From positions 620,001 to 684,000 of the forward strand of contig NC_007511.1 of NCBI RefSeq assembly GCF_000012945.1: a DNA stretch of 64,000 nt, written 5' to 3'. The notes beneath the pieces are model-generated. The model had not been told where the DNA came from. It saw only the letters and a program-made list of their open reading frames with translations, and did no database searches. The number at the start of each line of letters is the position of its first letter. The stretch's first letter is position 1. Shown piece by piece: positions 1 through 64,000 of the stretch. This DNA comes from Burkholderia lata. GTDB lineage: Bacteria > Pseudomonadota > Gammaproteobacteria > Burkholderiales > Burkholderiaceae. Made by a program: the position numbers and the translations under genes.

Positions 1-395
1 GATTCATTCATGGAAATCCGTTTTAAATAAGCGAATGAAACTACATAACGTATTGATTATGAATGGATATATTGGGATTAAACGGGGATCGACTGCGGCT
101 CCGCAAACGATTGCGATCACCCTCGAAGGAATTCTGCTTACCATAAAAAATCCGGGAATAATTTGAATCTGCCGCATTTCCTGACCGAGTAGAGGGTATC
201 GTTGGAATGACTTGAGTCAGTAATATTGTCCGTATTAGTATGGCGCCGCACTACGAGGAATGAATCGATGCCGCCGGTATTGCCGCGGTGCATTGGCCAA
301 CAGCGCGATTCGGATTGCGCGCTAAAACCGGCGCAGTCATTGCGCACCTGCAGCATGCCGCGACGTCGAGACGCCGCATCCACCGGAGAACGACG
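1..395 (+). promoter_or_regulatory. Upstream region of the rhamnolipid operon
   Basis: This gene-free stretch is visibly AT-richer than the coding DNA around it, especially in its first 250 bases, as expected of a promoter-bearing leader. A 12-base imperfect palindrome (TGACT-TG-AGTCA) lies at 208-219. No convincing LuxR-type box of the CTG-n10-CAG class and no confident -35/-10 pair were found by eye. A good Shine-Dalgarno (ccggagaa, 383-390) precedes the rhlA ATG at 396. The window edge may cut off further upstream elements. Confidence 0.5.
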
Positions 396-1298
396 ATGCT
401 GACCGAAAAACACGTGGTCCCGCTGCCGAATGGTCTGAAGGTCTACGTCGAACGGAACGTGTTCGACCCGGCGTTCGACACGGCGATGCTCGTCAACGGT
501 GCCCTCGCGACGACCGCGTCGTTCGGGCAGACCGTCCAGTATCTCGGCGAGCGGATCAACACGATCTGCTTCGACCTGCCGTATGCGGGGCAGTCGCGCC
601 AGCACAACCCGGGCTGCTTCATCCTGACGAAAGACGACGAAGCCGCGATCCTGCAGCACCTGGTCGAGCGCTTCGCGCCGGCGTACCTCGTGTCGGTGTC
701 GTGGGGCGGCGTCGCGTCGCTGTTCGCGCTCGCACGCGGCTGCCCGAGCGTGCGGCGCGCGGCGATCTGTTCGTTCTCGCCGTTCCTGAACGACGCGATG
801 GTCGACTACGTGACGCGCGCCCGCGACCACATCGCGGCCGGCGAGAACCTGAAGGCCGCGCAACTGCTGAACGACACCGTCGGCCGCTACCTGCCGCGCA
901 TCATGAAGCTGTACAACTACCGCTATCTCACGCGCCTGCCGCGCGACGAGCAGGACCAGGTCGCGTTCCACGTCGACCAGATCCTGTCGCTGCAGCCCGA
1001 GCGCTACTTCAGCGAGTTCTCGAACATCGGCTGCGAGCTGCTGTTCCTGAACGGCGAGCGCGACGAATACACGACGCCCGCCGACGTGCGCCAGCTCGGC
1101 GCGCACGTGCCGCGCGCACGGTTCGCGACGGTGCCGGACGCCGGCCACTTCCTCGACATCGAAGGCCGCGCGCAGCGCGAATACACGCGCTCGGCGTTGC
1201 TCGATTTTTTCTGCGGCGGGTCGTCGCTCGCCGCCGGCATCGCGCTTGCCGCCGCGCAGGCGTGCGCGCCCGCACCGATGCACGCGCTGTCGTCGTGA
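396..1298 (+). CDS. rhlA: RhlA, 3-(3-hydroxyalkanoyloxy)alkanoate synthase
   Basis: RhlA makes the 3-(3-hydroxyalkanoyloxy)alkanoic acid (HAA) lipid part of rhamnolipids from beta-hydroxyacyl thioesters at the inner side of the membrane. The 300-residue product is an alpha/beta hydrolase fold protein. The nucleophile elbow VSWGG places the serine at residue 102, where Pseudomonas RhlA has its catalytic Ser. An LPYAGQSRQHNP block and a late DAGHFLD histidine motif also match the family. The start at 396 is chosen because it has a good ribosome site 6-13 bases upstream and gives the family's usual N-terminus; a longer in-frame ORF begins at 288 but adds unrelated residues. It is the first gene of a seven-gene operon that includes rhlB and rhlC, which makes the assignment firm. 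Confidence 0.95.
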   Translation: MLTEKHVVPLPNGLKVYVERNVFDPAFDTAMLVNGALATTASFGQTVQYLGERINTICFDLPYAGQSRQHNPGCFILTKDDEAAILQHLVERFAPAYLVSVSWGGVASLFALARGCPSVRRAAICSFSPFLNDAMVDYVTRARDHIAAGENLKAAQLLNDTVGRYLPRIMKLYNYRYLTRLPRDEQDQVAFHVDQILSLQPERYFSEFSNIGCELLFLNGERDEYTTPADVRQLGAHVPRARFATVPDAGHFLDIEGRAQREYTRSALLDFFCGGSSLAAGIALAAAQACAPAPMHALSS

Positions 1299-1365
1299 CG
1301 CCGCACGCCGTGCGTGCGGACCGCGCGGCGCTCCCGAATTCCCATCCCAACGAGGCAGGCCAGCC

Positions 1366-1935
1366 GTGAATATCGTTCAGACCATCGCCATCGTCGTACC
1401 GTGGGCCGCGTGGCTCGCCTACTGGATCGCCACGTCGCAAGGCGTGAAGACGACCGTGCGCAAGGAAGCGTCGCGCTCGCGCACGTTGCAGTCGGTTCCG
1501 CTGATCGTCGGCGGCGCGCTGATCATCCTGCCCGATCCGTCGTGGCAGGCGCTCGTGCCGGACTGGCAGCGCTTCGGCCTGCAGGCGCAGTGCGGGCTCG
1601 CGGTGCTGGTGGCCGGCCTGTTGTTCTCGGTGTGGGCGCGGTTGCACCTCGGCACGAACTGGAGCGTATCGGTCACGCTGAAGGAAGACCATGAGCTCGT
1701 CCGCACGGGGCCGTATGGGCTCGTGCGTCACCCGATCTATACGGGCTGCCTGATCGCGCTGGTCGGCGCCGCACTGATCGGCGGCGAATGGCGTGGCGCG
1801 ATCGGCGTGCTGCTCGTGTTCGCGTCGCTCGCGTACAAGGTGCGCGTCGAGGAAAGCTGGCTGACCGGGTATTTCGGGCCGGCATACACGCAGTACCGCC
1901 GCGAAGTCGCGGCGCTGATTCCCGGCTTCTACTGA
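1366..1935 (+). CDS. Isoprenylcysteine carboxyl methyltransferase-like membrane protein
   Basis: A 189-residue integral membrane protein with about four or five hydrophobic segments. The C-terminal half carries the signature of the ICMT/PEMT superfamily of membrane SAM-dependent methyltransferases: TGPYGLVRHPIYTG near residues 115-128 (SAM-binding Arg-His-Pro), followed by a VRVEESWL acidic motif and a YRREV block. Start is the GTG at 1366; the alternative upstream ATG in the same frame would overlap the end of rhlA and add a non-hydrophobic arginine-rich leader. It sits 67 bases after rhlA and 17 before rhlB on the same strand, so it is almost certainly co-expressed with rhamnolipid synthesis. 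ICMT enzymes methylate carboxyl groups, so methyl esterification of the HAA or rhamnolipid carboxylate is a reasonable inference, not shown by the sequence. Confidence 0.85.
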   Translation: MNIVQTIAIVVPWAAWLAYWIATSQGVKTTVRKEASRSRTLQSVPLIVGGALIILPDPSWQALVPDWQRFGLQAQCGLAVLVAGLLFSVWARLHLGTNWSVSVTLKEDHELVRTGPYGLVRHPIYTGCLIALVGAALIGGEWRGAIGVLLVFASLAYKVRVEESWLTGYFGPAYTQYRREVAALIPGFY

Positions 1936-1952
1936 ACCCCGCGAGGCGCGCG

Positions 1953-3236
1953 ATGGCGAAGATGATCGTGACCGCGATCGGTTCGGCGGGCGACGTGCAT
2001 CCGCTGCTCGGCGTCGCGCGCACGCTCGCGGCGCGCGGTCACGACGTCGTGTTCTGCACGCATGCGCCGTTCGAGGCGACCGTGCGGCGTTGCGGGTTCG
2101 CGTTCGTGCCGATCGGTACGGCAGCCGAATACGAGGCCGCGATGGCGAACCCCGCGTTGTGGGATTCGCGCACATCGTTTCGCACGCTGTGGCAGGTGAT
2201 CGCACCGACGCTGCGCCCGCATTACGACGCGCTGCGTGCGCTGACCGACGGCGACACGGTGCTCGTCGGCACGCTGTGGGCGTTCTCCGCGCGCTTCATG
2301 CAGGAACTGCACGGTACGCCGTACGTGTCGGTGCAGGTATCGCCGTCGACGTTGCTGTCCGCGCATGCGCCGCCGACGCACCCGCGCCTGACGATTCCCG
2401 CGCGTTGGCCGCTGCCCGTGAAGGCGGCGCTGATGACGCTGATCGAGCGCCAGGTGCTCGATCGCGCGTGCGGCCCCGCGCTCAACGCGGTGCGCCGCGA
2501 TCTCGGGCTCGCGCCCGCGCGGCGCGTGCTGGGCCGCTGGCTGCATTCGACCGACGGCGTGCTGTGCCTGTTTCCCGGCTGGTTCGCGCCGCCGCAGCCG
2601 GACTGGCCGTCGAATCACCTGCAAAGCGGTTTCCCGCTGTTCAACGATATTGCGACCCCTGAAGACGATGTGGCACTCGATGCGTATCTCGCGGCCGGTG
2701 AACCCCCGGTCGTGTTCACGGCCGGTTCGACACGCGTCGATCACGCGGCCTACGCGCGCGCGGTGGCGGACGCGCTGCACGCGACCGGCGCGCGCGGGAT
2801 CCTGCTGACGCCGCACGATGCGGCGCCGGACAGTGTCCGTTTGATCGTGCGCCGCTTCGTGCCGATGCGCACGCTGCTGCCGCGTTGCCGCGCGCTCGTG
2901 CATCACGGCGGAGTCGGCACCGCGGCGCTCGCGTTCGAAGCCGGGATCGCACAGGTCGTCACGCCGTTCGCACACGACCAGTTCGACAACGCGCAACGGG
3001 TCGCCGTGAGCGGCTGCGGCGTGCGGGTCGACGGCCCGATCGACGGTGCGCGTCTCGGCGCGGCGCTCGCGCGCGTGCTCGGCGATCCTGCGTTTGCCGC
3101 GCATGCGGCGCGCACGCGTGCACGGCTGGCGGCCGACCGGGACGGCTGTGACGCTGCGGCCGATTTCATCGAACGATTCGTGCCGGCGCGCAGTCAGACC
3201 GCCGCGCGGGCCGAAGCTGCGGTGGCCGGCGCATGA
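1953..3236 (+). CDS. rhlB: RhlB, rhamnosyltransferase chain B
   Basis: RhlB joins dTDP-L-rhamnose to HAA to give mono-rhamnolipid. The 427-residue protein is a GT1/GT-B fold glycosyltransferase: an N-terminal acceptor domain opening with a Gly-rich loop (GSAGDVHP, residues 10-17) and a C-terminal nucleotide-sugar domain with HHGGVGTAALAFEAG followed by PFAHDQFDNA, the UGT-type donor signature. The ATG at 1953 is preceded by a purine-rich stretch and starts at the conserved beta strand (AKMIVTAIGSAGD); an in-frame ORF extends upstream into the methyltransferase gene but is out of context. It overlaps the next gene by four bases (ATGA), indicating translational coupling with the exporter. Confidence 0.93.
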   Translation: MAKMIVTAIGSAGDVHPLLGVARTLAARGHDVVFCTHAPFEATVRRCGFAFVPIGTAAEYEAAMANPALWDSRTSFRTLWQVIAPTLRPHYDALRALTDGDTVLVGTLWAFSARFMQELHGTPYVSVQVSPSTLLSAHAPPTHPRLTIPARWPLPVKAALMTLIERQVLDRACGPALNAVRRDLGLAPARRVLGRWLHSTDGVLCLFPGWFAPPQPDWPSNHLQSGFPLFNDIATPEDDVALDAYLAAGEPPVVFTAGSTRVDHAAYARAVADALHATGARGILLTPHDAAPDSVRLIVRRFVPMRTLLPRCRALVHHGGVGTAALAFEAGIAQVVTPFAHDQFDNAQRVAVSGCGVRVDGPIDGARLGAALARVLGDPAFAAHAARTRARLAADRDGCDAAADFIERFVPARSQTAARAEAAVAGA

Positions 3237-4828
3237 GCACCGCTTCGCCGCTTCACGACGGGCCCGTCGCGCCGTCCGCGTTCGACGTGCCGGCCCCCGC
3301 GCCGGCCGCGCAACCGGTGCGCGGCATCCGGCTCGCGCTGCTGACGTTCGCGCTGTCGCTCGCGACCTTCATTGAGGTGCTCGACTCGACCGTGACGAAC
3401 GTCGCGGTGCCGGCGATCTCCGGCAGTCTCGGCGTATCGAACAGCCAGGGCACGTGGGTGATCAGCTCGTATTCGGTCGCGGCCGCGATCGCGGTGCCGC
3501 TGACGGGCTGGCTCGCGCGCCGCGTCGGCGAGTTGCGGCTGTTCGTTGGCGCGGTGTTGCTGTTCACGCTGACGTCGCTGCTGTGCGGGCTCGCGCGCGA
3601 CCTGCATGTGCTCGTGATCTGCCGTGCGCTGCAGGGGCTGTTTTCTGGGCCGATGGTGCCGCTGTCGCAGACGATCCTGCTGCGCACGTTCCCGCCGGAC
3701 AAGCGCACGATCGCGCTCGCGCTGTGGGCGATGACGGTGCTGCTCGCACCGATCTTCGGGCCGGTGGTCGGCGGCTGGATCGTCGACAACTTCTCGTGGC
3801 CGTGGATCTTCCTGATCAATTTGCCGATCGGGCTGTTCTCGTTCGCGGTCTGCACCGCGATGCTGCGCCCCGACGCGCAGCGCGGCGAGGCCGGCCCGAT
3901 CGACGTGCCGGGCATCGTGCTGCTCGTGATCGGCGTCGGCTCGCTGCAGGCGATGCTCGATCTCGGCCACGATCGCGGCTGGTTCGGCTCGCCGCTGATC
4001 GTCACGCTCGCGGTGGTCGCAGGGTTATCGATCGTGTCGCTGCTGATCTGGGAAGCGGGCGAGGCGCATCCCGTCGTCGATCTCAGCCTGTTCCGCGATC
4101 GCACGTTCTCGTTCTGCGTGCTGATCATCTCGCTCGGGATGATGAGCTTCTCGGTGGTCGGCGTCGTGTTCCCGCTGTGGATGCAGGCCGTGATGGGCTA
4201 CAACGCGTTCCACGCGGGGCTCGCGACCGCATCGCTCGGCGTGCTCGCGCTGGTGTTCTCGATCCTCGTCGGTCTCCATGCGCATCGCTTCGACGCGCGC
4301 GTGCTCGCGACCTTCGGCTTCCTCGTGTTCGCGGCCGTGCTCGCGTGGGATGCGCATTTCACGCTGAAGATGACGTTCGCGCAGATCGCCGCGCCGGGGC
4401 TGATCCAGGGGATCGGGCTGCCGTGCTTCTTCATTCCGCTGACCGCCGCGACGCTGTCGCGCATTCCGGACGACCGGCTCGCGGCCGCGTCGAGCCTGTC
4501 GAACTTCCTGCGCACGCTGTCCGCCGCGTTCGGCACCGCGATGAGCGTGACGTTGTGGGACAACCGCGCGACCTATCACTACGACGTCGTGTCGCAATCC
4601 GTCACGCATGCATCGGCGAACACGCAGCGCTTCGTGCACACGCTGAACGCGATGGGCGTCGACGGTGTGCGCGAGCTGACGACGCTGCACCAGGTCGTGA
4701 TGCAGCAGGCCTACATGATGGCGACCAACGACATGTTCTGGATGGCGAGCATGACGTGTCTCGCACTCGCGGCATTGATGTGGCTGACGCGGCCGAAACG
4801 CGGCGCGGCGGCGTCGTTCGGGCATTGA
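3233..4828 (+). CDS. DHA2-family MFS exporter (EmrB/QacA type)
   Basis: A 531-residue, about 14-helix major facilitator of the drug:H+ antiporter-2 family. Motif C-like IEVLDSTVTNVAVPAISG occurs in the first helices, then GTWVISSYSVA and the LARRVGE loop. It overlaps rhlB by four bases and is followed 10 bases later by rhlC. With the NodT-type channel and EmrA-type adaptor downstream it forms a complete tripartite pump, so rhamnolipid export is the likely role. Burkholderia rhl operons are known to carry such exporter genes. The substrate itself is inferred from context only. Confidence 0.9.
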   Translation: MSTASPLHDGPVAPSAFDVPAPAPAAQPVRGIRLALLTFALSLATFIEVLDSTVTNVAVPAISGSLGVSNSQGTWVISSYSVAAAIAVPLTGWLARRVGELRLFVGAVLLFTLTSLLCGLARDLHVLVICRALQGLFSGPMVPLSQTILLRTFPPDKRTIALALWAMTVLLAPIFGPVVGGWIVDNFSWPWIFLINLPIGLFSFAVCTAMLRPDAQRGEAGPIDVPGIVLLVIGVGSLQAMLDLGHDRGWFGSPLIVTLAVVAGLSIVSLLIWEAGEAHPVVDLSLFRDRTFSFCVLIISLGMMSFSVVGVVFPLWMQAVMGYNAFHAGLATASLGVLALVFSILVGLHAHRFDARVLATFGFLVFAAVLAWDAHFTLKMTFAQIAAPGLIQGIGLPCFFIPLTAATLSRIPDDRLAAASSLSNFLRTLSAAFGTAMSVTLWDNRATYHYDVVSQSVTHASANTQRFVHTLNAMGVDGVRELTTLHQVVMQQAYMMATNDMFWMASMTCLALAALMWLTRPKRGAAASFGH

Positions 4829-4838
4829 GGAGAGGAAC

Positions 4839-5777
4839 ATGACGACACTCGGCGCACTCGTGATCCTGTATCACCCGAGCGATGCGCAGCTCGACGCGCT
4901 CAGCGCATGGCGGCACGCGTGCGACGCGCTGCTCGTCGTCGACAACACGCCGCAGCCCGATGCACGGGCCCGCGAGCTGTGCGCGCGCGAAGGCATCGCG
5001 CTGCTGCATCACGGCAATCGCGGCGGAATCGCGGGCGCGTACAACGCGGGGCTCGCGGCGCTGTTTCGCGACCGCATCGATGCCGTCGCGCTGTTCGACC
5101 AGGATTCGTCGGTGCCGGCCGCGTATTTCCCCGCGATGCGCGATGTCTGCGCGGGGCTTGGCAGGCGTGCGTTCCTGGCCGGCCCGCGCATCTTCGACGA
5201 AAACGCGCGCAGCTTCCTGCCCGAACTGTCGACCAACGGGATCGGGCTGCGCCGCCTGCGCATCGAGCCGGGTGCGCCGCTGCAGCGCTGCGCGTTCCTG
5301 ATTTCGTCGGGCTGCGTCGTGTCGCGCGACGCGTTCGACGTGCTCGGTCGTTTCGACGAGACGTTGTTCATCGATCACGTCGATACCGAATACAGTTTCC
5401 GCGCGCTGTCGCGCAACGTGCCGCTCTATGTCGTGCCGTCGCTGGTGCTGCCGCACCGGATCGGCGCGAAGCAGCGTCACGCGATCGGCCCTTTTGAAAT
5501 GACGTCGATGAATCACTCGTGGCAACGGCGCTACTACAGCGCACGCAATGCGGTGCAGCTCGGGATGCAGTACGGGTTGCGCTTTCCGGTGGCAATCGTG
5601 CCGAACCTGCTGACGGTGTGGCAGGTCGTGCAGATCGCGCTCGTCGAACGCGACAAGCGCGCGAAGCTCGCCGGCATCCTGTTCGGCGTCGCGGACGGCC
5701 TGTTCGGCCGGCTCGGCCCGCTCGAACGTACGCGGCCGCGTCTGGCCGCGCGTGCGCAGCGCGTTCAGCAGGGATGA
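4839..5777 (+). CDS. rhlC: RhlC, rhamnosyltransferase 2
   Basis: RhlC adds the second rhamnose from dTDP-L-rhamnose to give di-rhamnolipid. The 312-residue product is a GT2 family (GT-A fold) enzyme: GALVILYHPS strand at the N-terminus, VVDNT donor loop, NRGGIAGAYNAGL, and the metal-site region ALFDQDSSVP, followed by the ETLFIDHVDTEYSFRA block typical of bacterial rhamnosyltransferases. A strong ribosome site (gaggagaggaac) directly precedes the ATG. Located inside the rhl operon between the exporter and the outer membrane channel, as usual in Burkholderia where rhlC is not separate from rhlAB. Confidence 0.93.
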   Translation: MTTLGALVILYHPSDAQLDALSAWRHACDALLVVDNTPQPDARARELCAREGIALLHHGNRGGIAGAYNAGLAALFRDRIDAVALFDQDSSVPAAYFPAMRDVCAGLGRRAFLAGPRIFDENARSFLPELSTNGIGLRRLRIEPGAPLQRCAFLISSGCVVSRDAFDVLGRFDETLFIDHVDTEYSFRALSRNVPLYVVPSLVLPHRIGAKQRHAIGPFEMTSMNHSWQRRYYSARNAVQLGMQYGLRFPVAIVPNLLTVWQVVQIALVERDKRAKLAGILFGVADGLFGRLGPLERTRPRLAARAQRVQQG

Positions 5778-7675
5778 GGGGCGCGATGCGGCGTGAAGAA
5801 AAAGCGGCGAGTCTGCCGCGTGGCTTGACGGGCGGCTCGATGATGATCGCCGCCGCAGCCGTGTCGCTGGCGTTGGGCGGATGCGTGCCGTCGGGCTTCC
5901 TGCCGTCGCTGTCGCTGCGTGCACCGGCCGACGATGCGCTCGCGCATACGGCCGGCCCCGGTGTGAACGGCGCCTGGCCCGCGCCCGACTGGGTCAAGCA
6001 GTTGAAGGATCCGCAACTCGACGCACTGGTTGCCGAGGCTTCGCAAAACAACCCCGACCTGCAGGTCGCGCAGGCGCGGCTGCGGATCGCGCAGGCGCAG
6101 CTTCAGCAGTTCGATTCGTTGACGGGGCTGACGGGTACGGCCGGCGCGACGGTCAGCCGCGCGCGGATGCCGAAGCCGGGCAACGACGTCGCCGACGTGT
6201 CGGTCAGCGGCTATCGCGTACCTGTCGAGATCTTTGGCGATCCGAACACCTCGCCGTCGTCGGTGTTCGTCGGGCTGACTTACCAGCTCGACCTGTGGGG
6301 GAAGAACCGCGCCGCGACGAAGAGCCTGATGTCGCTGCGCGAAGCGGCGCGGGTCGAGGCCGAGCAGGTGCGGCTCACGCTGGCGGTGGCGATCGTCACC
6401 GTGTACTGCCAGCTCGACCAGGCGTATGCGACGCAGGAACTGCTGCAGCAGAAACTGAAGGTGAGCCAGCGCGTGACGACCGTGCTGCGCGAGCGCACCG
6501 CGCGCGGGCTCGACAACGCGTACGACGCCAGCGACGCATCGATCAAGCGCAGCAAGCTGCTCGCGCAGATCGCGCTCAACGACGAACAGATCAAGCTCGC
6601 GCAATTGCAGCTCGGCGTGCTGTCGGGCCGCGGCCCCGAGCGCGGGCTCGCGCTGCAGCGGCCGCGCGTCGGCGCGTTCGCGGGCGGCGCGCTGCCCGCG
6701 CGGCTGCCGGCCGATCTCCTGGGCCGCCGGCCGGACATCGTCGCCGCGCGTTTGCGCGTCGAGGCCGCGTTCGCGAATGCCGATTCGACGCGCGCACAGT
6801 TCTATCCGGACGTGAACCTCGTCGCGCTCGGCGGCGTGTTCGCGCTGACGCCCGCGTCGCTGTTCTCGCGCGATGCGCTCGCCGGCTCTGTCGGCCCGGC
6901 GATCTCGCTGCCGATCTTCGATCGCGGCCGGCTGAAGGCGAAGCTCGGTGCGGATGTCGCGCAGGCCGACGTCGCGATCGGGATGTACAACAAGACCGTC
7001 GACGACGCGCTCGGGCAGGTCGCGCAGTTCGTCACGTCGCTGCAGACGTCGCAGACGCTCGTCGCGCAGCAGCAGGACGCGGTTGCGGCCGCGCAGAAGA
7101 TCGTGGAGATCGCGACCGACCGTCACCGGCGCGGCGTGCTGATGCAGAAGGATGTGGACGTCGCGGATCTCACGCTGATCGACGAACGCGCGCAGATGAT
7201 CGCGTTGCTCGGCCGGCAGCGGACGCTGCGTGTCGGGCTGATCGGCGCGCTGGGCGGCGGGTTCGATGCGGGCGCAACGGTTGCGCAGGCGCCGGCCGCG
7301 CATCGGGCGCGTAGCGGGGCGGCGAAGCGGGGTGCTTCGGCTGCTTCGCCCGCAGTGGTTGCTGCGACCATGCCGACTGCCGCCGTGGCCGCCAGCCGAC
7401 CGGTGGCGGTGGCGTCGGCCGACGTGCATGCGGCGAGCGCGGCCGTGCCGCCGATCGTCGCTGCATCGAATGCGGGGTCCGCATCCGCATCCGCATCCGC
7501 ATCCGCGACCGCACGACGCGACGACGCGGCTCGCGCGCCGGCCGTCGGCACGACGCCTCGCGGCACCTCCATTCTTGCGCACACGGCCGCGGCGATTCCG
7601 GCGCCGAGCCCGTCGGTCATGCCGCCGATCCCCTTGTTCCAGCACGATCGTCTGATCGTTACGCAAAGCGACTGA
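5774..7675 (+). CDS. NodT-family outer membrane efflux lipoprotein with Ala/Ser-rich tail
   Basis: A TolC-like channel for the tripartite exporter encoded by its neighbours. A lipoprotein signal with lipobox LALGGC (Cys37) is followed by the two outer membrane efflux domains: QNNPDLQVAQARLRIAQAQLQ, LTYQLDLWGKNRA, LPADLLGRRPDIVAARLRVEAAFAN and SLPIFDRGRLKAKLG are NodT signatures. The core ends near residue 495, the usual family length. About 139 more residues follow, dominated by Ala, Ser, Pro and Val, including a run encoded by a hexanucleotide repeat. The start at 5774 overlaps the rhlC stop (ATGA); a second ATG at 5786 is also possible. The long tail is unusual for the family and its role is unknown. 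Confidence 0.88.
   Translation: MRGAMRREEKAASLPRGLTGGSMMIAAAAVSLALGGCVPSGFLPSLSLRAPADDALAHTAGPGVNGAWPAPDWVKQLKDPQLDALVAEASQNNPDLQVAQARLRIAQAQLQQFDSLTGLTGTAGATVSRARMPKPGNDVADVSVSGYRVPVEIFGDPNTSPSSVFVGLTYQLDLWGKNRAATKSLMSLREAARVEAEQVRLTLAVAIVTVYCQLDQAYATQELLQQKLKVSQRVTTVLRERTARGLDNAYDASDASIKRSKLLAQIALNDEQIKLAQLQLGVLSGRGPERGLALQRPRVGAFAGGALPARLPADLLGRRPDIVAARLRVEAAFANADSTRAQFYPDVNLVALGGVFALTPASLFSRDALAGSVGPAISLPIFDRGRLKAKLGADVAQADVAIGMYNKTVDDALGQVAQFVTSLQTSQTLVAQQQDAVAAAQKIVEIATDRHRRGVLMQKDVDVADLTLIDERAQMIALLGRQRTLRVGLIGALGGGFDAGATVAQAPAAHRARSGAAKRGASAASPAVVAATMPTAAVAASRPVAVASADVHAASAAVPPIVAASNAGSASASASASATARRDDAARAPAVGTTPRGTSILAHTAAAIPAPSPSVMPPIPLFQHDRLIVTQSD
7481..7504 (+). repeat. Hexanucleotide tandem repeat (GCATCC x4) in the NodT tail
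   Basis: Four perfect tandem copies of GCATCC, flanked by near-copies (gggtcc before, gcgacc after), encode an alternating Ser-Ala run in the C-terminal tail of the outer membrane channel. As the unit is six bases, slippage would change the tail length in steps of two residues without breaking the frame. Confidence 0.85.
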
Positions 7676-8865
7676 TGCACCACGACAACCTCCATACCGC
7701 CGCGCCGCCGGCCGCACTGAACGACCCGGCACTCGACGCGCGCCGCACGACGCGCCGCAAGCGCTTCATCGTGTTCTTCGCGGTCGTGCTGGTGGCCGCG
7801 CTTGCATGGATCGCGTACTGGCTGCTGAGCGACCGCTATTACGAAGACACCGACGACGCGTACGTCGCTGGCAGCATCGTCCAGGTTGCCGCGCAGATCC
7901 CCGGATCGGTGACCGACGTCGTGGTCGCCGATACGCAGGCCGTGCGCGCCGGCCAGACGCTCGTGAAGCTCGACGACACCGAGGCGTCCGTCGCGTTCGC
8001 GCAGGCGAAGGCGCAGCTCGCGCAGGCGGTGCGGCAGGTCGCGAACGCGAAGATCTCGAACACGATGTACGTCGAGGCCGTGAATGCGCGGCGCGCCGAC
8101 CTGTCGCTCGCGCAGCGCGCATTTGCCGCGCGCTCGGGCGCGTCGGTCGAGATCGTCGCGCCCGAGGAGCTCGCGCGTGCGCGCGCGGCGGTCGCCGGTG
8201 CGCAGGCGAATCTCGCGGCCGCGCAGGCGCAGCTCGATGCGGCACGCGCGCTCGGCACCAAACTGCCCGTCGACGAAAACCCGGCCGTCGTGCAGGCGGC
8301 CGCGCAGTTCAAGCTCGCGTACCGGAACCTGAAACGCACGACGATCGTCGCGCCCGTCGACGGCACGATCGGGCAGCGTTCGGTGCAGGTCGGCCAGCAG
8401 GTCGGGCCCGGCGTGCCGCTGATGTCGATCGTGCAGCTCAACCAGCTGTGGATCGAGGCGAATTTCAAGGAAGGGCAGATTCGCCACATGCGCGTCGGGC
8501 AGCCGGTCGAGGTCGTGTCGGATCTGTACGGCTCGCGTGTGACCTATCGCGGCCGCGTGCAGGGTTTCTCGGCTGGCACGGGCAGCGCGTTCTCGATGCT
8601 GCCGTCGCAGAACGCGGCCGGCAACTGGATCAAGGTCGTGCAGCGCGTGCCGGTCGTGATCGCGCTCGATGCGCGCGATCTCGCCGCGCATCCGCTGCGC
8701 GTCGGGCTGTCGATGCGCGCGACGGTCGACACGCACGACCGCAATGGCCACGCGCTCGACAGCGAGCCGCCGACACCGGCCGTCAGCACGCGCGTGCACG
8801 ACGGCGTCGCGAGCGACGCGGAAAGCGCCGCCGCCGCGATCATCCGCGAGAACGCCGGCGGTTGA
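7675..8865 (+). CDS. EmrA/HlyD-type membrane fusion protein
   Basis: Periplasmic adaptor linking the DHA2 transporter to the NodT channel. The 396-residue protein has a cytoplasmic basic stretch (RRTTRRKR), one transmembrane helix near residues 30-50, the DDAYVAGSIVQVAAQIPG biotinyl/lipoyl-like strand typical of EmrA, a long Ala/Gln-rich coiled-coil hairpin, and the APVDGTIGQRSVQVGQQV beta-barrel block. Its ATG overlaps the last base of the preceding stop (TGATG), so it is translationally coupled. It is the last gene of the rhl operon. It ends with a short low-complexity extension after the conserved domain. Confidence 0.92.
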   Translation: MHHDNLHTAAPPAALNDPALDARRTTRRKRFIVFFAVVLVAALAWIAYWLLSDRYYEDTDDAYVAGSIVQVAAQIPGSVTDVVVADTQAVRAGQTLVKLDDTEASVAFAQAKAQLAQAVRQVANAKISNTMYVEAVNARRADLSLAQRAFAARSGASVEIVAPEELARARAAVAGAQANLAAAQAQLDAARALGTKLPVDENPAVVQAAAQFKLAYRNLKRTTIVAPVDGTIGQRSVQVGQQVGPGVPLMSIVQLNQLWIEANFKEGQIRHMRVGQPVEVVSDLYGSRVTYRGRVQGFSAGTGSAFSMLPSQNAAGNWIKVVQRVPVVIALDARDLAAHPLRVGLSMRATVDTHDRNGHALDSEPPTPAVSTRVHDGVASDAESAAAAIIRENAGG

Positions 8866-9034
8866 GCGTTTGCCGGCGCGCACCGCGTCGGCCACCCGCT
8901 CAGGCAACGTCCGAAAGATTCGAAAAACGCATGATCGGCGTCTGAAAATATCGTGTCCGATACCGGCGCAACGTCGCATTGCACCGGGCTATGCTGTCGC
9001 GCAATCTGGACAGCAACGCGAATCGGAGGCACGA

Positions 9035-9793
9035 GTGTTCGAACTTTCAGGCAAGGTGGCCGTCATCACCGGCGGAGCGAGCGGGATCGGGCTCGGCATC
9101 GCGCGCGGCATGGTCGACGCGGGCGCCAACGTCGTGCTCGTCGGCCGCGATCGCGACAAGGGCGACGCGGCGATCGCGTCGCTGCCGGGCGGCAGCGAGC
9201 GCGGTCTGTTCGTCCCGGCGGACATCACGCGGCGCGACGCCTGCATGACCGCCATCGAGCAGGCGGAGCGGCGTTTCGGCAGGCTGGACATTCTCGTGAA
9301 CAACGCCGGGATGAATATCCGCCAGCAGGGGCACGAACTGACCGCCGACGACTGGTATCGCATCATCGACACGAACCTGAGCGGCGCGCATTTCTGCGCG
9401 CAGGCCATTCATCCGGCCTTCCGGCGTGCGGGCGGCGGCAAGATCATCAACATCGGCTCGATGCTGTCGCTGTTCGGCACGACGTACGGTGCGGCCTACG
9501 CGGCCAGCAAGGGCGGGATCGTCCAACTGGGCAAGGCATGGGCCGTCGAGTGGGCGCCGGACAACATCCAGGTCAATACGCTGCTGCCCGGCTGGATCGA
9601 AACCGAGCTGATTGCCGAGGCCAAACGGCTGTTTCCGGATCTCGAACGCAGCGTCCTGGAACGCACGCCGCTGCGGCGCTGGGGCAAGCCGCAGGATCTG
9701 GCCGGCATCGCCGTCGCGCTGTGTGCGCCCGAATGCGACTTCGTGACGGGCGCCGTGATTCCCGTGGACGGCGGCTATTCGGTTCAGGGATGA
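9035..9793 (+). CDS. Short-chain dehydrogenase/reductase
   Basis: A 252-residue classical SDR. Visible are the NAD(P) glycine motif TGGASGIG (about residues 12-19), the NNAG motif, the Ser...YAASK catalytic Tyr and Lys, and the LPGWIETEL loop. GTG at 9035 is chosen as start because GGAGG (9025-9029) sits five bases upstream and the protein then begins right at the first beta strand; ATG starts further upstream would add a non-homologous leader. An acidic-free second strand (VLVGRDRDKG) suggests NADP preference. Closest named relatives are probably 2-deoxy-D-gluconate 3-dehydrogenase or glucose 1-dehydrogenase types, but the substrate cannot be told. It stands 169 bases after the rhl operon and is probably a separate unit. 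Confidence 0.85.
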   Translation: MFELSGKVAVITGGASGIGLGIARGMVDAGANVVLVGRDRDKGDAAIASLPGGSERGLFVPADITRRDACMTAIEQAERRFGRLDILVNNAGMNIRQQGHELTADDWYRIIDTNLSGAHFCAQAIHPAFRRAGGGKIINIGSMLSLFGTTYGAAYAASKGGIVQLGKAWAVEWAPDNIQVNTLLPGWIETELIAEAKRLFPDLERSVLERTPLRRWGKPQDLAGIAVALCAPECDFVTGAVIPVDGGYSVQG

Positions 9794-9863
9794 CGGCACC
9801 CTGAAGCGTTCGCGTCGTTTCCCGCCCGACTTTCGCATTTCCGCCATCGATGTCGGCGCTGTT

Positions 9864-9882
9864 CAAACGCGTGTCGCGTTTG
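9864..9882. repeat. Inverted repeat upstream of fdhA
   Basis: A perfect 8-base inverted repeat, CAAACGCG-TGT-CGCGTTTG, lies 109 bases before the fdhA start and 70 bases after the SDR gene. No T tract follows it. It could be the SDR transcript's weak terminator or an operator for fdhA; TCGGCGC is repeated directly on both sides. Confidence 0.4.
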
Positions 9883-9990
9883 AGACGTCGGCGCCCCTGC
9901 CTCCGGGACTACTCTCGAACAGCACGTTGCGCGTGTGCCGCATGAGCCGGCGCGCCGCGGCGCCATCCAACGAGACATGGAGACAATACG

Positions 9991-11187
9991 ATGAGCAGCA
10001 ATCGAGGTGTCGTCTATCTTGGACCGGGTCAGGTCGAAGTCCAGAAAATCGATTATCCGAAGATGGTCGATCCGAGCGGCCGTGCGATCGGCCACGGCGT
10101 GATCCTCAAAGTGGTCAGCACGAACATCTGCGGTTCCGACCAGCACATGGTGCGCGGCCGCACGACCGCGCCGGTCGGCCTCGTGCTCGGTCACGAGATC
10201 ACGGGCGAGGTGGTCGAGATCGGCCGCGACGTCGAGACGCTGAAGCTCGGCGATCTCGTGTCGGTACCGTTCAACGTGGCGTGCGGCCGCTGTGCGATGT
10301 GCAAGGACACGCATACGGGCGTGTGCCTGAACGTGAACCCGTCGCGTGCGGGTGGCGCGTACGGTTACGTCGACATGGGCGGCTGGATCGGTGGCCAGGC
10401 CGAGTACGTGCTCGTGCCGTACGCGGATTTCAACCTGTTGAAATTCCCCGATCGTGATCAGGCGATGTCGAAGATCCGCGATCTGACCTGCCTGTCCGAC
10501 ATTCTGCCGACCGGTTATCACGGTGCGGTGAGCGCGGGCGTGAAGCCGGGCTCGACGGTCTATATCGCGGGCGCGGGCCCGGTCGGGATGGCGGCGGCCG
10601 CATCGGCGCGCTTGCTTGGCGCGGCCGTGACGATCGTCGGCGACATGAACGCGGAACGCCTTGCGCACGCACGGGCGATGGGCTTCGAGACGGTCGACCT
10701 GTCGAAGGACGCCTCGCTCGGCGAGCAGATCGAGCAGATCCTCGGCGTGCCCGAGATCGACTGCGCGGTCGACTGCGTCGGTTTCGAGGCGCACGGCCAC
10801 GGTTCGTCGGGCCATTCGGAAGAAGCGCCCGCGACGGTGCTGAACTCGCTGATGGAAATCACGCGGCCGGCCGGCGCGATCGGCATCCCGGGCCTGTACG
10901 TGACGGACGATCCGGGCGCGAAAGACAAGGCCGCGCAGCACGGTAGCCTGAGCATCCGCTTCGGCCTCGGCTGGGCGAAGTCGCACTCGTTCTTCACGGG
11001 CCAGACGCCGGTGCTGAAGTACAACCGCAACCTGATGCAGGCGATCCTGTTCGACCGGCTGCCGATCGCGAAGATCGTCAACGTCGAAGTGATCTCGCTC
11101 GACCAGGCACCGGAAGGCTACAAGAAGTTCGATGGCGGCGCGCCGCGTAAATTCGTCATCGATCCGCACGGGTTGCTGGCGGCGTAA
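9991..11187 (+). CDS. fdhA: Glutathione-independent formaldehyde dehydrogenase
   Basis: FdhA oxidises formaldehyde to formate with NAD+ in the cytoplasm without glutathione. The 398-residue zinc-dependent alcohol dehydrogenase family protein matches the Pseudomonas putida enzyme: catalytic zinc Cys47 (NICGSDQH) and His68 (LGHEITG), structural zinc cysteines 98, 101, 104 and 112, a Rossmann AGAGPVGMAAAASARLLGA segment, and the family insertion FEAHGHGSSG. Ribosome site ggag precedes the ATG by 8 bases. Formaldehyde is released during betaine and sarcosine demethylation, so the gene fits the catabolic cluster at 17-42 kb although it lies 6 kb away. A hairpin terminator follows. Confidence 0.93.
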   Translation: MSSNRGVVYLGPGQVEVQKIDYPKMVDPSGRAIGHGVILKVVSTNICGSDQHMVRGRTTAPVGLVLGHEITGEVVEIGRDVETLKLGDLVSVPFNVACGRCAMCKDTHTGVCLNVNPSRAGGAYGYVDMGGWIGGQAEYVLVPYADFNLLKFPDRDQAMSKIRDLTCLSDILPTGYHGAVSAGVKPGSTVYIAGAGPVGMAAAASARLLGAAVTIVGDMNAERLAHARAMGFETVDLSKDASLGEQIEQILGVPEIDCAVDCVGFEAHGHGSSGHSEEAPATVLNSLMEITRPAGAIGIPGLYVTDDPGAKDKAAQHGSLSIRFGLGWAKSHSFFTGQTPVLKYNRNLMQAILFDRLPIAKIVNVEVISLDQAPEGYKKFDGGAPRKFVIDPHGLLAA

Positions 11188-11216
11188 CGCGACCGACCAC
11201 CGCGCGGCAATCGAAG

Positions 11217-11247
11217 GGGCCGGGGCGTTCAAGCGCCTCGGCCCTTT
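11217..11247 (+). terminator. Rho-independent terminator of fdhA
   Basis: An 11-base-pair stem (GGGCCGGGGCG with CGCCTCGGCCC, one G-U pair), six-base loop TTCAAG, followed by TTT. It lies 29 bases after the fdhA stop and before the convergent aldolase gene. Confidence 0.75.
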
Positions 11248-11342
11248 GTGCGTTCGGGAGGCGCGCACTCAGTGCCCGCGATAGCGCCGGGCGAGAAGCT
11301 CGCGCGTGGACGATCGACCGGGCGACATTCGCCCGGCTCCGT

Positions 11343-12365
11343 TCATGGGGTGCGCTCCATCGCGGCATCGTACTGACCGCGGCAGGCCGCACCGTTCAGG
11401 CGTGCGCGCAGCAGCAGCGCATCCTGCGCGGCGCGGACGTTGGCCGCCTGTCCCTGCCACGCGGCCAGCGGCGGCTCCTGCAGCGCGCGGCCATATGAAA
11501 AGCTCAGCAGCCACGGCCGCCCGGCAACGCGATTCATCGCGTCGAGATGCGCCGTCGCTTCCTCCGGCGTCTGTCCGCCGGACAGGAAGAAGATGCCGGG
11601 CACTTCGGCCGGCACGGCGCTGCGCAGCAGGCGCACCGTCGCCTCTGCGACTTCGGCGGGGGCCGGCTGGGCGGTGTGCGTGCTGCCCGCGACGACCATG
11701 CTCGGTTTGAGCAACATGTGCGCCAGCACGACCCGGTGCCGGTGCAGCGCGTCGAACACGGCGTGCAGCACGGCGTCGGTCACCTGCGCGCAGCGGCCGA
11801 TCGAATGATCGCCGTCCATCAGCACTTCCGGCTCGACGATCGGCACGACGCCGGCCTCCTGGCAGATCGCCGCATAGCGCGCCAGCGCTTCGGCGTTTGC
11901 CTGGATCGCCGCATGGCCAGGCAGCGTGGCGGATACGTTGTACACCGCGCGCCATTTCGCGAACCGTGCGCCTTGCCGCTGGTAGCCGTCGAGGCGCGCC
12001 GCAAGCCCGTCGAGCCCTTGCGTGATTTCGTCGCCGGGTGCGAGCGCAAGCGGAATTTTGCCCGCGTCGACCTTGATGCCGGGCACGATCTGCTGGCGAG
12101 CGGCGAGTTCGGGCAACGGCGTGCCATCGTCCGCACATTGCCCGAGCGTCTCTTCATACAGGATCACGCCGCTGACGAATTCACCGAGGCCCGGCGTCGA
12201 CAGCAACAGCGTGCGCCATGCGCGGCGGTTCTCTTCGGTCGATTCGACCGCGATCGTCTTGAAGCGCTTCGCGATGGTCGGCCCGCTTTCGTCGGCTGCC
12301 AGCAAGCCTTTGCCGTCCTGAACGAGTGCCTGGATCGTCGCCTGGAGTGCGCTCTCGGTGCTCAT
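11343..12365 (-). CDS. Class I fructose-bisphosphate aldolase
   Basis: Cleaves fructose 1,6-bisphosphate to dihydroxyacetone phosphate and glyceraldehyde 3-phosphate through a lysine Schiff base. The 340-residue protein resembles eukaryote-type class I aldolases: KGLLAADES near the N-terminus, GIKVDAGKIPLA, VPIVEPEVL (Glu178, Glu180) and the Schiff-base lysine at position 220 in MLLKPSMV, then FFLSGGQTPEEAT and LLSFSYGRALQ. Length is typical. Most Burkholderia also encode a class II enzyme, so this is probably an accessory or gluconeogenic copy. It is convergent with fdhA and has no operon partner. Confidence 0.92.
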   Translation of the reverse strand: MSTESALQATIQALVQDGKGLLAADESGPTIAKRFKTIAVESTEENRRAWRTLLLSTPGLGEFVSGVILYEETLGQCADDGTPLPELAARQQIVPGIKVDAGKIPLALAPGDEITQGLDGLAARLDGYQRQGARFAKWRAVYNVSATLPGHAAIQANAEALARYAAICQEAGVVPIVEPEVLMDGDHSIGRCAQVTDAVLHAVFDALHRHRVVLAHMLLKPSMVVAGSTHTAQPAPAEVAEATVRLLRSAVPAEVPGIFFLSGGQTPEEATAHLDAMNRVAGRPWLLSFSYGRALQEPPLAAWQGQAANVRAAQDALLLRARLNGAACRGQYDAAMERTP

Positions 12366-12422
12366 GGAATTCCTCCGCTGAAACCGCCACGCGGTCGTGC
12401 CGACCGCCCGCTGTTCACTTCG

Positions 12423-12656
12423 TCACATCGTTACGCCGCCTTCCGATTTCATTCTTTGTCGCCCACCGGCCAGAACGCAAGGCGCGTGCCGTGCCTGATC
12501 GGCACGCGCTCGGGTGGCATCGTCCGTGCCGGGGCTGGCGTTAGACGCGCGCAGCGCGATCAGCGGGACGACGCCGAAGTCCGGCGCACCCATGCGCATG
12601 AACAGGAACGACGCGCCCCAGATGGCAGCAAGGGTCACGAGCTGTAGTGCATTCAT
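12423..12656 (-). pseudogene. 5' stub of an EamA/DMT-family transporter gene
   Basis: The first 38 codons (start at 12656) read as the first transmembrane segment of an EamA drug/metabolite transporter (LVTLAAIWGASFLFMRMGAP then FGVVPLIALR), preceded by an intact ribosome site (ggag, 6-base spacing). After the Leu-Arg-Ala-Ser junction near 12543 the frame continues to 12423 as hydrophilic, arginine-rich sequence with no membrane segments. An intact EamA protein is about 300 residues, so nearly all of it is missing. The MocR gene nearby may once have controlled it. An in-frame 77-residue product could still be made. Confidence 0.65.
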
Positions 12657-12833
12657 CGACGACTCCGTTCGGTGGATCGGGCGGCCGGCCGGAACGCGAT
12701 ACGCGATATGCGCCGGCACGGGCGAATGACCCATTGAACGTCACGCGTGAGTCGCGACGCAAACGAGGCTTTGTGACGGGCGGTTCAGGAAAATGAATCG
12801 ACGGACGCGAGTGGCCGGATTGGTCCTGCGTGC

Positions 12834-13601
12834 TCAGTGGCCGCGATAGAGCTGCGCGATTTGCGTACTGCCGGCGGCGGCGCGTCGCGCATGCGCGGTG
12901 TGCATGCTCACGCGGCGGATGGCGTGCGAGCGATGCGCGGCACTGCGACTGCCTTTCCAGTCCGCCACGCGAACCGTGGCGGCGGTGTGCGACCGGTCGG
13001 GGGCGCGCATGGCCGGCGCTGCTTGCGCGACTTCAGTCCGGCCGGCGGATTCGGCGACATCGGGGCGACTGTGTCGAGCGGTGGCCACCTGAGTTCCGTC
13101 AGTCGAATGAAACGGATAGACCGGTGCCGGCAAGACCGGCAGCACGGGATCGTTCGACGCGTACAGGGCGGAATGACTCGCCGTAATGCCCGAACTATCC
13201 GAACCATTCGAACCGTTCGAACCGCGACAGACCGGATCGGCCTTGCATGTCCGGTCGACCACCACATAGCCGCCGACCAGCAGCACGAGTGTCAGGATGC
13301 TCAGGATCGGCGCGCTCGATGCGCGCGGCCGATGGAATGCCGCGTTGCGAAGCGCACGTGCGATGCGCGACGACCACGTATGAAAGGAGTGCGGAGCATG
13401 CGTGTCGTTCGATTTCAGGCTGATCGGATCGAACGGCCAGTTCCACCGGCCGCAGACGGGGCAGTGCTCGAGCGCACGGAAGGCCACGAAGCCGCATTCC
13501 TTGCACTGGAAGCTGGCAGTGCGCCGGGCCTCGGCGCGCGCGTTCAGGATCGCGCGCCAGTCATCGCGCGCGCGCAGGGTGCGGTTGGGCAGGACTCGCA
13601 T
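12834..13601 (-). CDS. Zinc-ribbon single-pass membrane protein of unknown function
   Basis: A 255-residue hypothetical protein. Residues about 33-50 form a zinc ribbon with two cysteine pairs (CKECG and CPVCGRW). One transmembrane helix lies near residues 92-112 (PILSILTLVLLVGGYVVV). The following part has Cys-x5-Cys and a short Gly-Ser-Asn repeat (GSNGSNGSDSSG) encoded by imperfect 9-base repeats around 13195-13230, then a long Ala/Arg/His-rich tail. The predicted topology is a cytoplasmic zinc ribbon with an extracytoplasmic tail. Codon use is normal for the region, which supports a real gene. No clear ribosome site precedes the ATG at 13601, so the start is uncertain. No function is assigned. 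Confidence 0.6.
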   Translation of the reverse strand: MRVLPNRTLRARDDWRAILNARAEARRTASFQCKECGFVAFRALEHCPVCGRWNWPFDPISLKSNDTHAPHSFHTWSSRIARALRNAAFHRPRASSAPILSILTLVLLVGGYVVVDRTCKADPVCRGSNGSNGSDSSGITASHSALYASNDPVLPVLPAPVYPFHSTDGTQVATARHSRPDVAESAGRTEVAQAAPAMRAPDRSHTAATVRVADWKGSRSAAHRSHAIRRVSMHTAHARRAAAGSTQIAQLYRGH

Positions 13602-13623
13602 CGCAGGAAGCGGACGGGTGCCG

Positions 13624-13740
13624 TCAACGCGGCGAATGTTTGCCGGTCGTCATGATCCTTGCCGGCAAGGCAGCCGATCGGCTCGTGCCGGAATCCGGCG
13701 GAGCGTGCGTCGTCGACGGTCGTTCGCATGCGGTGCTCAT
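13624..13740 (-). CDS. Small ORF, 38 residues, hypothetical
   Basis: A short ORF starting at an ATG with GGAG six bases upstream; a second in-frame ATG lies 12 bases earlier. The product is hydrophilic, rich in Ser, Thr, Ala and Pro, with no recognisable motif. It lies between the MocR gene and the zinc-ribbon gene on the same strand, in a stretch with signs of gene decay, so it may be a remnant. Only the ribosome site supports it. Confidence 0.3.
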   Translation of the reverse strand: MSTACERPSTTHAPPDSGTSRSAALPARIMTTGKHSPR

Positions 13741-13864
13741 GAAGTTCTCCATGACGTCGGGTGCGCGGAACACGTTCGTCCGTGGTGGCCTACCGCTTCA
13801 TTTTTGGTCGCCGTCGCGTGAAACGCAAGGCGCAAGCGGGCGGCCGTGATTCGTCAGATCCGCA

Positions 13865-15286
13865 CTATCCGTTCTGCCGCTGCCGCGCTGCGAGCGTCCC
13901 GATGGTCTGCATCGCATGCTCGACCGCCGGCGTCCACGGCCGGCCGTAATTGAGTCGAAGATAGCGGCGGAATCCGCCGGTCGCGGAAAAGAGCGGCCCC
14001 GGCGCGATGCTGACGCCGCTTTCCATCGCATCGCCGAACAGGTGCATCGTATCCACGCGCGGCGGCAGTTCGATCCACAGGAAATACCCGCCGAGCGGCG
14101 TGAACACTTCGGTGCCGGCGGGAAAATACGCGCGCACGGCCGCCAGCATCTGTGCCTGGTGCGCAGCGAGATTGCGCCGCAGCTTGCGCAGGAAGCGGTC
14201 GTACGCGCCGTCGCGCAGGTAGCTCGAAATCGCCATCTGCGCAGGCACGTCGGCCGCGGGCGCACTTGCGCCTTTTGCCTGACGAATTTGCCGCACGTAG
14301 CGTCCGGCCGCGACCCAGCCGATCCGGAACCCGGGCGCGAGGCATTTCGAGAACGAGCCGCAATGCAGGACGAGCCCGCTGTCGTCATACAGTTTGGCGG
14401 GGCGCGTGGGTGTGGTGCCGAAATGCAGCTCGCCATACACGTCGTCTTCGATCAGCGGCACGTTGCGTGCCGCGAGCAGGTCGATCAGCGCGCGCTTGCG
14501 CTCGTCGGTCAGCGTTGCGCCGGTCGGGTTGTGGAACGACGTCATGAACCAGCAGGCGCGCACCGGATGCGTGTCGAGTGCTTTCTCGAGCGCGTCGAGA
14601 TCGAGGCCGGTGCGCGGGTCGACCGGTATCTCGACGGCCTTCAGGTGCAGGCGCTTGACGGCCTCCAGGACCGCATGAAACGCGGGGCGCTCGATCGCGA
14701 CGATGTCGCCGGGGCGCGTCAGTGCCTGCAGGCTGAGCGTCAGCGCTTCGAGCGCGCCGGTCGTGATGACGATCTCGTCCATCGGCAACGCCGCACCCGC
14801 ATTCAGGTAGCGCAGCGCGATCTGCCGACGCAGCCCGTCATGGCCGGGCGGCGCGCCGGACAGCAGGGCCGTGCGATCCATGTTGCGAGCGGCCGACGCC
14901 ATCGCGCGCCACAGGCTGCTCATCGGGAACAGCGAATAGCTGGCGAAGGCCGAGCCGAGCGGAACGATGGTGTCGTATTTGAGCGAGTCCAGCAGCCGGA
15001 ACAACGTATCGCCGTTGCCCGCTGGCGGGGCAGCCGGTTTGCGCGGCGGTTCATGGCCGAACCGCACGTGCTTGTCTTCGAGGTTCGCAACGAAATATCC
15101 GGACCGTGCACGCGCGACGATCAGGCCCTCGCTTTCGAGCGCGTAGTACGCGCGAAACACGGTGGACGGGCTCACGCCATATGCGCGGCACGCGGCACGC
15201 ACGGTCGGGATGCGCGCACCGGGGGCCAGATCTCCACGCCGGATCGACTCGGAAATCGTCCGGGCGAGCATCGCATAACGCTTCAT
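13865..15286 (-). CDS. MocR/PdxR-family regulator (GntR HTH fused to aminotransferase domain)
   Basis: A 473-residue transcription factor. The N-terminal winged helix of the GntR family (GDLAPGARIPTVRAACRAYG, then PSTVFRAYYALESEGLIVAR) joins a class I aminotransferase-like domain that binds PLP. The domain shows the NPTGATLTDERKR motif, the DDVYGEL aspartate-tyrosine pair and GSFSKCLAPGFRIGW with the PLP lysine. The start at 15286 is chosen over an upstream ATG at 15331 because GAGG lies five bases before it and it begins at the HTH domain. MocR proteins usually control a neighbouring transporter or metabolic gene in response to an amino compound. The nearest candidate target, an EamA gene, is only a stub. 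It is divergent from the TolB/discoidin gene. Confidence 0.88.
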   Translation of the reverse strand: MKRYAMLARTISESIRRGDLAPGARIPTVRAACRAYGVSPSTVFRAYYALESEGLIVARARSGYFVANLEDKHVRFGHEPPRKPAAPPAGNGDTLFRLLDSLKYDTIVPLGSAFASYSLFPMSSLWRAMASAARNMDRTALLSGAPPGHDGLRRQIALRYLNAGAALPMDEIVITTGALEALTLSLQALTRPGDIVAIERPAFHAVLEAVKRLHLKAVEIPVDPRTGLDLDALEKALDTHPVRACWFMTSFHNPTGATLTDERKRALIDLLAARNVPLIEDDVYGELHFGTTPTRPAKLYDDSGLVLHCGSFSKCLAPGFRIGWVAAGRYVRQIRQAKGASAPAADVPAQMAISSYLRDGAYDRFLRKLRRNLAAHQAQMLAAVRAYFPAGTEVFTPLGGYFLWIELPPRVDTMHLFGDAMESGVSIAPGPLFSATGGFRRYLRLNYGRPWTPAVEHAMQTIGTLAARQRQNG

Positions 15287-15380
15287 GCGTGCCTCAAGTC
15301 GAGCAGCTTTGTGCCGAAAAAAGAGTAGCACGGCGCGCGCTGCGCGACAGCCTCGTTATCCCGTGATCCGCTTGTTTTTC

Positions 15381-15397
15381 ACAGGCTCTGATCCTGT
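15381..15397. promoter_or_regulatory. Candidate operator between mocR and the TolB/discoidin gene
   Basis: Inverted repeat ACAGG-CTCTGAT-CCTGT flanked on both sides by TTTTT-type runs, in the 275-base divergent intergenic region. Spacing and symmetry suit binding of a dimeric regulator such as the adjacent MocR protein, but this is inference. Confidence 0.3.
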
Positions 15398-15561
15398 TTT
15401 TCGGCGCGACTCGCTGGCATGCTTTCGTCCCTCGAGCAATCTTCGTTCCCGACATTGACCGATACGGAATTCACGCTGTCCGCCGGCTGATCCGTGGCCC
15501 GTACGCCTGGGCGTGCGAGGTCTAGTCAGCGGTGTCATGACCCTAACCGGAAACCTTCAGC

Positions 15562-16974
15562 GTGAAATCGAATACTCTCGTCGCGGGCCTCGTGGCCGGC
15601 GTTGCCCTCAACCTGTTCGGCGGCGCCGCGCAGGCCGCCTGCATCAGCAATCCACCGACGCAATCCAACACGACGTTCCCCGCCGCATTGACCGGCAAGC
15701 TCGTCTATCACAGCTACGTCAAGTACGGCGACGGCACGAGCCAGTTGTTCCTGTACGACTTCTCGGCCCATACGCTGACGCAACTGAGCAAGAGCACGTG
15801 GGGCATTACCGATCCGATGAACGGCGTGTTCAGTCCCGATGGCAAGTGGCTCGCATTCATGGGCATCAGCAACGGCGCATGGAACGTGTTCATGCTGCAG
15901 CTCGGCGCCGGCACGCCGCCCGTCAACCTGACCAACAGCACGGGCGCCACGCGCAACGAGGACCCGAAATTCAGCGCGGACGGCAAGACGCTCGTGTTCA
16001 AGCAGAACGGCGACGTCAAGCAGGCCACGCTGTCGTACACGAGTGCAGGCCCGGTGTTCACGTCGGTCGTGAGCCTGACGAATGCGCCGGCCGGCGCAGA
16101 ATATTCGATGCCGTTCCTCGCACCGGATGCGAGCGCCGTGTACTACGCGAGCGGCACCGGCGCGAACATGGGCCTGATGAAGCGCACGCTCGCGACCGGC
16201 GCTACGGCCGTGTTCGATAATCCGGCGGGCCTGCAGACCTACTATCCGATCGTGCGTGCGGACGGCACGGTGTTCTACGCGCGCTGGAAGGACACGAGCC
16301 AGCTCGACCAGATCTACTCGAAGACCGCGGACCCGGCATCGACGCCGAATCAGTTGGCGCTCAACGACTGCATCAGCAACAACTCCGACCCCGCGCCGGT
16401 GAGCGGCACGAACTACCTGTTCTTCTCGTCGACGACGGCGGGCGGCTATCAGCTCTACGTCGGCGACGTGACGACCGGCCAGCGCTGGAGCCTGTCGCAG
16501 TTCGGCGTGAACGCCGACACGACGAAGGCCAAGCTCGGGTCGAGCTACTACGGCGGCCCGGCTGCCGCACAGCCGACGCTGCTGTCGCAGGGGCACCCGG
16601 CGGCCGCATCGGCGAGCTACAACGCATCGCTCACGCCCGACAAGGCGTTCGACGGCAACACCACGAGCACGCGCTGGGATTCGCCGGAAGGCGCGGGCGT
16701 CGATCCGCAATGGATCTCCGTGGATCTCGGTGCGACGAAGACCATCAACAGCATCGATCTCTACTGGGATGCGGGCGCGCTCGTGTACCAGATCCAGACG
16801 TCGAACGACAACGCGAACTGGACGACGATCTACTCGACGAACAACGGCGTGTCGTATGGCCACGTGACGCTGCCGAACCTGAACGGGCATGGCCGCTACG
16901 TGCGAATGGTTGGTACGAAGCGCGCAACGCAGTGGGGTTATTCGCTCGACGAAATGCAGGTGTGGGGATCGTAA
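15562..16974 (+). CDS. Secreted TolB-like beta-propeller with C-terminal F5/8-type (discoidin) domain
   Basis: A 470-residue protein with an N-terminal signal peptide (hydrophobic core LVAGLVAGVALNLFGG, cleavage after AQA). Residues about 40-340 contain repeats of the TolB/WD40 propeller kind (FSPDGKWLAFMG, FSADGKTLVFK, FLAPDASAVYY). The last 140 residues form an F5/8 type C or CBM32-like domain (AFDGNTTSTRWDS, WISVDLGATKTINSIDLYW, GRYVRMVGTKR). Such domains bind carbohydrates or surfaces. Start is a GTG at 15562 with only a weak ribosome site. It stands alone, divergent from mocR and followed by a strong terminator. The function is unknown; binding or breakdown of an extracellular glycan is plausible. 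Confidence 0.75.
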   Translation: MKSNTLVAGLVAGVALNLFGGAAQAACISNPPTQSNTTFPAALTGKLVYHSYVKYGDGTSQLFLYDFSAHTLTQLSKSTWGITDPMNGVFSPDGKWLAFMGISNGAWNVFMLQLGAGTPPVNLTNSTGATRNEDPKFSADGKTLVFKQNGDVKQATLSYTSAGPVFTSVVSLTNAPAGAEYSMPFLAPDASAVYYASGTGANMGLMKRTLATGATAVFDNPAGLQTYYPIVRADGTVFYARWKDTSQLDQIYSKTADPASTPNQLALNDCISNNSDPAPVSGTNYLFFSSTTAGGYQLYVGDVTTGQRWSLSQFGVNADTTKAKLGSSYYGGPAAAQPTLLSQGHPAAASASYNASLTPDKAFDGNTTSTRWDSPEGAGVDPQWISVDLGATKTINSIDLYWDAGALVYQIQTSNDNANWTTIYSTNNGVSYGHVTLPNLNGHGRYVRMVGTKRATQWGYSLDEMQVWGS

Positions 16975-16982
16975 GCGCAAAG

Positions 16983-17013
16983 AAAAAAGCGGCCATCAAG
17001 GCCGCTTTTTTTT
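16983..17013. terminator. Bidirectional rho-independent terminator
   Basis: A 12-base-pair stem AAAAAAGCGGCC/GGCCGCTTTTTT with loop ATCAA and a further TT. It lies 9 bases after the TolB/discoidin gene and 23 before the end of the convergent gbdR gene. The flanking A and T runs make it usable in both directions. Confidence 0.9.
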
Positions 17014-17035
17014 CATGCGTCAATCGACGCGCAGC

Positions 17036-18061
17036 TCACGCATGCAGCACATGCGCCGGGAAGGCGGGGCCGGCACTCGCCGCACCCTGCGCAAGCGGCG
17101 CGACCTGCTTGCGGCGTTCGCGGGTCGGCGCGACGCCGAACGCGTCGCGATAGCTCTTGCTGAAATGGCACGCCGACTGGAAGCCGCACGCCATCGTGAT
17201 GTGCATGATCGACATGTCGGTCTGCAGCAGCAGTTCGCGCGCGCGGCGCAGCCGCAGTGTCAGGTAGTAGTGCGTCGGCGTCATGCCGAGGTGTTCGCGG
17301 AACAGGCGCTGCAGTTGTCGCTGCGACATGTTCGCGAGCCGCGCGAGCTCCTCGCGCGACAGCGGCTCCTCGATGTTGTTCTCCATCAGCGAGATCACTT
17401 CGAACAGCGACTTGTTCGCGGAGCCGAGGCGCGCGACGAGCGGCATGCGTTGCTGCGCGCTCGTATCGCGCACGTGTTCGACGATGAACTGCTCGGCGAT
17501 CTGCGTGACGCGCGCGGTGCCCACACGCGCGGCGATCAGGTTCAGCATCATGTCGAGCGGCGCGACGCCGCCCGTGCACGTGATGCGGTCGCGGTCGATC
17601 ACGAACAGTTCCTTCAGGAACCGCGTATCCGGAAACTCTTCCTTCAGCGCCGACATGTTCTCCCAGTGGATCGCACACGCGTAGCCCGCGAGCAGCCCCG
17701 ACTTCGCGAGCGCATAGGTGCCCGTGCACAGGCTGCCGAGCGGGATGCCTGCGCGCGCGAAGCGGCGCAGCGTCGACAGATGGGCGGGCGTGGTCGCGCG
17801 CTGCACGTCGACGCCGCCGCATACGAACACGATGTCGGGCTGCCCGACGCATTCGGCCGGGCCGGTGTCGACCGTCAGGCCATTGCTCGCGGTAACCGGG
17901 CCGCCATCCGGGCTGATGACCGACCAGCGATAGAGCGGCTGGCCGCTCAGGTAGTTCGCCATCCGAAGCACCTCGATCGCATTGGTGAACGCGATCATCG
18001 TGAAATTCGGTAACGGCATGAACGCGAAGTGGGACAGCGACGCTGTGCGGTCGGGCGACAT
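17036..18061 (-). CDS. gbdR: GbdR, GlxA-type AraC-family regulator of glycine betaine catabolism
   Basis: A 341-residue regulator with an N-terminal DJ-1/PfpI-like (GATase1) domain (MPLPNFTMIAFTNAIEVLRM, GGVDV, GSLCTGTYALAKSGLL) and a C-terminal AraC double HTH (LARLANMSQRQLQRLFREHL, then TMACGFQSACHFSKSYRDAFG). In Pseudomonas, GbdR senses glycine betaine and dimethylglycine and activates gbcAB, dgcAB, glyA, the sox operon and transporters; this gene lies divergent from just that cluster. The start at 18061 removes a 107-codon in-frame extension without homology. A second GlxA-type paralogue occurs at 53230-54210. The assignment rests on family plus context. Confidence 0.85.
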   Translation of the reverse strand: MSPDRTASLSHFAFMPLPNFTMIAFTNAIEVLRMANYLSGQPLYRWSVISPDGGPVTASNGLTVDTGPAECVGQPDIVFVCGGVDVQRATTPAHLSTLRRFARAGIPLGSLCTGTYALAKSGLLAGYACAIHWENMSALKEEFPDTRFLKELFVIDRDRITCTGGVAPLDMMLNLIAARVGTARVTQIAEQFIVEHVRDTSAQQRMPLVARLGSANKSLFEVISLMENNIEEPLSREELARLANMSQRQLQRLFREHLGMTPTHYYLTLRLRRARELLLQTDMSIMHITMACGFQSACHFSKSYRDAFGVAPTRERRKQVAPLAQGAASAGPAFPAHVLHA

Positions 18062-18507
18062 GGGGAGCGTTCCTAGAATCTCTAATAGCTTTTCGCCCGA
18101 GGCACGGATCGGGCAGCGGTATTGTGTGAGCCAGCGCAACAAGCGTGCCATACGGCTAAACCCTAGCTCCATACGTTGTATGGCTGAAAGCCGCATGCTG
18201 CACTGCACCGAAATCGTGATGTGCTGCACCCCGACCGGGCGGCAATCGCACCGCCGGCGTGCCTGTTCATAGGTGAACTGCCGGAGGCCATTTGCTTGGT
18301 CATCCGAAAAAGCACGACCGGTCACTTGTATAAAACGGACGCGGATGGCGGAAAAGGCAAAGAACGCGTCTAAATTCATCAATCCGCCGAAAATCCGAAC
18401 GACAAGAATAGAGCCGTCGGCAGCCTTGTACGGGACGAGCGGGAAACCCAGGCAGGGCGGGCCTTGAGCTTCGGTTTCAGCCCCTTATTCTTCGTCACGG
18501 ACGCACT
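18062..18507. promoter_or_regulatory. Divergent gbdR/glyA control region
   Basis: A 446-base gene-free region expected to hold the GbdR binding sites and both promoters. The glyA leader contains a possible nested hairpin: GAAACC (18443-18448) pairs with GGTTTC (18473-18478) around AGGC (18450-18453) and GCCT (18461-18464). It does not match a riboswitch class I recognise. No confident promoter hexamers were picked. Confidence 0.5.
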
Positions 18508-19782
18508 ATGTCGAACACCCAGCCTTTCTTCTCGCAGCCCCTTGCCGAGCGCGACGCGCCGGTGCGCAGCGCCATCCTGAAGGAGCTCGAGCGTCAGCAG
18601 TCGCAGGTCGAGCTGATCGCGTCGGAAAACATCGTGTCGCGCGCCGTGCTCGAGGCGCAGGGCTCGGTGCTGACCAACAAGTACGCGGAAGGCTATCCCG
18701 GCAAGCGCTACTACGGTGGCTGCGAGTTCGCGGATGAAGTCGAGGCGCTGGCAATCGATCGCGTCAAGCAGATCTTCAATGCCGGCTATGCGAACGTGCA
18801 GCCGCACTCGGGTGCGCAGGCGAACGGCTCGGTGATGCTCGCGCTGGCCAAGCCGGGCGACACGGTACTCGGCATGTCGCTCGACGCCGGCGGCCACCTG
18901 ACGCACGGCGCGAAGCCGGCGCTGTCGGGCAAGTGGTTCAACGCGGTCCAGTACGGCGTGAACCGCGACACGATGCTGATCGACTACGACCAGGTCGAGG
19001 CGCTCGCGCACGAGCACAAGCCGAACCTGATCATTGCCGGCTTCTCGGCCTACCCGCGTGCGCTCGACTTCGCGCGCTTCCGTGCGATCGCCGACAGCGT
19101 CGGCGCGAAGCTGATGGTCGACATGGCGCACATCGCCGGCGTGATCGCCGCGGGCCGCCACGCGAACCCGGTCGAGCATGCGCACGTCGTCACGTCGACG
19201 ACCCACAAGACGCTGCGCGGCCCGCGCGGCGGCTTCGTGCTGACCAACGACGAGGACATCGCGAAGAAGATCAACTCGGCCGTGTTCCCCGGCCTGCAGG
19301 GCGGCCCGCTGATGCACGTGATCGCCGGCAAGGCCGTCGCGTTCGGCGAAGTGCTGCAGGCGGACTTCAAGACCTACATCGACAACGTCCTCGCGAACGC
19401 GCAGGCGCTGGGTGAAGTGCTGAAGGCGGGCGGCGTCGATCTCGTCACGGGCGGTACCGACAACCACCTGCTGCTGGTCGACCTGCGCCCGAAGGGCCTG
19501 AAGGGCGCGCCGGTCGAACAGGCGCTGGAGCGTGCGGGCATCACCTGCAACAAGAACGGCATTCCGTTCGACACCGAGAAGCCGACCGTCACGTCGGGCA
19601 TCCGCCTCGGCACGCCGGCCGGCACGACGCGCGGCTTCGGCGTCGCGGAATTCCGCGAAGTGGGCCGCCTGATCCTGGAAGTGTTCGACGCGCTGCGCGC
19701 GAACCCGGAAGGCGACCACGCGACCGAACAGCGCGTGCGCCGCGAGATCTTCGCGTTGTGCGAACGCTTCCCGATCTATTGA
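18508..19782 (+). CDS. glyA: Serine hydroxymethyltransferase
   Basis: GlyA interconverts glycine and serine with tetrahydrofolate, the last step in feeding betaine-derived glycine into central metabolism. The 424-residue PLP enzyme has normal length: [11 protein letters not shown] near residue 38, [20 protein letters not shown], and the PLP-binding Lys234 in the [14 protein letters not shown] motif. It opens the + strand betaine operon and is followed 31 bases later by the dipeptidase gene. A housekeeping glyA is usually present elsewhere in the genome; this copy corresponds by context to the catabolic, GbdR-controlled glyA1 of Pseudomonas. Confidence 0.95.
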
Positions 19783-19813
19783 TCCCCCCGACCCGACAAT
19801 ACTGGAGCAACAC

Positions 19814-20785
<972 letters not shown>

Positions 20786-20924
20786 GCGCCGCGAACGCCG
20801 AACCCCCTCAGCGATTCAACATTAAAAGAAATCGGGACGTGCCCGTGCAAGCCGCACGGGCGCGCGGACGATGTCGCGCCTGCGCACTGAGCCGCGCGGC
20901 CACTTTCCTCACGGAGTCACCACG

Positions 20925-21458
20925 ATGCAACCGCAACTGCCGATCAACGTCGATCCCGATACCGGCGTCTGGACCACCGATGCGCTGCCGATGCTGTACG
21001 TGCCGCGCCACTTCTTCACGAACAATCACGTCGCCGTCGAGGAAGCGCTCGGCGTCGAAGCGTATGCCGAGATCCTGTACAAGGCCGGCTACAAGTCCGC
21101 TTACCACTGGTGCGACAAGGAAGCGAAGCTGCATGGCCTGACCGGCATGGCCGTGTTCGAACACTACCTGAAGCGCCTGTCGCAGCGCGGCTGGGGCCTG
21201 TTCTCGATCATCGAGGCCGATCCGGCCAGCGCGCGCGCGAAGATCGAGCTGCGCCACTCGTCGTTCGTGCTCCAGCAGCCGGGCAAGGAAGGCAAGCTCT
21301 GCTACATGTTCGCGGGCTGGTTCGCCGGCGCGATGGACTGGGTCAACGACACGACGCCGGAAGGCAAGGGCGCGCCGCGAGCGCAGTCGAAGGAGGTGCA
21401 GTGCGCGGCCGAGCATCACGACCACTGCGTCTTCGAAGTGTCGCCGATCGCGCACTGA
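20925..21458 (+). CDS. DUF5943/4-vinyl-reductase-domain protein of the betaine cluster
   Basis: A 177-residue soluble protein. The family (DUF5943) is found immediately upstream of dimethylglycine dehydrogenase genes in Pseudomonas and Burkholderia. A V4R-like fold is suggested by the central LSQRGWGLFSIIEADP and the C-terminal AEHHDHCVFEVSPI with clustered Cys and His. The start at 20925 has GGAG eight bases upstream; an in-frame upstream ATG at 20871 lacks one. The function is unknown; a role in assembling or supporting DgcAB is a guess from position. Confidence 0.8.
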   Translation: MQPQLPINVDPDTGVWTTDALPMLYVPRHFFTNNHVAVEEALGVEAYAEILYKAGYKSAYHWCDKEAKLHGLTGMAVFEHYLKRLSQRGWGLFSIIEADPASARAKIELRHSSFVLQQPGKEGKLCYMFAGWFAGAMDWVNDTTPEGKGAPRAQSKEVQCAAEHHDHCVFEVSPIAH

Positions 21459-21534
21459 CGCCTTGACGCACTGATTCACCGAAACACAACAACACCCGCA
21501 ACACGAGACATTCGAACGCCAGAGGTCGCCAGCG

Positions 21535-23598
21535 ATGCGTTATCCCCACCTGTTCAAACCCATGCAGCTGAACCAGCTGACGCTGCGCAACCGGATCGTC
21601 AGCACCGCGCATGCGGAGGTGTATGCCGAGCCGGGCGGCCTGCCGGGCGACCGCTATATCCGCTACTACGAAGAAAAGGCGAAGGGCGGCGTGGGCCTCG
21701 CGATCTGCGGCGGGTCGAGCCCGGTGTCGATCGACAGCCCGCAAGGCTGGTGGAAATCGGTGAACCTGTCGACCGACAAGATCATCGATCCGCTCACGCG
21801 CCTCGCCGACACGATGCACAAGCACGGCGCGAAGATCATGATCCAGGCGACGCACATGGGCCGCCGCTCGTCGTTCCACGGCGAGCACTGGCCGCACCTG
21901 ATGTCGCCGTCGGGCGTGCGCGAACCCGTGCACCGCGGCAACGCGAAGATCATCGAGATCGAGGAAATCCGCCGCATCATCGGCGATTTCGCCGCCGCGG
22001 CGAAGCGCGTGAAGGCGGCCGGCATGGACGGCATCGAAATCTCGGCCGCCCACCAGCACCTGATCGACCAGTTCTGGAGCAAGCGGTCGAACCACCGCAC
22101 CGACGAATGGGGCGGCAGCCTGGAGAACCGGCTGCGCTTCGGCATCGAGGTGCTGACGGCCGTGCGCGAGGCGGTGGGCAAGGATTTCTGCGTCGGCCTG
22201 CGCATGTGCGGCGACGAATTCCACGAGGACGGCCTCGATCACGAAGCGCTGAAGGAAATCGCGCAGGCGATGTCGGAGACGGGCCTGATCGACTACCTGA
22301 GCGTGGTCGGCTCGGGCGGCGATACGCACAACACGATCGCCAACTGCATGCCGCCGATGGCGCTGCCGCCGGAGCCGTTCGTGCACCTCGCGGCTGGCAT
22401 CAAGTCGGTCGTGAAGATCCCGGTGATGCACGCACAGAGCATCCGCGATGCGGGTCAGGCCGAGCGCTTGCTCGCGACCGGCATGATCGACCTGGTCGGC
22501 ATGACGCGCGCGCAGATCGCCGATCCGCACATGGTGATCAAGATCCGCGACGGCCGCGAAGATGAAATCAAGCAGTGCGTCGGCGCGAACTACTGCATCG
22601 ACCGCCAGTACAACGGCCTCGACGTGCTGTGCATCCAGAACGCGGCGACGTCGCGCGAATCGACGATGCCGCACATCATCGAGAAGTCGCGCGGCCCGAA
22701 GCGCAAGGTCGTGGTGGTCGGCGCGGGCCCGGCGGGCCTCGAGGCGGCGCGCGTTGCGAAGCTGCGCGGCCACGACGTGGTGCTGTTCGAGAAGAACGCC
22801 GAAGTGGGTGGCCAGGTGATGATCGCCGCGAAGGCGCCGCAGCGCGAACAGATGTCGGGGATCATCCGCTGGTTCGACATGGAAACGAAGCGCCTGGGCG
22901 TCGACCGCCGTCTTGGCGTGGCCGCCGACGAGAAGATGATCATGGCCGAGAAGCCGGACATCGTCGTGCTCGCGACGGGCGGGTCGAGCTTCACGTGGCA
23001 GGTGCCGGGCTGGGGCGTGGCCGAGGGGCTGGCCGTCAGCTCGTGGGACATCCTGACCGGCAAGGTCGAGCCGAAGCAGAACGTGCTGCTGTTCGACGGC
23101 GTGAGCACGCATGCCGGCGCGGGCGTGGCCGACTTCATGGCGAGCCGCGGCTCGAAGGTCGAGGTCGTCACGCCCGACGTGAAGGTCGCCGACGATTGCG
23201 GCGGCACGACGTTCCCGATCTTCTATCGTCGCCTGTACGCATTCGGCGTGATCCCGACGCCGAACACGATGCTCGATCGCGTCTATGAAGAGGACGGCAA
23301 GCTGATCGCCGTGCTGCGTAACGAGTACACGGAAGAACTGGAAGAGCGCGCGGTCGACCAGGTGGTGATCGAGAACGGTTCGTCGCCGAACGACGAGCTG
23401 TACTGGAAGCTCAAGCCGGAATCGGTGAACCGCGGCCAGATCGATCCGCACACGCTGTTCGCGGCCGAGCCGCAACCGTGCCTGTCGGAAGAACTCGGCA
23501 ACGGCCGTTTCCTGCTGTTCCGTGTCGGCGATTGCATCTCGATGCATAACGTCCACGGTGCGATCTACGACTCGCTGCGTCTCGTGAAGGATTTCTAA
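21535..23598 (+). CDS. dgcA: DgcA, dimethylglycine demethylase flavoprotein subunit
   Basis: With DgcB and an ETF, DgcA oxidatively demethylates dimethylglycine to sarcosine. The 687-residue protein belongs to the trimethylamine dehydrogenase/2,4-dienoyl-CoA reductase group: an N-terminal FMN-binding Old Yellow Enzyme barrel (MQLNQLTLRNRIVSTAH, DGIEISAAHQHLIDQFWS), an iron-sulfur segment at residues 348-366, and a C-terminal FAD/NAD-type domain opening with VVVVGAGPAGLEAARV near residue 394. The iron-sulfur segment has Cys348, Cys354 and Cys366, but the position expected for the second cysteine is Ala351. It is followed three bases later by dgcB. Assignment is firm by family and gene order. 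Confidence 0.93.
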   Translation: MRYPHLFKPMQLNQLTLRNRIVSTAHAEVYAEPGGLPGDRYIRYYEEKAKGGVGLAICGGSSPVSIDSPQGWWKSVNLSTDKIIDPLTRLADTMHKHGAKIMIQATHMGRRSSFHGEHWPHLMSPSGVREPVHRGNAKIIEIEEIRRIIGDFAAAAKRVKAAGMDGIEISAAHQHLIDQFWSKRSNHRTDEWGGSLENRLRFGIEVLTAVREAVGKDFCVGLRMCGDEFHEDGLDHEALKEIAQAMSETGLIDYLSVVGSGGDTHNTIANCMPPMALPPEPFVHLAAGIKSVVKIPVMHAQSIRDAGQAERLLATGMIDLVGMTRAQIADPHMVIKIRDGREDEIKQCVGANYCIDRQYNGLDVLCIQNAATSRESTMPHIIEKSRGPKRKVVVVGAGPAGLEAARVAKLRGHDVVLFEKNAEVGGQVMIAAKAPQREQMSGIIRWFDMETKRLGVDRRLGVAADEKMIMAEKPDIVVLATGGSSFTWQVPGWGVAEGLAVSSWDILTGKVEPKQNVLLFDGVSTHAGAGVADFMASRGSKVEVVTPDVKVADDCGGTTFPIFYRRLYAFGVIPTPNTMLDRVYEEDGKLIAVLRNEYTEELEERAVDQVVIENGSSPNDELYWKLKPESVNRGQIDPHTLFAAEPQPCLSEELGNGRFLLFRVGDCISMHNVHGAIYDSLRLVKDF

Positions 23599-23601
23599 AC
23601 G

Positions 23602-25527
23602 ATGAATCCGTCCTTCCTCATTACCGCCCTGTTGTGGCTGTCGGTGGCGGGGCTCGCGTTCGCGGTCGCGAAGCGCTCGTCCTACTGGCGTTTGGGCCGG
23701 GCCACCGCGCCGGGCTCGTTCGGCGTCGCGAACCTGTTCGCGATCCCGAAGCGCTACTTCGTCGACCTGCACCATGTGGTCGCCCGTGATCCGTACATCG
23801 CGAAGACGCACGTCGCGACGGCCGGCGGCGCGATCGGCGCACTCGCGCTGGTGTTCATCAACTACGGCCTCGCGATCTACTCGCCGTGGCTCGACAAGCT
23901 GATCTTCCTCGCGGCGCTCGCGATGCTGGTCGGCGCGGTGTTCGTATGGCGCCGGCGCGCGGCGAAGGATGTGCCGGCCCGCCTGTCGCGCGGCCCGTGG
24001 AATACGCTGCCCTGGCTGCTCGGCTCGTTCGCGCTCGGCCTCGTGCTGTTCATGCTGGTGCCGACCGGTGCGATGTCGGGTGCGTTCGCGGTGCTCTGCG
24101 CCGTGCTGATCGGTGTCGGTGCGTTCACGATGACGGTCGGCGCCGCGAAGGGCGGCCCGATGAAGCATGCGATCGCAGGTCTCCTGCACCTGGCCTTCCA
24201 CCCGCGCCAGGAGCGCTTCGCGGCTACTCGCGAGTCGTTCACGGGCAACGGCACGGCCACGCCGCCGACCGCCCTGAAGCTGCCGGACATCGAGCGTCAG
24301 GAGTACGGCGTCGAGAAGCCGGTCGAATTCCGCTGGAACCAGCTGCTGAGCTTCGACGCATGTGTGCAGTGCGGCAAGTGCGAAGCCGCGTGCCCCGCGT
24401 TCGCGTCGGGCCAGCCGCTGAACCCGAAGAAGCTGATCCAGGATCTCGTCGTCGGGATGGCAGGCGGCACCGATGCGGCCTACGCGGGCAGCCCGTCGCC
24501 GGGCCTCGCGGTCGGCCAGCATCGCGGCGAGCCGAACGGCCCAATCGTGTCGGGCCTGATCGAAGAGCAGACGCTGTGGTCGTGCACGACCTGCCGCGCA
24601 TGCGTGCAGGAATGCCCGATGCTGATCGAGCACGTCGACGCGATCGTCGACATGCGCCGCAACCGCACGCTCGTGCACGGCACGGTGCCGGGCAAGGGCC
24701 AGGAAGTGCTCGCGAACCTGCGCGAGACGGGCACGATGGGCGGCTACGACACGGCCGCGCGCTACGACTGGTCGGTCGACCTGAGCGCGCCCGTCGCACA
24801 ACCCGGCAAACCGGTCGACGTGCTGTTCGTCGCGGGTGAAGGCGCGTTCGACATGCGCTACCAGCGCACGCTGCGCGCGTTCGTCACGGTACTGAACAAG
24901 GCGGGTGTGGACTACGCGGTGCTCGGCTCGACCGAAACCGATACGGGCGACGTCGCACGCCGGCTCGGCGACGAAGCGACGTTCCAGCAGATGGCGAAGC
25001 GCCTGATCGGCACGCTCGACACGCTGTCGTACAAGCAGATCGTGACGGCCGACCCGCACGTGATGCACAGCCTGCGCAACGAATACCGTGCGCTCGGGCT
25101 GCGCGTGACGGTCAAGCACCACACGACCTACCTCGCCGAACTGGCCGACAGCGGCAAGATCGCGCCGAAGGCCGTCGAAGCGCTTCAGGACAAGCGCACC
25201 ACGTATCACGACCCGTGCTACCTCGGCCGCTACAACGGCGAGACGGAAGCGCCGCGCAAGCTGCTGAAGACGATCGGCATCCAGGTCGTCGAGATGGAGC
25301 GTAACGGCATGCGCGGCCGCTGCTGCGGCGGTGGCGGCGGTGCGCCGCTGACCGACATCCCCGGCAAGCAGCGCATTCCCGACATCCGCATCGCCGACGC
25401 ACGCACGATCGGCGCGGACGTGGTCGCGGTTGCCTGCCCGAACTGCACGGCGATGCTCGAAGGCGTCGTGGGCCCGCGCCCCGACGTGCTCGACGTGGCC
25501 GAACTTGTCGCCGCCTCGCTGGAGTGA
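23602..25527 (+). CDS. dgcB: DgcB, iron-sulfur membrane subunit of dimethylglycine demethylation
   Basis: A 641-residue protein with several N-terminal hydrophobic helices (DUF3483-like region), a two-cluster ferredoxin segment (CVQCGKCEAACPAF and CTTCRACVQECPM) and two CCG-type cysteine-rich domains as in heterodisulfide reductase and glycolate oxidase iron-sulfur subunits (YHDPCYLGRYN, GRCCGGGGG, VAVACPNCTAML). It probably passes electrons from DgcA or the ETF to the quinone pool at the membrane. It starts three bases after dgcA and ends five bases before the etfA start, so the genes are one transcript. Confidence 0.92.
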   Translation: MNPSFLITALLWLSVAGLAFAVAKRSSYWRLGRATAPGSFGVANLFAIPKRYFVDLHHVVARDPYIAKTHVATAGGAIGALALVFINYGLAIYSPWLDKLIFLAALAMLVGAVFVWRRRAAKDVPARLSRGPWNTLPWLLGSFALGLVLFMLVPTGAMSGAFAVLCAVLIGVGAFTMTVGAAKGGPMKHAIAGLLHLAFHPRQERFAATRESFTGNGTATPPTALKLPDIERQEYGVEKPVEFRWNQLLSFDACVQCGKCEAACPAFASGQPLNPKKLIQDLVVGMAGGTDAAYAGSPSPGLAVGQHRGEPNGPIVSGLIEEQTLWSCTTCRACVQECPMLIEHVDAIVDMRRNRTLVHGTVPGKGQEVLANLRETGTMGGYDTAARYDWSVDLSAPVAQPGKPVDVLFVAGEGAFDMRYQRTLRAFVTVLNKAGVDYAVLGSTETDTGDVARRLGDEATFQQMAKRLIGTLDTLSYKQIVTADPHVMHSLRNEYRALGLRVTVKHHTTYLAELADSGKIAPKAVEALQDKRTTYHDPCYLGRYNGETEAPRKLLKTIGIQVVEMERNGMRGRCCGGGGGAPLTDIPGKQRIPDIRIADARTIGADVVAVACPNCTAMLEGVVGPRPDVLDVAELVAASLE

Positions 25528-25531
25528 ATCG

Positions 25532-26701
25532 ATGAATACGATCAAACGAATCGATCCGCGCCGGCCGTTCATCATCACGGCCGCCGGCCTGAAGCGCATC
25601 ACGCTCGGCGAGGAAGGCAGCGCCGATGCGAACGCCGTGCACGGGTCCGCGCACGGTCATGGCGCAGCGGCTGCGAAGCCGCGCCGCGCGGTGCAGGATC
25701 CGAAGCACGTGATGCTGGTGGTCGCGCACAGCGAACGTGGCGCGCTCGACGATCATTCGCGGCAGGCAATCGCTGCCGCCGCGCTGCTTGCCGATGCGCA
25801 GACCGAAGTCGCACTGCTCGCGTTCGGCGAACTGAAGGACGACGTGGCCGAACTGGGCGTCGACAAGCTGCTGGAACTCGCCGGTTTCGATCGCCGTGCG
25901 TTCGACCCTGAAAGCGAACTGCAAGCGCTGCAGGCCTGCGTGGCGGCACTCGCGCCGAAACACGTGTTCGTGCCCGACAACGCGACGGGCGACGGCGATC
26001 TCGGCCGGCGTTATGCCGCGGCCGCCGGTGCGAGCGTCGCGACGCACGTCGTCGAGCTCGACGCCAGACATGTTGGCGCGTATGCGCAGGCCGGGCGCGC
26101 GTTTGCCACCCGCGCGCTGCCCGACGTGATCCTGCTCGCGCAGAACGCGGTCGACGCGAAGCTGCCGTTCGTCGGAGCGGGCGAACGTCTGGCCGCCGAC
26201 TTCATCCGCCCGGCGCACGACGCCGCGCAACCGTACCGCGATCTCGGCCTCGACGAAATCGACGCGGCCCAGGTCGCGCTCGAGGAAGCCGATTTCATCG
26301 TATCGGCCGGCAACGGCGTGTCCGACATCGGCGCGTTCGAGCGGCTGGCCGGTGCGTTCGGCGCGGCGATCGGCGCGAGCCGCGTCGCGGTCGACAACGG
26401 TCACTTCACGCGCGACAAGCAGGTCGGTGCAACCGGCAAGACGGTCGAGGCGAGCGTGTACATCGCGTTCGGCATCTCGGGCGCGGTGCAGCACCTGCAG
26501 GGGATCAAGGACTGCCGCCACGTGATCGCGGTGAACCTCGACGGCAGCGCGCCGATCGCGAAGCGCGCGAATCTGACGGTGGTCGGCGATGCGCAGGGCA
26601 CGATCGCGGCCTTGATCGAACAGGTGCAGGCCGCGCGCGCCGCGCGTGGCGAATCGCCGGCCGCGGTCGGCACCCGTGAACCGGAAGGAGTTGCCGCATG
26701 A
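25532..26701 (+). CDS. etfA: Electron transfer flavoprotein alpha subunit (betaine cluster copy)
   Basis: A 389-residue EtfA. The C-terminal FAD domain is clear: GASRVAVDNGHFTRDKQVGA, TGKTVEASVYIAFGISGAVQHLQGIKDC and NLDGSAPIAKRANLTVVGD are the alpha-subunit signature. The N-terminal half is longer than usual and contains a His/Ala-rich insert (about residues 30-55). It takes electrons from DgcA. The start at 25532 has GGAG overlapping the dgcB stop region; it overlaps etfB by four bases. The homologue lies in the same order in Pseudomonas. Confidence 0.92.
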   Translation: MNTIKRIDPRRPFIITAAGLKRITLGEEGSADANAVHGSAHGHGAAAAKPRRAVQDPKHVMLVVAHSERGALDDHSRQAIAAAALLADAQTEVALLAFGELKDDVAELGVDKLLELAGFDRRAFDPESELQALQACVAALAPKHVFVPDNATGDGDLGRRYAAAAGASVATHVVELDARHVGAYAQAGRAFATRALPDVILLAQNAVDAKLPFVGAGERLAADFIRPAHDAAQPYRDLGLDEIDAAQVALEEADFIVSAGNGVSDIGAFERLAGAFGAAIGASRVAVDNGHFTRDKQVGATGKTVEASVYIAFGISGAVQHLQGIKDCRHVIAVNLDGSAPIAKRANLTVVGDAQGTIAALIEQVQAARAARGESPAAVGTREPEGVAA

Positions 26702-27483
26702 ACGCCCCCCGTCCCTTGCAACGCATTGCGGTGCTCGTGTCCGTCGGCCGCCATCCGGTCAGCGGCGTCGCGCGCTACAGCCGCAACGACGCGGCCGCGC
26801 TCGAAACCGGCCGCCAGCTCGCGGAACGGCATCGCGCGAAGCTCGACGTGATCCATGCGGGCGACCCCGCGAATGCGGCGCTGGCCGAATATCTCGCGCT
26901 CGGCGCACGGGAGGTCGAGGTGCTGGCCTGCCGCGACGGCGACGATGCCGTGCATGCGCTCGCCGCACGCGTCGAGGACTACGACCTCGTGCTGACCGGG
27001 ACGCGCGCCGAGGGCGCGTACGACACCGGCATGCTGCCGTATCGCATCGCCGCGACGCTCGGCTATCCGCTGGTCGGCTCGGCCGTCGACGTGACGGTCG
27101 AAGGCGGTCGCGTGGCCGTCCGGCAATTTTTGCCGAAGGGGCTGCGACGGCGCGTCGATGCGGCGCTGCCGGCCGTCGTCGCCGTCCATCCGCTCGCCAA
27201 TGCCGAGCCGCGCTACGCGTATGCGCGGCTGCGTGCCGGCGCGATCCGGCCCGCGCTCGCGGCGCCCGGCGCGGATGCCGATGCGGCCGCTTGGACGGTC
27301 GGTCCGATCGAGCGTAAACCCGTAAAACTGGTCGCCGCCGAGAAGCGCTCCGGGCATGCCCGGATGCTGTCCGCGACGACGACCGAAAGCCGTGGCGGCA
27401 ACGTCGTAAATGAAGGGAGTTCGGTCGAAAAAGCACAAGTGATCCTCGCGTATTTGCGCGAGCATCAGCTCATCGACTACTGA
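26698..27483 (+). CDS. etfB: Electron transfer flavoprotein beta subunit (betaine cluster copy)
   Basis: A 261-residue EtfB partner of the preceding gene, starting at an ATGA overlap. Recognisable are the N-terminal RIAVLVSVGRHPVSG strand, YDLVLTGTRAEGAYDTGMLPYRIAATLGYPLVGSAVDV, and ALPAVVAVHPLANAEPRYA. AMP-binding features are weaker than in housekeeping EtfB, as expected for a specialised copy. The last gene of the dgc operon; 52 bases separate it from gbcA. Confidence 0.9.
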   Translation: MNAPRPLQRIAVLVSVGRHPVSGVARYSRNDAAALETGRQLAERHRAKLDVIHAGDPANAALAEYLALGAREVEVLACRDGDDAVHALAARVEDYDLVLTGTRAEGAYDTGMLPYRIAATLGYPLVGSAVDVTVEGGRVAVRQFLPKGLRRRVDAALPAVVAVHPLANAEPRYAYARLRAGAIRPALAAPGADADAAAWTVGPIERKPVKLVAAEKRSGHARMLSATTTESRGGNVVNEGSSVEKAQVILAYLREHQLIDY

Positions 27484-27535
27484 TTTTGATGCCTGTCGGC
27501 AAGAACCCAGGGATGCAAGGAATCCGGAGCAAACG

Positions 27536-28777
27536 ATGAAAGTATCGGCAGACATTCGTGCATTGATCGAGCGGCGCAAGGAAGGGCACAGCCTCGACGC
27601 ACCGTTCTACACGAGCGAGGACATCTTCGCGCTCGACATGGAGGCGATTTTCCGCCAGCACTGGATCCAGGTGGCGATCGAACCGGACATTCCGGAGCCG
27701 GGCGACTACGTGACCGTGGAACTGGGGAACGATTCGATCCTGATCGTGCGCGACGACGACATGGCGATCCGCGCGTTCCACAACGTGTGCCGTCACCGCG
27801 GTGCGCGCCTGTGCAACGAAGATAAGGGCTCGGTCGGCAACATCGTGTGCCCGTACCACAGCTGGACCTACAACCTGACGGGCCAGCTGATGTTCGCCGA
27901 GCACATGGGCGAGAAGTTCGATCGCTGCAAGCACAGCCTGAAGTCGGTGCACGTCGAGAACCTCGCGGGCCTGATCTTCATCTGCCTCGCCGACGAGCCG
28001 CCCGCCGACTTCGCGCAGCTGCGCGCCGAGATGGAGCCGTACCTGCTGCCGCACGATCTGCCGAACACGAAGATCGCCGCGCAGATCGACATCATCGAGG
28101 AAGGCAACTGGAAGCTCACGATGGAGAACAACCGCGAGTGCTATCACTGCGTCGCGAACCATCCGGAGCTCACCATCTCGCTGTACGAATACGGCTTCGG
28201 CTACCAGCGTTCCGACGCCAACGCGGAAGGCATGGATGCATTCGCCGAAACGTGCGTGCGGCGCGGGAAGGAGTGGGCCGAAATGGGCCTGCCGTCCGAA
28301 GAGATCGAGAAGCTGCTCGACGTGACGGGCTTCCGCACGCAGCGCCTGCCGCTCGATCGTCACGGCGAATCGCAGACGCTCGATGCGAAGGTCGCGTCGA
28401 AGAAGCTGCTCGGCGGCTTCGACAAGGCGGACCTCGGCGGCCTGTCGTTCTGGACGCAACCGAACTCGTGGCATCACTTCATGAGCGATCACATCGTGAC
28501 GTTCTCGGTGATCCCGCTGTCGGCCGGCAAGACGCTCGTGCGCACGAAGTGGCTCGTGCACAAGGACGCGAAGGAAGGCATCGATTACGACGTGAAGAAC
28601 CTCACGGCCGTCTGGAACGCGACCAACGACCAGGATCGCGCGCTCGTCGAATTCTCGCAGCGCGGCGCGACCAGCAGCGCGTACGAGCCGGGCCCGTACT
28701 CGCCGTTCACGGAAGGTCTCGTCGAAAAATTCTCGGCCTGGTACATCGGCCGACTCGCCGAAAAAACCGGCGAATAG
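27536..28777 (+). CDS. gbcA: GbcA, glycine betaine demethylase oxygenase subunit
   Basis: A Rieske non-heme iron oxygenase of 413 residues that starts betaine demethylation to dimethylglycine with release of formaldehyde. The Rieske centre is Cys85-x-His87 and Cys105-x2-His108 (CRHRGA and CPYHSW). The mononuclear iron site is in NNRECYHCVANHPEL with His204 and His209. A ribosome site ggag lies 6 bases before the ATG. It is paired with the reductase gene gbcB 28 bases downstream. Position beside dgcAB and under GbdR fits the known Pseudomonas cluster. Confidence 0.94.
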   Translation: MKVSADIRALIERRKEGHSLDAPFYTSEDIFALDMEAIFRQHWIQVAIEPDIPEPGDYVTVELGNDSILIVRDDDMAIRAFHNVCRHRGARLCNEDKGSVGNIVCPYHSWTYNLTGQLMFAEHMGEKFDRCKHSLKSVHVENLAGLIFICLADEPPADFAQLRAEMEPYLLPHDLPNTKIAAQIDIIEEGNWKLTMENNRECYHCVANHPELTISLYEYGFGYQRSDANAEGMDAFAETCVRRGKEWAEMGLPSEEIEKLLDVTGFRTQRLPLDRHGESQTLDAKVASKKLLGGFDKADLGGLSFWTQPNSWHHFMSDHIVTFSVIPLSAGKTLVRTKWLVHKDAKEGIDYDVKNLTAVWNATNDQDRALVEFSQRGATSSAYEPGPYSPFTEGLVEKFSAWYIGRLAEKTGE

Positions 28778-28805
28778 CACCCAGCAGCGTAAAGCGGAGT
28801 CAGAC

Positions 28806-29954
28806 ATGATGCGAGATGCGGCCAACTTCGAGCCGACGGACAGCCGGGTGACGCGCCCGGCGTTCTGGAATGGCCTTCCCGAGCGCTGGACGAGCGACGT
28901 CGAGGAAACGCTGGTGTGCTGCCACGTGCGGCAGGAAACGCACGACGTGAAGAGTTTCTTCTTCCGTTCGCCGCAGGGCCGCTCGTTCTCGTTCGAGCCC
29001 GGGCAGTTCCTCACGCTCGAGCTCGACATCGACGGCGAAACGATCAACCGCTGCTACACGATCTCGTCGTCGCCGGCGCGGCCGCACACGGTGTCGATCA
29101 CCGTGAAGCGCGTGCCGGGCGGCAAGGTGTCGAACTGGCTGCACGACAACCTGCAGCCGGGTGCACCGGTGCGCGTGCTCGGCCCGGCCGGCGAATTCAC
29201 GTGCGCACGGCATCCGGCGCGCAAGTACCTGTTCCTGTCGGCGGGCTCGGGCGTCACGCCGCTGATGTCGATGAGCCGCGCACACCATGATCTCGCCGAG
29301 GATCGCGACATCCTGTTCGTGCACAGCGCGCGCACGCCGGACGACATCATCTTCGCGCGCGAGCTCGACCTGATCGCGTCGAACCACACAAACTTCCGCA
29401 CGTCGTTCGTCGTCGAGCGCGTCGGTGCGCGCACCAACTGGCCGGGCGTCACGGGCTTCCTGACGCTGCCGCTGCTGAAGCTGATCGCACCGGATTTCAT
29501 GGAGCGCGAAATCTTCACGTGCGGCCCCGCGCCGTACATGAAGGCCGTGCGCGACCTGCTCGACGAAGCCGGCTTCGAGCGCAAGCAGTATCACGAGGAG
29601 AGCTTCTCGTTCGAGACGCTCGCGCAAACCGCAAGCGACGAGCTGCTCGCCGATCTCGCCCCGCCGGCCGAAGGCGCCGACACCGACACGAAGCAGTACA
29701 CGGTCAGCTTTGCAAAGAGCAATCGCGAGATTTCGTGCGGCTCGGAGCAGCACGTGCTGGATGCGGCGCGCCAGTCGGGCGTGCGGCTGCCGGCCTCGTG
29801 CACGCAGGGCATGTGCGGCACCTGCAAGGTGAAGCTCGTGTCGGGGCAGGTGGAAATGAAGCACAACGGCGGTATCCGCCAGCGCGAGATCGATCAGGGG
29901 ATGGTGCTGCTGTGCTGCAGCAAGCCGCTGTCGGATCTCGTGATCGACAAGTAG
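28806..29954 (+). CDS. gbcB: GbcB, glycine betaine demethylase reductase subunit
   Basis: A 382-residue ferredoxin reductase that delivers NADH electrons to GbcA. It has an FAD-binding segment RCYTISSSP (residues 82-90), an NAD-binding domain (FLSAGSGVTPLMSM near 143-156, TCGPAPYMK near 238) and a C-terminal plant-type 2Fe-2S ferredoxin with Cys332, Cys337, Cys340 and Cys370. This domain order (FAD-NAD-ferredoxin) is usual for class IB reductases fused at the C-terminus. Two ATG codons in tandem at the start leave a one-residue uncertainty. Confidence 0.93.
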   Translation: MMRDAANFEPTDSRVTRPAFWNGLPERWTSDVEETLVCCHVRQETHDVKSFFFRSPQGRSFSFEPGQFLTLELDIDGETINRCYTISSSPARPHTVSITVKRVPGGKVSNWLHDNLQPGAPVRVLGPAGEFTCARHPARKYLFLSAGSGVTPLMSMSRAHHDLAEDRDILFVHSARTPDDIIFARELDLIASNHTNFRTSFVVERVGARTNWPGVTGFLTLPLLKLIAPDFMEREIFTCGPAPYMKAVRDLLDEAGFERKQYHEESFSFETLAQTASDELLADLAPPAEGADTDTKQYTVSFAKSNREISCGSEQHVLDAARQSGVRLPASCTQGMCGTCKVKLVSGQVEMKHNGGIRQREIDQGMVLLCCSKPLSDLVIDK

Positions 29955-30087
29955 TCGCAACACGCCATCGGCGGTCCGGACGCGTCGCGCCCGGACAAGC
30001 ATCCGTCGGAAAACAACGATACCGCGGATTTGTGGTTGAAGAACCTAGAGAGACAACGCGCGCAGGCGCACATCAAGGAGATCGACC

Positions 30088-30951
30088 ATGAAGCTGTTCG
30101 GAAAACTGCTGTGGACCGGCGCACTGTCGGCAATGGTGGCGCTGAGCGCGTCGGCACTCGCCGATACGAAGCCCACGTTGAAGATCGGCTACGTCGAAGG
30201 CTGGGACGACAGCGTGGCGACGTCGAACGTCGCAGCGCGCGTGATCGAGAAGAAGCTCGGTTACCAGGTTCAGCTTGTGCCTGTCGCCGCCGGGATCATG
30301 TGGCAAGGTGTTGCGCGCGGCGATCTCGACGCCACGCTGTCGGCATGGCTGCCGGTCACGCACGGCTCGTACTGGGGTGAATACAAGACGAAGGTCGTCG
30401 ATCTCGGCGCGAACTTTCCCGACGCGAAGATCGGCCTGATCGTCCCCGATTACGTGAAGGCGAAGAGCATCGACGATCTGAACGCGGAAAAGAGTGACTT
30501 CAGCGGCCGCATCGTCGGCATCGACGCGGGCGCGGGGGTGATGCGCAAGACCGACGATGCGATCAAGAGCTACGGCCTGAACTACACGCTGATGCCGAGT
30601 TCGGGCGGTGCGATGACGGCCGAGCTGGCGCGCTCCGTCGGTTCGAACAAGCCGGTGATCGTGACCGGCTGGGCGCCGCACTGGATGTTCGCGAAGTGGA
30701 AGCTGCGCTTCCTCGAGGATCCGAAGAAGGTGTTCGGCGGCGCGGAACATGTCGACAGCGTCGTGAATCCGGGGCTCGAAACGAAGGCGAAGCCGGTGGT
30801 CGCCTTCCTGAAGAAATTCCAGTGGAAGCCGGGTGAAATCGACAGCGTGATGCTGGCGATCCAGAACGGCTCGAAGCCCGATGCGGCCGCCGATGCGTGG
30901 ATCGCCGCGCACGCGGATCGCGTGAATGCGTGGACGGAAGGCGCGCAGTAA
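30088..30951 (+). CDS. Glycine betaine-type ABC substrate-binding protein (OpuAC/ProX)
   Basis: A 287-residue periplasmic binding protein with a cleavable signal peptide (LLWTGALSAMVALSASALA). The OpuAC domain starts at PTLKIGYVEGWDDS; the aromatic cage candidates GWDD, MWQGVARGDLDATLSAWLP and VTGWAPHWMFAKW are those of quaternary-amine binders. No permease or ATPase gene lies next to it, so it probably works with an ABC core encoded elsewhere, as known for the CbcXWV system of Pseudomonas with its several binding proteins. Betaine or a related compound is the likely ligand. Confidence 0.88.
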   Translation: MKLFGKLLWTGALSAMVALSASALADTKPTLKIGYVEGWDDSVATSNVAARVIEKKLGYQVQLVPVAAGIMWQGVARGDLDATLSAWLPVTHGSYWGEYKTKVVDLGANFPDAKIGLIVPDYVKAKSIDDLNAEKSDFSGRIVGIDAGAGVMRKTDDAIKSYGLNYTLMPSSGGAMTAELARSVGSNKPVIVTGWAPHWMFAKWKLRFLEDPKKVFGGAEHVDSVVNPGLETKAKPVVAFLKKFQWKPGEIDSVMLAIQNGSKPDAAADAWIAAHADRVNAWTEGAQ

Positions 30952-30991
30952 GCCGGCGATGAATCGCCTCGATAAATAGATAAAGAGACAG

Positions 30992-31061
30992 TCCGGGAAG
31001 GGTCGGTAGTAATGCGAAATAATCGTACTGCGACACGGCTTTATCCCGGAATTATTTTTTT
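30992..31061 (+). terminator. Candidate terminator after the betaine-binding protein gene
   Basis: TCCGGGA (30992-30998) pairs with TCCCGGA (31044-31050) around an inner stem (GTAGT 31006-31010 with ACTGC 31027-31031), followed by ATTA and seven T residues. The stem is interrupted and the loop long, so strength is uncertain. Confidence 0.5.
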
Positions 31062-31130
31062 GATTCTGCAAAAAAGTGCGTAAGTTGTTACACTAGCGCC
31101 CTTGTGCGGAGTCATCACAGGAGGAATTGG

Positions 31131-32786
31131 ATGAGTCAGGCAGGACTGCGTGCGAACCGCACCAGTGATGTTGAGGCAACCATCTCACATGATTCGACGG
31201 GCCACACGCTGCATCGTGGCCTGACTTGGAAAGACGCTTTTTGGGTGACGAGCGGCGTGCCGGCTGGCGTGCTGTTCACGATCGGCGGCGTATGCGCGAC
31301 GATCGGCCAGCCCGCGTGGGCGATCTGGATCGCCGCGATCACGATGGGGCTGGTTCAAAGCGCGACTTATGCGGAAATATCGGGGCTATTTCCCCATAAA
31401 TCGGGCGGCGCGTCCGTGTACGGCGCGATCGGCTGGGTCCGTTACAGCAAGCTGATCGCCCCGGTTTCCGTGTGGTGCAACTGGCTCGCGTGGTCGCCGA
31501 TGCTCGCGCTCGGCTGCGGCCTTGCGGCGAGCTATGCGCTCACGAGTCTCTTTCCCGCCGACGCGGCGGTGCTGCACTGGCAGCTCAAGGTTGCGGATCT
31601 CGGGTTCATCAAGCCGGGTCTGTCCCTGCGGATCAATGCGACGTTCATCATCGCGACGATCCTGCTTCTCATTACGTTCAAGCTTCAGCACAGCGGTGCA
31701 TCGAAGGCTGCGCGTACGCAGCGCATTCTCGGCATCGCGTCGCTCACGCCGCTGTTGATCGTCGGCATCGTGCCGTTCATCACGGGCGACGTGCCGATGT
31801 CGAACCTGCTCCCGCTGCTGCCGCTCGGTCACGACGCGCACGGCAATCTCACGGCCGCGACGTTCGGCTCGTGGAACGGGCAGGGCGTCACGATGGCGCT
31901 CGGCGCGATGTTCATGGCCGGCTGGGCGTCGTACGGCTTCGAGACGGCTGTCTGCTACACGCGTGAATTCCGCGATCCGCGTCGCGATACCGCCAAGGCG
32001 ATCTTCTGGTCGGGCGCACTGTGTCTCGTCGTGATGACGCTCGTGCCGTTGGCGTTCCAGGGCGCGCTCGGCACGCAGGCGATGCTCGATCCGTCGATCG
32101 GCGACGGTACCGGCGTTGCAGCTGCGATGGCGAAGATCGTCGGCGGCGGCGCATGGGTCGCAAATGCGGTCGTCGTGATGCTGATGCTGTCGATCCTGCT
32201 GATCGTGATGACGTCGATGATGGGCTCGTCGCGCACGCTGTATCAGGCATCGGTCGACGGCTGGCTGCCCAAGTACCTGTCGCACGTGAACGAGCACGGC
32301 TCGCCCACGCGCGCGATGTGGACCGATCTCGGCTTCAACCTCGTGTTGCTGATGATGTCGGATTACATGACGGTGCTGTCGATCTCGAACGTCTGCTACA
32401 TGCTGTTCGTATTCCTGAATCTTCAGTCGGGCTGGATCCACCGGATGGATCGCGGCAACTGGGATCGGCCGTTCCGCTGCCCGACGTGGCTGCTCGTCGG
32501 CGGTTCCATCTGCGGCTACGCGAACCTGGTGTATGTCGGTGCAGGTGCGAACCTGCAGGGCGACGGCACGCTGCGTAACGGGCTGATCGCGATGCTGCTG
32601 ATCGTGCCGGTGTTCCTGTTCCGCCACTACTGGCAGGATCGGGGCCGTTTCCCCGCGCAGATGCAGCGCGACATGGAACTCGAAGTGCCGAAGCGCGCGA
32701 TGTGGCTGAACCTGATGCCTTACGTTGCGCTGGTTGGCGCGGGGCTGACGATCTGGTTGTCGTATTACTTTGCTTGGGTGAAATGA
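31131..32786 (+). CDS. APC-superfamily amino acid/amine permease
   Basis: A 551-residue transporter with about 12-14 membrane helices. Start at 31131 has a perfect AGGAGG six bases upstream. The first helix contains the APC consensus SGVPAGVLFTIGG, followed by YAEISGLFPHKSGGASVYG, the GWASYGFETAVCYTREFRDPRRDTAKA block of the APC family, and SSRTLYQASVDGWLPKY. It lies directly after the betaine-binding protein gene, so uptake of a betaine-pathway substrate or product (for example an amine or amino acid) is likely. The substrate is not known. Confidence 0.85.
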   Translation: MSQAGLRANRTSDVEATISHDSTGHTLHRGLTWKDAFWVTSGVPAGVLFTIGGVCATIGQPAWAIWIAAITMGLVQSATYAEISGLFPHKSGGASVYGAIGWVRYSKLIAPVSVWCNWLAWSPMLALGCGLAASYALTSLFPADAAVLHWQLKVADLGFIKPGLSLRINATFIIATILLLITFKLQHSGASKAARTQRILGIASLTPLLIVGIVPFITGDVPMSNLLPLLPLGHDAHGNLTAATFGSWNGQGVTMALGAMFMAGWASYGFETAVCYTREFRDPRRDTAKAIFWSGALCLVVMTLVPLAFQGALGTQAMLDPSIGDGTGVAAAMAKIVGGGAWVANAVVVMLMLSILLIVMTSMMGSSRTLYQASVDGWLPKYLSHVNEHGSPTRAMWTDLGFNLVLLMMSDYMTVLSISNVCYMLFVFLNLQSGWIHRMDRGNWDRPFRCPTWLLVGGSICGYANLVYVGAGANLQGDGTLRNGLIAMLLIVPVFLFRHYWQDRGRFPAQMQRDMELEVPKRAMWLNLMPYVALVGAGLTIWLSYYFAWVK

Positions 32787-32903
32787 ACGTGTAGTGCGCA
32801 AGGCGACTCTCGGGCCGGACGCGGAAACCGCACACGGGTCTGGCACGGGAGGCGCAAAGCGCGCTACATGCGACGCACGATTGTTGCCCGGCGCCTCCGA
32901 GGC

Positions 32904-33941
32904 TTAGCCCTGAGCGCCGGCGAGCGGCAGCCCCGTTGCCGGATCGAGATGCTTCGCTTTCGCCATATCGTTGATCGTCTCGTCGGAAGGCTTTTGCGGA
33001 GGCGTGGCGGCATCCTGCTCCTTCTGCCATTGGAAGGTGCCGTCCCAGGGCGGAAGTTTGGCCGGCGGTAGAGGGACGATCTTGTTGATATCGGGAACCT
33101 TCGGGTTGCGGCCGTCGTTGCCGTCGATAAATTTGCCGATCAATTCATAGCGTCGTGTGCGTTCGACATCATTGGGCAGGGCCAGGTAATACAGGACCTC
33201 GGATTTAGGTGGTCCTTGGAACGCATGTTCGAGCATGAACGCACTTTGCGTGTCTCCCGACTCGGCGCCCTTCTGGAAGACCTTGAGTGCTTCCTGATAA
33301 AAGCCGTCGGTCATCAAGTCCGCGCCAAGCATGTTGGCTGCTTTGCCATTACCTTGAGCCGTAGCGCACTCCCGCATCTGCTTTGCAATGGCCGGTGCAT
33401 TGTCTCGCGGGGCGAGTAGCTCCCCGATGTAGTACTGCGCATCGGAGTTGCCCAGATCGGCGGCTTTTCGAAAGTAACGCAACGACATCTCGTCGTCTTG
33501 CTTCAGGCCGTATCCGGTCTCGAGATAGTGGCCGATGTCGTAATAGCCGGCAGGTATGCCTTGCTCGACCAGTTGTGAGGCGAGATCAACCGCTTCTTTC
33601 GCCGGGTCGGGAGAATGGGCCAGTCCTTGCGAAATCAGGAGTTGAGCGTTGTCGTTCGCCTTGTAGTGTCCATACGCGGCGGATATCCGATAGTAGCGAG
33701 CGATATCGTCGAAGTCTTTCGGCCCGATCCGCTTCTGCAGGTATCGAGCGTACTGAAACAACCTGTCTGCCTTGGGATCGAGTGAAGGGAGATGGTCGGC
33801 TTCGTGTGCGCAGGTAAATGCGAGATCGGTGTGCACGCTGTTGAGGTCGGGAAGCGTAGTCGACTGAGGCGCCGGGTTTTCCTTTTTCGTACACGCACCC
33901 ATGAGAAGGGCGAATGAAATGCACAGGACGAGTCTGTTCAT
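32904..33941 (-). CDS. Sel1-repeat lipoprotein with DUF6396 C-terminus (T6SS-immunity-like)
   Basis: A 345-residue lipoprotein: signal peptide with lipobox LMGAC (Cys17). The middle has Sel1/TPR-like helical repeats (GYYDIGHYLETGYG, SLRYFRKAADLGNSDAQYYIGEL, KVFQKGAESGDTQSAFML). The C-terminal 110 residues match DUF6396 (PNDVERTRRYELIGKFIDGN, LPPAKLPPWDGTFQWQ). Proteins with this layout are often found next to type VI secretion lipase effectors and are thought to be immunity proteins. Base composition is visibly less GC-rich than in neighbours, suggesting acquired DNA. A truncated ORF lies 36 bases upstream on the same strand. No VgrG or effector gene is in the window. Confidence 0.75.
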   Translation of the reverse strand: MNRLVLCISFALLMGACTKKENPAPQSTTLPDLNSVHTDLAFTCAHEADHLPSLDPKADRLFQYARYLQKRIGPKDFDDIARYYRISAAYGHYKANDNAQLLISQGLAHSPDPAKEAVDLASQLVEQGIPAGYYDIGHYLETGYGLKQDDEMSLRYFRKAADLGNSDAQYYIGELLAPRDNAPAIAKQMRECATAQGNGKAANMLGADLMTDGFYQEALKVFQKGAESGDTQSAFMLEHAFQGPPKSEVLYYLALPNDVERTRRYELIGKFIDGNDGRNPKVPDINKIVPLPPAKLPPWDGTFQWQKEQDAATPPQKPSDETINDMAKAKHLDPATGLPLAGAQG

Positions 33942-33977
33942 CGGTCAATCGTCGTAAGTACGGTTATCAGCGGTTCT

Positions 33978-34270
33978 CTAGAATATGACGAGCGAGGCGA
34001 CAGGTTTCATTCCTGTGTTATTCAACGCCTTCTTGAAGTCCAGGAGCGCACTCCACGCCTTGAAGTACCTCGTGTAATCGTCGACCGTCATCAGTTTGGC
34101 ATGAAGTTGTCCGGGGGAGAGTTGGGCGCCACCACTGTCGAGCCAATGGTTGGCGAGGAGTTTTCGTTCTCGTGCCTCCCTTCCGTTGGTGAATTGAAGG
34201 AATGTGTGTTTGCGGTTTTGGAGAGTGATCGCGTATGCGTAGCGCTTTCTCCTTTTCGATACTCCAGCTT
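33978..34270 (-). pseudogene. C-terminal fragment of an unknown protein, probably a lost effector gene
   Basis: An open frame ending at 33978 reads as soluble protein sequence (HTFLQFTNGREARERKLLA, HWLDSGGAQLSPGQLHAKLM, YTRYFKAWSALLDFKKALN) and has the same lower GC as the following lipoprotein gene. No ribosome site or sensible start is present, and upstream the frame runs antisense into the tetR promoter and gene. It is best read as the 3' end of a gene truncated when the TetR/EamA segment joined. Its position just upstream of an immunity-like gene suggests a toxin or effector remnant. The family was not recognised. Confidence 0.45.
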
Positions 34271-34272
34271 GA

Positions 34273-34294
34273 TTTTGAGAACGATCGGTTCTAA
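34273..34294. promoter_or_regulatory. TetR operator copy 1
   Basis: TTTTGAGAACGATCGGTTCTAA, containing the perfect inverted repeat AGAAC-GATCG-GTTCT, ends 11 bases before the tetR ATG. Two near-copies lie at 34937-34958 and 35077-35098. Autoregulation by the adjacent TetR protein is inferred. Confidence 0.65.
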
Positions 34295-34305
34295 TATCGG
34301 CATCC

Positions 34306-34923
34306 ATGAGCCCGACCTCGACATCTTCCGGCGCCCGCGACAGGGGGCGTCCACGCGAATTCGACACTGACGAAGTGATCGACGCGGCTGCACGCGTGTT
34401 CTGGGAGCAGGGATATCACGCAACGTCGATCGACGCGCTGTGCGAGGCAACCGGCGTTTTCCGCGGCAGCCTGTACCGCACGTTCGGTGACAAGCACGGG
34501 CTGCTGGTCGCTGCGTTCGACCGCTATGCGGAAGGCGCGATCGCCCGGCTCAAGGAGCGGCTCGCGGCGGATTTGCCGCCGCGGCAGGCCCTCCGGGAGG
34601 CACTCCTGTACTACACGGAAATCGGTGTGCGGCTGTCGGAGCGGCGCGGCTGCTTCATCACGAATTCGGCCGTCGAACTCCTGCCTGGCGACGACACACT
34701 GCGCCCATACATCGAATCGACGCTGCTGCGCATCGGCACGCAATTCAGCCTGGTCATTGCACGCGGCCAGCAGTCGGGCGATTTCGACCGCAATCTCGAT
34801 CCGGAAGAGGTGGGCCGGTTCCTGCTGTGCCTGATCCAGGGCATGCGGGTGCTGGGCAAGTCGAGTGCGTCGGAGGCGGAGCTGGCATCGATCGTCGATA
34901 TCGCGATGCGGGCGCTGACCTGA
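34306..34923 (+). CDS. TetR-family transcriptional regulator
   Basis: A 205-residue repressor. The N-terminal HTH reads FDTDEVIDAAARVFWEQGYHATSIDALCEATGVFRGSLYRTF (given here in two parts by position: residues 14-55). The C-terminal ligand domain includes ERRGCFITNSAVELLPGD, as in the YxaF/LmrA-like or TetR_C_16 type regulators. It faces the same direction as the EamA exporter gene 170 bases downstream, and three copies of one operator motif surround the two genes, so it most likely represses itself and the exporter until a ligand binds. Confidence 0.88.
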   Translation: MSPTSTSSGARDRGRPREFDTDEVIDAAARVFWEQGYHATSIDALCEATGVFRGSLYRTFGDKHGLLVAAFDRYAEGAIARLKERLAADLPPRQALREALLYYTEIGVRLSERRGCFITNSAVELLPGDDTLRPYIESTLLRIGTQFSLVIARGQQSGDFDRNLDPEEVGRFLLCLIQGMRVLGKSSASEAELASIVDIAMRALT

Positions 34924-34936
34924 TTTTTTTTGGTCA

Positions 34937-34958
34937 TTTTGAGAATGATCGGTTTCAA
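34937..34958. promoter_or_regulatory. TetR operator copy 2
   Basis: TTTTGAGAATGATCGGTTTCAA, differing from copy 1 in three positions, lies 13 bases after the tetR stop in the tetR-eamA gap. Confidence 0.6.
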
Positions 34959-35076
34959 ATGTGGGGTATTGCAGGATGCCTGCATCGAGATCGTGAAGGA
35001 CACGTCGGAACCATAGGGAAGTGGTGATACGACACTGCCGCTGCGCGCAGCCGCACCGGCATCATTTTTCAATTAA

Positions 35077-35098
35077 TTTGGGAATGATCAGTCATGAA
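35077..35098. promoter_or_regulatory. TetR operator copy 3 overlapping the EamA start
   Basis: TTTGGGAATGATCAGTCATGAA, a more divergent copy, overlaps the ribosome site and start codon of the EamA gene. Binding here would block transcription or initiation directly. Confidence 0.45.
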
Positions 35099-36086
35099 TA
35101 ACGCAACACTCGCAATGCCCGGCGCGAACGCGTACGGGAAAGGCGTCGCGGCATGTGTGGCCGCGACGATCCTGATGGGCGTGATGTTTCCGGTGATGAC
35201 CGATGCGTTGCGGACCATCGATCCCTTCACGTTCACGTCGCTGCGCTATCTGATCGCCGGCGCGGGCTTCATCGCACTGCTGCGGATCGTCGAAGGGCCC
35301 GGTGCGTTCAGTTCCGCCGGCGAGCCGGTGGCGCTTGCTTGGCTGCTCGGGTCGATCGGTTTTTGTGGATTCGGATCGTTCGTGTTCCTGGGCCAGCAAC
35401 TGGCCGGCGACGAAGGCGCGCTGACCGCGTCGATCATGATGGCGACGCAACCGATGATGGGGCTCCTGCTCAACGCACTGGTGCGGCGCGTCGCGCCCGC
35501 ACCGGTGTCGGTGCTGTTCGTCGTGCTGTCCTTTACCGGCGTGGCTCTCGTGATCACGCGCGGCGACCTGATCGGCGCACTGCACGAGCCGCAGCACTAT
35601 GCGGCCAATGCGCTGATCATCGTCGGTGCGTTGTGCTGGGTCGTCTATACGTTCGGCGCGGCGCGTTTCACCCGCTGGTCCGCATTGAAATACACGACCT
35701 TCACGACCTGGCTCGGGCTGACCACGATCGTCGCGGTCAACCTGGTGCTGATCGTCACGCACCGGATCGCGGCGCCGTCACTGGCCGCCGTGCACGCGGT
35801 GCTGCCGCATCTCGTGTACATGGGGCCGGTGGCCGGCTTCGGCGCGATCCTGCTGTGGATGACGGGCAACCGGATGCTCGGGCCGATGAACGGCACGCTG
35901 TTCATGGACATCGTGCCGATCACCGCCTTCATCGTCTCCGCGTTCACGGGGCTGGTGCCCAATCATGCGCAGATCGCAGGCGCCGCCTTGACGGGCACAG
36001 CGCTGATCCTGAACAACCTGTACCTGCGGCGCAGGGCGCGCCGAATCGACACGGCGCCCGCGCGCGTGCCGTCGGCTTCCGCGTGA
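35094..36086 (+). CDS. EamA/DMT-family transporter
   Basis: A 330-residue, ten-helix drug/metabolite transporter made of two EamA repeats (VAATILMGVMFPVMTDALR at the start of the first; NALIIVGALCWVVYTFGAARF at the start of the second; ending LTGTALILNNLYLRRRARR). Such proteins export amino acids, nucleosides or drugs. It is probably controlled by the upstream TetR through the operators at its 5' end. The substrate is unknown. Confidence 0.88.
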   Translation: MNNATLAMPGANAYGKGVAACVAATILMGVMFPVMTDALRTIDPFTFTSLRYLIAGAGFIALLRIVEGPGAFSSAGEPVALAWLLGSIGFCGFGSFVFLGQQLAGDEGALTASIMMATQPMMGLLLNALVRRVAPAPVSVLFVVLSFTGVALVITRGDLIGALHEPQHYAANALIIVGALCWVVYTFGAARFTRWSALKYTTFTTWLGLTTIVAVNLVLIVTHRIAAPSLAAVHAVLPHLVYMGPVAGFGAILLWMTGNRMLGPMNGTLFMDIVPITAFIVSAFTGLVPNHAQIAGAALTGTALILNNLYLRRRARRIDTAPARVPSASA

Positions 36087-36113
36087 TGGGCGGTCGGGCC
36101 GCCCGCCGCACGC

Positions 36114-36998
36114 TTACGAAAACACCACCGTCCGATCGCCGTTCAGGAACACACGCCGCTCGATGAATGCCTTCACGGCGCGCGCGAGCGTGAGCGATTC
36201 GACATCACGCCCCACCGCGAGCAGCTGCTCGGGGCGCAGCGCATGATCGACGCGCTCGACGACCTGCTCGATGATCGGGCCTTCGTCGAGATCGTCGGTG
36301 ACGAAGTGCGCGGTCGCACCGATCAGCTTCACGCCGCGCGCATGGGCCTGGTGATACGGCTTCGCGCCCTTGAAGCCGGGCAGGAACGAATGATGGATGT
36401 TGATCGCGCGGTTCGCGAGCTTCGCGCTCGTCTCCTGCGACAGCACCTGCATGTAGCGCGCGAGGATCACGAGCTCGGCACCGCTCGATTCGAAGAAGTC
36501 GAGCCACTGCGCTTCCTGCTGTGCCTTCGTATCGGCCGTGATCGGGAAGTGACGGAACGGCAGCCCGTGCTGCGCGGCGAGCGGCTCGAAGTCGGGATGG
36601 TTCGACACGATGCCGACGATGTCCATCTTCAGCTCGCCCATCCGCCAGCGGAACAGCAGGTCCGCGAGGCAGTGCTCGAGCTTCGACACCATGATCAGCA
36701 CCTTCGGCCGTGCGTTCACGTCGTGGATGGCCCACTGCATGTCACCCTGCTCGCCGCCGAGGCTGGCCGCGATCGGCGCGAATTCGTGGCGCAGTGCATC
36801 GATCTGCAGCGTTTCATCCGTCGGATGAAAGACGCAGCGCACGAAGAAGCGATTGCTGAGATCGTCGTCGAACACGTTCAGCGCATCGACATAGCAGCGA
36901 TGGCGATCGAGAAAGCCGACGACGGCGGCGACCTGGCCGGCCGCGCTCGGGCACGACAGTGTCAGGACGAATTGATCGGGGCGGTGCTCGGCGGTCAT
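36114..36998 (-). CDS. purU: Formyltetrahydrofolate deformylase
   Basis: PurU hydrolyses 10-formyl-THF to formate and free THF. The 294-residue protein has an N-terminal ACT domain (QFVLTLSCPSAAGQVAAVVGFL) and a C-terminal formyltransferase-like domain with the catalytic Asn-His...Asp set in INIHHSFLPGFKGAKPYHQA and FVTDDLDEGPIIEQ. Start at 36998 has GAGGAG four bases upstream; an in-frame TTG further upstream is unlikely. Placement beside choline/betaine genes mirrors purU2 of Pseudomonas, where it recycles THF during sarcosine-derived one-carbon flux. It is convergent with the EamA gene. Confidence 0.94.
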   Translation of the reverse strand: MTAEHRPDQFVLTLSCPSAAGQVAAVVGFLDRHRCYVDALNVFDDDLSNRFFVRCVFHPTDETLQIDALRHEFAPIAASLGGEQGDMQWAIHDVNARPKVLIMVSKLEHCLADLLFRWRMGELKMDIVGIVSNHPDFEPLAAQHGLPFRHFPITADTKAQQEAQWLDFFESSGAELVILARYMQVLSQETSAKLANRAINIHHSFLPGFKGAKPYHQAHARGVKLIGATAHFVTDDLDEGPIIEQVVERVDHALRPEQLLAVGRDVESLTLARAVKAFIERRVFLNGDRTVVFS

Positions 36999-37167
36999 GA
37001 GACTCCTCGGATGGCATGGGCGCACGGCCGTGCGGCGGCGCACGAAAGCGCCGCGCCGCGCGGGTAGCGGGAGGCTCAAGTAAATCAGGACGATTTTGGG
37101 GCGGATAGAACCAACGCGCCGTGTGGCTGGTATCGGTGCGCCAGCGCGCGGGGGCGGGCAGGGCCCG

Positions 37168-38073
37168 TCACGCGCTCGCGCAGGCGTCGAGCAGCCAGCG
37201 CCGGAACACGTGGGTCGCGTCCGGCTCGGGCCGCTGCGGCGGCCGCACCAGGAAGTAGCCGCGCGACGTGACGACCGGCGCGTCGACGAGCTTCACGAGC
37301 TGCCCGGACGCGACGAGTTCGTCGACGAGCGGCGACCAGCCGAGCGCGACGCCTTCGCCGAGCAGCGCCGCATGGATCACGAGCGCGTAGCTGTTGAAGG
37401 TCACGCCGCGCGCGGCGGCCGCCGTATCGAGGCCATGCGCGTCGAACCAGCCGGACCACGACAGCCAGCGCTCGGGGCGCGTCGGCTGCACGTGCAGCAG
37501 CGGCATGGCGAGCAGGTGCTCAGCCCGCGCGACGTGCGGATGAGCGTCGCGGAACGCGGGCGAGCACACGGGCGTGACCGATTCCGGAAAGAGCCGTGCG
37601 GCGGTGCACGATGGCCAGTGGCCGTCGCCGAACAGGATTGCGATGTCGCCGTGGTCGCGCTGCGCGTCGTAATCCTGTGACGTGACGACGCGCACGTCGA
37701 CGTCCGGCATCACGCGCTTCAGCCCGGCCAGGCGCGGCATCAGCCAGTAGGTCGCGAAGCCGAAGTCGGTGACGATCGTGAGCGCGCCGTGCTCGCGGCG
37801 CGCACGCAGCGTCGCGGTTGCGCCGCGCAGCGTGTCGAGGCTCAGCCGCACGGCTTCGTACAGGCACTGGCCATCGGCCGTCAGCGTGACGCCGCGCGGG
37901 CTGCGCTCGAACAGCGGCACGCCCAGTTCGGCCTCGAGCTGGAACACCTGCTGGCTCACGGCCGGCTGGGTGGAGCCGAGCTCGCGCGCGGCGGCCGTGA
38001 AGCTCGCGAGCCGGGCGGCCGATTCGAACGCGCGCAGCGCCTGCATCGACGGTAACGGTTCGGATTTCGACAT
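37168..38073 (-). CDS. LysR-family regulator, choline-sulfate utilisation type
   Basis: A 301-residue LysR protein: N-terminal winged HTH (LRAFESAARLASFTAAARELGSTQPAVSQQVFQLE, residues 12-46) and a GcvA-like effector domain. It is divergent from betC, 263 bases away, the standard arrangement of the choline-sulfate utilisation transcription factor. ATG at 38073 is preferred over one at 38094 by domain position. It probably activates betC and the choline-binding protein gene in response to choline or its sulfate. Control is inferred from position. Confidence 0.88.
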   Translation of the reverse strand: MSKSEPLPSMQALRAFESAARLASFTAAARELGSTQPAVSQQVFQLEAELGVPLFERSPRGVTLTADGQCLYEAVRLSLDTLRGATATLRARREHGALTIVTDFGFATYWLMPRLAGLKRVMPDVDVRVVTSQDYDAQRDHGDIAILFGDGHWPSCTAARLFPESVTPVCSPAFRDAHPHVARAEHLLAMPLLHVQPTRPERWLSWSGWFDAHGLDTAAAARGVTFNSYALVIHAALLGEGVALGWSPLVDELVASGQLVKLVDAPVVTSRGYFLVRPPQRPEPDATHVFRRWLLDACASA

Positions 38074-38336
38074 AAGCCTCTCTAATGGCCCCATAAGGGC
38101 CGGACGCCTACCCGCGCGAATTCGGGCGGGCGATAGTGCTTCGGACGGTGCGATACCTGCGCTTCTCGGCCCGCTTCAAAGCCTTCGTCACGGCCGCTGC
38201 GCAACGTATTCCGCGATTCTAGCCAGCGCAGCCCGCCCGCGCGGCACTTTCGTCGAGCCGCTTCCGTCATGCCGGACGTCTCGCCGCGCAAGCGGCGCGC
38301 CGTTCCATTCGAACACCGTTTTCCCCACGACAGCCG

Positions 38337-39872
38337 ATGACGAACCCGACACCCAACATCCTGATCCTGATGGCCGACCAGCTCACGCCGTTCGCGCTGC
38401 CGGCCTATGGCAATCGCGTCGCGCGCACGCCGACGCTGGACCGTCTCGCCGCGCAAGGCGTCGTATTCGACGCCGCATACTGCGCGAGCCCGCTGTGCGC
38501 GCCGTCGCGTTTCTCGCTGCTGACCGGCAAGCTGCCGTCGGGGATCGGCGCCTACGATAACGCCGCCGAATTGCCGGCGCAAACATTGACGTTCGCACAC
38601 TACCTGCGCGCGGGCGGCTACCGGACGATGCTGTCCGGCAAGATGCATTTCTGCGGGCCCGACCAGTTGCACGGCTTCGAGGAGCGGCTGACGACCGACA
38701 TCTATCCGGCCGATTTCGGCTGGGTGCCCGACTGGGACAGCCCGACCGAGCGGCCGAGCTGGTATCACAACATGAGTTCGGTGCTGGAGGCCGGCCCGTG
38801 CGTGCGCACGAACCAGCTCGACTTCGACGACGAAGTCACGTTTGCCGCGAAGCAGAAGCTGTACGACGTCGCGCGCGAGCGTGCGGCCGGGCACGATGCG
38901 CGGCCGTTCTGCATGGTCGTGTCGCTGACTCATCCGCACGACCCGTATGCGATCACGCGCGAATACTGGGATCAATACAGCGACGACGAGATCGACATGC
39001 CGGCCGTGCACCTCGATGCGGCGGAAAGCGACCCGCATTCGCAGCGGCTGCGCTTCGTCTGCGAAAACGACCGCACGCCGCCCACCGACGCGCAGATTCG
39101 CGCCGCGCGCCGTGCCTACTACGGTGCGACGTCCTACGTCGACGCGCAGTTCGGCAGCGTGCTGGGCGCGCTCGAACAGTGCGGATTCGCCGACGATACG
39201 ATCGTGATCGTCACGTCCGACCACGGCGACATGCTCGGGGAGCGCGGGCTCTGGTACAAGATGACGTTCTTCGAAGGCGGCTGCCGCGTGCCGCTGATCG
39301 TGCATGCGCCGGGCCGCTTCGATGCCGCGCGTGTGCGCGGGCCTGTGTCGCACGTCGACCTGCTGCCGACGCTCGTCGATCTCGCCGGCGCCGCACCGGC
39401 CGGCGGCTGGCCTGACCCGGTCGATGGCGCGAGTCTCGTGCCGCACCTGCACGGCACGCCGGCGCACGACGTCGCGCTCGGCGAATACCTTGCGGAAGGC
39501 GCAGTTGCACCGGTCGTGATGATCCGCCGCGGCGACTGGAAGTACGTCCATTGCCCGGCCGATCCCGACCAGCTCTACAACCTCTCCGACGACCCGCGCG
39601 AGCTCACGAACCTCGCCGACACGCCGGAAGCGGCCGACGTGCTCGCTACGTTCCGCGCGCAAGCCGCGCAGCGCTGGAACCTGCCCGAGCTGGACCGGCA
39701 GGTGCGCGCGAGCCAGCGGCGCCGGCGCTTCCATTACGCGGCGACGACGCAGGGCCGCATCCAGGCGTGGGACTGGCAGCCGTTCACCGACGCGAGCCAG
39801 CGCTACATGCGCAATCACATCGAACTCGACACGCTCGAGGCGATGGCGCGTTTTCCGCGCGTCGGGCGCTGA
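38337..39872 (+). CDS. betC: Choline-sulfatase
   Basis: BetC hydrolyses choline-O-sulfate to choline and sulfate. The 511-residue alkaline-phosphatase-superfamily sulfatase has the N-terminal metal site ILMADQLTPFAL, the formylglycine motif SPLCAPSRFSLLTGK with modifiable Cys54 (C-x-P-S-R), TSDHGDMLGERGLWYKM, and the choline-sulfatase C-terminal extension ending in HIELDTLEAMARFPR. No signal peptide is present, so it works in the cytoplasm. It is followed 45 bases later by a choline-binding protein gene. Confidence 0.95.
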   Translation: MTNPTPNILILMADQLTPFALPAYGNRVARTPTLDRLAAQGVVFDAAYCASPLCAPSRFSLLTGKLPSGIGAYDNAAELPAQTLTFAHYLRAGGYRTMLSGKMHFCGPDQLHGFEERLTTDIYPADFGWVPDWDSPTERPSWYHNMSSVLEAGPCVRTNQLDFDDEVTFAAKQKLYDVARERAAGHDARPFCMVVSLTHPHDPYAITREYWDQYSDDEIDMPAVHLDAAESDPHSQRLRFVCENDRTPPTDAQIRAARRAYYGATSYVDAQFGSVLGALEQCGFADDTIVIVTSDHGDMLGERGLWYKMTFFEGGCRVPLIVHAPGRFDAARVRGPVSHVDLLPTLVDLAGAAPAGGWPDPVDGASLVPHLHGTPAHDVALGEYLAEGAVAPVVMIRRGDWKYVHCPADPDQLYNLSDDPRELTNLADTPEAADVLATFRAQAAQRWNLPELDRQVRASQRRRRFHYAATTQGRIQAWDWQPFTDASQRYMRNHIELDTLEAMARFPRVGR

Positions 39873-39917
39873 GCGTCCCGCATCGCGATCAATGACGAAC
39901 GATGGAGGAAGCGGACG

Positions 39918-40883
39918 ATGGAACGGCAATGCAATGCAGCAATCCGGATCGGCGCGGCGCTTGCCGCGGCCGCGTGCCTGATGACGACGCAGGCCGCGCA
40001 CGCGGCCGACCCGCAGACGTGCGGCGACGTGAAGATGGCGGCGCCCGGCTGGACCGACATCGATGCGACGAACGCGATGGCGGGCGTCGTGCTGAAGGCG
40101 CTCGGCTACCGGCAGGACGTGGCGAACCTGTCGGTGCCGATCACGTACCAGGGGCTCAAGAAAGGGCAGGTCGACGTATTCCTCGGCAACTGGATGCCCG
40201 CACAGGCGCCGCTCGTGAAGCCGTTCGTCGACGAGAAATCGATCGACGTGCTGCACGCGAACCTGAGCGGTGCGAAATTCACGCTCGCGGTGCCCGATTA
40301 CGTGGCGGCTGCCGGCGTGCATACGTTCGCCGATCTCGCGCGCTATGCGGACCGCTTCGGCGGCAAGATCTACGGGATCGAGCCCGGCGCGCCCGCGAAC
40401 CAGAACATCAAGCGGCTGCTGTCCGACCATGCGCTCGGCCCGGCGAACTGGTCGCTGGTCGAATCGAGCGAGACGGGCATGCTCACGCAGGTCGAGCGTG
40501 CGGTACGCGACAAGCGCTGGATCGTCTTTCTGGCGTGGGAGCCGCATCTGATGAACACGAAGTTCCACCTGACCTACCTGTCGGGCGGCGATGCGTATTT
40601 CGGCCCGAACTACGGCGGCGCGACGGTCAACACGGTCACGCGCACCGGGTTCGCCGGCCAGTGCGCGAACCTTGCGCGGCTGTTCCGGCAGATGACGTTC
40701 TCCGTCGACGTCGAGAACCGGATGATCGCCGACATGCTCGACCACAAGACGTCACCCGCGCTCGCGGCGCAGCATGCGCTGAAGGCCGACCCGGCGCTGG
40801 TCGCCGGCTGGCTGGACGGCGTGACGACGGCAGCCGGCGCACCGGGCCTGCCGGCCGTGCGCGCCGCCCTCGACAGTCACTGA
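39918..40883 (+). CDS. choX: Choline-type ABC substrate-binding protein
   Basis: A 321-residue periplasmic protein with signal peptide (cleavage near AAHA) and an OpuAC domain: VKMAAPGWTDIDATNAM, YQGLKKGQVDVFLGNWMPAQ, VFLAWEPHLMNTKFHLTYL hold the aromatic residues that bind quaternary ammonium groups in ChoX proteins. It sits after betC in a likely operon, the order seen in choline-sulfate loci. No transporter permease or ATPase is adjacent, so it probably shares an ABC core encoded elsewhere. Choline or choline sulfate is the expected ligand. Confidence 0.88.
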   Translation: MERQCNAAIRIGAALAAAACLMTTQAAHAADPQTCGDVKMAAPGWTDIDATNAMAGVVLKALGYRQDVANLSVPITYQGLKKGQVDVFLGNWMPAQAPLVKPFVDEKSIDVLHANLSGAKFTLAVPDYVAAAGVHTFADLARYADRFGGKIYGIEPGAPANQNIKRLLSDHALGPANWSLVESSETGMLTQVERAVRDKRWIVFLAWEPHLMNTKFHLTYLSGGDAYFGPNYGGATVNTVTRTGFAGQCANLARLFRQMTFSVDVENRMIADMLDHKTSPALAAQHALKADPALVAGWLDGVTTAAGAPGLPAVRAALDSH

Positions 40884-41012
40884 TTCCCTCCCTCGCGGCG
40901 GCCGGTTTTGACCGTGCCGCCGTCTACGTGTTTTCCCGACCGGTCGCATCGTGACCATTTGGTGTCGCCTTCAGACGGGTGACCCGAAATATGGGTTTGT
41001 ATTTTTCGCCAA

Positions 41013-41027
41013 TGGCTGCGTTATTGC
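41013..41027 (+). promoter_or_regulatory. Candidate sigma-54 promoter upstream of the porin gene
   Basis: TGGC-n7-TTGC gives the -24 GG and -12 GC doublets with the correct 10-base gap. It lies 115 bases before the porin start. The match is short and may be chance; no activator site was identified. Confidence 0.25.
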
Positions 41028-41141
41028 GGAAAACGAAATGCCGAAGCCAGCGGGCGTACTGAATTCGAATCCACTGGCGCATCGCGGTACGCGTCGGGAC
41101 GAGGTTCTTTCCATCGAACGGTTCAGGGAGGGTGGTCGATA

Positions 41142-42281
41142 ATGAAGCATACGAAAGTTGCCGTAGCCGCCGCGCTTGCATGCGCGGCCTGTGTACCTGC
41201 CATCGGGCATGCGCAGAGCAGTGTGACGCTGTACGGGATTCTCGACGCGGGCATCACGTACGTGAACAACACGGGCGGCTCGCACGTGGTCAAGTTCGAC
41301 GACGGCGTCGCGTACGGGAACCGTTTCGGCCTCAAGGGCACGGAAGATCTCGGTGGCGGCCTGAAGGCCGTGTTCACCCTGGAGAGCGGCTTCCGCCTCG
41401 GCACCGGGCAGCTCGGCTTCGGCGGCTCGGAGTTCGGCCGCCAGGCGTATGTCGGCCTGCAGAACGACTGGGGCACGCTGTCGTTCGGCAACCAGCTCGA
41501 CATCACGAACGAACTCGTGTCGATCTACAACATCTCCGCGTGGGGCAGCGGCTATGCGATCCATCAGGGCGACTTCGACCGCTTCAACGGCGACCGCCTG
41601 CCGAATTCGGTGAAGTTCCTGTCGAACGACCTGAGCGGCTTCAAGTTCGGCGCGATGTACTCGTTCGGCAACGTCGCGGGCAACTTCCATCGCAACAGCG
41701 CATGGAGCGCGGGCGCGAGCTTCACGAAGGGCGACTTCTCGATCGGCGCCGCGTACACGCGCCTGAACAACCCGAACGGCATCTATGCATTCGACCCGTA
41801 CGCGATGATCGGCACGCACACGTTCCTTGGCCAGCAGACCGTCACCGTCGATCCGGCGACCGGCGCACGCACCGACCTGTTTGCGAACACGCCGATGGAC
41901 GTCGACAGCCAGGGCACGTTCGGCATCGGCACGAGCTACACGATCGGCAAGCTGACGCTCGACGGCAACTTCTCGTACACGACGATCAAGGGCTTCGGCC
42001 AGTCGTCGCACATGCAGGTCTACGAAGGCGGCGGCTCGTACCAGTTCACGCCGGCGTTGAGCCTGATCGCCGGCTACCAGCACACGCGCTTCGAAGGCCA
42101 CCACTGGAACCAGGGCACGGCGGGCCTGCATTACATGCTGTCGAAGCGCACGGACGTGTACCTCTCCGGCGATTACCTGCGTGCGTCGCAAGGCGTCGAT
42201 GCGGTGATCGGCTACAGCTTCACGCCGTCGACGACGCAGACGCAGGCCGACGTGCGGATCGGGATGCGGCATTCGTTCTGA
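41142..42281 (+). CDS. Burkholderia-type trimeric outer membrane porin
   Basis: A 379-residue 16-strand beta-barrel porin of the OmpC/Gram-negative porin family. A signal peptide (KVAVAAALACAACVPAIGHA) is followed by the hallmark QSSVTLYGILDAGITYVNN, then RFGLKGTEDLGGGLKAVFTLESGF and GRQAYVGLQNDWGTLSFGNQ. It ends in ...VRIGMRHSF with the terminal Phe needed for barrel assembly. Burkholderia genomes carry dozens of such porins; location behind betC and choX suggests a role in uptake of betaine-pathway compounds. A strong terminator follows. Confidence 0.93.
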   Translation: MKHTKVAVAAALACAACVPAIGHAQSSVTLYGILDAGITYVNNTGGSHVVKFDDGVAYGNRFGLKGTEDLGGGLKAVFTLESGFRLGTGQLGFGGSEFGRQAYVGLQNDWGTLSFGNQLDITNELVSIYNISAWGSGYAIHQGDFDRFNGDRLPNSVKFLSNDLSGFKFGAMYSFGNVAGNFHRNSAWSAGASFTKGDFSIGAAYTRLNNPNGIYAFDPYAMIGTHTFLGQQTVTVDPATGARTDLFANTPMDVDSQGTFGIGTSYTIGKLTLDGNFSYTTIKGFGQSSHMQVYEGGGSYQFTPALSLIAGYQHTRFEGHHWNQGTAGLHYMLSKRTDVYLSGDYLRASQGVDAVIGYSFTPSTTQTQADVRIGMRHSF

Positions 42282-42329
42282 GCAGTGTTGTGTGGGGTAG
42301 TGACGTCTTCAGCGAGCGGTCTCTCTTTG

Positions 42330-42357
42330 GCGCGAACCACGGTTCGCGCTTTTTTTT
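42330..42357 (+). terminator. Rho-independent terminator of the porin gene
   Basis: Perfect 8-base-pair stem GCGCGAAC/GTTCGCGC with loop CACG followed by eight T residues, 49 bases after the porin stop. Confidence 0.9.
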
Positions 42358-42451
42358 GACGGGTGTGAGCGGGCATGCGGTCCGTCCGGTTCAATGCCGG
42401 TCGCCCGGCTGCCACCCCGGGATCGTCACCGGGAATGGTTGCTCGACGGTA

Positions 42452-42481
42452 TTGACCATTGCCGTCTATAGGCGCTAGCAT
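42452..42481 (+). promoter_or_regulatory. Candidate promoter of the cysS leader
   Basis: TTGACC (42452-42457), an 18-base spacer and TAGCAT (42476-42481). The predicted start of transcription, seven or eight bases further at about 42488-42489, coincides with the ATG of the leader peptide, implying a leaderless message. The -10 matches the consensus at four of six positions. Confidence 0.45.
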
Positions 42482-42488
42482 CGTCCGC

Positions 42489-42566
42489 ATGCTGAATCTC
42501 GCCATTTCCCCCTCCTCGTTGATCCGCGCATGTTGTCAGAACATGCCTGGGGGAAGTTGCGTCTAG
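42489..42566 (+). CDS. Cysteine-containing leader peptide of cysS (25 residues)
   Basis: A short ORF of 25 codons ending in TAG. It contains two adjacent cysteine codons (TGT TGT, 42531-42536) and a third (TGC, 42558-42560), three of the last eleven residues. Those first two lie inside a hairpin (GCATGTT 42528-42534 with AACATGC 42540-42546), and TTCCCCC (42506-42512) can pair with GGGGGAA (42549-42555) around it. A rho-independent terminator stands between it and cysS. This is the layout of an amino-acid attenuator, and cysteine is the amino acid cysS uses. No ribosome site precedes the ATG, which fits a leaderless transcript from the promoter just upstream. The regulation itself is inferred. 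Confidence 0.6.
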   Translation: MLNLAISPSSLIRACCQNMPGGSCV

Positions 42567-42599
42567 CGAACTCGCTAAACATTCAAGCAATCGCCTTCC

Positions 42600-42632
42600 G
42601 GCCGCCTGTGATGCAAAACAGGCGGCCTTTTT
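42600..42632 (+). terminator. Attenuator terminator between leader peptide and cysS
   Basis: Perfect 10-base-pair stem GGCCGCCTGT/ACAGGCGGCC, 8-base loop, then TTTTTG and further T residues. It begins 33 bases after the leader peptide stop and ends 36 bases before the cysS ATG. A competing pairing is possible: GGAAG (42552-42556) with CTTCC (42595-42599), supported by GCG with CGC next to it, directly abutting the 5' arm of the terminator. Confidence 0.8.
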
Positions 42633-42668
42633 GTTTTTGGGCCGACACTTTCGGGACGGAGAAACTCG

Positions 42669-44081
42669 ATGCCGCTTGCGCTGTATGACACCTGGTCGCG
42701 TACCGTACGCCCCTTCACGCCAATCCGGGCCGGGCAGGTCGGCATGTATGGCTGCGGCCCCACGGTCTACGACGACGCCCACATCGGCAACCTGAGGACC
42801 TACGTGTTCGAGGATCTCCTGCGCCGCGTACTGGAGCGCAACGGCTACGCGGTCCGGCACGTCGTCAACATCACCGACGTCGGCCACCTGACGTCGGATG
42901 CGGACGAAGGCGAAGACAAGATGGAGAAGGGTAGCCGTCGGACCGGCGAATCGGCATGGGCCATCGCCCGGCGCTACACCGAGGCGTTCGTCCGGGACTG
43001 GCACGCGCTCAACTTGCTCGAGCCGACGATCTGGTGCCGCGCCACCGATCACATCGCCGAGCAGATCGCGTTCATCGAGACGCTCGACCGGGCCGGCTAC
43101 GTCTATCGGACGGACGACGGCCTCTACTTCGACACCAGTCGGCAGGACGACTACGGTTACCTCGCACGGCTGGACCGCGCGGGGTTGCAGGCAGGCAAGC
43201 GGGTGGCGCTGGGCGGGAAGCGGAGCATCACGGATTTTGCGCTGTGGAAGTTCAGCCCGGCCGACGTCCAGCGGCAAATGGAATGGGACAGCCCGTGGGG
43301 TCGCGGCTTTCCGGGCTGGCATATCGAATGCTCGGCGATGTCGGCGAAGTATCTCGGGACGCTGTTCGATATCCATTGCGGCGGCGAGGATCATATCGCC
43401 GTGCATCACAGCAACGAGATCGCGCAGACGCGGGCGGCCCACGGCACGCAGCTCGCGAATTACTGGATGCACGGGCACTTCCTGACGCTCGACGTCCACA
43501 CGAAGATGTCGAAGTCGAGCGGCGACTTCGTCCGTCTGCAGACCTTGCAGCGCCGCGGTGTCGATCCGCTCGCGTACCGCTACCTGTGCCTGACGGCCCA
43601 TTACCGCAGCAAGCTGCATTTCACGTGGGAGTCGCTCGATGCGGCGCAAACCGCGCTGAATCGGCTTCGGCACCTCTATATCGGCTGGCCGGACGGCGGG
43701 CGCGTCGATGCGGATTTCGCCGCGCGATTCGATGCCGAAGTGAACGAGGACCTGAATCTGCCGAGGGCGCTTGCGGTGCTGTGGGATCTGGTCAGGAGCA
43801 ATCTGCCGCCCGCCACCCTGAAAGCGACCGTGGACAGCTTCGACATGGTGCTGGGACTCGGTTTGCGCGAATGGCGGCCGGTTGCGGTCGACGTTCCGGA
43901 GCACGTCCGTGCGTTGCTCGGTGAGCGAGCGCGTGCGAGGGCGGAGAAGGACTGGGCGCAAGCGGACCGGATCCGGGAAGCGTTGAGCGCCGAAGGCTGG
44001 AGAGTCGAGGACACGCCGGAAGGTCAACGTCTGTTCGGCATGGCAATGGGCGCAAGCGAGCCTGACGTCCCGCCGCAGTGA
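42669..44081 (+). CDS. cysS: Cysteinyl-tRNA synthetase (second type)
   Basis: Charges tRNA-Cys with cysteine. The 470-residue class I synthetase has zinc ligands Cys29, Cys221, His246 and Glu250, the ATP motif at 38-41 as HIGN (most proteobacterial enzymes have HIGH), GWHIECSAMS, CGGEDHIAVHHSNE, and KMSKS at 279-283. Length is normal. The HIGN form and overall wording differ from the usual Burkholderia housekeeping type, so this may be an additional, acquired copy; that needs a genome check. It is preceded by a leader peptide and terminator that look like a cysteine attenuator, and followed by a GC-rich hairpin. Confidence 0.93.
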   Translation: MPLALYDTWSRTVRPFTPIRAGQVGMYGCGPTVYDDAHIGNLRTYVFEDLLRRVLERNGYAVRHVVNITDVGHLTSDADEGEDKMEKGSRRTGESAWAIARRYTEAFVRDWHALNLLEPTIWCRATDHIAEQIAFIETLDRAGYVYRTDDGLYFDTSRQDDYGYLARLDRAGLQAGKRVALGGKRSITDFALWKFSPADVQRQMEWDSPWGRGFPGWHIECSAMSAKYLGTLFDIHCGGEDHIAVHHSNEIAQTRAAHGTQLANYWMHGHFLTLDVHTKMSKSSGDFVRLQTLQRRGVDPLAYRYLCLTAHYRSKLHFTWESLDAAQTALNRLRHLYIGWPDGGRVDADFAARFDAEVNEDLNLPRALAVLWDLVRSNLPPATLKATVDSFDMVLGLGLREWRPVAVDVPEHVRALLGERARARAEKDWAQADRIREALSAEGWRVEDTPEGQRLFGMAMGASEPDVPPQ

Positions 44082-44129
44082 AGCTCGCGGGCCGCGTGCA
44101 TCGGAGGATAGAGGGGCGCGAGCGACCAA

Positions 44130-44158
44130 CCGGCGGCCGCGATCAACGCGGCCGCCGG
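44130..44158 (+). terminator. GC-rich hairpin after cysS
   Basis: Perfect 12-base-pair stem CCGGCGGCCGCG/CGCGGCCGCCGG with loop ATCAA, 49 bases after the cysS stop. No T tract follows, so termination would be weak or factor-dependent. Confidence 0.5.
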
Positions 44159-44309
44159 AATCGTCAGCACCGACGCCCACGGCCCGCTTTCCGCGGTTGG
44201 CATATCATCGCGCTTTGGCCGCGCCTGCACCGTTGTCGCGCGCACGCATCGGCGTGCGCAGTCGTTTCCCGAACGGTACCGGCGCCCAGCGCCGCCCGCC
44301 GAGACCTCG

Positions 44310-45560
44310 ATGACCGACTCCGTGCCCGACCCCAGTCCCTTATCCCCGTTACCTGCCAACCTGTTTCGCCACGTCCCGTTCCAGCGTTTCTGGGGCACGC
44401 GCGTGATGTCTTCCCTGGCGTTCCAGATCCTGTCGGTCGCCATCGGCTGGTACGTGTACTCGCTCACGCACAGCGCGTTCGCCCTCGGTCTCGTCGGCCT
44501 CGCGCAGTTCGTGCCGATGTTCGCGCTGACGCTCGTCGTCGGGCAGGTGGCCGACCGCTACGACCGCCGGCGCATCGCGACGATCTGCCAGGGCGTCGAG
44601 GCGCTGGCCGCCGGCGTGTTCCTGCTCGGTGCCGCGCAAGGGTGGCTGGCCGCGCCGGCCGTGTATGCGCTCGCGGCGATCGTCGGCATGGCCCGTGCGT
44701 TCGAGTCGCCGTCGGTGTCGTCGCTGCTGCCGGCCGTCGTGCCGCGCACCGACCTGCCGCGTGCGACCGCCCTGTCGACGTCGGCGAACCAGGCCGCGCA
44801 GATTCTCGGGCCCGCCTTCGGCGGGCTGCTGTACGGCGTGGGCGCGCCCGCTGCGTTCGGAACGAGCGTCGTCGCATTCACGATCGCGGCAGCGCTGAGC
44901 GGCACGATTCCGTTGCGCAGCGCACCGCCCGCCCGTGAGCCGGTCACGCTGCGCTCGGTGTTTTCGGGCATCGCGTTCATCCGGCGCGAGCCGGCGATTC
45001 TCGGTGCGCTGTCGCTCGACCTGTTCGCGGTGCTGTTCGGCGGCGCGACCGCGCTGCTGCCGATCTATGCGCGCGACATCCTGCAGGTCGGCCCGTGGGG
45101 GCTCGGTGCGCTGCGTGCGGCGCCCGCGGTCGGCGCGCTCGCGGGCACGCTGTGGCTCACGCGCTTCCCGTTGAAGGGACGACCGGGCCGCGCGATGTTC
45201 GGCGGCGTGATCGCGTTCGGCATCGCGACGATCGTGTTCGGGTTGTCGCGGCACTTCGCGCTGTCGCTTGTCGCACTGGCAGCACTCGGAGTATCGGACG
45301 TGGTCAGCGTCGTCGTGCGGCTGTCGCTCGTGCAACTGCGCACGCCCGACGACATGCTCGGGCGCGTGAGCGCGGTCAATTCGCTGTTCATCGGTACGTC
45401 GAACCAGCTTGGTGAATTCGAATCGGGCGTGACGGCCGCATGGTGGGGGGCGCCGACCGCGATCGTCGTCGGCGGTATGGCGACGATTCTGGTCGCGCTC
45501 ACGTGGATGCGGTTGTTTCCTCAACTCACGAACATGAAGTCGCTCGAGCGCGACGCGTGA
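44310..45560 (+). CDS. MFS transporter of the MFS_3/EntS-like exporter group
   Basis: A 416-residue, 12-helix major facilitator. N-terminal FRHVPFQRFWGTRVMSSLAFQ, GQVADRYDRRRIATICQGVEAL (motif A) and the late RLSLVQLRTPDDMLGRVSAVNSLFIGTSNQLGEFESG block are typical of the MFS_3 group that includes the enterobactin exporter EntS. No siderophore genes are nearby, so the substrate is unknown. It is convergent with the pit gene; the stop codon lies inside a long inverted repeat. Confidence 0.88.
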   Translation: MTDSVPDPSPLSPLPANLFRHVPFQRFWGTRVMSSLAFQILSVAIGWYVYSLTHSAFALGLVGLAQFVPMFALTLVVGQVADRYDRRRIATICQGVEALAAGVFLLGAAQGWLAAPAVYALAAIVGMARAFESPSVSSLLPAVVPRTDLPRATALSTSANQAAQILGPAFGGLLYGVGAPAAFGTSVVAFTIAAALSGTIPLRSAPPAREPVTLRSVFSGIAFIRREPAILGALSLDLFAVLFGGATALLPIYARDILQVGPWGLGALRAAPAVGALAGTLWLTRFPLKGRPGRAMFGGVIAFGIATIVFGLSRHFALSLVALAALGVSDVVSVVVRLSLVQLRTPDDMLGRVSAVNSLFIGTSNQLGEFESGVTAAWWGAPTAIVVGGMATILVALTWMRLFPQLTNMKSLERDA

Positions 45561-45592
45561 CGTGTGACGCGTCGTGCGCCACACGTCACGCG
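45554..45592. terminator. Long inverted repeat between convergent MFS and pit genes
   Basis: Perfect 13-base arms CGCGTGACGTGTG and CACACGTCACGCG with a 13-base loop, overlapping the MFS stop codon. Lack of T runs suggests a two-way, possibly rho-assisted terminator. GACGCGT-type words recur within it. Confidence 0.55.
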
Positions 45593-45618
45593 TCACGCGC
45601 CCAGTCGCGCCGAAGCAA

Positions 45619-46629
45619 TCAGAAGATCCGGTGCCCGAGCCACCACCCGCCGGCCGCGAACAACGCAGCCGCGGGCAGCGTCAGCACCCACGCCCACACG
45701 ATGTTGCCGGCCACACCCCAGCGCACCGCCGACAGCTTCTGCGTCGCGCCGACACCGACGATCGCGCCGGTGATCGTGTGCGTGGTCGACACCGGAATGC
45801 CGAGGAACGACGCGAGGAACAGCGTCATCGCACCGCCGGTTTCCGCACAGAACCCACCGACCGGCTTGAGTTTCGTGATCTTCTGGCCCATCGTGCGCAC
45901 GATGCGCCAGCCGCCGAACAGCGTGCCGAGGCCCATCGACAGGTAGCACGCGCCGATTACCCACGCAGGCGGTGCATCGGCGGTCGCCGACGCATAGCCC
46001 GACGCGATCAGCAGCATCCAGATGATGCCGATCGTCTTCTGCGCGTCGTTGCCGCCGTGGCCGAGGCTGTACAGCCCGGCCGACAGCAGCTGCAGCCGGC
46101 GGAAGCGCCGGTCGACCTTGCTGGGCGCGGTACGGAAATACAGCCACGACACGCCGAGCATGAACAGCGAGCCGAGGATGAAGCCGAGCAGTGGCGAGAT
46201 GAAGATGAACGCGATGGTCTTCAGCAGCCCGTCGATGTTCAGCGAGCTCCAGCCCGACTTGGCGAGCGCCGCGCCGACGAGGCCGCCAATCAGCGCATGC
46301 GACGAGCTCGACGGGATCCCGTAGTACCACGTGATCACGTTCCAGCCGATCGCACCGACCAGCGCACCGAACACGACGTAGTGGTCGACGATCTCGGGAT
46401 CGATCGTGCCTTTACCGACGGTCTGCGCGACTTTCAGGTGAAAGATGAAATACGCGATGACGTTGAACGCCGCCGCGAACACGACGGCCTGCTGGGGCTT
46501 CAGCACCCCGGTGGACACGACGGTGGCGATCGAGTTCGCCGCGTCGTGAAAGCCGTTCATGAAGTCGAATACGAGCGCGACGAGCACCAGCGTCGCGACC
46601 ATCCAGAGGGCGAGTTGTATCGAATGCAT
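45619..46629 (-). CDS. Low-affinity inorganic phosphate transporter (Pit family)
   Basis: A 336-residue PiT family H+/phosphate symporter. The two signature repeats are present: FDFMNGFHDAANSIATVVSTG near residue 21 and GHGGNDAQKTIGIIW near 190, and the PSSSSHALIGGLVGA and PVSTTHTITGAIVGVGATQ segments. It starts 13 bases after the DUF47 gene, so both are on one message; DUF47 and Pit proteins are known partners. Start at 46629 is chosen by homology over a longer frame. Confidence 0.93.
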   Translation of the reverse strand: MHSIQLALWMVATLVLVALVFDFMNGFHDAANSIATVVSTGVLKPQQAVVFAAAFNVIAYFIFHLKVAQTVGKGTIDPEIVDHYVVFGALVGAIGWNVITWYYGIPSSSSHALIGGLVGAALAKSGWSSLNIDGLLKTIAFIFISPLLGFILGSLFMLGVSWLYFRTAPSKVDRRFRRLQLLSAGLYSLGHGGNDAQKTIGIIWMLLIASGYASATADAPPAWVIGACYLSMGLGTLFGGWRIVRTMGQKITKLKPVGGFCAETGGAMTLFLASFLGIPVSTTHTITGAIVGVGATQKLSAVRWGVAGNIVWAWVLTLPAAALFAAGGWWLGHRIF

Positions 46630-46642
46630 CTTGTTGATTCGC

Positions 46643-47269
46643 TCAGGCGTTTTCCAGCACGATGCCTTCGATGATGTTCGCGACATCCTCGAATTTGTCG
46701 GTGATGCGTTCGAGCAGGTCGTAGACACCCTTCAGCTTGATGAGCGTCTTCACGTCGATGTCGTCGCGAAAGAGTTTCGATATCGCGGATCGCAGCACGC
46801 GGTCGGCACGCGTTTCGAGCGCATCGATCTCTTCGCATGCCTTGAGGATCTGCGCCGACTCCTTCATGTCGGACAGCCGGTTGACTGCGATCTGTGCTTG
46901 CAGCGCGGCCTGCACGACGATGTCCGCGAGCTCGCTGGCCTCCTCGGTGACGGACTTCAGGTCGTAGACCACGACGGTGGTCGCGACGTCCTCCATCAGG
47001 TCGAGGATGTCGTCCATCGTCGTGACCAGCTTGTGGATCTCGTCGCGATCGAGCGGCGTGATGAACGTCTTGTGCAGCAAGTCGATCGCATCGTGCGCGA
47101 GTTTGTCGCCGGTTCGTTCGGTGGTCTGGACGTTGGCCATGGCCAGCTCGGCATCGTCGAGATTGTCGAGGAGCATCTGAACCTCGCATGCGGCCAGCAC
47201 GATGTGCTGCGCATGCGTGTCGAAGAAGTCGAAAAAGCGGTTTTCGACGGGGAGGAAGCGTCCAAGCAT
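46643..47269 (-). CDS. DUF47 PhoU-like Pit accessory protein
   Basis: A 208-residue all-alpha protein of the DUF47 family (PhoU-like, formerly TIGR00153). FFDFFDTHAQHIVLAACE, ERTGDKLAHDAIDLLHKTFITPLDRDEIHKL (residues 50-80) and DDILDLMEDVATTVVVYDL are the family marks, including Asp/Glu clusters for metal binding. It is thought to regulate the adjacent Pit transporter. A ribosome site ggag lies five bases before the ATG. Part of a three-gene minus-strand unit with the oxygenase upstream. Confidence 0.93.
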   Translation of the reverse strand: MLGRFLPVENRFFDFFDTHAQHIVLAACEVQMLLDNLDDAELAMANVQTTERTGDKLAHDAIDLLHKTFITPLDRDEIHKLVTTMDDILDLMEDVATTVVVYDLKSVTEEASELADIVVQAALQAQIAVNRLSDMKESAQILKACEEIDALETRADRVLRSAISKLFRDDIDVKTLIKLKGVYDLLERITDKFEDVANIIEGIVLENA

Positions 47270-47306
47270 GGATTCTCCGGGGAAAAGGTGGGCGGGATGG
47301 CGCGGG

Positions 47307-48128
47307 TCAGGCTGCGCACGGGCGGCACAGCGTGCTGTTACCGAATGCGACGTGCCGGTGTTCGGCGAGGGCCCGCAAGTCCAGCGGACGCGGGTTGACG
47401 ATCGTGTGGGCGTGCCCGGCGGACAGGTTGGGGTTGACGAAGTACATCAGCGACTTGCGCCGTGCGCGCGTGCGCGGGCGTTCGACCGCGTGCTGCATCG
47501 CCGGCACTTCGCCGTCGGTGAGCGCTTCGAGTAATGAACCGGCCAGCACGATCATTTCGTCGGGCCGCGGCAGCGCGGAAACTGGCGATGAGTCGGGCAG
47601 CAGGACCAGGCCGGGTGCGGTCGGGCGGATGAACGACAGCAGGTGGCCGTCCTCGTGCGGATCCTGCAGGTACGCGCGGTCGTGACTGCCGTGTTGCTGC
47701 TCGTACGCGCAGAACTGCAGGTAGGAGCTGTGCCGGACCGGCGGCTGCGGCGTGCCGCCGAGGTTGTCGCATACCGCATCGAGCAGGTCCTGCGCGATGG
47801 CGTGGAGGCAGGCTTCGTAGGCGGCCATCTCGCGGTAGAACTCGGACTTCGCCAGCGCAAAGCCGTGATGCGTGTCGCGCCGTGCGACCCAGTAGCAGAA
47901 CCGGTCGCACAGATCCGGCCGATCGGGCGTATGCGAGTATTCGAGCCCGAACGGCAGGAAGCCGTCGGTGTGATCGGGAAACGAGAACGCGAGCTTTTGC
48001 TTGCGCTCCAGCTGGTCATAGGCTGCCGTGAGCCGGTCGAAATGCACGAGCAGCGCATAGGGCATCTTGAAGTAGACGTAGCTGTCGCGGATCAGGCGGC
48101 TCGCATGGAGTTTCATACGGTTTTGCAT
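47307..48128 (-). CDS. Isopenicillin N synthase-like 2-oxoglutarate/Fe(II) oxygenase
   Basis: A 273-residue protein of the non-heme iron dioxygenase superfamily. The iron-binding HxD is in QDPHEDGHLLSF, the distal His in PAMQHAVERP, and the co-substrate Arg-x-Ser-type motif in RARRKSLMYFVNPNL. The N-terminal part (SYVYFKMP, FSFPDHTDGFLPFGLEYSH) resembles isopenicillin N synthase-like proteins. The start at 48128 has GGAG six bases upstream. It is transcribed ahead of DUF47 and pit with only 37 bases between, so it is probably in their operon. The substrate is unknown; the link to phosphate transport is unusual. Confidence 0.75.
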   Translation of the reverse strand: MQNRMKLHASRLIRDSYVYFKMPYALLVHFDRLTAAYDQLERKQKLAFSFPDHTDGFLPFGLEYSHTPDRPDLCDRFCYWVARRDTHHGFALAKSEFYREMAAYEACLHAIAQDLLDAVCDNLGGTPQPPVRHSSYLQFCAYEQQHGSHDRAYLQDPHEDGHLLSFIRPTAPGLVLLPDSSPVSALPRPDEMIVLAGSLLEALTDGEVPAMQHAVERPRTRARRKSLMYFVNPNLSAGHAHTIVNPRPLDLRALAEHRHVAFGNSTLCRPCAA

Positions 48129-49057
48129 GGTGTTCTCCCGGTACATCGGACATGGCGTGGTGCCGAAAGGCGGGCATTGCCGCGTTGCGGGCACATGAGA
48201 GGGCGGGGCGTGGTGTGCGCGATCGGGGCGGCGTCATCGCGAAGCACGTGACGAGGCCGCGGCGGCTCGACGTAAATGACGTGCGGGATGGCGACGCGGG
48301 AGCGCGTCCTTGCGGCTGTCGTGGGTGAACCGGTGTTGCCGGTTCGACTGAGCGGAGATAGCGAGTCGTGTCATGCGTGCTCCAGGCGCCGGACGGCACA
48401 CGGCGGGAGCGTCATGACGTCAACGACGGACGTGCGCTTCCCGCCGCGTCGCGTCGGGTGCGATCGGCTGATAAGTGGCTGGGATTCGGGTGTTCGCCGG
48501 CATGGCGTGCGAACGCGTGCCGGCGCGGCTTAATCGGCTACTGTCGTCGTCCATTTCGAACTCCTGTCTATTTGCGCGGCACGTGCGTGTGCCTGGGCCG
48601 AACACGCGCGGGCATGCGGCCGGACACACGCACGCGACGCGGGTCACGTACGGACGCCGCCCGGGTGTCGAGCGGCCACTGAATTGTCGAGTACGGGAAC
48701 TTCGGATCGACGGCACGCCGATCCTGAAAGACACCGCATCCTGCTATCCCGGGATGCGGCAGAAGACAAGGCTCTGCGAAGCTTCCTCAGGCGGCAGTCA
48801 GGTTGGTACAGGACCAACTACAACTCGCATCGGTAGGCACAGAAGCCTCCATGAATGAAAACGAGTGCGATGGTAAGAGGGAACCGCGCGGCGCGTCAAT
48901 CGAAAACTTCATACGTGTTTCGCGCGGGTTCGGCGGCGGGTAGCCCGGGTGCGATCAGGTGCCGCCGGCGATGTGCAGGAACAATTTCGGGACAGCGGAT
49001 GAAGCCTGGCCGGCAGGCCTGGTTGAACGGGTCAACGCGGTTTGCCGGCGTCGGGCA
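48129..49057. other. Long intergenic region with no recognised gene
   Basis: About 930 bases between the oxygenase and YbjQ genes. It holds one small ORF with a strong ribosome site (listed separately), a 30-residue + strand ORF at 48851-48943 without a ribosome site, a hairpin CCGCATCC (48734-48741)/GGATGCGG (48752-48759), and an operator-like inverted repeat GTTGGT-ACAGG-ACCAAC at 48802-48818. Longer open frames here are GC-driven and lack codon bias. A small RNA is possible but not shown. Confidence 0.5.
48420..48554 (-). CDS. Small ORF, 44 residues, hypothetical
   Basis: The ATG at 48554 has a perfect AGGAG with a six-base gap. The product begins with a run of acidic residues (MDDDSSRLSRAG) and is otherwise polar, rich in Arg, Pro and Ala, with no membrane segment. 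It lies upstream of and co-directional with the oxygenase operon, more than 290 bases away. Only the ribosome site and location support it; no family was recognised. Confidence 0.35.
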   Translation of the reverse strand: MDDDSSRLSRAGTRSHAMPANTRIPATYQPIAPDATRREAHVRR

Positions 49058-49417
49058 TCATGCCGGTTCGACGATCACGGCCGTGCCGTAGCAAATGACT
49101 TCGGTCACACCCGAACCGATCTCGGTCGAGTCGTAGCGCATCGCGACGATCGCGTTCGCGCCGACCTTGCGTGCATCGGCGAGCATCTTCTCGAACGCAT
49201 GCTCGCGCGCCTTCTCGCACAGCGACGTATAGAGCGTGATGTTGCCGCCGAAGATCGTCTGCAGCGCTGCGCCGAACGAGCCGACGATCGAGCGCGAGCG
49301 CACGATGATGCCTTGGGCGACGCCCAGCGAGCGGACGGTCGTATGGCCGGGCAGGTCGAACGCCGTCGTAACGCGAGCGGGCGACAGATCGTCGAGGGAG
49401 CGGGTGGTATCGATCAT
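49058..49417 (-). CDS. YbjQ/UPF0145-family protein
   Basis: A 119-residue small cytoplasmic protein. [52 protein letters not shown] (residues 67-98) and a final [12 protein letters not shown] are the UPF0145 (YbjQ) family marks; the family forms pentamers and has been called a heavy-metal-binding domain, but its function is not known. Normal length, isolated gene. Confidence 0.9.
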
Positions 49418-49636
49418 GGCAGGCGTGGATAGCGGAGTGGTCGAGTCACGATTCTATCCGGACGCGCGCGCGAAGCCGGCAGCGAGACTTGTGCAATTTC
49501 GCGATGTCGCCGGGTGCCCGACAGGGAGGCGGCATTCTTTAACGAATGTGTCAGCGACCGCCGGTAGCAGAACTTTCCGCGGCGATGAGCCCGCACCGCT
49601 ACCGGATCCAGGGCGCGCTCGTTCGACCGGAGTCGC

Positions 49637-49670
49637 CGGGAAGGAAGCACTTGCCGTCGCTTCCTTCCCG
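49637..49670 (-). terminator. Hairpin terminator after the aminopeptidase gene
   Basis: Perfect 12-base-pair stem CGGGAAGGAAGC/GCTTCCTTCCCG with a 10-base loop, 12 bases beyond the aminopeptidase stop on its strand. No T tract is present. Confidence 0.6.
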
Positions 49671-49681
49671 ACCGCACACCG

Positions 49682-50935
49682 TCAGGGCTTCACGGTCGTG
49701 CCGCCGTTGCCACCGAGATCGACCGCATAGGCGAGCGCCAGCTTGCCGAACTTCAACGCATGATTCGCCTGCCGATCCGAATTCTCCAGCGTGTCGTTCA
49801 CGGTATGGATATACGGACTGTCGTTCTGGTCGGCCTCGAACGGGAACGACGCCGGATACCCTTGCGCATTCCACGACGCGTGATCCGAGCACGCATACCC
49901 GCACTGCGACGTGCCGATCGCGAGTTCCGGCAGGTAGGTCTTCGCCAGATTCGTCAGGTAGGTGTTCTGCGTCGCGTTCGTGTAGTCGGTGATCAGGTAG
50001 ATATCCTTCGGATCGCCCTTGTAGTTCGTCATGTCGAGCTGCAGCACGCCGACCACGTTCGCATTCTGCGTGCGGAACTGCTTCGCGATCGCTTTCGAGC
50101 CGAGCAGCCCGGCTTCCTCGGCTGCGTACCCGACGAACTTGATCGTCCGCTTCGGCTTGTAGTTGTTCGCCAGCAGCACGCGCAGCGCTTCGGTGAGGCT
50201 GGCGATGCCCGATGCGTCGTCGTCCGCGCCGGGCGAGCGCGTGTTCTCCGTCGTACGGCCGACCGTCGAATCGAGGTGGCCACCGAGCACGATGGTGCCC
50301 GCGGCCGGATCGCTGCCGCGAATCGTCAGGATCACGGATTTCTGCGGAAAGCCCGTATGCGCGAACTGCTCGACGGTGACGTCGGCGCGCGAACCCGCCA
50401 GCTGCTTCCACTGCAAGGCGAGCCAGTCCGACGCGGCGACGCCGTGCGACGTCGTGTAGTAGCGGTTCGTGAAGCCGGACAGCGACGTGATCGTGCCGAC
50501 GATGTTGCTGGCCTGCAGCTGCTGGATCCACGTGCCGATCTGCGGCGCGTTCGATACCTTGTACACGGAGGCCGTGGCCTGCTTCGCGAGCGTCGGCGGC
50601 AACGGCTGCAGCGCCTGGCGCGCGTCGTCGAACGAATCGTGCACGACATAGCCGGGCCCGTGGCCGCGCGTATGGTGGACGGCGTGGGCGAGCTCGCCGA
50701 GCCGCGAATCGTCGATTTCGACGACGTGGACGGTTTCGCGGCGCGCGGCGCCGTCGGCCGTTTTGCCGGCGTCGAGGGTCGTGCTGTATTGCGCGGTGGC
50801 GCTGGCGTCGATGCGTTGCAACTGGCGGAACGCCGAGTCGCCGAGCGTGATCCATACCGGCGTCGCGTGCGCGGCGGCGGTCAGCAGCATGCCGCCGAGC
50901 GCGGCGCTCAGGCGGGTCGGTTTCAGAGTAGGCAT
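49682..50935 (-). CDS. Secreted M28 leucyl-type aminopeptidase
   Basis: A 417-residue zinc aminopeptidase with a signal peptide (LSAALGGMLLTAAAHA). A pro-region of about 110 residues precedes the M28E catalytic domain. Metal and catalytic residues are visible in VLGGHLDSTVG (His, Asp), GADDDASG (bridging Asp), GYAAEEAGLLGS (Glu pair), LQLDMTNYKG (Asp) and YIHTVNDT (His), as in the Vibrio proteolyticus enzyme. It lies 79 bases downstream of the ZmpB-like protease gene on the same strand; the two are likely expressed together to digest extracellular protein. A similar pairing is remembered from B. cenocepacia. Confidence 0.9.
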   Translation of the reverse strand: MPTLKPTRLSAALGGMLLTAAAHATPVWITLGDSAFRQLQRIDASATAQYSTTLDAGKTADGAARRETVHVVEIDDSRLGELAHAVHHTRGHGPGYVVHDSFDDARQALQPLPPTLAKQATASVYKVSNAPQIGTWIQQLQASNIVGTITSLSGFTNRYYTTSHGVAASDWLALQWKQLAGSRADVTVEQFAHTGFPQKSVILTIRGSDPAAGTIVLGGHLDSTVGRTTENTRSPGADDDASGIASLTEALRVLLANNYKPKRTIKFVGYAAEEAGLLGSKAIAKQFRTQNANVVGVLQLDMTNYKGDPKDIYLITDYTNATQNTYLTNLAKTYLPELAIGTSQCGYACSDHASWNAQGYPASFPFEADQNDSPYIHTVNDTLENSDRQANHALKFGKLALAYAVDLGGNGGTTVKP

Positions 50936-51014
50936 GTTCGATCTCGTGAGGATGGCGATGTCGAGGAAGAGGGCGTGCCGCAGGTCGTGCGATGCGCCCC
51001 CGCCTGCTGCGGAA

Positions 51015-52727
51015 TTACGACTTCTTCGGTACGGTCACGCCGTACGTGCAACTCTGGTTGTATGCATTGCCGATCGCGGTGAGCTGCGCGTTGCTGTAGC
51101 CGAGCGCGGACGCAGCCGTCAGCACGGCCTGCGCGGCGGCCTTCTGGTTGGTCGAGCTGTTGGTCATCGACAAGCCTTTCAGGAACGCCTTGTCCATCGC
51201 CTGCGCACCGATCGCGTCGCGCGCGACGAGGTTGCACGACGCCCAGTACTGGCCGGCCGTATGGATCTCCGCGCCGCGTGCCTGCGCGTAGGTGCGCCCG
51301 ACGTTCCAGTTGGTCACGCGGCCGCCCCAGAACTCGTTGTGGCCGTCCCAGTTGTAGACCCAGTGGTATTGCGCGTCCGACGGGCTCCACTGGTTGAAGT
51401 CGCGGCTGTACGCGGCGGCGAGATAGTCGCCGGTGCCTTCCGACAAGCCTTCCTGCTGCGACAGGCCGCCGTTCGTCACCCAGTCGTGGATGCCGTGGCC
51501 GAGCTCGTGGATCACGACGTCCGCATCCTCGGCATCATCGACGCCGCCTTGCCCGAAGGTCAGCCGGCCGCTGCTCGACGAGTACGACGAGTTGTCGTCG
51601 CCCGATTCGCCGTGCGGGTCGTACTGCACGCCACCGGTGTACTGGTACGGCAACGCCTTGATGCCGAGCGTCTGGTTCACGTAACGCAGGAACGTGTCGA
51701 TGTGGTAGTACGCATTCACGGCCTCGAAATACAGGTTGCCGCGCGTGAATTCGAACGTGGGCGTCGACTGCACGGGGCACGCCTTGTCGAGCGGCGCATC
51801 GAAATCGACGCACGCCGCGTACGGACCCGACAGCGAATAACGCCCGCCCGACTGCGCGAGATCCTTCAACGTCACGCGTACGCGCGCAGCGGTGAGCTGC
51901 GACGAATCGCCGTCGTTGTTGTCCTTGTAGCCCGTGCTGCCGTAGCTGCTCTTGGTCGACGACAGCGGATCGGGCCGGAATACGAATCCCGTGCCGTCGG
52001 TCGCGTAGAACGCCTTGTCCTCGGCGCGCAGTACCTCGCCGCTGCCGGAGTCGATCAGCAGTTCCCAGTCGCCTTTCGGGCCGTCGTTCGGGCGGCCGCG
52101 CACCTTCCATGCGGTATGCGTGCCGGTCTTGTCGACGAACGCGACGAGCTGCGCATCCAGGTTCGTGAAGCCGCTCACGCCGAGATACGCACGGGCGCGG
52201 TCGAGCGCCTGCTGCTGGTCGACGGCCTGCGACTTGCGCGACGTCGCAACCACGCCGTTGATCGTGTTGCTCGCGACGTACAGGATGCGGCCGTCCTTCG
52301 CGACCGTCACCGCGATATCGCTGCCGTACACGGGCAATCCGGCTGCCTGCTGCTGCAGGCGCACGACGGTGAAATCGGCATCACTGCGCTCCGACGTGAC
52401 GACGAGGCTTGCGAGCGCGGTCGCGTCAAGTCCGAGCTGCGTGGCCTGCGACGCGACAAAGTCGCGCGCGGTGGCGGCGGGTGTCGTGGCGGTTTTCTTC
52501 GCGCGGTACGCGGGGTTGTACAACGTGACGGCGACGCCGTCCGGGCGGAACTGCCCGGCGGCAGTATCGGCCTTGGCGGCCGCCGGTGCGACGCCGCGCG
52601 TCAGGCTTTCGCGCAGGCTCGTTGCTTGCGGATTCGAGACTTTCGTATCGGCCGCGGTGCCGCCGACGATGCCGAAACCGAGCGCGAGACCCAGGGCGAG
52701 CGGCAGTGCTTTGCGTGATGTCTGCAT
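51015..52727 (-). CDS. zmpB: ZmpB-like secreted zinc metalloprotease preproprotein
   Basis: A 570-residue preproprotein: signal peptide (ALPLALGLALGFGIVGGTAA), a FTP/PepSY-like pro-domain (about 30-240) and a gluzincin catalytic domain. The zinc site is HELGH with His407, Glu408 and His411, and the third ligand Glu430 lies in GLSEGTGDY, 19 residues later. The wording is between thermolysin (M4) and fungalysin (M36) types. In B. cenocepacia the extracellular protease ZmpB has this size and neighbours an M28 aminopeptidase and lies some tens of genes from rhlA, which is why the symbol is proposed. ZmpB is a quorum-sensing-regulated secreted protease in that species; no convincing CepR box was seen here. 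Confidence 0.75.
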   Translation of the reverse strand: MQTSRKALPLALGLALGFGIVGGTAADTKVSNPQATSLRESLTRGVAPAAAKADTAAGQFRPDGVAVTLYNPAYRAKKTATTPAATARDFVASQATQLGLDATALASLVVTSERSDADFTVVRLQQQAAGLPVYGSDIAVTVAKDGRILYVASNTINGVVATSRKSQAVDQQQALDRARAYLGVSGFTNLDAQLVAFVDKTGTHTAWKVRGRPNDGPKGDWELLIDSGSGEVLRAEDKAFYATDGTGFVFRPDPLSSTKSSYGSTGYKDNNDGDSSQLTAARVRVTLKDLAQSGGRYSLSGPYAACVDFDAPLDKACPVQSTPTFEFTRGNLYFEAVNAYYHIDTFLRYVNQTLGIKALPYQYTGGVQYDPHGESGDDNSSYSSSSGRLTFGQGGVDDAEDADVVIHELGHGIHDWVTNGGLSQQEGLSEGTGDYLAAAYSRDFNQWSPSDAQYHWVYNWDGHNEFWGGRVTNWNVGRTYAQARGAEIHTAGQYWASCNLVARDAIGAQAMDKAFLKGLSMTNSSTNQKAAAQAVLTAASALGYSNAQLTAIGNAYNQSCTYGVTVPKKS

Positions 52728-53229
52728 ACGTGATCCTCATCTCAACGGTTGGACACGCCCGCGCGTTCGTGGCGCGCAGGCACGACACGGCCCGCGCGCC
52801 GGCTCGATCAAGCCGGTGCGGCGAAGCGGTGTTGGGGGTGTCGACTGACTAAGGAACCCTAAATGTCAGGTCGAAAAGAAACAGGCAGGCGAAGCGGGGG
52901 AGAAGCAGAACGAGAAGCGGGCGAAGAAGCGAACGGCAGGCAGGTGCGGCGACGGCGAAGCGAGCATCGTCATGTCATACCCCTCGGATCGAATCGATAT
53001 CGGTTGGCAGCCGGTGCGGCGCGATGCATGTCGAGATGCAGCGCGCATGTCGTTAGGCTGCCTATCTAACTTTTTTTGGTATGTTACAGAATATTTTCAA
53101 CGACATTCCAATTTATTTTCGACGACCGCTTCAGTCCGTCGATCAATCGCCGGCATTGTTCAGCGAGCGGCGGGAAACGCCGCCGGAACGCGCAATACCG
53201 CGCTGGATTGTGCTTAAAGCCCGCGACGA
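52728..53229. promoter_or_regulatory. Control region of zmpB and gap to the AraC regulator
   Basis: About 500 bases without a gene. The part near zmpB holds a distant inverted pair CTGAC...GTCAG (about 52845-52870) and a purine-rich stretch (52880-52950). The segment 53070-53130 is markedly AT-rich (TTTTTTTGGTATG, AATATTTTC), suggesting a promoter or the end of a horizontally acquired patch. No specific binding site could be assigned. Confidence 0.4.
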
Positions 53230-54210
53230 TCAGCGCGTCGCGCGCCGGTCGTTGCGCGGGCTCAAACCGAATCGCGTGCGGTACGTGCGCGAGAAATGCG
53301 ACGGCGATTCGAACCCGCACGCGACGCAAACCGACGTGATGCTCATGTCGGTCTGCTGCAGCAGTTCACGCGCGCGATCGAGGCGCAGGTTCAGGTAGAA
53401 ATGCGTCGGCGTATCGTTCAGCGTCGCGCTGAACAGCCGTTCGAGCTGGCGGCGCGTAATCGACACTTCCTGCGCGAGCGCATCGGAGCCGAGCGGGGTT
53501 TCCATGTGCCGCTGCATCGTGCCGATCACCTGGATCAGCTTGCGGTTGTGCACGCCGTAGCGCGCGGCGATCTCGAGCCGCTGGCTGTCGGAGCGCTGGC
53601 GGATCCGGCTGACGACGAACTGCTCGGAGATCGCCGCCGCGAGATCGGCGCCGTGCCGCCGCCCGATCAGGTCGAGCATCATGTCGATCGATGCGGTGCC
53701 GCCCGCACACGTGATGCGCCGGTCGTCGATCTCGAACAACTCCTGCGTCGCGTTCAGGCCGGGGTAGCGTTCGCGGAACGCGGCCAGCGCCTCCCAGTGC
53801 AGCGTGAGCGGTTGCGATGCGTCGAACAGCCCGGCTTCCGCGAGCACGAAGCTGCCCGTGTCGATGCCGCCCAGCGTTGCACCATGACGGTGCTGGCGGC
53901 GCAGCCAGTCGCCGATCGCGCGCGTGTAGCACACGAGCGGATCGAAGCCCGCGACGACGAACACTGTATCGACCTGGTCGACCTCCGCGCACGCGGCTTC
54001 GGCGGCGACCGGAATGCCGTTGCTCGCGGCGACGGGGGCGCCGTCGGCGCTGATCACATGCCAGCGATAGAGCTCGGTGCGAAAGCGGTTCGCGACGCGC
54101 AGCGGTTCGACCGCGGACATGAAGCCGAGCGCGGAGAAGCCGGGCAGCAGCAGGAAGTGGAAATCCTCGGGCATCGGGGCAGGGGATGGAATCCGGTGGT
54201 CGTCACGCAT
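53230..54210 (-). CDS. GlxA-type AraC-family regulator
   Basis: A 326-residue regulator with an N-terminal DJ-1/PfpI-like domain (FHFLLLPGFSALGFMSAVEPL, GGIDTGSFVLAEAGLFD) and a C-terminal AraC HTH (LAQEVSITRRQLERLFSATL and CVACGFESPSHFSRTYRTRFG). It is a paralogue of the gbdR product at 17 kb. Related proteins sense carnitine, betaine or amino compounds. It lies 90 bases downstream of another AraC-type gene on the same strand, next to the amine dehydrogenase operon, so a role in amine catabolism is possible. Start is uncertain between 54210 and 54174. Confidence 0.85.
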   Translation of the reverse strand: MRDDHRIPSPAPMPEDFHFLLLPGFSALGFMSAVEPLRVANRFRTELYRWHVISADGAPVAASNGIPVAAEAACAEVDQVDTVFVVAGFDPLVCYTRAIGDWLRRQHRHGATLGGIDTGSFVLAEAGLFDASQPLTLHWEALAAFRERYPGLNATQELFEIDDRRITCAGGTASIDMMLDLIGRRHGADLAAAISEQFVVSRIRQRSDSQRLEIAARYGVHNRKLIQVIGTMQRHMETPLGSDALAQEVSITRRQLERLFSATLNDTPTHFYLNLRLDRARELLQQTDMSITSVCVACGFESPSHFSRTYRTRFGLSPRNDRRATR

Positions 54211-54300
54211 TGCGCGGGGCGGCGAGCGGACGGGCAGGTGCCGCGCCGGCTCGCGCGCGCCGAACGGTCAGCGGGAGATTATCGCGGGTTTTGCGCGGGT

Positions 54301-55263
54301 TCAGCGCGTTTTTGCGCCGCGCACCGACCGGCGCGCGGTGGTCGACGGCAACTCGCCGAACTGCGCCTTGTATGCGTTTGCGAAATGCCCAAGGTGGATG
54401 AAACCCCAGCGCGCGGCCACGTCGCTGATCGGCAGGTCGGCCTGCCGCGTATCGAGCAGCATCCGCCGCACTTGCGACAGGCGCAGCGAACGCACGTAAT
54501 GCAACGGGCTGGTCTGCACGACCGACTGGAAGCTGTTCTGCATCGTGCGCCGGCTTACGCGCAATTGTGTGCACAGGCTCAGCACGTCGACCGGTGCTTC
54601 GGGATGGTCGATCACATAGTCGTGCACGCGGCGCACGATGTCGGCGCGGCAGGCGTGCGTGAGACGGTTCGACGGCTGGGGAATCCGGTACGTGAGGAGA
54701 TCGACGAGCACGTTGCCGATCTCGCCGCGCAGTTCGCGTTGCGCGCGTGCATCGTGGTACGTGGCGGGTGCCGACAGCACACGCTCGAGTTGCGTGGCGA
54801 CCTGCACGCTCGCGCGCATCAGCACGGCGGTGGGCATGTCGATGACGCCGCGCCGCAATGTGGCTTCGTCGAGGTGGACATCGGCTGCATCCTCGACCTG
54901 CTGCATCAGTTCGCGATCGGCGACGACGCCGATCAGCGACATGTCGTCGGGCGAATGCAGCTCGAACGGCGCACCGCCGCGCGCCATCACCATCGTGCCG
55001 CGTTCGATGCGCGCACCGCCGAATGCGAATGCACCGGAGCCGGTGAGCGGCATGCCGAACACCGTATGGTCGTGCGGCAACCTTCCGCGCTGGATGATGC
55101 GCACGTTGGCGGCTTCCTGGAACAGCTGCATGCCGTCCAGCACCGCATGCTTGACCGCACTGCGATAGGCGCCGGAGCCGATCTGGTCATAGCGCTGGTT
55201 CCAGCCGCGCAGCGCCTCGGCATGCCGGTCCGCGTTGTCGAACCTCTCGTGAAACACGAACAC
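54301..55263 (-). CDS. AraC-family regulator (EutR-like), probable activator of the amine dehydrogenase operon
   Basis: A 320-residue protein with a cupin-like sensor half and a C-terminal AraC HTH (VLSLCTQLRVSRRTMQNSFQ, DVAARWGFIHLGHFANAYKAQFGELP), of the kind seen in EutR and amine-responsive regulators. Start is a GTG at 55263 supported by GGAGG four bases upstream. It is divergent from the aauB operon with 244 bases between, the classical position of a pathway activator responding to the amine or aldehyde. The ligand is unknown. Confidence 0.85.
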   Translation of the reverse strand: MFVFHERFDNADRHAEALRGWNQRYDQIGSGAYRSAVKHAVLDGMQLFQEAANVRIIQRGRLPHDHTVFGMPLTGSGAFAFGGARIERGTMVMARGGAPFELHSPDDMSLIGVVADRELMQQVEDAADVHLDEATLRRGVIDMPTAVLMRASVQVATQLERVLSAPATYHDARAQRELRGEIGNVLVDLLTYRIPQPSNRLTHACRADIVRRVHDYVIDHPEAPVDVLSLCTQLRVSRRTMQNSFQSVVQTSPLHYVRSLRLSQVRRMLLDTRQADLPISDVAARWGFIHLGHFANAYKAQFGELPSTTARRSVRGAKTR

Positions 55264-55507
55264 AGCGCCTCCAGGTGCGTCGATCGGGACCGCGCAAGAT
55301 TAAACCGACCGCGTGGTCGGCGCAATAAGGGGGAGCGCTATTCCGTGCGCATTTGTCAGAGGGTCGGAAGCGTCCAGCCGGCGTGGCTTTCAGGCGGTTT
55401 TCCAATATCCCGAATCGGCACGCACGCGGTGCCGGTCCGGGTGCTGACCGGATTTATTGTCGAACTACAGTCGCCCCACATAACGTGATTCCCCAACTGG
55501 AGGCGAC

Positions 55508-56665
55508 ATGAGGACAAGGCGACGAACCGCGGTGCTCGCGGCGACGCTGGCGTTCGCGGCGGCATGGGTCGGCAGCGCGAACGCGACGGAAAAGCCGGAG
55601 GAACTGGTCGTGCAGAAGATGCCGCCGTGGCATCCGCACGAGGTCTATATCGTCGACATCTCGATGCCGTCGATGACCGACGGACGCATCTACGTGTACG
55701 ACGCCGATGCGAAGAAGCTGCTCGGCCAGATCGACGGCGGCTTCGGCCCCGGCTTCGCGATTTCGCCCGACCACAAGACGAGCTTCGTCGCGACGACCTA
55801 CTTCTCTCGCGGCTCGCACGGCACCCGCACCGATGTCGTCGAGATGACCGACAACACGACGCTCGATCATGCGGGCGAGATCGTGATTCCGGCGAAGCAC
55901 GCGCAGCATGTGCCGTCGCCGTACAACACCGCGTTCAGCGCGGACGGCAAGCGGCTGTACGTCGCGAACATCACGCCGGCCGCATCGCTGACGGTGATCG
56001 ACGCGGTGTCGAAGAAAGTGCTGTCGGAGATCGACACGGCAGCCTGCGTGCTTGCATATCCGTCGGGCAACGACCGCTTCACCGCGCTGTGCGAAAGCGG
56101 CAAGGCGCTGACCGTCACGCTCGATGCGAACGGCAAGGAGACGAAGCGCGCGATGTCGGATGCGTTCATCGACGTCGACAAGGATCCGGCATTCGTGAAC
56201 GCGTCGCGCTACAAGGGCGACTATCTGTTCACAACGTATGGCGGCAACGTGCGCAGTGCGGATTTCAGCGGCGACAAGCCCGCATTCGGCAAGCCGTGGT
56301 CGCTGCTGACGGATACCGAGCGTGCCGAAGGCTGGCGCCCGGGCGGCATGCAGCAGACGGCCGTGCAGGCCAGGCAGAACCGCTATTACGTGCTGATGCA
56401 CAAGGGTGGCGACGGCTCGCACAAGGATCCCGGCACGCAGGTGTGGGTGTACGACCTGAAGTCGAAGCAGCGTGTCGCGCGCTGGGATCTCGCGCAGCAG
56501 AAGGTCGATCCGCTCGTGTCGATCCAGGTCAGCGAGGACGACAAGCCGCTGTTCTACGGGCTGACGGCGACGTCCGACCTCGTCGTGATGGATGCGCGCA
56601 CCGGCAAGCTGCAGAACATCGAGAAGCAGATCGGCAATACGTCGTCGCTGCTCGTCAACCCGTGA
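55508..56665 (+). CDS. aauB: TTQ amine dehydrogenase heavy chain
   Basis: The 385-residue periplasmic beta-propeller subunit of a tryptophan tryptophylquinone amine dehydrogenase. A signal peptide (AVLAATLAFAAAWVGSANA) leads to VYIVDISMPSMTDGRIYVYD, GFGPGFAISPDHKTSFVATTYFSRGSHG and PYNTAFSADGKRLYVANITPAAS, all typical of MauB/AauB. Length is normal. It oxidises a primary amine to aldehyde and ammonia with the light chain. A phenylacetaldehyde-dehydrogenase-like gene in the operon favours an aromatic or aralkyl amine over methylamine. First gene of the operon. Confidence 0.9.
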   Translation: MRTRRRTAVLAATLAFAAAWVGSANATEKPEELVVQKMPPWHPHEVYIVDISMPSMTDGRIYVYDADAKKLLGQIDGGFGPGFAISPDHKTSFVATTYFSRGSHGTRTDVVEMTDNTTLDHAGEIVIPAKHAQHVPSPYNTAFSADGKRLYVANITPAASLTVIDAVSKKVLSEIDTAACVLAYPSGNDRFTALCESGKALTVTLDANGKETKRAMSDAFIDVDKDPAFVNASRYKGDYLFTTYGGNVRSADFSGDKPAFGKPWSLLTDTERAEGWRPGGMQQTAVQARQNRYYVLMHKGGDGSHKDPGTQVWVYDLKSKQRVARWDLAQQKVDPLVSIQVSEDDKPLFYGLTATSDLVVMDARTGKLQNIEKQIGNTSSLLVNP

Positions 56666-56672
56666 GGCCGCG

Positions 56673-57227
56673 ATGACGCTCGATCCCGTACTTGCCACCA
56701 GCGCACAGGCCGGCGCTGCCGTCGTCGTGCTGCTCGGCGCCTTCGCGAAGATGCGCCGGCCCGCCGCGTTCAGCCAGGCGCTTGCCGGCTACCGGCTGCT
56801 GCCCGATGCGCTGACCGCGCCCGTCGCGTTCGCGATTCCGCTCGCGGAAGTCGTCGGTGCCGCGGCGCTGCTGTTTCCCGATACGCGCACGGCCGGCGCG
56901 ATCGGCCTGATCGCGTTGCTGCTGGCCTTCGCCGCCGCGATTGCGATCAACCTCCTGCGCGGTCATACCGACATCGACTGCGGCTGTTCCGGCTTCACGG
57001 CGGCGCGCACGGACGCACCGCGCGGCATCGGCTGGCTGCACGTCGGGCGCGCGCTGCTGCTCGCCGCGCTGGCCGCGACCGCGCTCGTCGATCCGGGCGC
57101 ACGCGCGGTCGTGTGGTTCGACTACCTGACGCTGTTCTTCTCCGTGCTGCTGATCGTCTGCGCGCTGCTCACCGTCGACGTGCTGCTCGCCAACGTACCG
57201 CGCCTTTCCCATTTGAGGAATTCATGA
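56673..57227 (+). CDS. mauE: MauE-family membrane protein
   Basis: A 184-residue integral membrane protein with about five helices (AGAAVVVLLGAFAKM, IPLAEVVGAAALLF, AIGLIALLLAFAAAIAINLL and later ones). It has a Cys-x-Cys pair in TDIDCGCSGF. MauE proteins are needed for correct light-chain disulfide formation and belong to a DoxX/VKOR-like oxidoreductase group. Starts 7 bases after aauB and overlaps mauD by four bases (ATGA). Confidence 0.9.
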   Translation: MTLDPVLATSAQAGAAVVVLLGAFAKMRRPAAFSQALAGYRLLPDALTAPVAFAIPLAEVVGAAALLFPDTRTAGAIGLIALLLAFAAAIAINLLRGHTDIDCGCSGFTAARTDAPRGIGWLHVGRALLLAALAATALVDPGARAVVWFDYLTLFFSVLLIVCALLTVDVLLANVPRLSHLRNS

Positions 57228-57856
57228 TGCAAACCGCTCTCACCGTTTCCACCGCCCTGCTGTGGGTGGCCGTCCTCGCGCTTGGCGCGATCTGCCTCGC
57301 GCTCGTGCGTCAGATCGGCATCCTGTACGAACGCATCATGCCGGCCGGCGCATTGATGATCGACAAGGGCCCGGCGGTCGGCGCGATCGCGCCGACGTTC
57401 GAACTGACCGACATTCGCGGCTCGCAGGTGAAGGTCGGCGGTATCGATGCGTCGGGCAAGGCGACGCTGCTGTTCTTCCTGTCGCCCACTTGCCCCGTCT
57501 GCAAGAAGCTGTTGCCGCTGCTGCCGTCGTTGCAGGCGAGCGAAGCGACGCCGGTGAACATCGTGCTCGCGAGCGACGGCGAGGTCGACGAACACACGCG
57601 CTTCGCGCGCAAGCACGACCTCGGACGCTTCCCGTACGTGCTGTCGCAGGAGCTCGGCCTCGCGTACCAGATCGGCAAGCTGCCGTATGCGGTGTTGCTC
57701 GACGAAACCGGCACGGTGCGGGCGAAGGGGCTCGTCAACACGCGCGAGCATCTCGAGAGCCTGTTCGAAGCGAAGGAGCGCGGCGTCGCATCGCTGCAGC
57801 AGTTCGTGCATGGCGATCATAGCCATGACCACGACGCACACGCGCAGCACGCATGA
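57224..57856 (+). CDS. mauD: MauD-family thioredoxin-like protein
   Basis: A 210-residue membrane-anchored thioredoxin-fold protein. One N-terminal helix (TALLWVAVLALGAICLALV) is followed by FELTDIRGSQVKV and the redox motif FLSPTCPVCKKLLP (Cys-x2-Cys), then a cis-Pro region KLPYAVLLDETG. The C-terminus is His/Asp-rich (HGDHSHDHDAHAQHA), possibly metal-binding. With MauE it forms the six disulfides of the light chain. Two tandem ATG codons follow a GAGG ribosome site. Confidence 0.9.
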   Translation: MMQTALTVSTALLWVAVLALGAICLALVRQIGILYERIMPAGALMIDKGPAVGAIAPTFELTDIRGSQVKVGGIDASGKATLLFFLSPTCPVCKKLLPLLPSLQASEATPVNIVLASDGEVDEHTRFARKHDLGRFPYVLSQELGLAYQIGKLPYAVLLDETGTVRAKGLVNTREHLESLFEAKERGVASLQQFVHGDHSHDHDAHAQHA

Positions 57857-57895
57857 CCGGCCGACCCTCTTTCAACGTCAAGGGAGAACAACGAA

Positions 57896-58441
57896 ATGGG
57901 CCTGTTTGATTCATGGTTCGAGCGGTCGGCGCGCGGCGTCGCGCAGCACAGTTCGCGGCGCAGCGCGATGGCGAAGCTCGGCAAGGTGCTGGTGGGATCG
58001 GCGATGCTGCCGCTGCTGCCTGTCGATCGTACCGCGTATGCGGCCGATGCGGCATCGGGCGCGTCGGCGGCGTCCGGCGGCGCCGCATCGGGGGCAAGCG
58101 ACGATCCGATGAGCTGCGACTACTGGAAATATTGCGCGATCGACGGCTGGCTGTGCAGTTGCTGCGGCGGCACGTCGAGCAGTTGCCCGCCGGGCACGAC
58201 GCCGTCACCCATTACGTGGATCGGCACGTGCCGCAACCCGCACGACGGTTCGGACTACATCGTGTCGTACAACGATTGCTGCGGCAAGACGTCGTGCGGC
58301 AAGTGCTTCTGCAATCGCAACGAGCGCGAGAAGCCGCTGTACAAGCTGTCGCTGAACAACGACATCAACTGGTGCATGGCCAACGGTAATTCGAACTATC
58401 ACTGTTCGGTTTCGGTTCTGCTGGGAGCGGCAAAGCAATGA
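57896..58441 (+). CDS. aauA: TTQ amine dehydrogenase light chain
   Basis: The 181-residue catalytic subunit carrying the tryptophan tryptophylquinone cofactor. A twin-arginine signal is present (SSRRSAMAKLGK, Arg21-Arg22), so it is exported folded. A Gly/Ala/Ser linker follows (residues 50-68), then a cysteine-rich domain. By alignment with the Paracoccus light chain, the cofactor tryptophans are Trp108 (ITWIGTC) and Trp159 (NDINWC). The Asp residues flanking the cofactor are Asp83 (CAIDGW) and Asp127 (YNDCCG). At least 12 cysteines suit the six-disulfide fold. It overlaps the next gene by four bases. Confidence 0.92.
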   Translation: MGLFDSWFERSARGVAQHSSRRSAMAKLGKVLVGSAMLPLLPVDRTAYAADAASGASAASGGAASGASDDPMSCDYWKYCAIDGWLCSCCGGTSSSCPPGTTPSPITWIGTCRNPHDGSDYIVSYNDCCGKTSCGKCFCNRNEREKPLYKLSLNNDINWCMANGNSNYHCSVSVLLGAAKQ

Positions 58442-58938
58442 AAGGGAAGCAAGCAGGAAAGATCGCCGTCGCATGCATGACGGCCGTGTCGGCCTTTGCG
58501 TTGGCGGGCCCCGCCGGCGCGCAGGAAACCGTGCATTACCCGGCCGGCAAGAGCCTGTTCGACGCGCAGTGCGCGGTGTGCCACCAGGCGGGCGGCAAGG
58601 GGCAGGACGGCCTCGCGCCGCCGTTGACCGAGTATCCGGGCAAGTACGCGACGGCCGAGCCGGGGCGTGCGCAACTGGTCGCGACGCTGCTGCACGGGAT
58701 GTTCGGCGAGATCAAGGTGCGCGACAAGAACTACAACTTCAAGATGCCGTCGTTTGCGAGCGCGAGCGATGACGATATCGCGCACGTGCTCAACTACGTC
58801 GTGTTCGATCTCAACGCGCAGCACGGCGACGCGAAGCCGTTCACGGCGGTCGATATCCGCGCGGCGCGTGCGAAGGCGATGGACGGCACGGCCGTTCATG
58901 CGCAACGCGAAGTCGTCATCAAGGGGCTTGGCCTGTGA
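58438..58938 (+). CDS. c-type cytochrome, first of a pair
   Basis: A 166-residue periplasmic monohaem cytochrome. Signal peptide (ACMTAVSAFALAGPAGA), haem motif CAVCH at about residues 45-49, and a candidate distal Met ligand in NFKMPSFASASDDD. It is translationally coupled to aauA (ATGA). The probable role is to take electrons from the amine dehydrogenase in place of the amicyanin or azurin found in other clusters. Confidence 0.88.
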   Translation: MKGKQAGKIAVACMTAVSAFALAGPAGAQETVHYPAGKSLFDAQCAVCHQAGGKGQDGLAPPLTEYPGKYATAEPGRAQLVATLLHGMFGEIKVRDKNYNFKMPSFASASDDDIAHVLNYVVFDLNAQHGDAKPFTAVDIRAARAKAMDGTAVHAQREVVIKGLGL

Positions 58939-59480
58939 AGCTCGCGTGCGCGCCTCGTGTTGGCGACGCCGCATCGCTCACGCGGTGCGCGGAGTCGTCG
59001 TGGCTCGGCGGCGTGTCGCGTCGCCTGTCGTCACTGCTGATGCTGGCCGGGGCGGTCGTCGGTTTGGCCGCGGCACCCGTGCATGCCGAAGGTGCCGCCG
59101 ACGCGGCGCTCGCACGGCAGCACTGGGTGCTCAACTGCATGGGCTGCCACACGGCGACGGGCGGCGGTATCCCCGGCAAGGTACCGCCGCTCGCCAACTC
59201 GCTCGGCTATTTCACGCATCTGCCGGCCGGGCGCGAGTACGTGATGCGCGTGCCCGGCGCATCGAACTCGGCGCTGTCGGACCAGGATCTGGCCGACGTG
59301 CTCAACTGGGTGCTCACGACCATGAACCGCGACGCGCTGCCGCGCGACTTCAAGCCGTATACGGCCGCCGAAGTCGCCGCGCACCGTCGCCCTGCCTTTT
59401 CCGACGTCGCGACCGTGCGCGCCGGCCTCGTTCGCGCGTTGCAGGCACGCGGGATCGACGGTGTCACGGATCGCTACTGA
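58935..59480 (+). CDS. c-type cytochrome, second of a pair
   Basis: A 181-residue monohaem cytochrome with GTG start overlapping the previous stop. Signal-anchor region LSSLLMLAGAVVGLAAAPVHA, haem motif CMGCH at about residues 68-72, and a Met-containing C-terminal segment (YVMRVPGASNSALSD). The N-terminus before the hydrophobic core is unusually long (about 30 residues). It probably forms an electron-transfer pair or dimer with the preceding cytochrome. It has only one CxxCH, so it is not a MauG-like dihaem protein. Confidence 0.85.
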   Translation: MKLACAPRVGDAASLTRCAESSWLGGVSRRLSSLLMLAGAVVGLAAAPVHAEGAADAALARQHWVLNCMGCHTATGGGIPGKVPPLANSLGYFTHLPAGREYVMRVPGASNSALSDQDLADVLNWVLTTMNRDALPRDFKPYTAAEVAAHRRPAFSDVATVRAGLVRALQARGIDGVTDRY

Positions 59481-59513
59481 CCGACCCATTCAGGAAATCG
59501 AGGAATCAAGAAG

Positions 59514-61019
59514 ATGGAGACGAACGAACATTTCCCGCTGCTCGACGCCACGCGCGCGTTTCTCGCGAAGCCGAAGAAGATGCTGATCGGTGCCGAGTGG
59601 AGCGATGCGGCGTCGGGACGCCAGCTCGACGTCGTGAACCCGGCCGACGGCACCGTGCTCGCGCGTGTGCCCGAAGCGGACGCGCACGACGTGCAGCAGG
59701 CCGTCGCTGCCGCGCGGCGCGCCTTCGACGCGGGGCCGTGGCGCACCGCGAAGACCACCGACCGCGAGCGCCTGCTGCTGACGCTCGCCGACCTGATCGA
59801 AGCGAATGCACGCGAGCTGGCCGAGATCGAGTCGCTCGACAACGGCAAGCCCGTGATGGTGGCACAGGGCCTCGATGTCGCGATGGCCGCACAGTGCTTC
59901 CGCTACATGGCCGGCTGGGCGACGAAGATCGAAGGCAGCGTGATCGACGCCGGCATGCCATACATGCCGGACAGCGAGATCTTCACCTATACGCGCAAGG
60001 AACCCGTCGGCGTGGTCGGTGCGATCATTCCGTGGAATTTCCCGCTGCTGATGGCCGCGTGGAAGCTTGCGCCCGCGCTGGCCACGGGCTGCACCGTCGT
60101 GTTGAAGCCCGCGGAAGATACGCCGCTCAGCGCGTTGCGACTCGGCGAGCTGATTCGGGAGGCCGGCTTTCCTGACGGCGTCGTCAATATCGTCACCGGC
60201 TACGGTCACACGGCCGGCGCCGCGCTGTCGAGCGATCCGCGCATCGACAAGATCGCGTTCACGGGTTCCACGCAGACGGGCAAGACGATCGGCCACGCGG
60301 CGCTCGACAACATGACGCGCATGTCGCTCGAACTCGGCGGCAAGTCGCCGGTGATCGTGCTGCCCGACGTCGATCCCGACAAGGCCGCCCTGGGCGTGGC
60401 GAACGCGATCTTCTTCAACCAGGGGCAGGTGTGCACGGCCGGGTCGCGCGCGTACATTCATGCGAAGGTGTTCGACGATGTGATCGAGCGCGTCGCGAAG
60501 ATCGCCGCGAGCCTGAAGATCGGCCCGGGGATGGACCCGTCGACGCAGATCGGCCCGCTCGTGTCGGCGAAGCAGCGCCAGCGCGTGTGCGGCTATATCG
60601 ACTCGGGCTTCGGCGAGGGGGCGCGTGCTGCCGCAGGCGGCCGCGCGGTCGACGGCCCCGGCTTCTTCGTCGAACCGACCGTGCTGGTCGATACGACGCA
60701 GGCGATGCGCGTCGTGCGCGAGGAGATCTTCGGGCCGGTGCTCGTTGCGATGCCGTTCGACGACGTCGACACGGCCGTGCAGCTCGCCAACGACACGCCT
60801 TACGGTCTCGGCGCGAGCATCTGGTCGAACGACTTGTCCGCGATCCACAAGCTGATCCCGCGCATCGCGGCCGGCACCGTGTGGGTCAACTGCCACTCGC
60901 TGCTCGACAACGCGATGCCGTTCGGCGGGATGAAGCAGTCGGGTTTCGGTCGCGAACTCGGCCGCGCGGTGATCGACCAGTACACGGAAAGCAAGTCGGT
61001 GATGATGAACTACGCGTGA
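59514..61019 (+). CDS. Phenylacetaldehyde-dehydrogenase-like aldehyde dehydrogenase
   Basis: A 501-residue NAD-dependent aldehyde dehydrogenase that would oxidise the aldehyde made by the amine dehydrogenase. Catalytic Cys307 (NQGQVCTAG), general base Glu273 (LELGGKSP) and Asn175 (IPWNFPLL) are present, with GSTQTGKTIG as the nucleotide loop. Wording is closest to FeaB/phenylacetaldehyde dehydrogenase. It ends the operon, 33 bases after the cytochromes. It has no signal peptide, so the aldehyde must enter the cytoplasm first. Confidence 0.9.
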   Translation: METNEHFPLLDATRAFLAKPKKMLIGAEWSDAASGRQLDVVNPADGTVLARVPEADAHDVQQAVAAARRAFDAGPWRTAKTTDRERLLLTLADLIEANARELAEIESLDNGKPVMVAQGLDVAMAAQCFRYMAGWATKIEGSVIDAGMPYMPDSEIFTYTRKEPVGVVGAIIPWNFPLLMAAWKLAPALATGCTVVLKPAEDTPLSALRLGELIREAGFPDGVVNIVTGYGHTAGAALSSDPRIDKIAFTGSTQTGKTIGHAALDNMTRMSLELGGKSPVIVLPDVDPDKAALGVANAIFFNQGQVCTAGSRAYIHAKVFDDVIERVAKIAASLKIGPGMDPSTQIGPLVSAKQRQRVCGYIDSGFGEGARAAAGGRAVDGPGFFVEPTVLVDTTQAMRVVREEIFGPVLVAMPFDDVDTAVQLANDTPYGLGASIWSNDLSAIHKLIPRIAAGTVWVNCHSLLDNAMPFGGMKQSGFGRELGRAVIDQYTESKSVMMNYA

Positions 61020-61091
61020 GCGTAGCGGCGGGTGCGTGCGTTGCCGGCGGTTCGGCAATGCGCGCGCATTCGGCAGCGATCCGGGGCATCG

Positions 61092-61535
61092 TCACGCACG
61101 AACCAGCACCACCCCGAGAATGAGGCACGCCGCGCCGGCCAGGCGGATCGGGCTGGCCGAATGCTGCTGGATGCCGAGCACGCCGAAGTGATCGAACACG
61201 AGCGCGCCGGTCATCTGCCCGACGACGATCAGCGCCAACGTGGTCGCGGCGCCCAGTCGCGGCACCATCAGGATCGCGATGCCGACGAATACCGCGCCGA
61301 AAACCCCACCGGTCCAGCTGAACCACGATCCGGCACCGGTGACGGTACCGCTCAGGCGCGGATGCGGGGACAGGAGCGCGACGGCGAGCATCGCGGCCAG
61401 GCCGACGAGGTAGCTGACCGACCCGGCCCACCACGGCGAGCCGAGCTGCGCACGGAGATTGGCGTTGAGCACCTGTTGCAACGCCACGCTGACGCCGGCG
61501 GCAACAACCAGCAGATAGGACAGGAGAGTAGTCAC
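61092..61535 (-). CDS. YdcZ (DUF606)-family membrane protein
   Basis: A 147-residue protein with about five helices, a half-size member of the drug/metabolite transporter superfamily (TLLSYLLVVAAGVSVALQQV, SYLVGLAAMLAVALL, FGAVFVGIAILMVPRLGAATTL, AGAACLILGVVLVRA). Start is a GTG at 61535 with aggaga a few bases upstream; the longer in-frame ORF would overlap the divergent LysR leader. DUF606 proteins often act as single-repeat homodimers. Substrate unknown. Divergent from the LysR gene, which may control it. Confidence 0.85.
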   Translation of the reverse strand: MTTLLSYLLVVAAGVSVALQQVLNANLRAQLGSPWWAGSVSYLVGLAAMLAVALLSPHPRLSGTVTGAGSWFSWTGGVFGAVFVGIAILMVPRLGAATTLALIVVGQMTGALVFDHFGVLGIQQHSASPIRLAGAACLILGVVLVRA

Positions 61536-61656
61536 GAAACGGGAGGCTCCGGCGAGGTGGCCGTGACGACGGGTCCGGCACGGCAGGCTTCCATTCTGGG
61601 AAGTGCGACGGTATAACGCAAATATCAAATCGGGCGCTTATCCATCTCTTTTCGGC

Positions 61657-62535
61657 ATGCCATCCCTGAGGCAAATCCAGTATTTCCTGACCGTGGCCGA
61701 TCTCGGCGGCTTCACGCCGGCCGCGAGCGCGCTCCACGTCGCGCAGTCGGCGCTCAGCCGGCAGATCGGTCAACTGGAAGACGAATTGGAGTTCCGGCTG
61801 TTCGACCGGGAGCCGAGAGGCGTACGGCTCACGCCGGCCGGCGCGATCTATCGCGATCGCGTGGCGTCGATTCCGGCGACCCTGACCGCCGCGGCCGACG
61901 AGGGCGCGCAGTTGTCGCGCGGCGAAGCGGGCGTATTGCGGCTCCTGCATTCGAGCACCGTTCCCGTCGGCAGCCTGATGCCGGTGCTCGAGCGCTTCAT
62001 GAGCGCGTGTCCGGGCGCGCGGATCGATCTCGACCGCGCGTCGTCCGAGGATCAGGTGCTGGAGATCGCGAACGGCAACGCCGATATCGGGATCGTTCGT
62101 CTGCCGGTGCTGCGCCGCGATCCGCGCGTGCGCTTCGTCGAGCTCGCGGCCGAGCGATTGTGCGTGGCGGTGCCGGCCGGTCATCCGCTCGCGTGCCGCA
62201 AGCGCACGACGATCTCGCGGCTGCGGCACGAGCCGTTCGTATCGGCCGTGTATCGGGAGCGGGGCGGATTGGCGCGCGTCGTGATCGACCTTTGCCTGAC
62301 GCGTGGATTCGTGCCGGCGAGCGCCCGGATCGTGTCGCCGAAGACGTCGATGCTGAATCTCGTCGCAGCCGGGCTGGGCGTCGCGATCGTGCCGGAACGG
62401 ATGGCGAGTCTCGGGATCGACGGAGTCGTCTTCGTGCCGATTTCGGATGAAGACGCGAAGTCGGTGTGCGCGCTGGTGTTGCCGGTCGAGCCGACGGCGC
62501 TGGCCGAGGCGTTCGTGCGGATTGTCGCGGAATAA
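61657..62535 (+). CDS. LysR-family transcriptional regulator
   Basis: A 292-residue LysR protein with N-terminal HTH (LRQIQYFLTVADLGGFTPAASALHVAQSALSRQIGQLE, residues 4-41) and a periplasmic-binding-like effector domain. It is divergent from the YdcZ gene (121 bases between), its most likely target. The start at 61657 gives the standard N-terminus. The effector is unknown. It ends right at the terminator shared with convergent aceA. Confidence 0.88.
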   Translation: MPSLRQIQYFLTVADLGGFTPAASALHVAQSALSRQIGQLEDELEFRLFDREPRGVRLTPAGAIYRDRVASIPATLTAAADEGAQLSRGEAGVLRLLHSSTVPVGSLMPVLERFMSACPGARIDLDRASSEDQVLEIANGNADIGIVRLPVLRRDPRVRFVELAAERLCVAVPAGHPLACRKRTTISRLRHEPFVSAVYRERGGLARVVIDLCLTRGFVPASARIVSPKTSMLNLVAAGLGVAIVPERMASLGIDGVVFVPISDEDAKSVCALVLPVEPTALAEAFVRIVAE

Positions 62536-62571
62536 AAAAAAACGCCAACCCGCCATGAACGGGTTGGCGTT
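62533..62571 (-). terminator. Rho-independent terminator of aceA
   Basis: Perfect 12-base-pair stem AACGCCAACCCG/CGGGTTGGCGTT with a 7-base loop. On the minus strand it is followed by a T run (complement of 62534-62542), so it mainly ends aceA transcription. It abuts the LysR stop codon. Confidence 0.9.
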
Positions 62572-62591
62572 TCGCCTGGAGATGACCGGTA

Positions 62592-64000
62592 TCAGAACTG
62601 GTTCATCGTGTTGTCCTTGCCTGCTGCCTTCAGCGCTGCGTCGCCGCTGAAGTATTCCTTGTGATCGTCACCGATGTCCGAACCGGACATGTTCTGGTGC
62701 TTCACGCAGGCGATACCCTGGCGGATTTCCTTGCGCTGCACGCCGGCCACGTAGCCCAGCATGCCCTGGTCGCCGAAGTATTCCTTGGCCAGGTTGTCGG
62801 TCGACAGCGCGGCGGTGTGGTACGTCGGCAGCGTGATCAGGTGATGGAAGATGCCTGCTTCACGCGCTGCGTCGGCCTGGAACGTACGGATCTTCTCGTC
62901 GGCCAGCTTGGCCAGTTCCGTCTCGTCGTATTCCACGCTCATCAGCTGCGCACGGTCGTAGGCCGACACGTCCTTGCCCTCGGCCTTCAGCGCGTCGTAC
63001 GCCTGCTGACGGAAGTTCAGCGTCCAGTTGAACGACGGGCTGTTGTTGTACACCAGCTTCGCGTTCGGGATGACCTTGCGGATCTCGCTGACCATGCCGC
63101 CGATCTGTGCGATGTGCGGTTTTTCGGTTTCGATCCACAGCAGGTCGGCGCCGTTCTGCAGCGACGTGATGCAGTCGAGCACGCAGCGCGCTTCGCCCGT
63201 GCCGGCGCGGAACTGGAACAGGTTGCTCGGCAGGCGCTTCGGACGCAGCAGCTTGCCGTCGCGCTTGATGACGACGTCACCGTTGCCCAGTTGGTCGGCC
63301 GACAGTTCTTCGCAATCGAGGAACGCGTTGTACTGGTCGCCCAGGTCGCCCGGCGTGCTGGTCACGGCGATCTGCTTGGTCAGGCCGGCGCCGAGCGAGT
63401 CGGTACGGGCCACGATGATGCCGTCGTCCACGCCCAGTTCCAGGAACGCGTAGCGGATCGCGCGGATCTTCGCGAGGAAGTCCTCGTGCGGCACGGTGAC
63501 CTTGCCGTCCTGGTGGCCGCACTGCTTCTCGTCGGACACCTGGTTTTCGATCTGGATGCAGCATGCGCCTGCTTCGATGAATTGCTTGGCCAGCAGGTAC
63601 GTGGCTTCCGCGTTGCCGAAACCGGCGTCGATGTCGGCGATGATCGGCACGACGTGCGTGACGTGGTTGTCGATCTTGTCCTGGATTGCTGCCTTCGCCG
63701 TGGCGTCCTTGGCGGCGTCGAGCTCGCGGAACAGGCCGCCCAGTTCACGGGCGTCGGCCTGGCGCAGGAACGTGTACAGCTCGCGGATCAGCGCGCTGAC
63801 CGAGGTCTTTTCGTGCATCGACTGGTCCGGCAGCGGGCCGAACTCGGAACGCAGCGCAGCGACCATCCAGCCGGACAGGTACAGGTAGCGGCGTTCGGTG
63901 CTGTTGAAGTGCTTCTTGATGGAGATCATCTTCTGCTGGCCGATGAAGCCGTGCCAGCAACCCAGCGACTGCGTGTACTTGGCCGGGTCGGCGTCGTAGG
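62592..64000 (-). CDS. aceA: Isocitrate lyase, partial (N-terminus outside the window)
   Basis: Cleaves isocitrate to glyoxylate and succinate, the first step of the glyoxylate shunt. The visible 469 residues are the C-terminal part of the large-type enzyme (about 530 residues in Pseudomonas). Upstream of a misleading internal ATG at 63929 the frame continues to the window edge with CWHGFIGQQKM. The catalytic segment is EKQCGHQDGK (the KKCGH motif of the small type becomes KQCGH), and NNSPSFNW and LWIETEKPH are conserved. About 60 N-terminal residues are expected beyond 64000. A strong terminator follows. Confidence 0.95.
   Translation of the reverse strand, partial: YDADPAKYTQSLGCWHGFIGQQKMISIKKHFNSTERRYLYLSGWMVAALRSEFGPLPDQSMHEKTSVSALIRELYTFLRQADARELGGLFRELDAAKDATAKAAIQDKIDNHVTHVVPIIADIDAGFGNAEATYLLAKQFIEAGACCIQIENQVSDEKQCGHQDGKVTVPHEDFLAKIRAIRYAFLELGVDDGIIVARTDSLGAGLTKQIAVTSTPGDLGDQYNAFLDCEELSADQLGNGDVVIKRDGKLLRPKRLPSNLFQFRAGTGEARCVLDCITSLQNGADLLWIETEKPHIAQIGGMVSEIRKVIPNAKLVYNNSPSFNWTLNFRQQAYDALKAEGKDVSAYDRAQLMSVEYDETELAKLADEKIRTFQADAAREAGIFHHLITLPTYHTAALSTDNLAKEYFGDQGMLGYVAGVQRKEIRQGIACVKHQNMSGSDIGDDHKEYFSGDAALKAAGKDNTMNQF

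Follow-up and report, generated by a model that had tools for sequence, protein, structure and literature searches.

The region in front of the second cysteinyl-tRNA synthetase gene (cysS2) of Burkholderia lata very probably encodes a ribosome-mediated transcription attenuator, one that responds to the supply of charged tRNA-Cys and governs a back-up enzyme, cysteinyl-tRNA synthetase (CysRS). The window, that is, the whole stretch of 64,000 nucleotides analysed here, is C3:620001-684000 of a genome with 8,676,277 bases in three contigs. A cysteine attenuator had already been proposed at this place by the sequence-only reading. Conservation among relatives supports that proposal, with three amendments: the competing pairing lies in another register, the gene is a second cysS, and the idea itself is already published. 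The comparative case is for a probably leaderless attenuator with a fixed start-codon distance, a near-unconstrained peptide and an RNA switch, found in several genera. Such an attenuator would explain how a redundant second CysRS could stay silent until required.

Organization of the cysS2 region

The features of the locus are listed below in window positions.

41142-42281, porin gene, upstream of the leader
42452..42457, + strand, -35 hexamer TTGACC (TTGACC in 56 of the 59 aligned leaders)
42476..42481, + strand, -10 hexamer TAGCAT (TAGCAT in 34 of 59 leaders, other TANNAT in the remaining ones)
42489..42566, + strand, leader ORF of 25 codons, MLNLAISPSSLIRACCQNMPGGSCV, with TAG stop (first TGYTGY in frame with the ATG at +7 in 58 of 58)
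42531..42536, + strand, tandem Cys codons TGT TGT, the proposed sensor (codons 15-16 of the leader ORF)
42528..42546, + strand, P1 hairpin around the Cys codons, 42528-42534/42540-42546 (85.3% of cells paired)
42502..42559, + strand, P0 helix enclosing P1, a proposed anti-antiterminator, 42502-42512/42549-42559 (72.9% of cells paired)
42545..42553, + strand, antiterminator 5' strand GCC.GGGGG, predicted to pair with 42594-42602
42594..42602, + strand, antiterminator 3' strand, whose final three bases GGC begin the terminator stem
42600..42632, + strand, intrinsic terminator, stem 42600-42609/42618-42627 and T run (88.3% of cells paired)
42669..44081, + strand, cysS2, second cysteinyl-tRNA synthetase of 470 aa (TIGR00435, 398.6 bits, cut-off 340; PF01406)

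Most of these elements had been read from the letters beforehand and were found where they had been placed. They include the promoter pair TTGACC-18-TAGCAT with 7 bases before the leader ATG, the 25-codon ORF with TGT TGT and a late third Cys codon (TGC, 42558-42560), the Cys-codon hairpin with its enclosing pairs 42506-42512/42549-42555, and the perfect 10-bp terminator. The window promoter therefore runs as TTGACC, 18-base spacer, TAGCAT, 7 bases and ATG. Among the 59 leaders the spacer is 18 bases long in 38, 17 in 20 and 19 in one. This promoter pattern with an ATG at +7 occurs at four places in the 8.68-Mb genome, the cysS2 leader included, and the frames at the other three places contain no tandem Cys codons. 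At G000:C3:150936-150974 on the - strand (L170), such a promoter-like pattern with an ATG 7 nt past the -10 hexamer opens a 198-codon frame, possibly a leaderless gene.

The leader RNA folds at -58.5 kcal/mol, compared with -38.9 +/- 3.5 for shuffled sequences (z -5.56), and none of 200 shuffles matched it in fold stability. No Rfam family, T-box included, matched anywhere in the window at gathering score. At E up to 5 within 42200-42800, the one weak overlapping match was RF00519 suhB with 16.1 bits (gathering 41) at 42552-42642.

The cysS2 product carries the motifs HIGN at 38 and KMSKS at 279. One other CysRS gene was detected in the genome at E <= 0.001; it lies on another contig and is 39% identical to the cysS2 product. 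Among 15 genomes checked, which were those reached through loci, 13 had a second CysRS match, and two (L073 Undibacterium and L116, a MAG) had this CysRS alone. We infer that cysS2 encodes a back-up enzyme. The next same-strand ORF of at least 120 aa begins 18 to 1139 bases after cysS2 (mechanical scan of 15 loci), which suggests that cysS2 is mostly a single-gene unit.

Upstream of the leader, a strong hairpin with a T run past the porin gene was noted by inspection (42330-42357) and is most likely the porin terminator. The stretch 42318-42357 gave a sub-threshold match to RF02278, Betaproteobacteria toxic small RNA (23.7 bits, gathering 50). A choline-sulfatase gene and then a choline ABC transporter binding protein gene occupy 38337-40883.

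Comparative screen of cysS upstream regions

In a family sample of 398 genomes, cysS2 was found at E <= 1e-150 in 43, of which 30 became loci; 11 further upstream stretches were added to these. A scan of named genomes contributed the best 80 of at least 592 stretches, and among these a recognisable leader was present in Burkholderia, Paraburkholderia, Trinickia, Achromobacter, Variovorax, Chromobacterium, Vogesella, Paludibacterium, Amantichitinum and Pseudogulbenkiania. Altogether 118 distinct cysS upstream regions were screened, one of them belonging to the window genome's other cysS.

The first screen looked for nothing but the promoter: TTGAC, a spacer of 17-18 bases and TANNNT, suitably distant. 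Such a promoter was found in 61 of the 118 regions; the other 57, mostly from more distant taxa, had none. TGYTGY was present in all 61 promoter-bearing regions, and an ATG stood exactly 7 nt past the -10 hexamer in 58 of them. The three regions deviating from this distance were L038, in which the start codon is lost, and L091 and L116 (5 and 6 nt). In a second screen, an ORF containing CC had to lie at 5-9 nt, preferably 7, from the -10 hexamer; this gave 61, of which 59 were at 7. The preference for 7 is a bias of this second screen, from which the promoter-only screen is free. The 59 leaders at 7 form alignment A1, on which the helix statistics below are based; it includes L014 (G030), located ahead of an apparently interrupted cysS2.

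The conservation check proposed by the sequence-only reading came out in its favour: orthologues from several genera share the start codon, the reading frame, the adjacent Cys codons, the hairpin and the terminator. These counts also bear on another explanation of the locus, in which a plain terminator ends an upstream transcript, the ORF is there by chance and cysS2 has its promoter farther downstream. The terminator itself fits such an arrangement and nothing else does. Only 36 bases separate the T run from cysS2, and the promoter comes with tandem Cys codons in 61 distinct regions, 58 of them with the ATG at +7 in frame, so we regard this explanation as hardly credible.

Leader ORF and its start position

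In sigma-70 promoters a distance of 7 from the -10 hexamer sets the transcription start at or beside the A of such an ATG. The 7 bases between hexamer and ATG comprise 35 distinct sequences among the 59 leaders. Since these bases vary and the promoter spacer itself is 17, 18 or once 19, the constant distance is not mere shared ancestry of bases. The leader ORF therefore probably starts at +1 and is leaderless, as judged from the ATG being held 7 nt from the -10 hexamer. With transcription starting at the ATG, a Shine-Dalgarno sequence would be impossible.

The run of Cys codons has two members in 46 leaders, three in eleven and four in two, and the first TGYTGY is preceded by 14 codons in 50 of 58. 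A further Cys codon follows the tandem run in 46 of the 59, so that the third Cys codon of the window leader is not essential. The peptide before the Cys codons is free: in 62 close pairs of 49 sequences, substitutions were spread evenly over codon positions (86, 99 and 96 at positions 1, 2 and 3). A search of NCBIfam with four leader peptides gave no match.

The tail of the peptide appears conserved as PGGSCV or PRGACV, and this would be expected if the leader were an arrest peptide or an antibiotic sensor, with the stall caused by the nascent peptide or a drug instead of by uncharged tRNA-Cys. The codons of the tail argue otherwise. Of the two Gly codons in the 26 PGG leaders, one is GGG in all 26 and the other GGA in 25, and the 17 PRG leaders use AGG in all 17 and GGA in 16. 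We attribute the conservation to the RNA, because third bases are frozen where protein selection would free them. In two leaders, L036 and L134, the frame is shifted past the Cys codons and the tail is read in another frame (RTCRRESRV and RMPAMERARVA), so that the peptide tail is altered and the G-rich RNA segment retained. As the RNA accounts for the tail, and what the 59 leaders share as residues is their start and their Cys run, ahead of a Cys-charging enzyme, stalling by nascent peptide or drug is very improbable. The leaders preserve their start, reading frame and Cys run, together with the RNA.

Terminator, P1 and P0 helices

Covarying stems had been put forward as a sign of a genuine attenuator. 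Covariation was evident for the terminator on all measures and for P1 and P0 on some, and was not seen for the antiterminator. Shuffle counts are here taken as support and not as proof, because related sequences can beat shuffles without structure.

The terminator stem is a perfect 10 bp, and its T run extends to 42632, 36 bases ahead of the cysS ATG at 42669. Both sides were changed in 25 cells, with a G-C to A-U exchange in 22 of the 59 leaders, and none of 500 shuffles reached any of the five measures. The distance from the leader stop to the terminator is 20 to 40 bases, and its three phases are represented 27, 26 and 6 times.

In P1, 24 cells were changed on both sides and the covariation score was reached by 0 of 500 shuffles; the number of covarying pairs was reached by 117 and the pair types by 136. 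The P1 signal comes almost wholly from one pair, in which the first Cys codon takes part with its third base (28 U-A, 22 C-G). P0 is present in the MFE fold of the window leader, where the helix is longer and bulged and contains the pairs 42506-42512/42549-42555. It had 35 cells changed on both sides. Its covariation score was reached by one of 500 shuffles and its percentage paired by three; for covarying pairs and pair types the counts were 300 and 116. At the level of comparative sequence, the promoter spacing, the frame, the Cys codons and the terminator may be considered established, and P1 and P0 with less force.

Predicted antiterminator and stall model

Folding predicted an antiterminator that joins 42549-42553 with 42594-42598 and 42545-42547 with 42600-42602, the latter pairs drawing on the three bases with which the terminator stem begins. 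This eight-pair register has 86.0% of its cells paired, with all eight pairs in 21 of the 59 leaders. A ten-pair register had 77.3% of cells paired, compared with 34.5-57.8% when slid. Covariation was absent from the antiterminator in the 59 leaders: 4 cells were changed on both sides and the score was reached by 478 of 500 shuffles.

The competing pairing named by the sequence-only reading, 42552-42556 with 42595-42599, does exist and adjoins the terminator, but is poorly kept, with all five pairs in only 9 of 59 leaders. That register was rejected, having 60.8% of cells paired against 86.0% and no invasion of the stem.

Stalling was modelled by folding partial transcripts in which the ribosome edge lay 13 nt beyond the point where the A-site codon begins, an assumed toeprint distance. 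The antiterminator was predicted at P>0.5 in 56 of 59 leaders when the ribosome occupied the first Cys codon, compared with 18 of 59 when it sat on the second and 7 of 59 without a ribosome. L014, L039 and L072 were the leaders without a predicted antiterminator at P>0.5 in the first-codon stall. The model thus depends on the first Cys codon and on the assumed 13-nt edge, as the 18 of 59 for a second-codon stall indicate.

In the first-codon stall the mean antiterminator probability was 0.94, compared with 0.50 when the spacer from stop to terminator was shuffled, and the real value exceeded the shuffled one in 57 of the 59 leaders. The shuffled-spacer mean was above 0.5 in 26 of 59, and shuffled spacers partly yield the antiterminator because GCC and GGC lie outside the shuffled stretch. 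Without a ribosome, the G-rich segment was paired to early codons with a mean probability of 0.54, above 0.4 in 45 of 59 leaders. The antiterminator is thus predicted to be mutually exclusive with the terminator and to be freed by stalling.

Specificity and distribution of the leader

The search with a covariance model of the leader (R1) covered 299 genomes from the family, 274 from the class and 398 from the phylum. The family genomes gave 23 matches at 93 bits or more, the next being at 38.9 bits and below. By coordinates, 22 of the 23 strong matches lie upstream of cysS2 places, and the 23rd (G096) lies ahead of a partial cysS2. In the class and phylum genomes, searched with stricter filters, no strong match was found besides the window's own. 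Weak relatives may escape R1, as scoring was limited to 7 to 11 candidates in each genome and the filters were stricter. From the 72 weak places listed in the family search, 10 were inspected, and these resemble gene ends with ordinary terminators. In the genomes searched, strong matches to the leader therefore appear confined to cysS2 upstream regions.

The unit from promoter to terminator is complete and about 144 nt long, and could as such yield a terminated small RNA or small mRNA in its own right, acting in trans through its RNA or its peptide, control of cysS2 being secondary. For the S. meliloti trpL attenuator, trans action of the attenuator product has been published (PMC7298713, in the part of the paper covered here). 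We consider this unlikely for the present leader: in the genomes searched, strong matches stand directly before cysS2 alone, the peptide before the Cys codons is unconserved, and its tail is frameshifted in two leaders. A cis-acting attenuator of cysS2 is preferred.

Several loci depart from the common arrangement. In G030 (C3:1872550-1875374), which is among the 22, cysS2 was matched over residues 164-461 only; by coordinates the distance from these residues to the leader and the beginning of the gene is more than 1 kb too long, and the gene seems to be interrupted. In G096 (L158, 1071-1948) the leader has its start, Cys codons and terminator while the cysS2 match ends at residue 234; this is a decaying back-up gene. 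The leader start codon is lost in G373 (L038/L172), where cysS2 reads open, and L136 (G112) has cysS2 and no recognisable leader.

A set of 29 cysS2 loci, assigned by record title to Betaproteobacteria or unassigned Proteobacteria, comprised 27 that failed the strict screen and two that passed it at a distance other than 7 nt. An ATG-started ORF with adjacent Cys codons was present in 13 of these 29, compared with 1.3 expected from shuffles, and in 0 of 27 loci of other taxa, with 0.7 expected. The 13 ORF-bearing loci include a CCCCCC run before the stop. Undibacterium has Cys-rich leader-like ORFs directly before cysS2 (L073:2850-2936, L123:2795-2920 and L075:2795-2920), ending in SVCCCCCC or CGCYCTYCCTCCRTCCF and a stop codon. 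These ORFs represent a different leader architecture for cysS2.

Proposed mechanism

Transcription would begin on the A of the leader ATG or on a neighbouring base, and the ORF would be translated from the bare 5' end. In the absence of a ribosome, the segment GCCTGGGGGAAG (42545-42556) would be sequestered by the pyrimidine-rich early codons, with P0 formed around P1, and the terminator would form. When Cys-tRNA is ample, the ribosome would reach the stop codon and mask the segment 42545-42556, again leading to the terminator. When Cys-tRNA is scarce, the ribosome would stall at the first Cys codon, disrupt P0 and P1 and release the segment. The released segment could then pair with CCTTC.GGC and capture terminator-stem bases, and the polymerase would continue into cysS2. 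Leaderless initiation, stalling and induction are in this scheme what we infer from the conserved elements.

Spread of cysS2 and its leader

Achromobacter insolitus has a CysRS2 with 80.8% identity to the window copy, compared with 62.2% between the housekeeping enzymes, a hint that the gene was transferred horizontally together with its leader. Variovorax shows the same direction more weakly (74.0% for CysRS2, 66.2% for the housekeeping enzyme). Two Chromobacterium and Vogesella give hardly any hint (66.3-67.6% and 61.7-62.7%, respectively), and B. puraquae is reversed (92.6% for CysRS2, 98.9% for the housekeeping enzyme). We might speculate, as a tentative view that we hold to be somewhat less probable than its opposite, that cysS2 and its leader form a self-contained emergency CysRS cassette of Betaproteobacteria that moves horizontally, with a leaderless sensor that turns it on whatever the cause of Cys-tRNA depletion. 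If so, the cassette would be silent while the housekeeping enzyme copes, and would be triggered by cysteine starvation or by an inhibitor of the housekeeping CysRS.

Comparison with known systems

Cysteine-responsive attenuation by leaderless polycysteine short ORFs is reportedly the subject, by its title, of mycobacterial work by Canestrari from 2020. Mycobacterial polycysteine ORFs are described as translation attenuation in the part of PMC13236596 covered here, and for candidate mycobacterial Cys leaders conserved terminator hairpins are not reported in the corresponding part of PMC1262725. As far as those parts go, the mycobacterial Cys leaders stand before cys operons; the window leader has an intrinsic terminator and precedes a CysRS gene.

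Short attenuated or processed 5' UTRs have been counted in B. cenocepacia, including two at genes for tRNA synthetases, which are named by locus tag (PMC5688073, in the part covered); the words cysS and cysteinyl do not occur in its main text. The main text of Sass 2015 (PMC4603805) does not name cysS either. In the main texts of the mostly non-subscription literature searched, we found no report of a cysS2 leader in Burkholderia.

Among the closest known systems is the uORFC-8-2 motif of Rhodobacterales, a cysS attenuator whose uORF has adjacent Cys codons (PMC8632094, as far as its text was covered). According to the same text it shares with the window leader the position upstream of cysS, an AUG uORF, Cys codons in the first stem, a terminator with U run and the mechanism proposed. 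Its tandem Cys codons are usually codons 14-15, compared with 15-16 here. Attenuation of cysS through tandem Cys codons has thus already been published for Rhodobacterales (PMC8632094, same part), so that not the idea but only its occurrence here is new. In that part, uORFC-8-2 is reported from Rhodobacterales (alphaproteobacteria) only, while the window leader is betaproteobacterial. The word leaderless is absent from the main text of PMC8632094. R1 had no strong match besides the window's own in the 398-genome phylum sample, so that no sequence kinship with uORFC-8-2 is shown.

In its start, the window leader resembles the S. meliloti trpL attenuator, which is leaderless with its ATG as the 5' end of the transcript (PMC7298713, in the part covered). 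Both are transcription attenuators whose leader ORF opens at the transcript 5' end, here probably so; the trpL leader senses Trp and precedes trpE(G), within the same part of that source. The features of the window leader's own are its probable leaderless start and its tie to a second CysRS.
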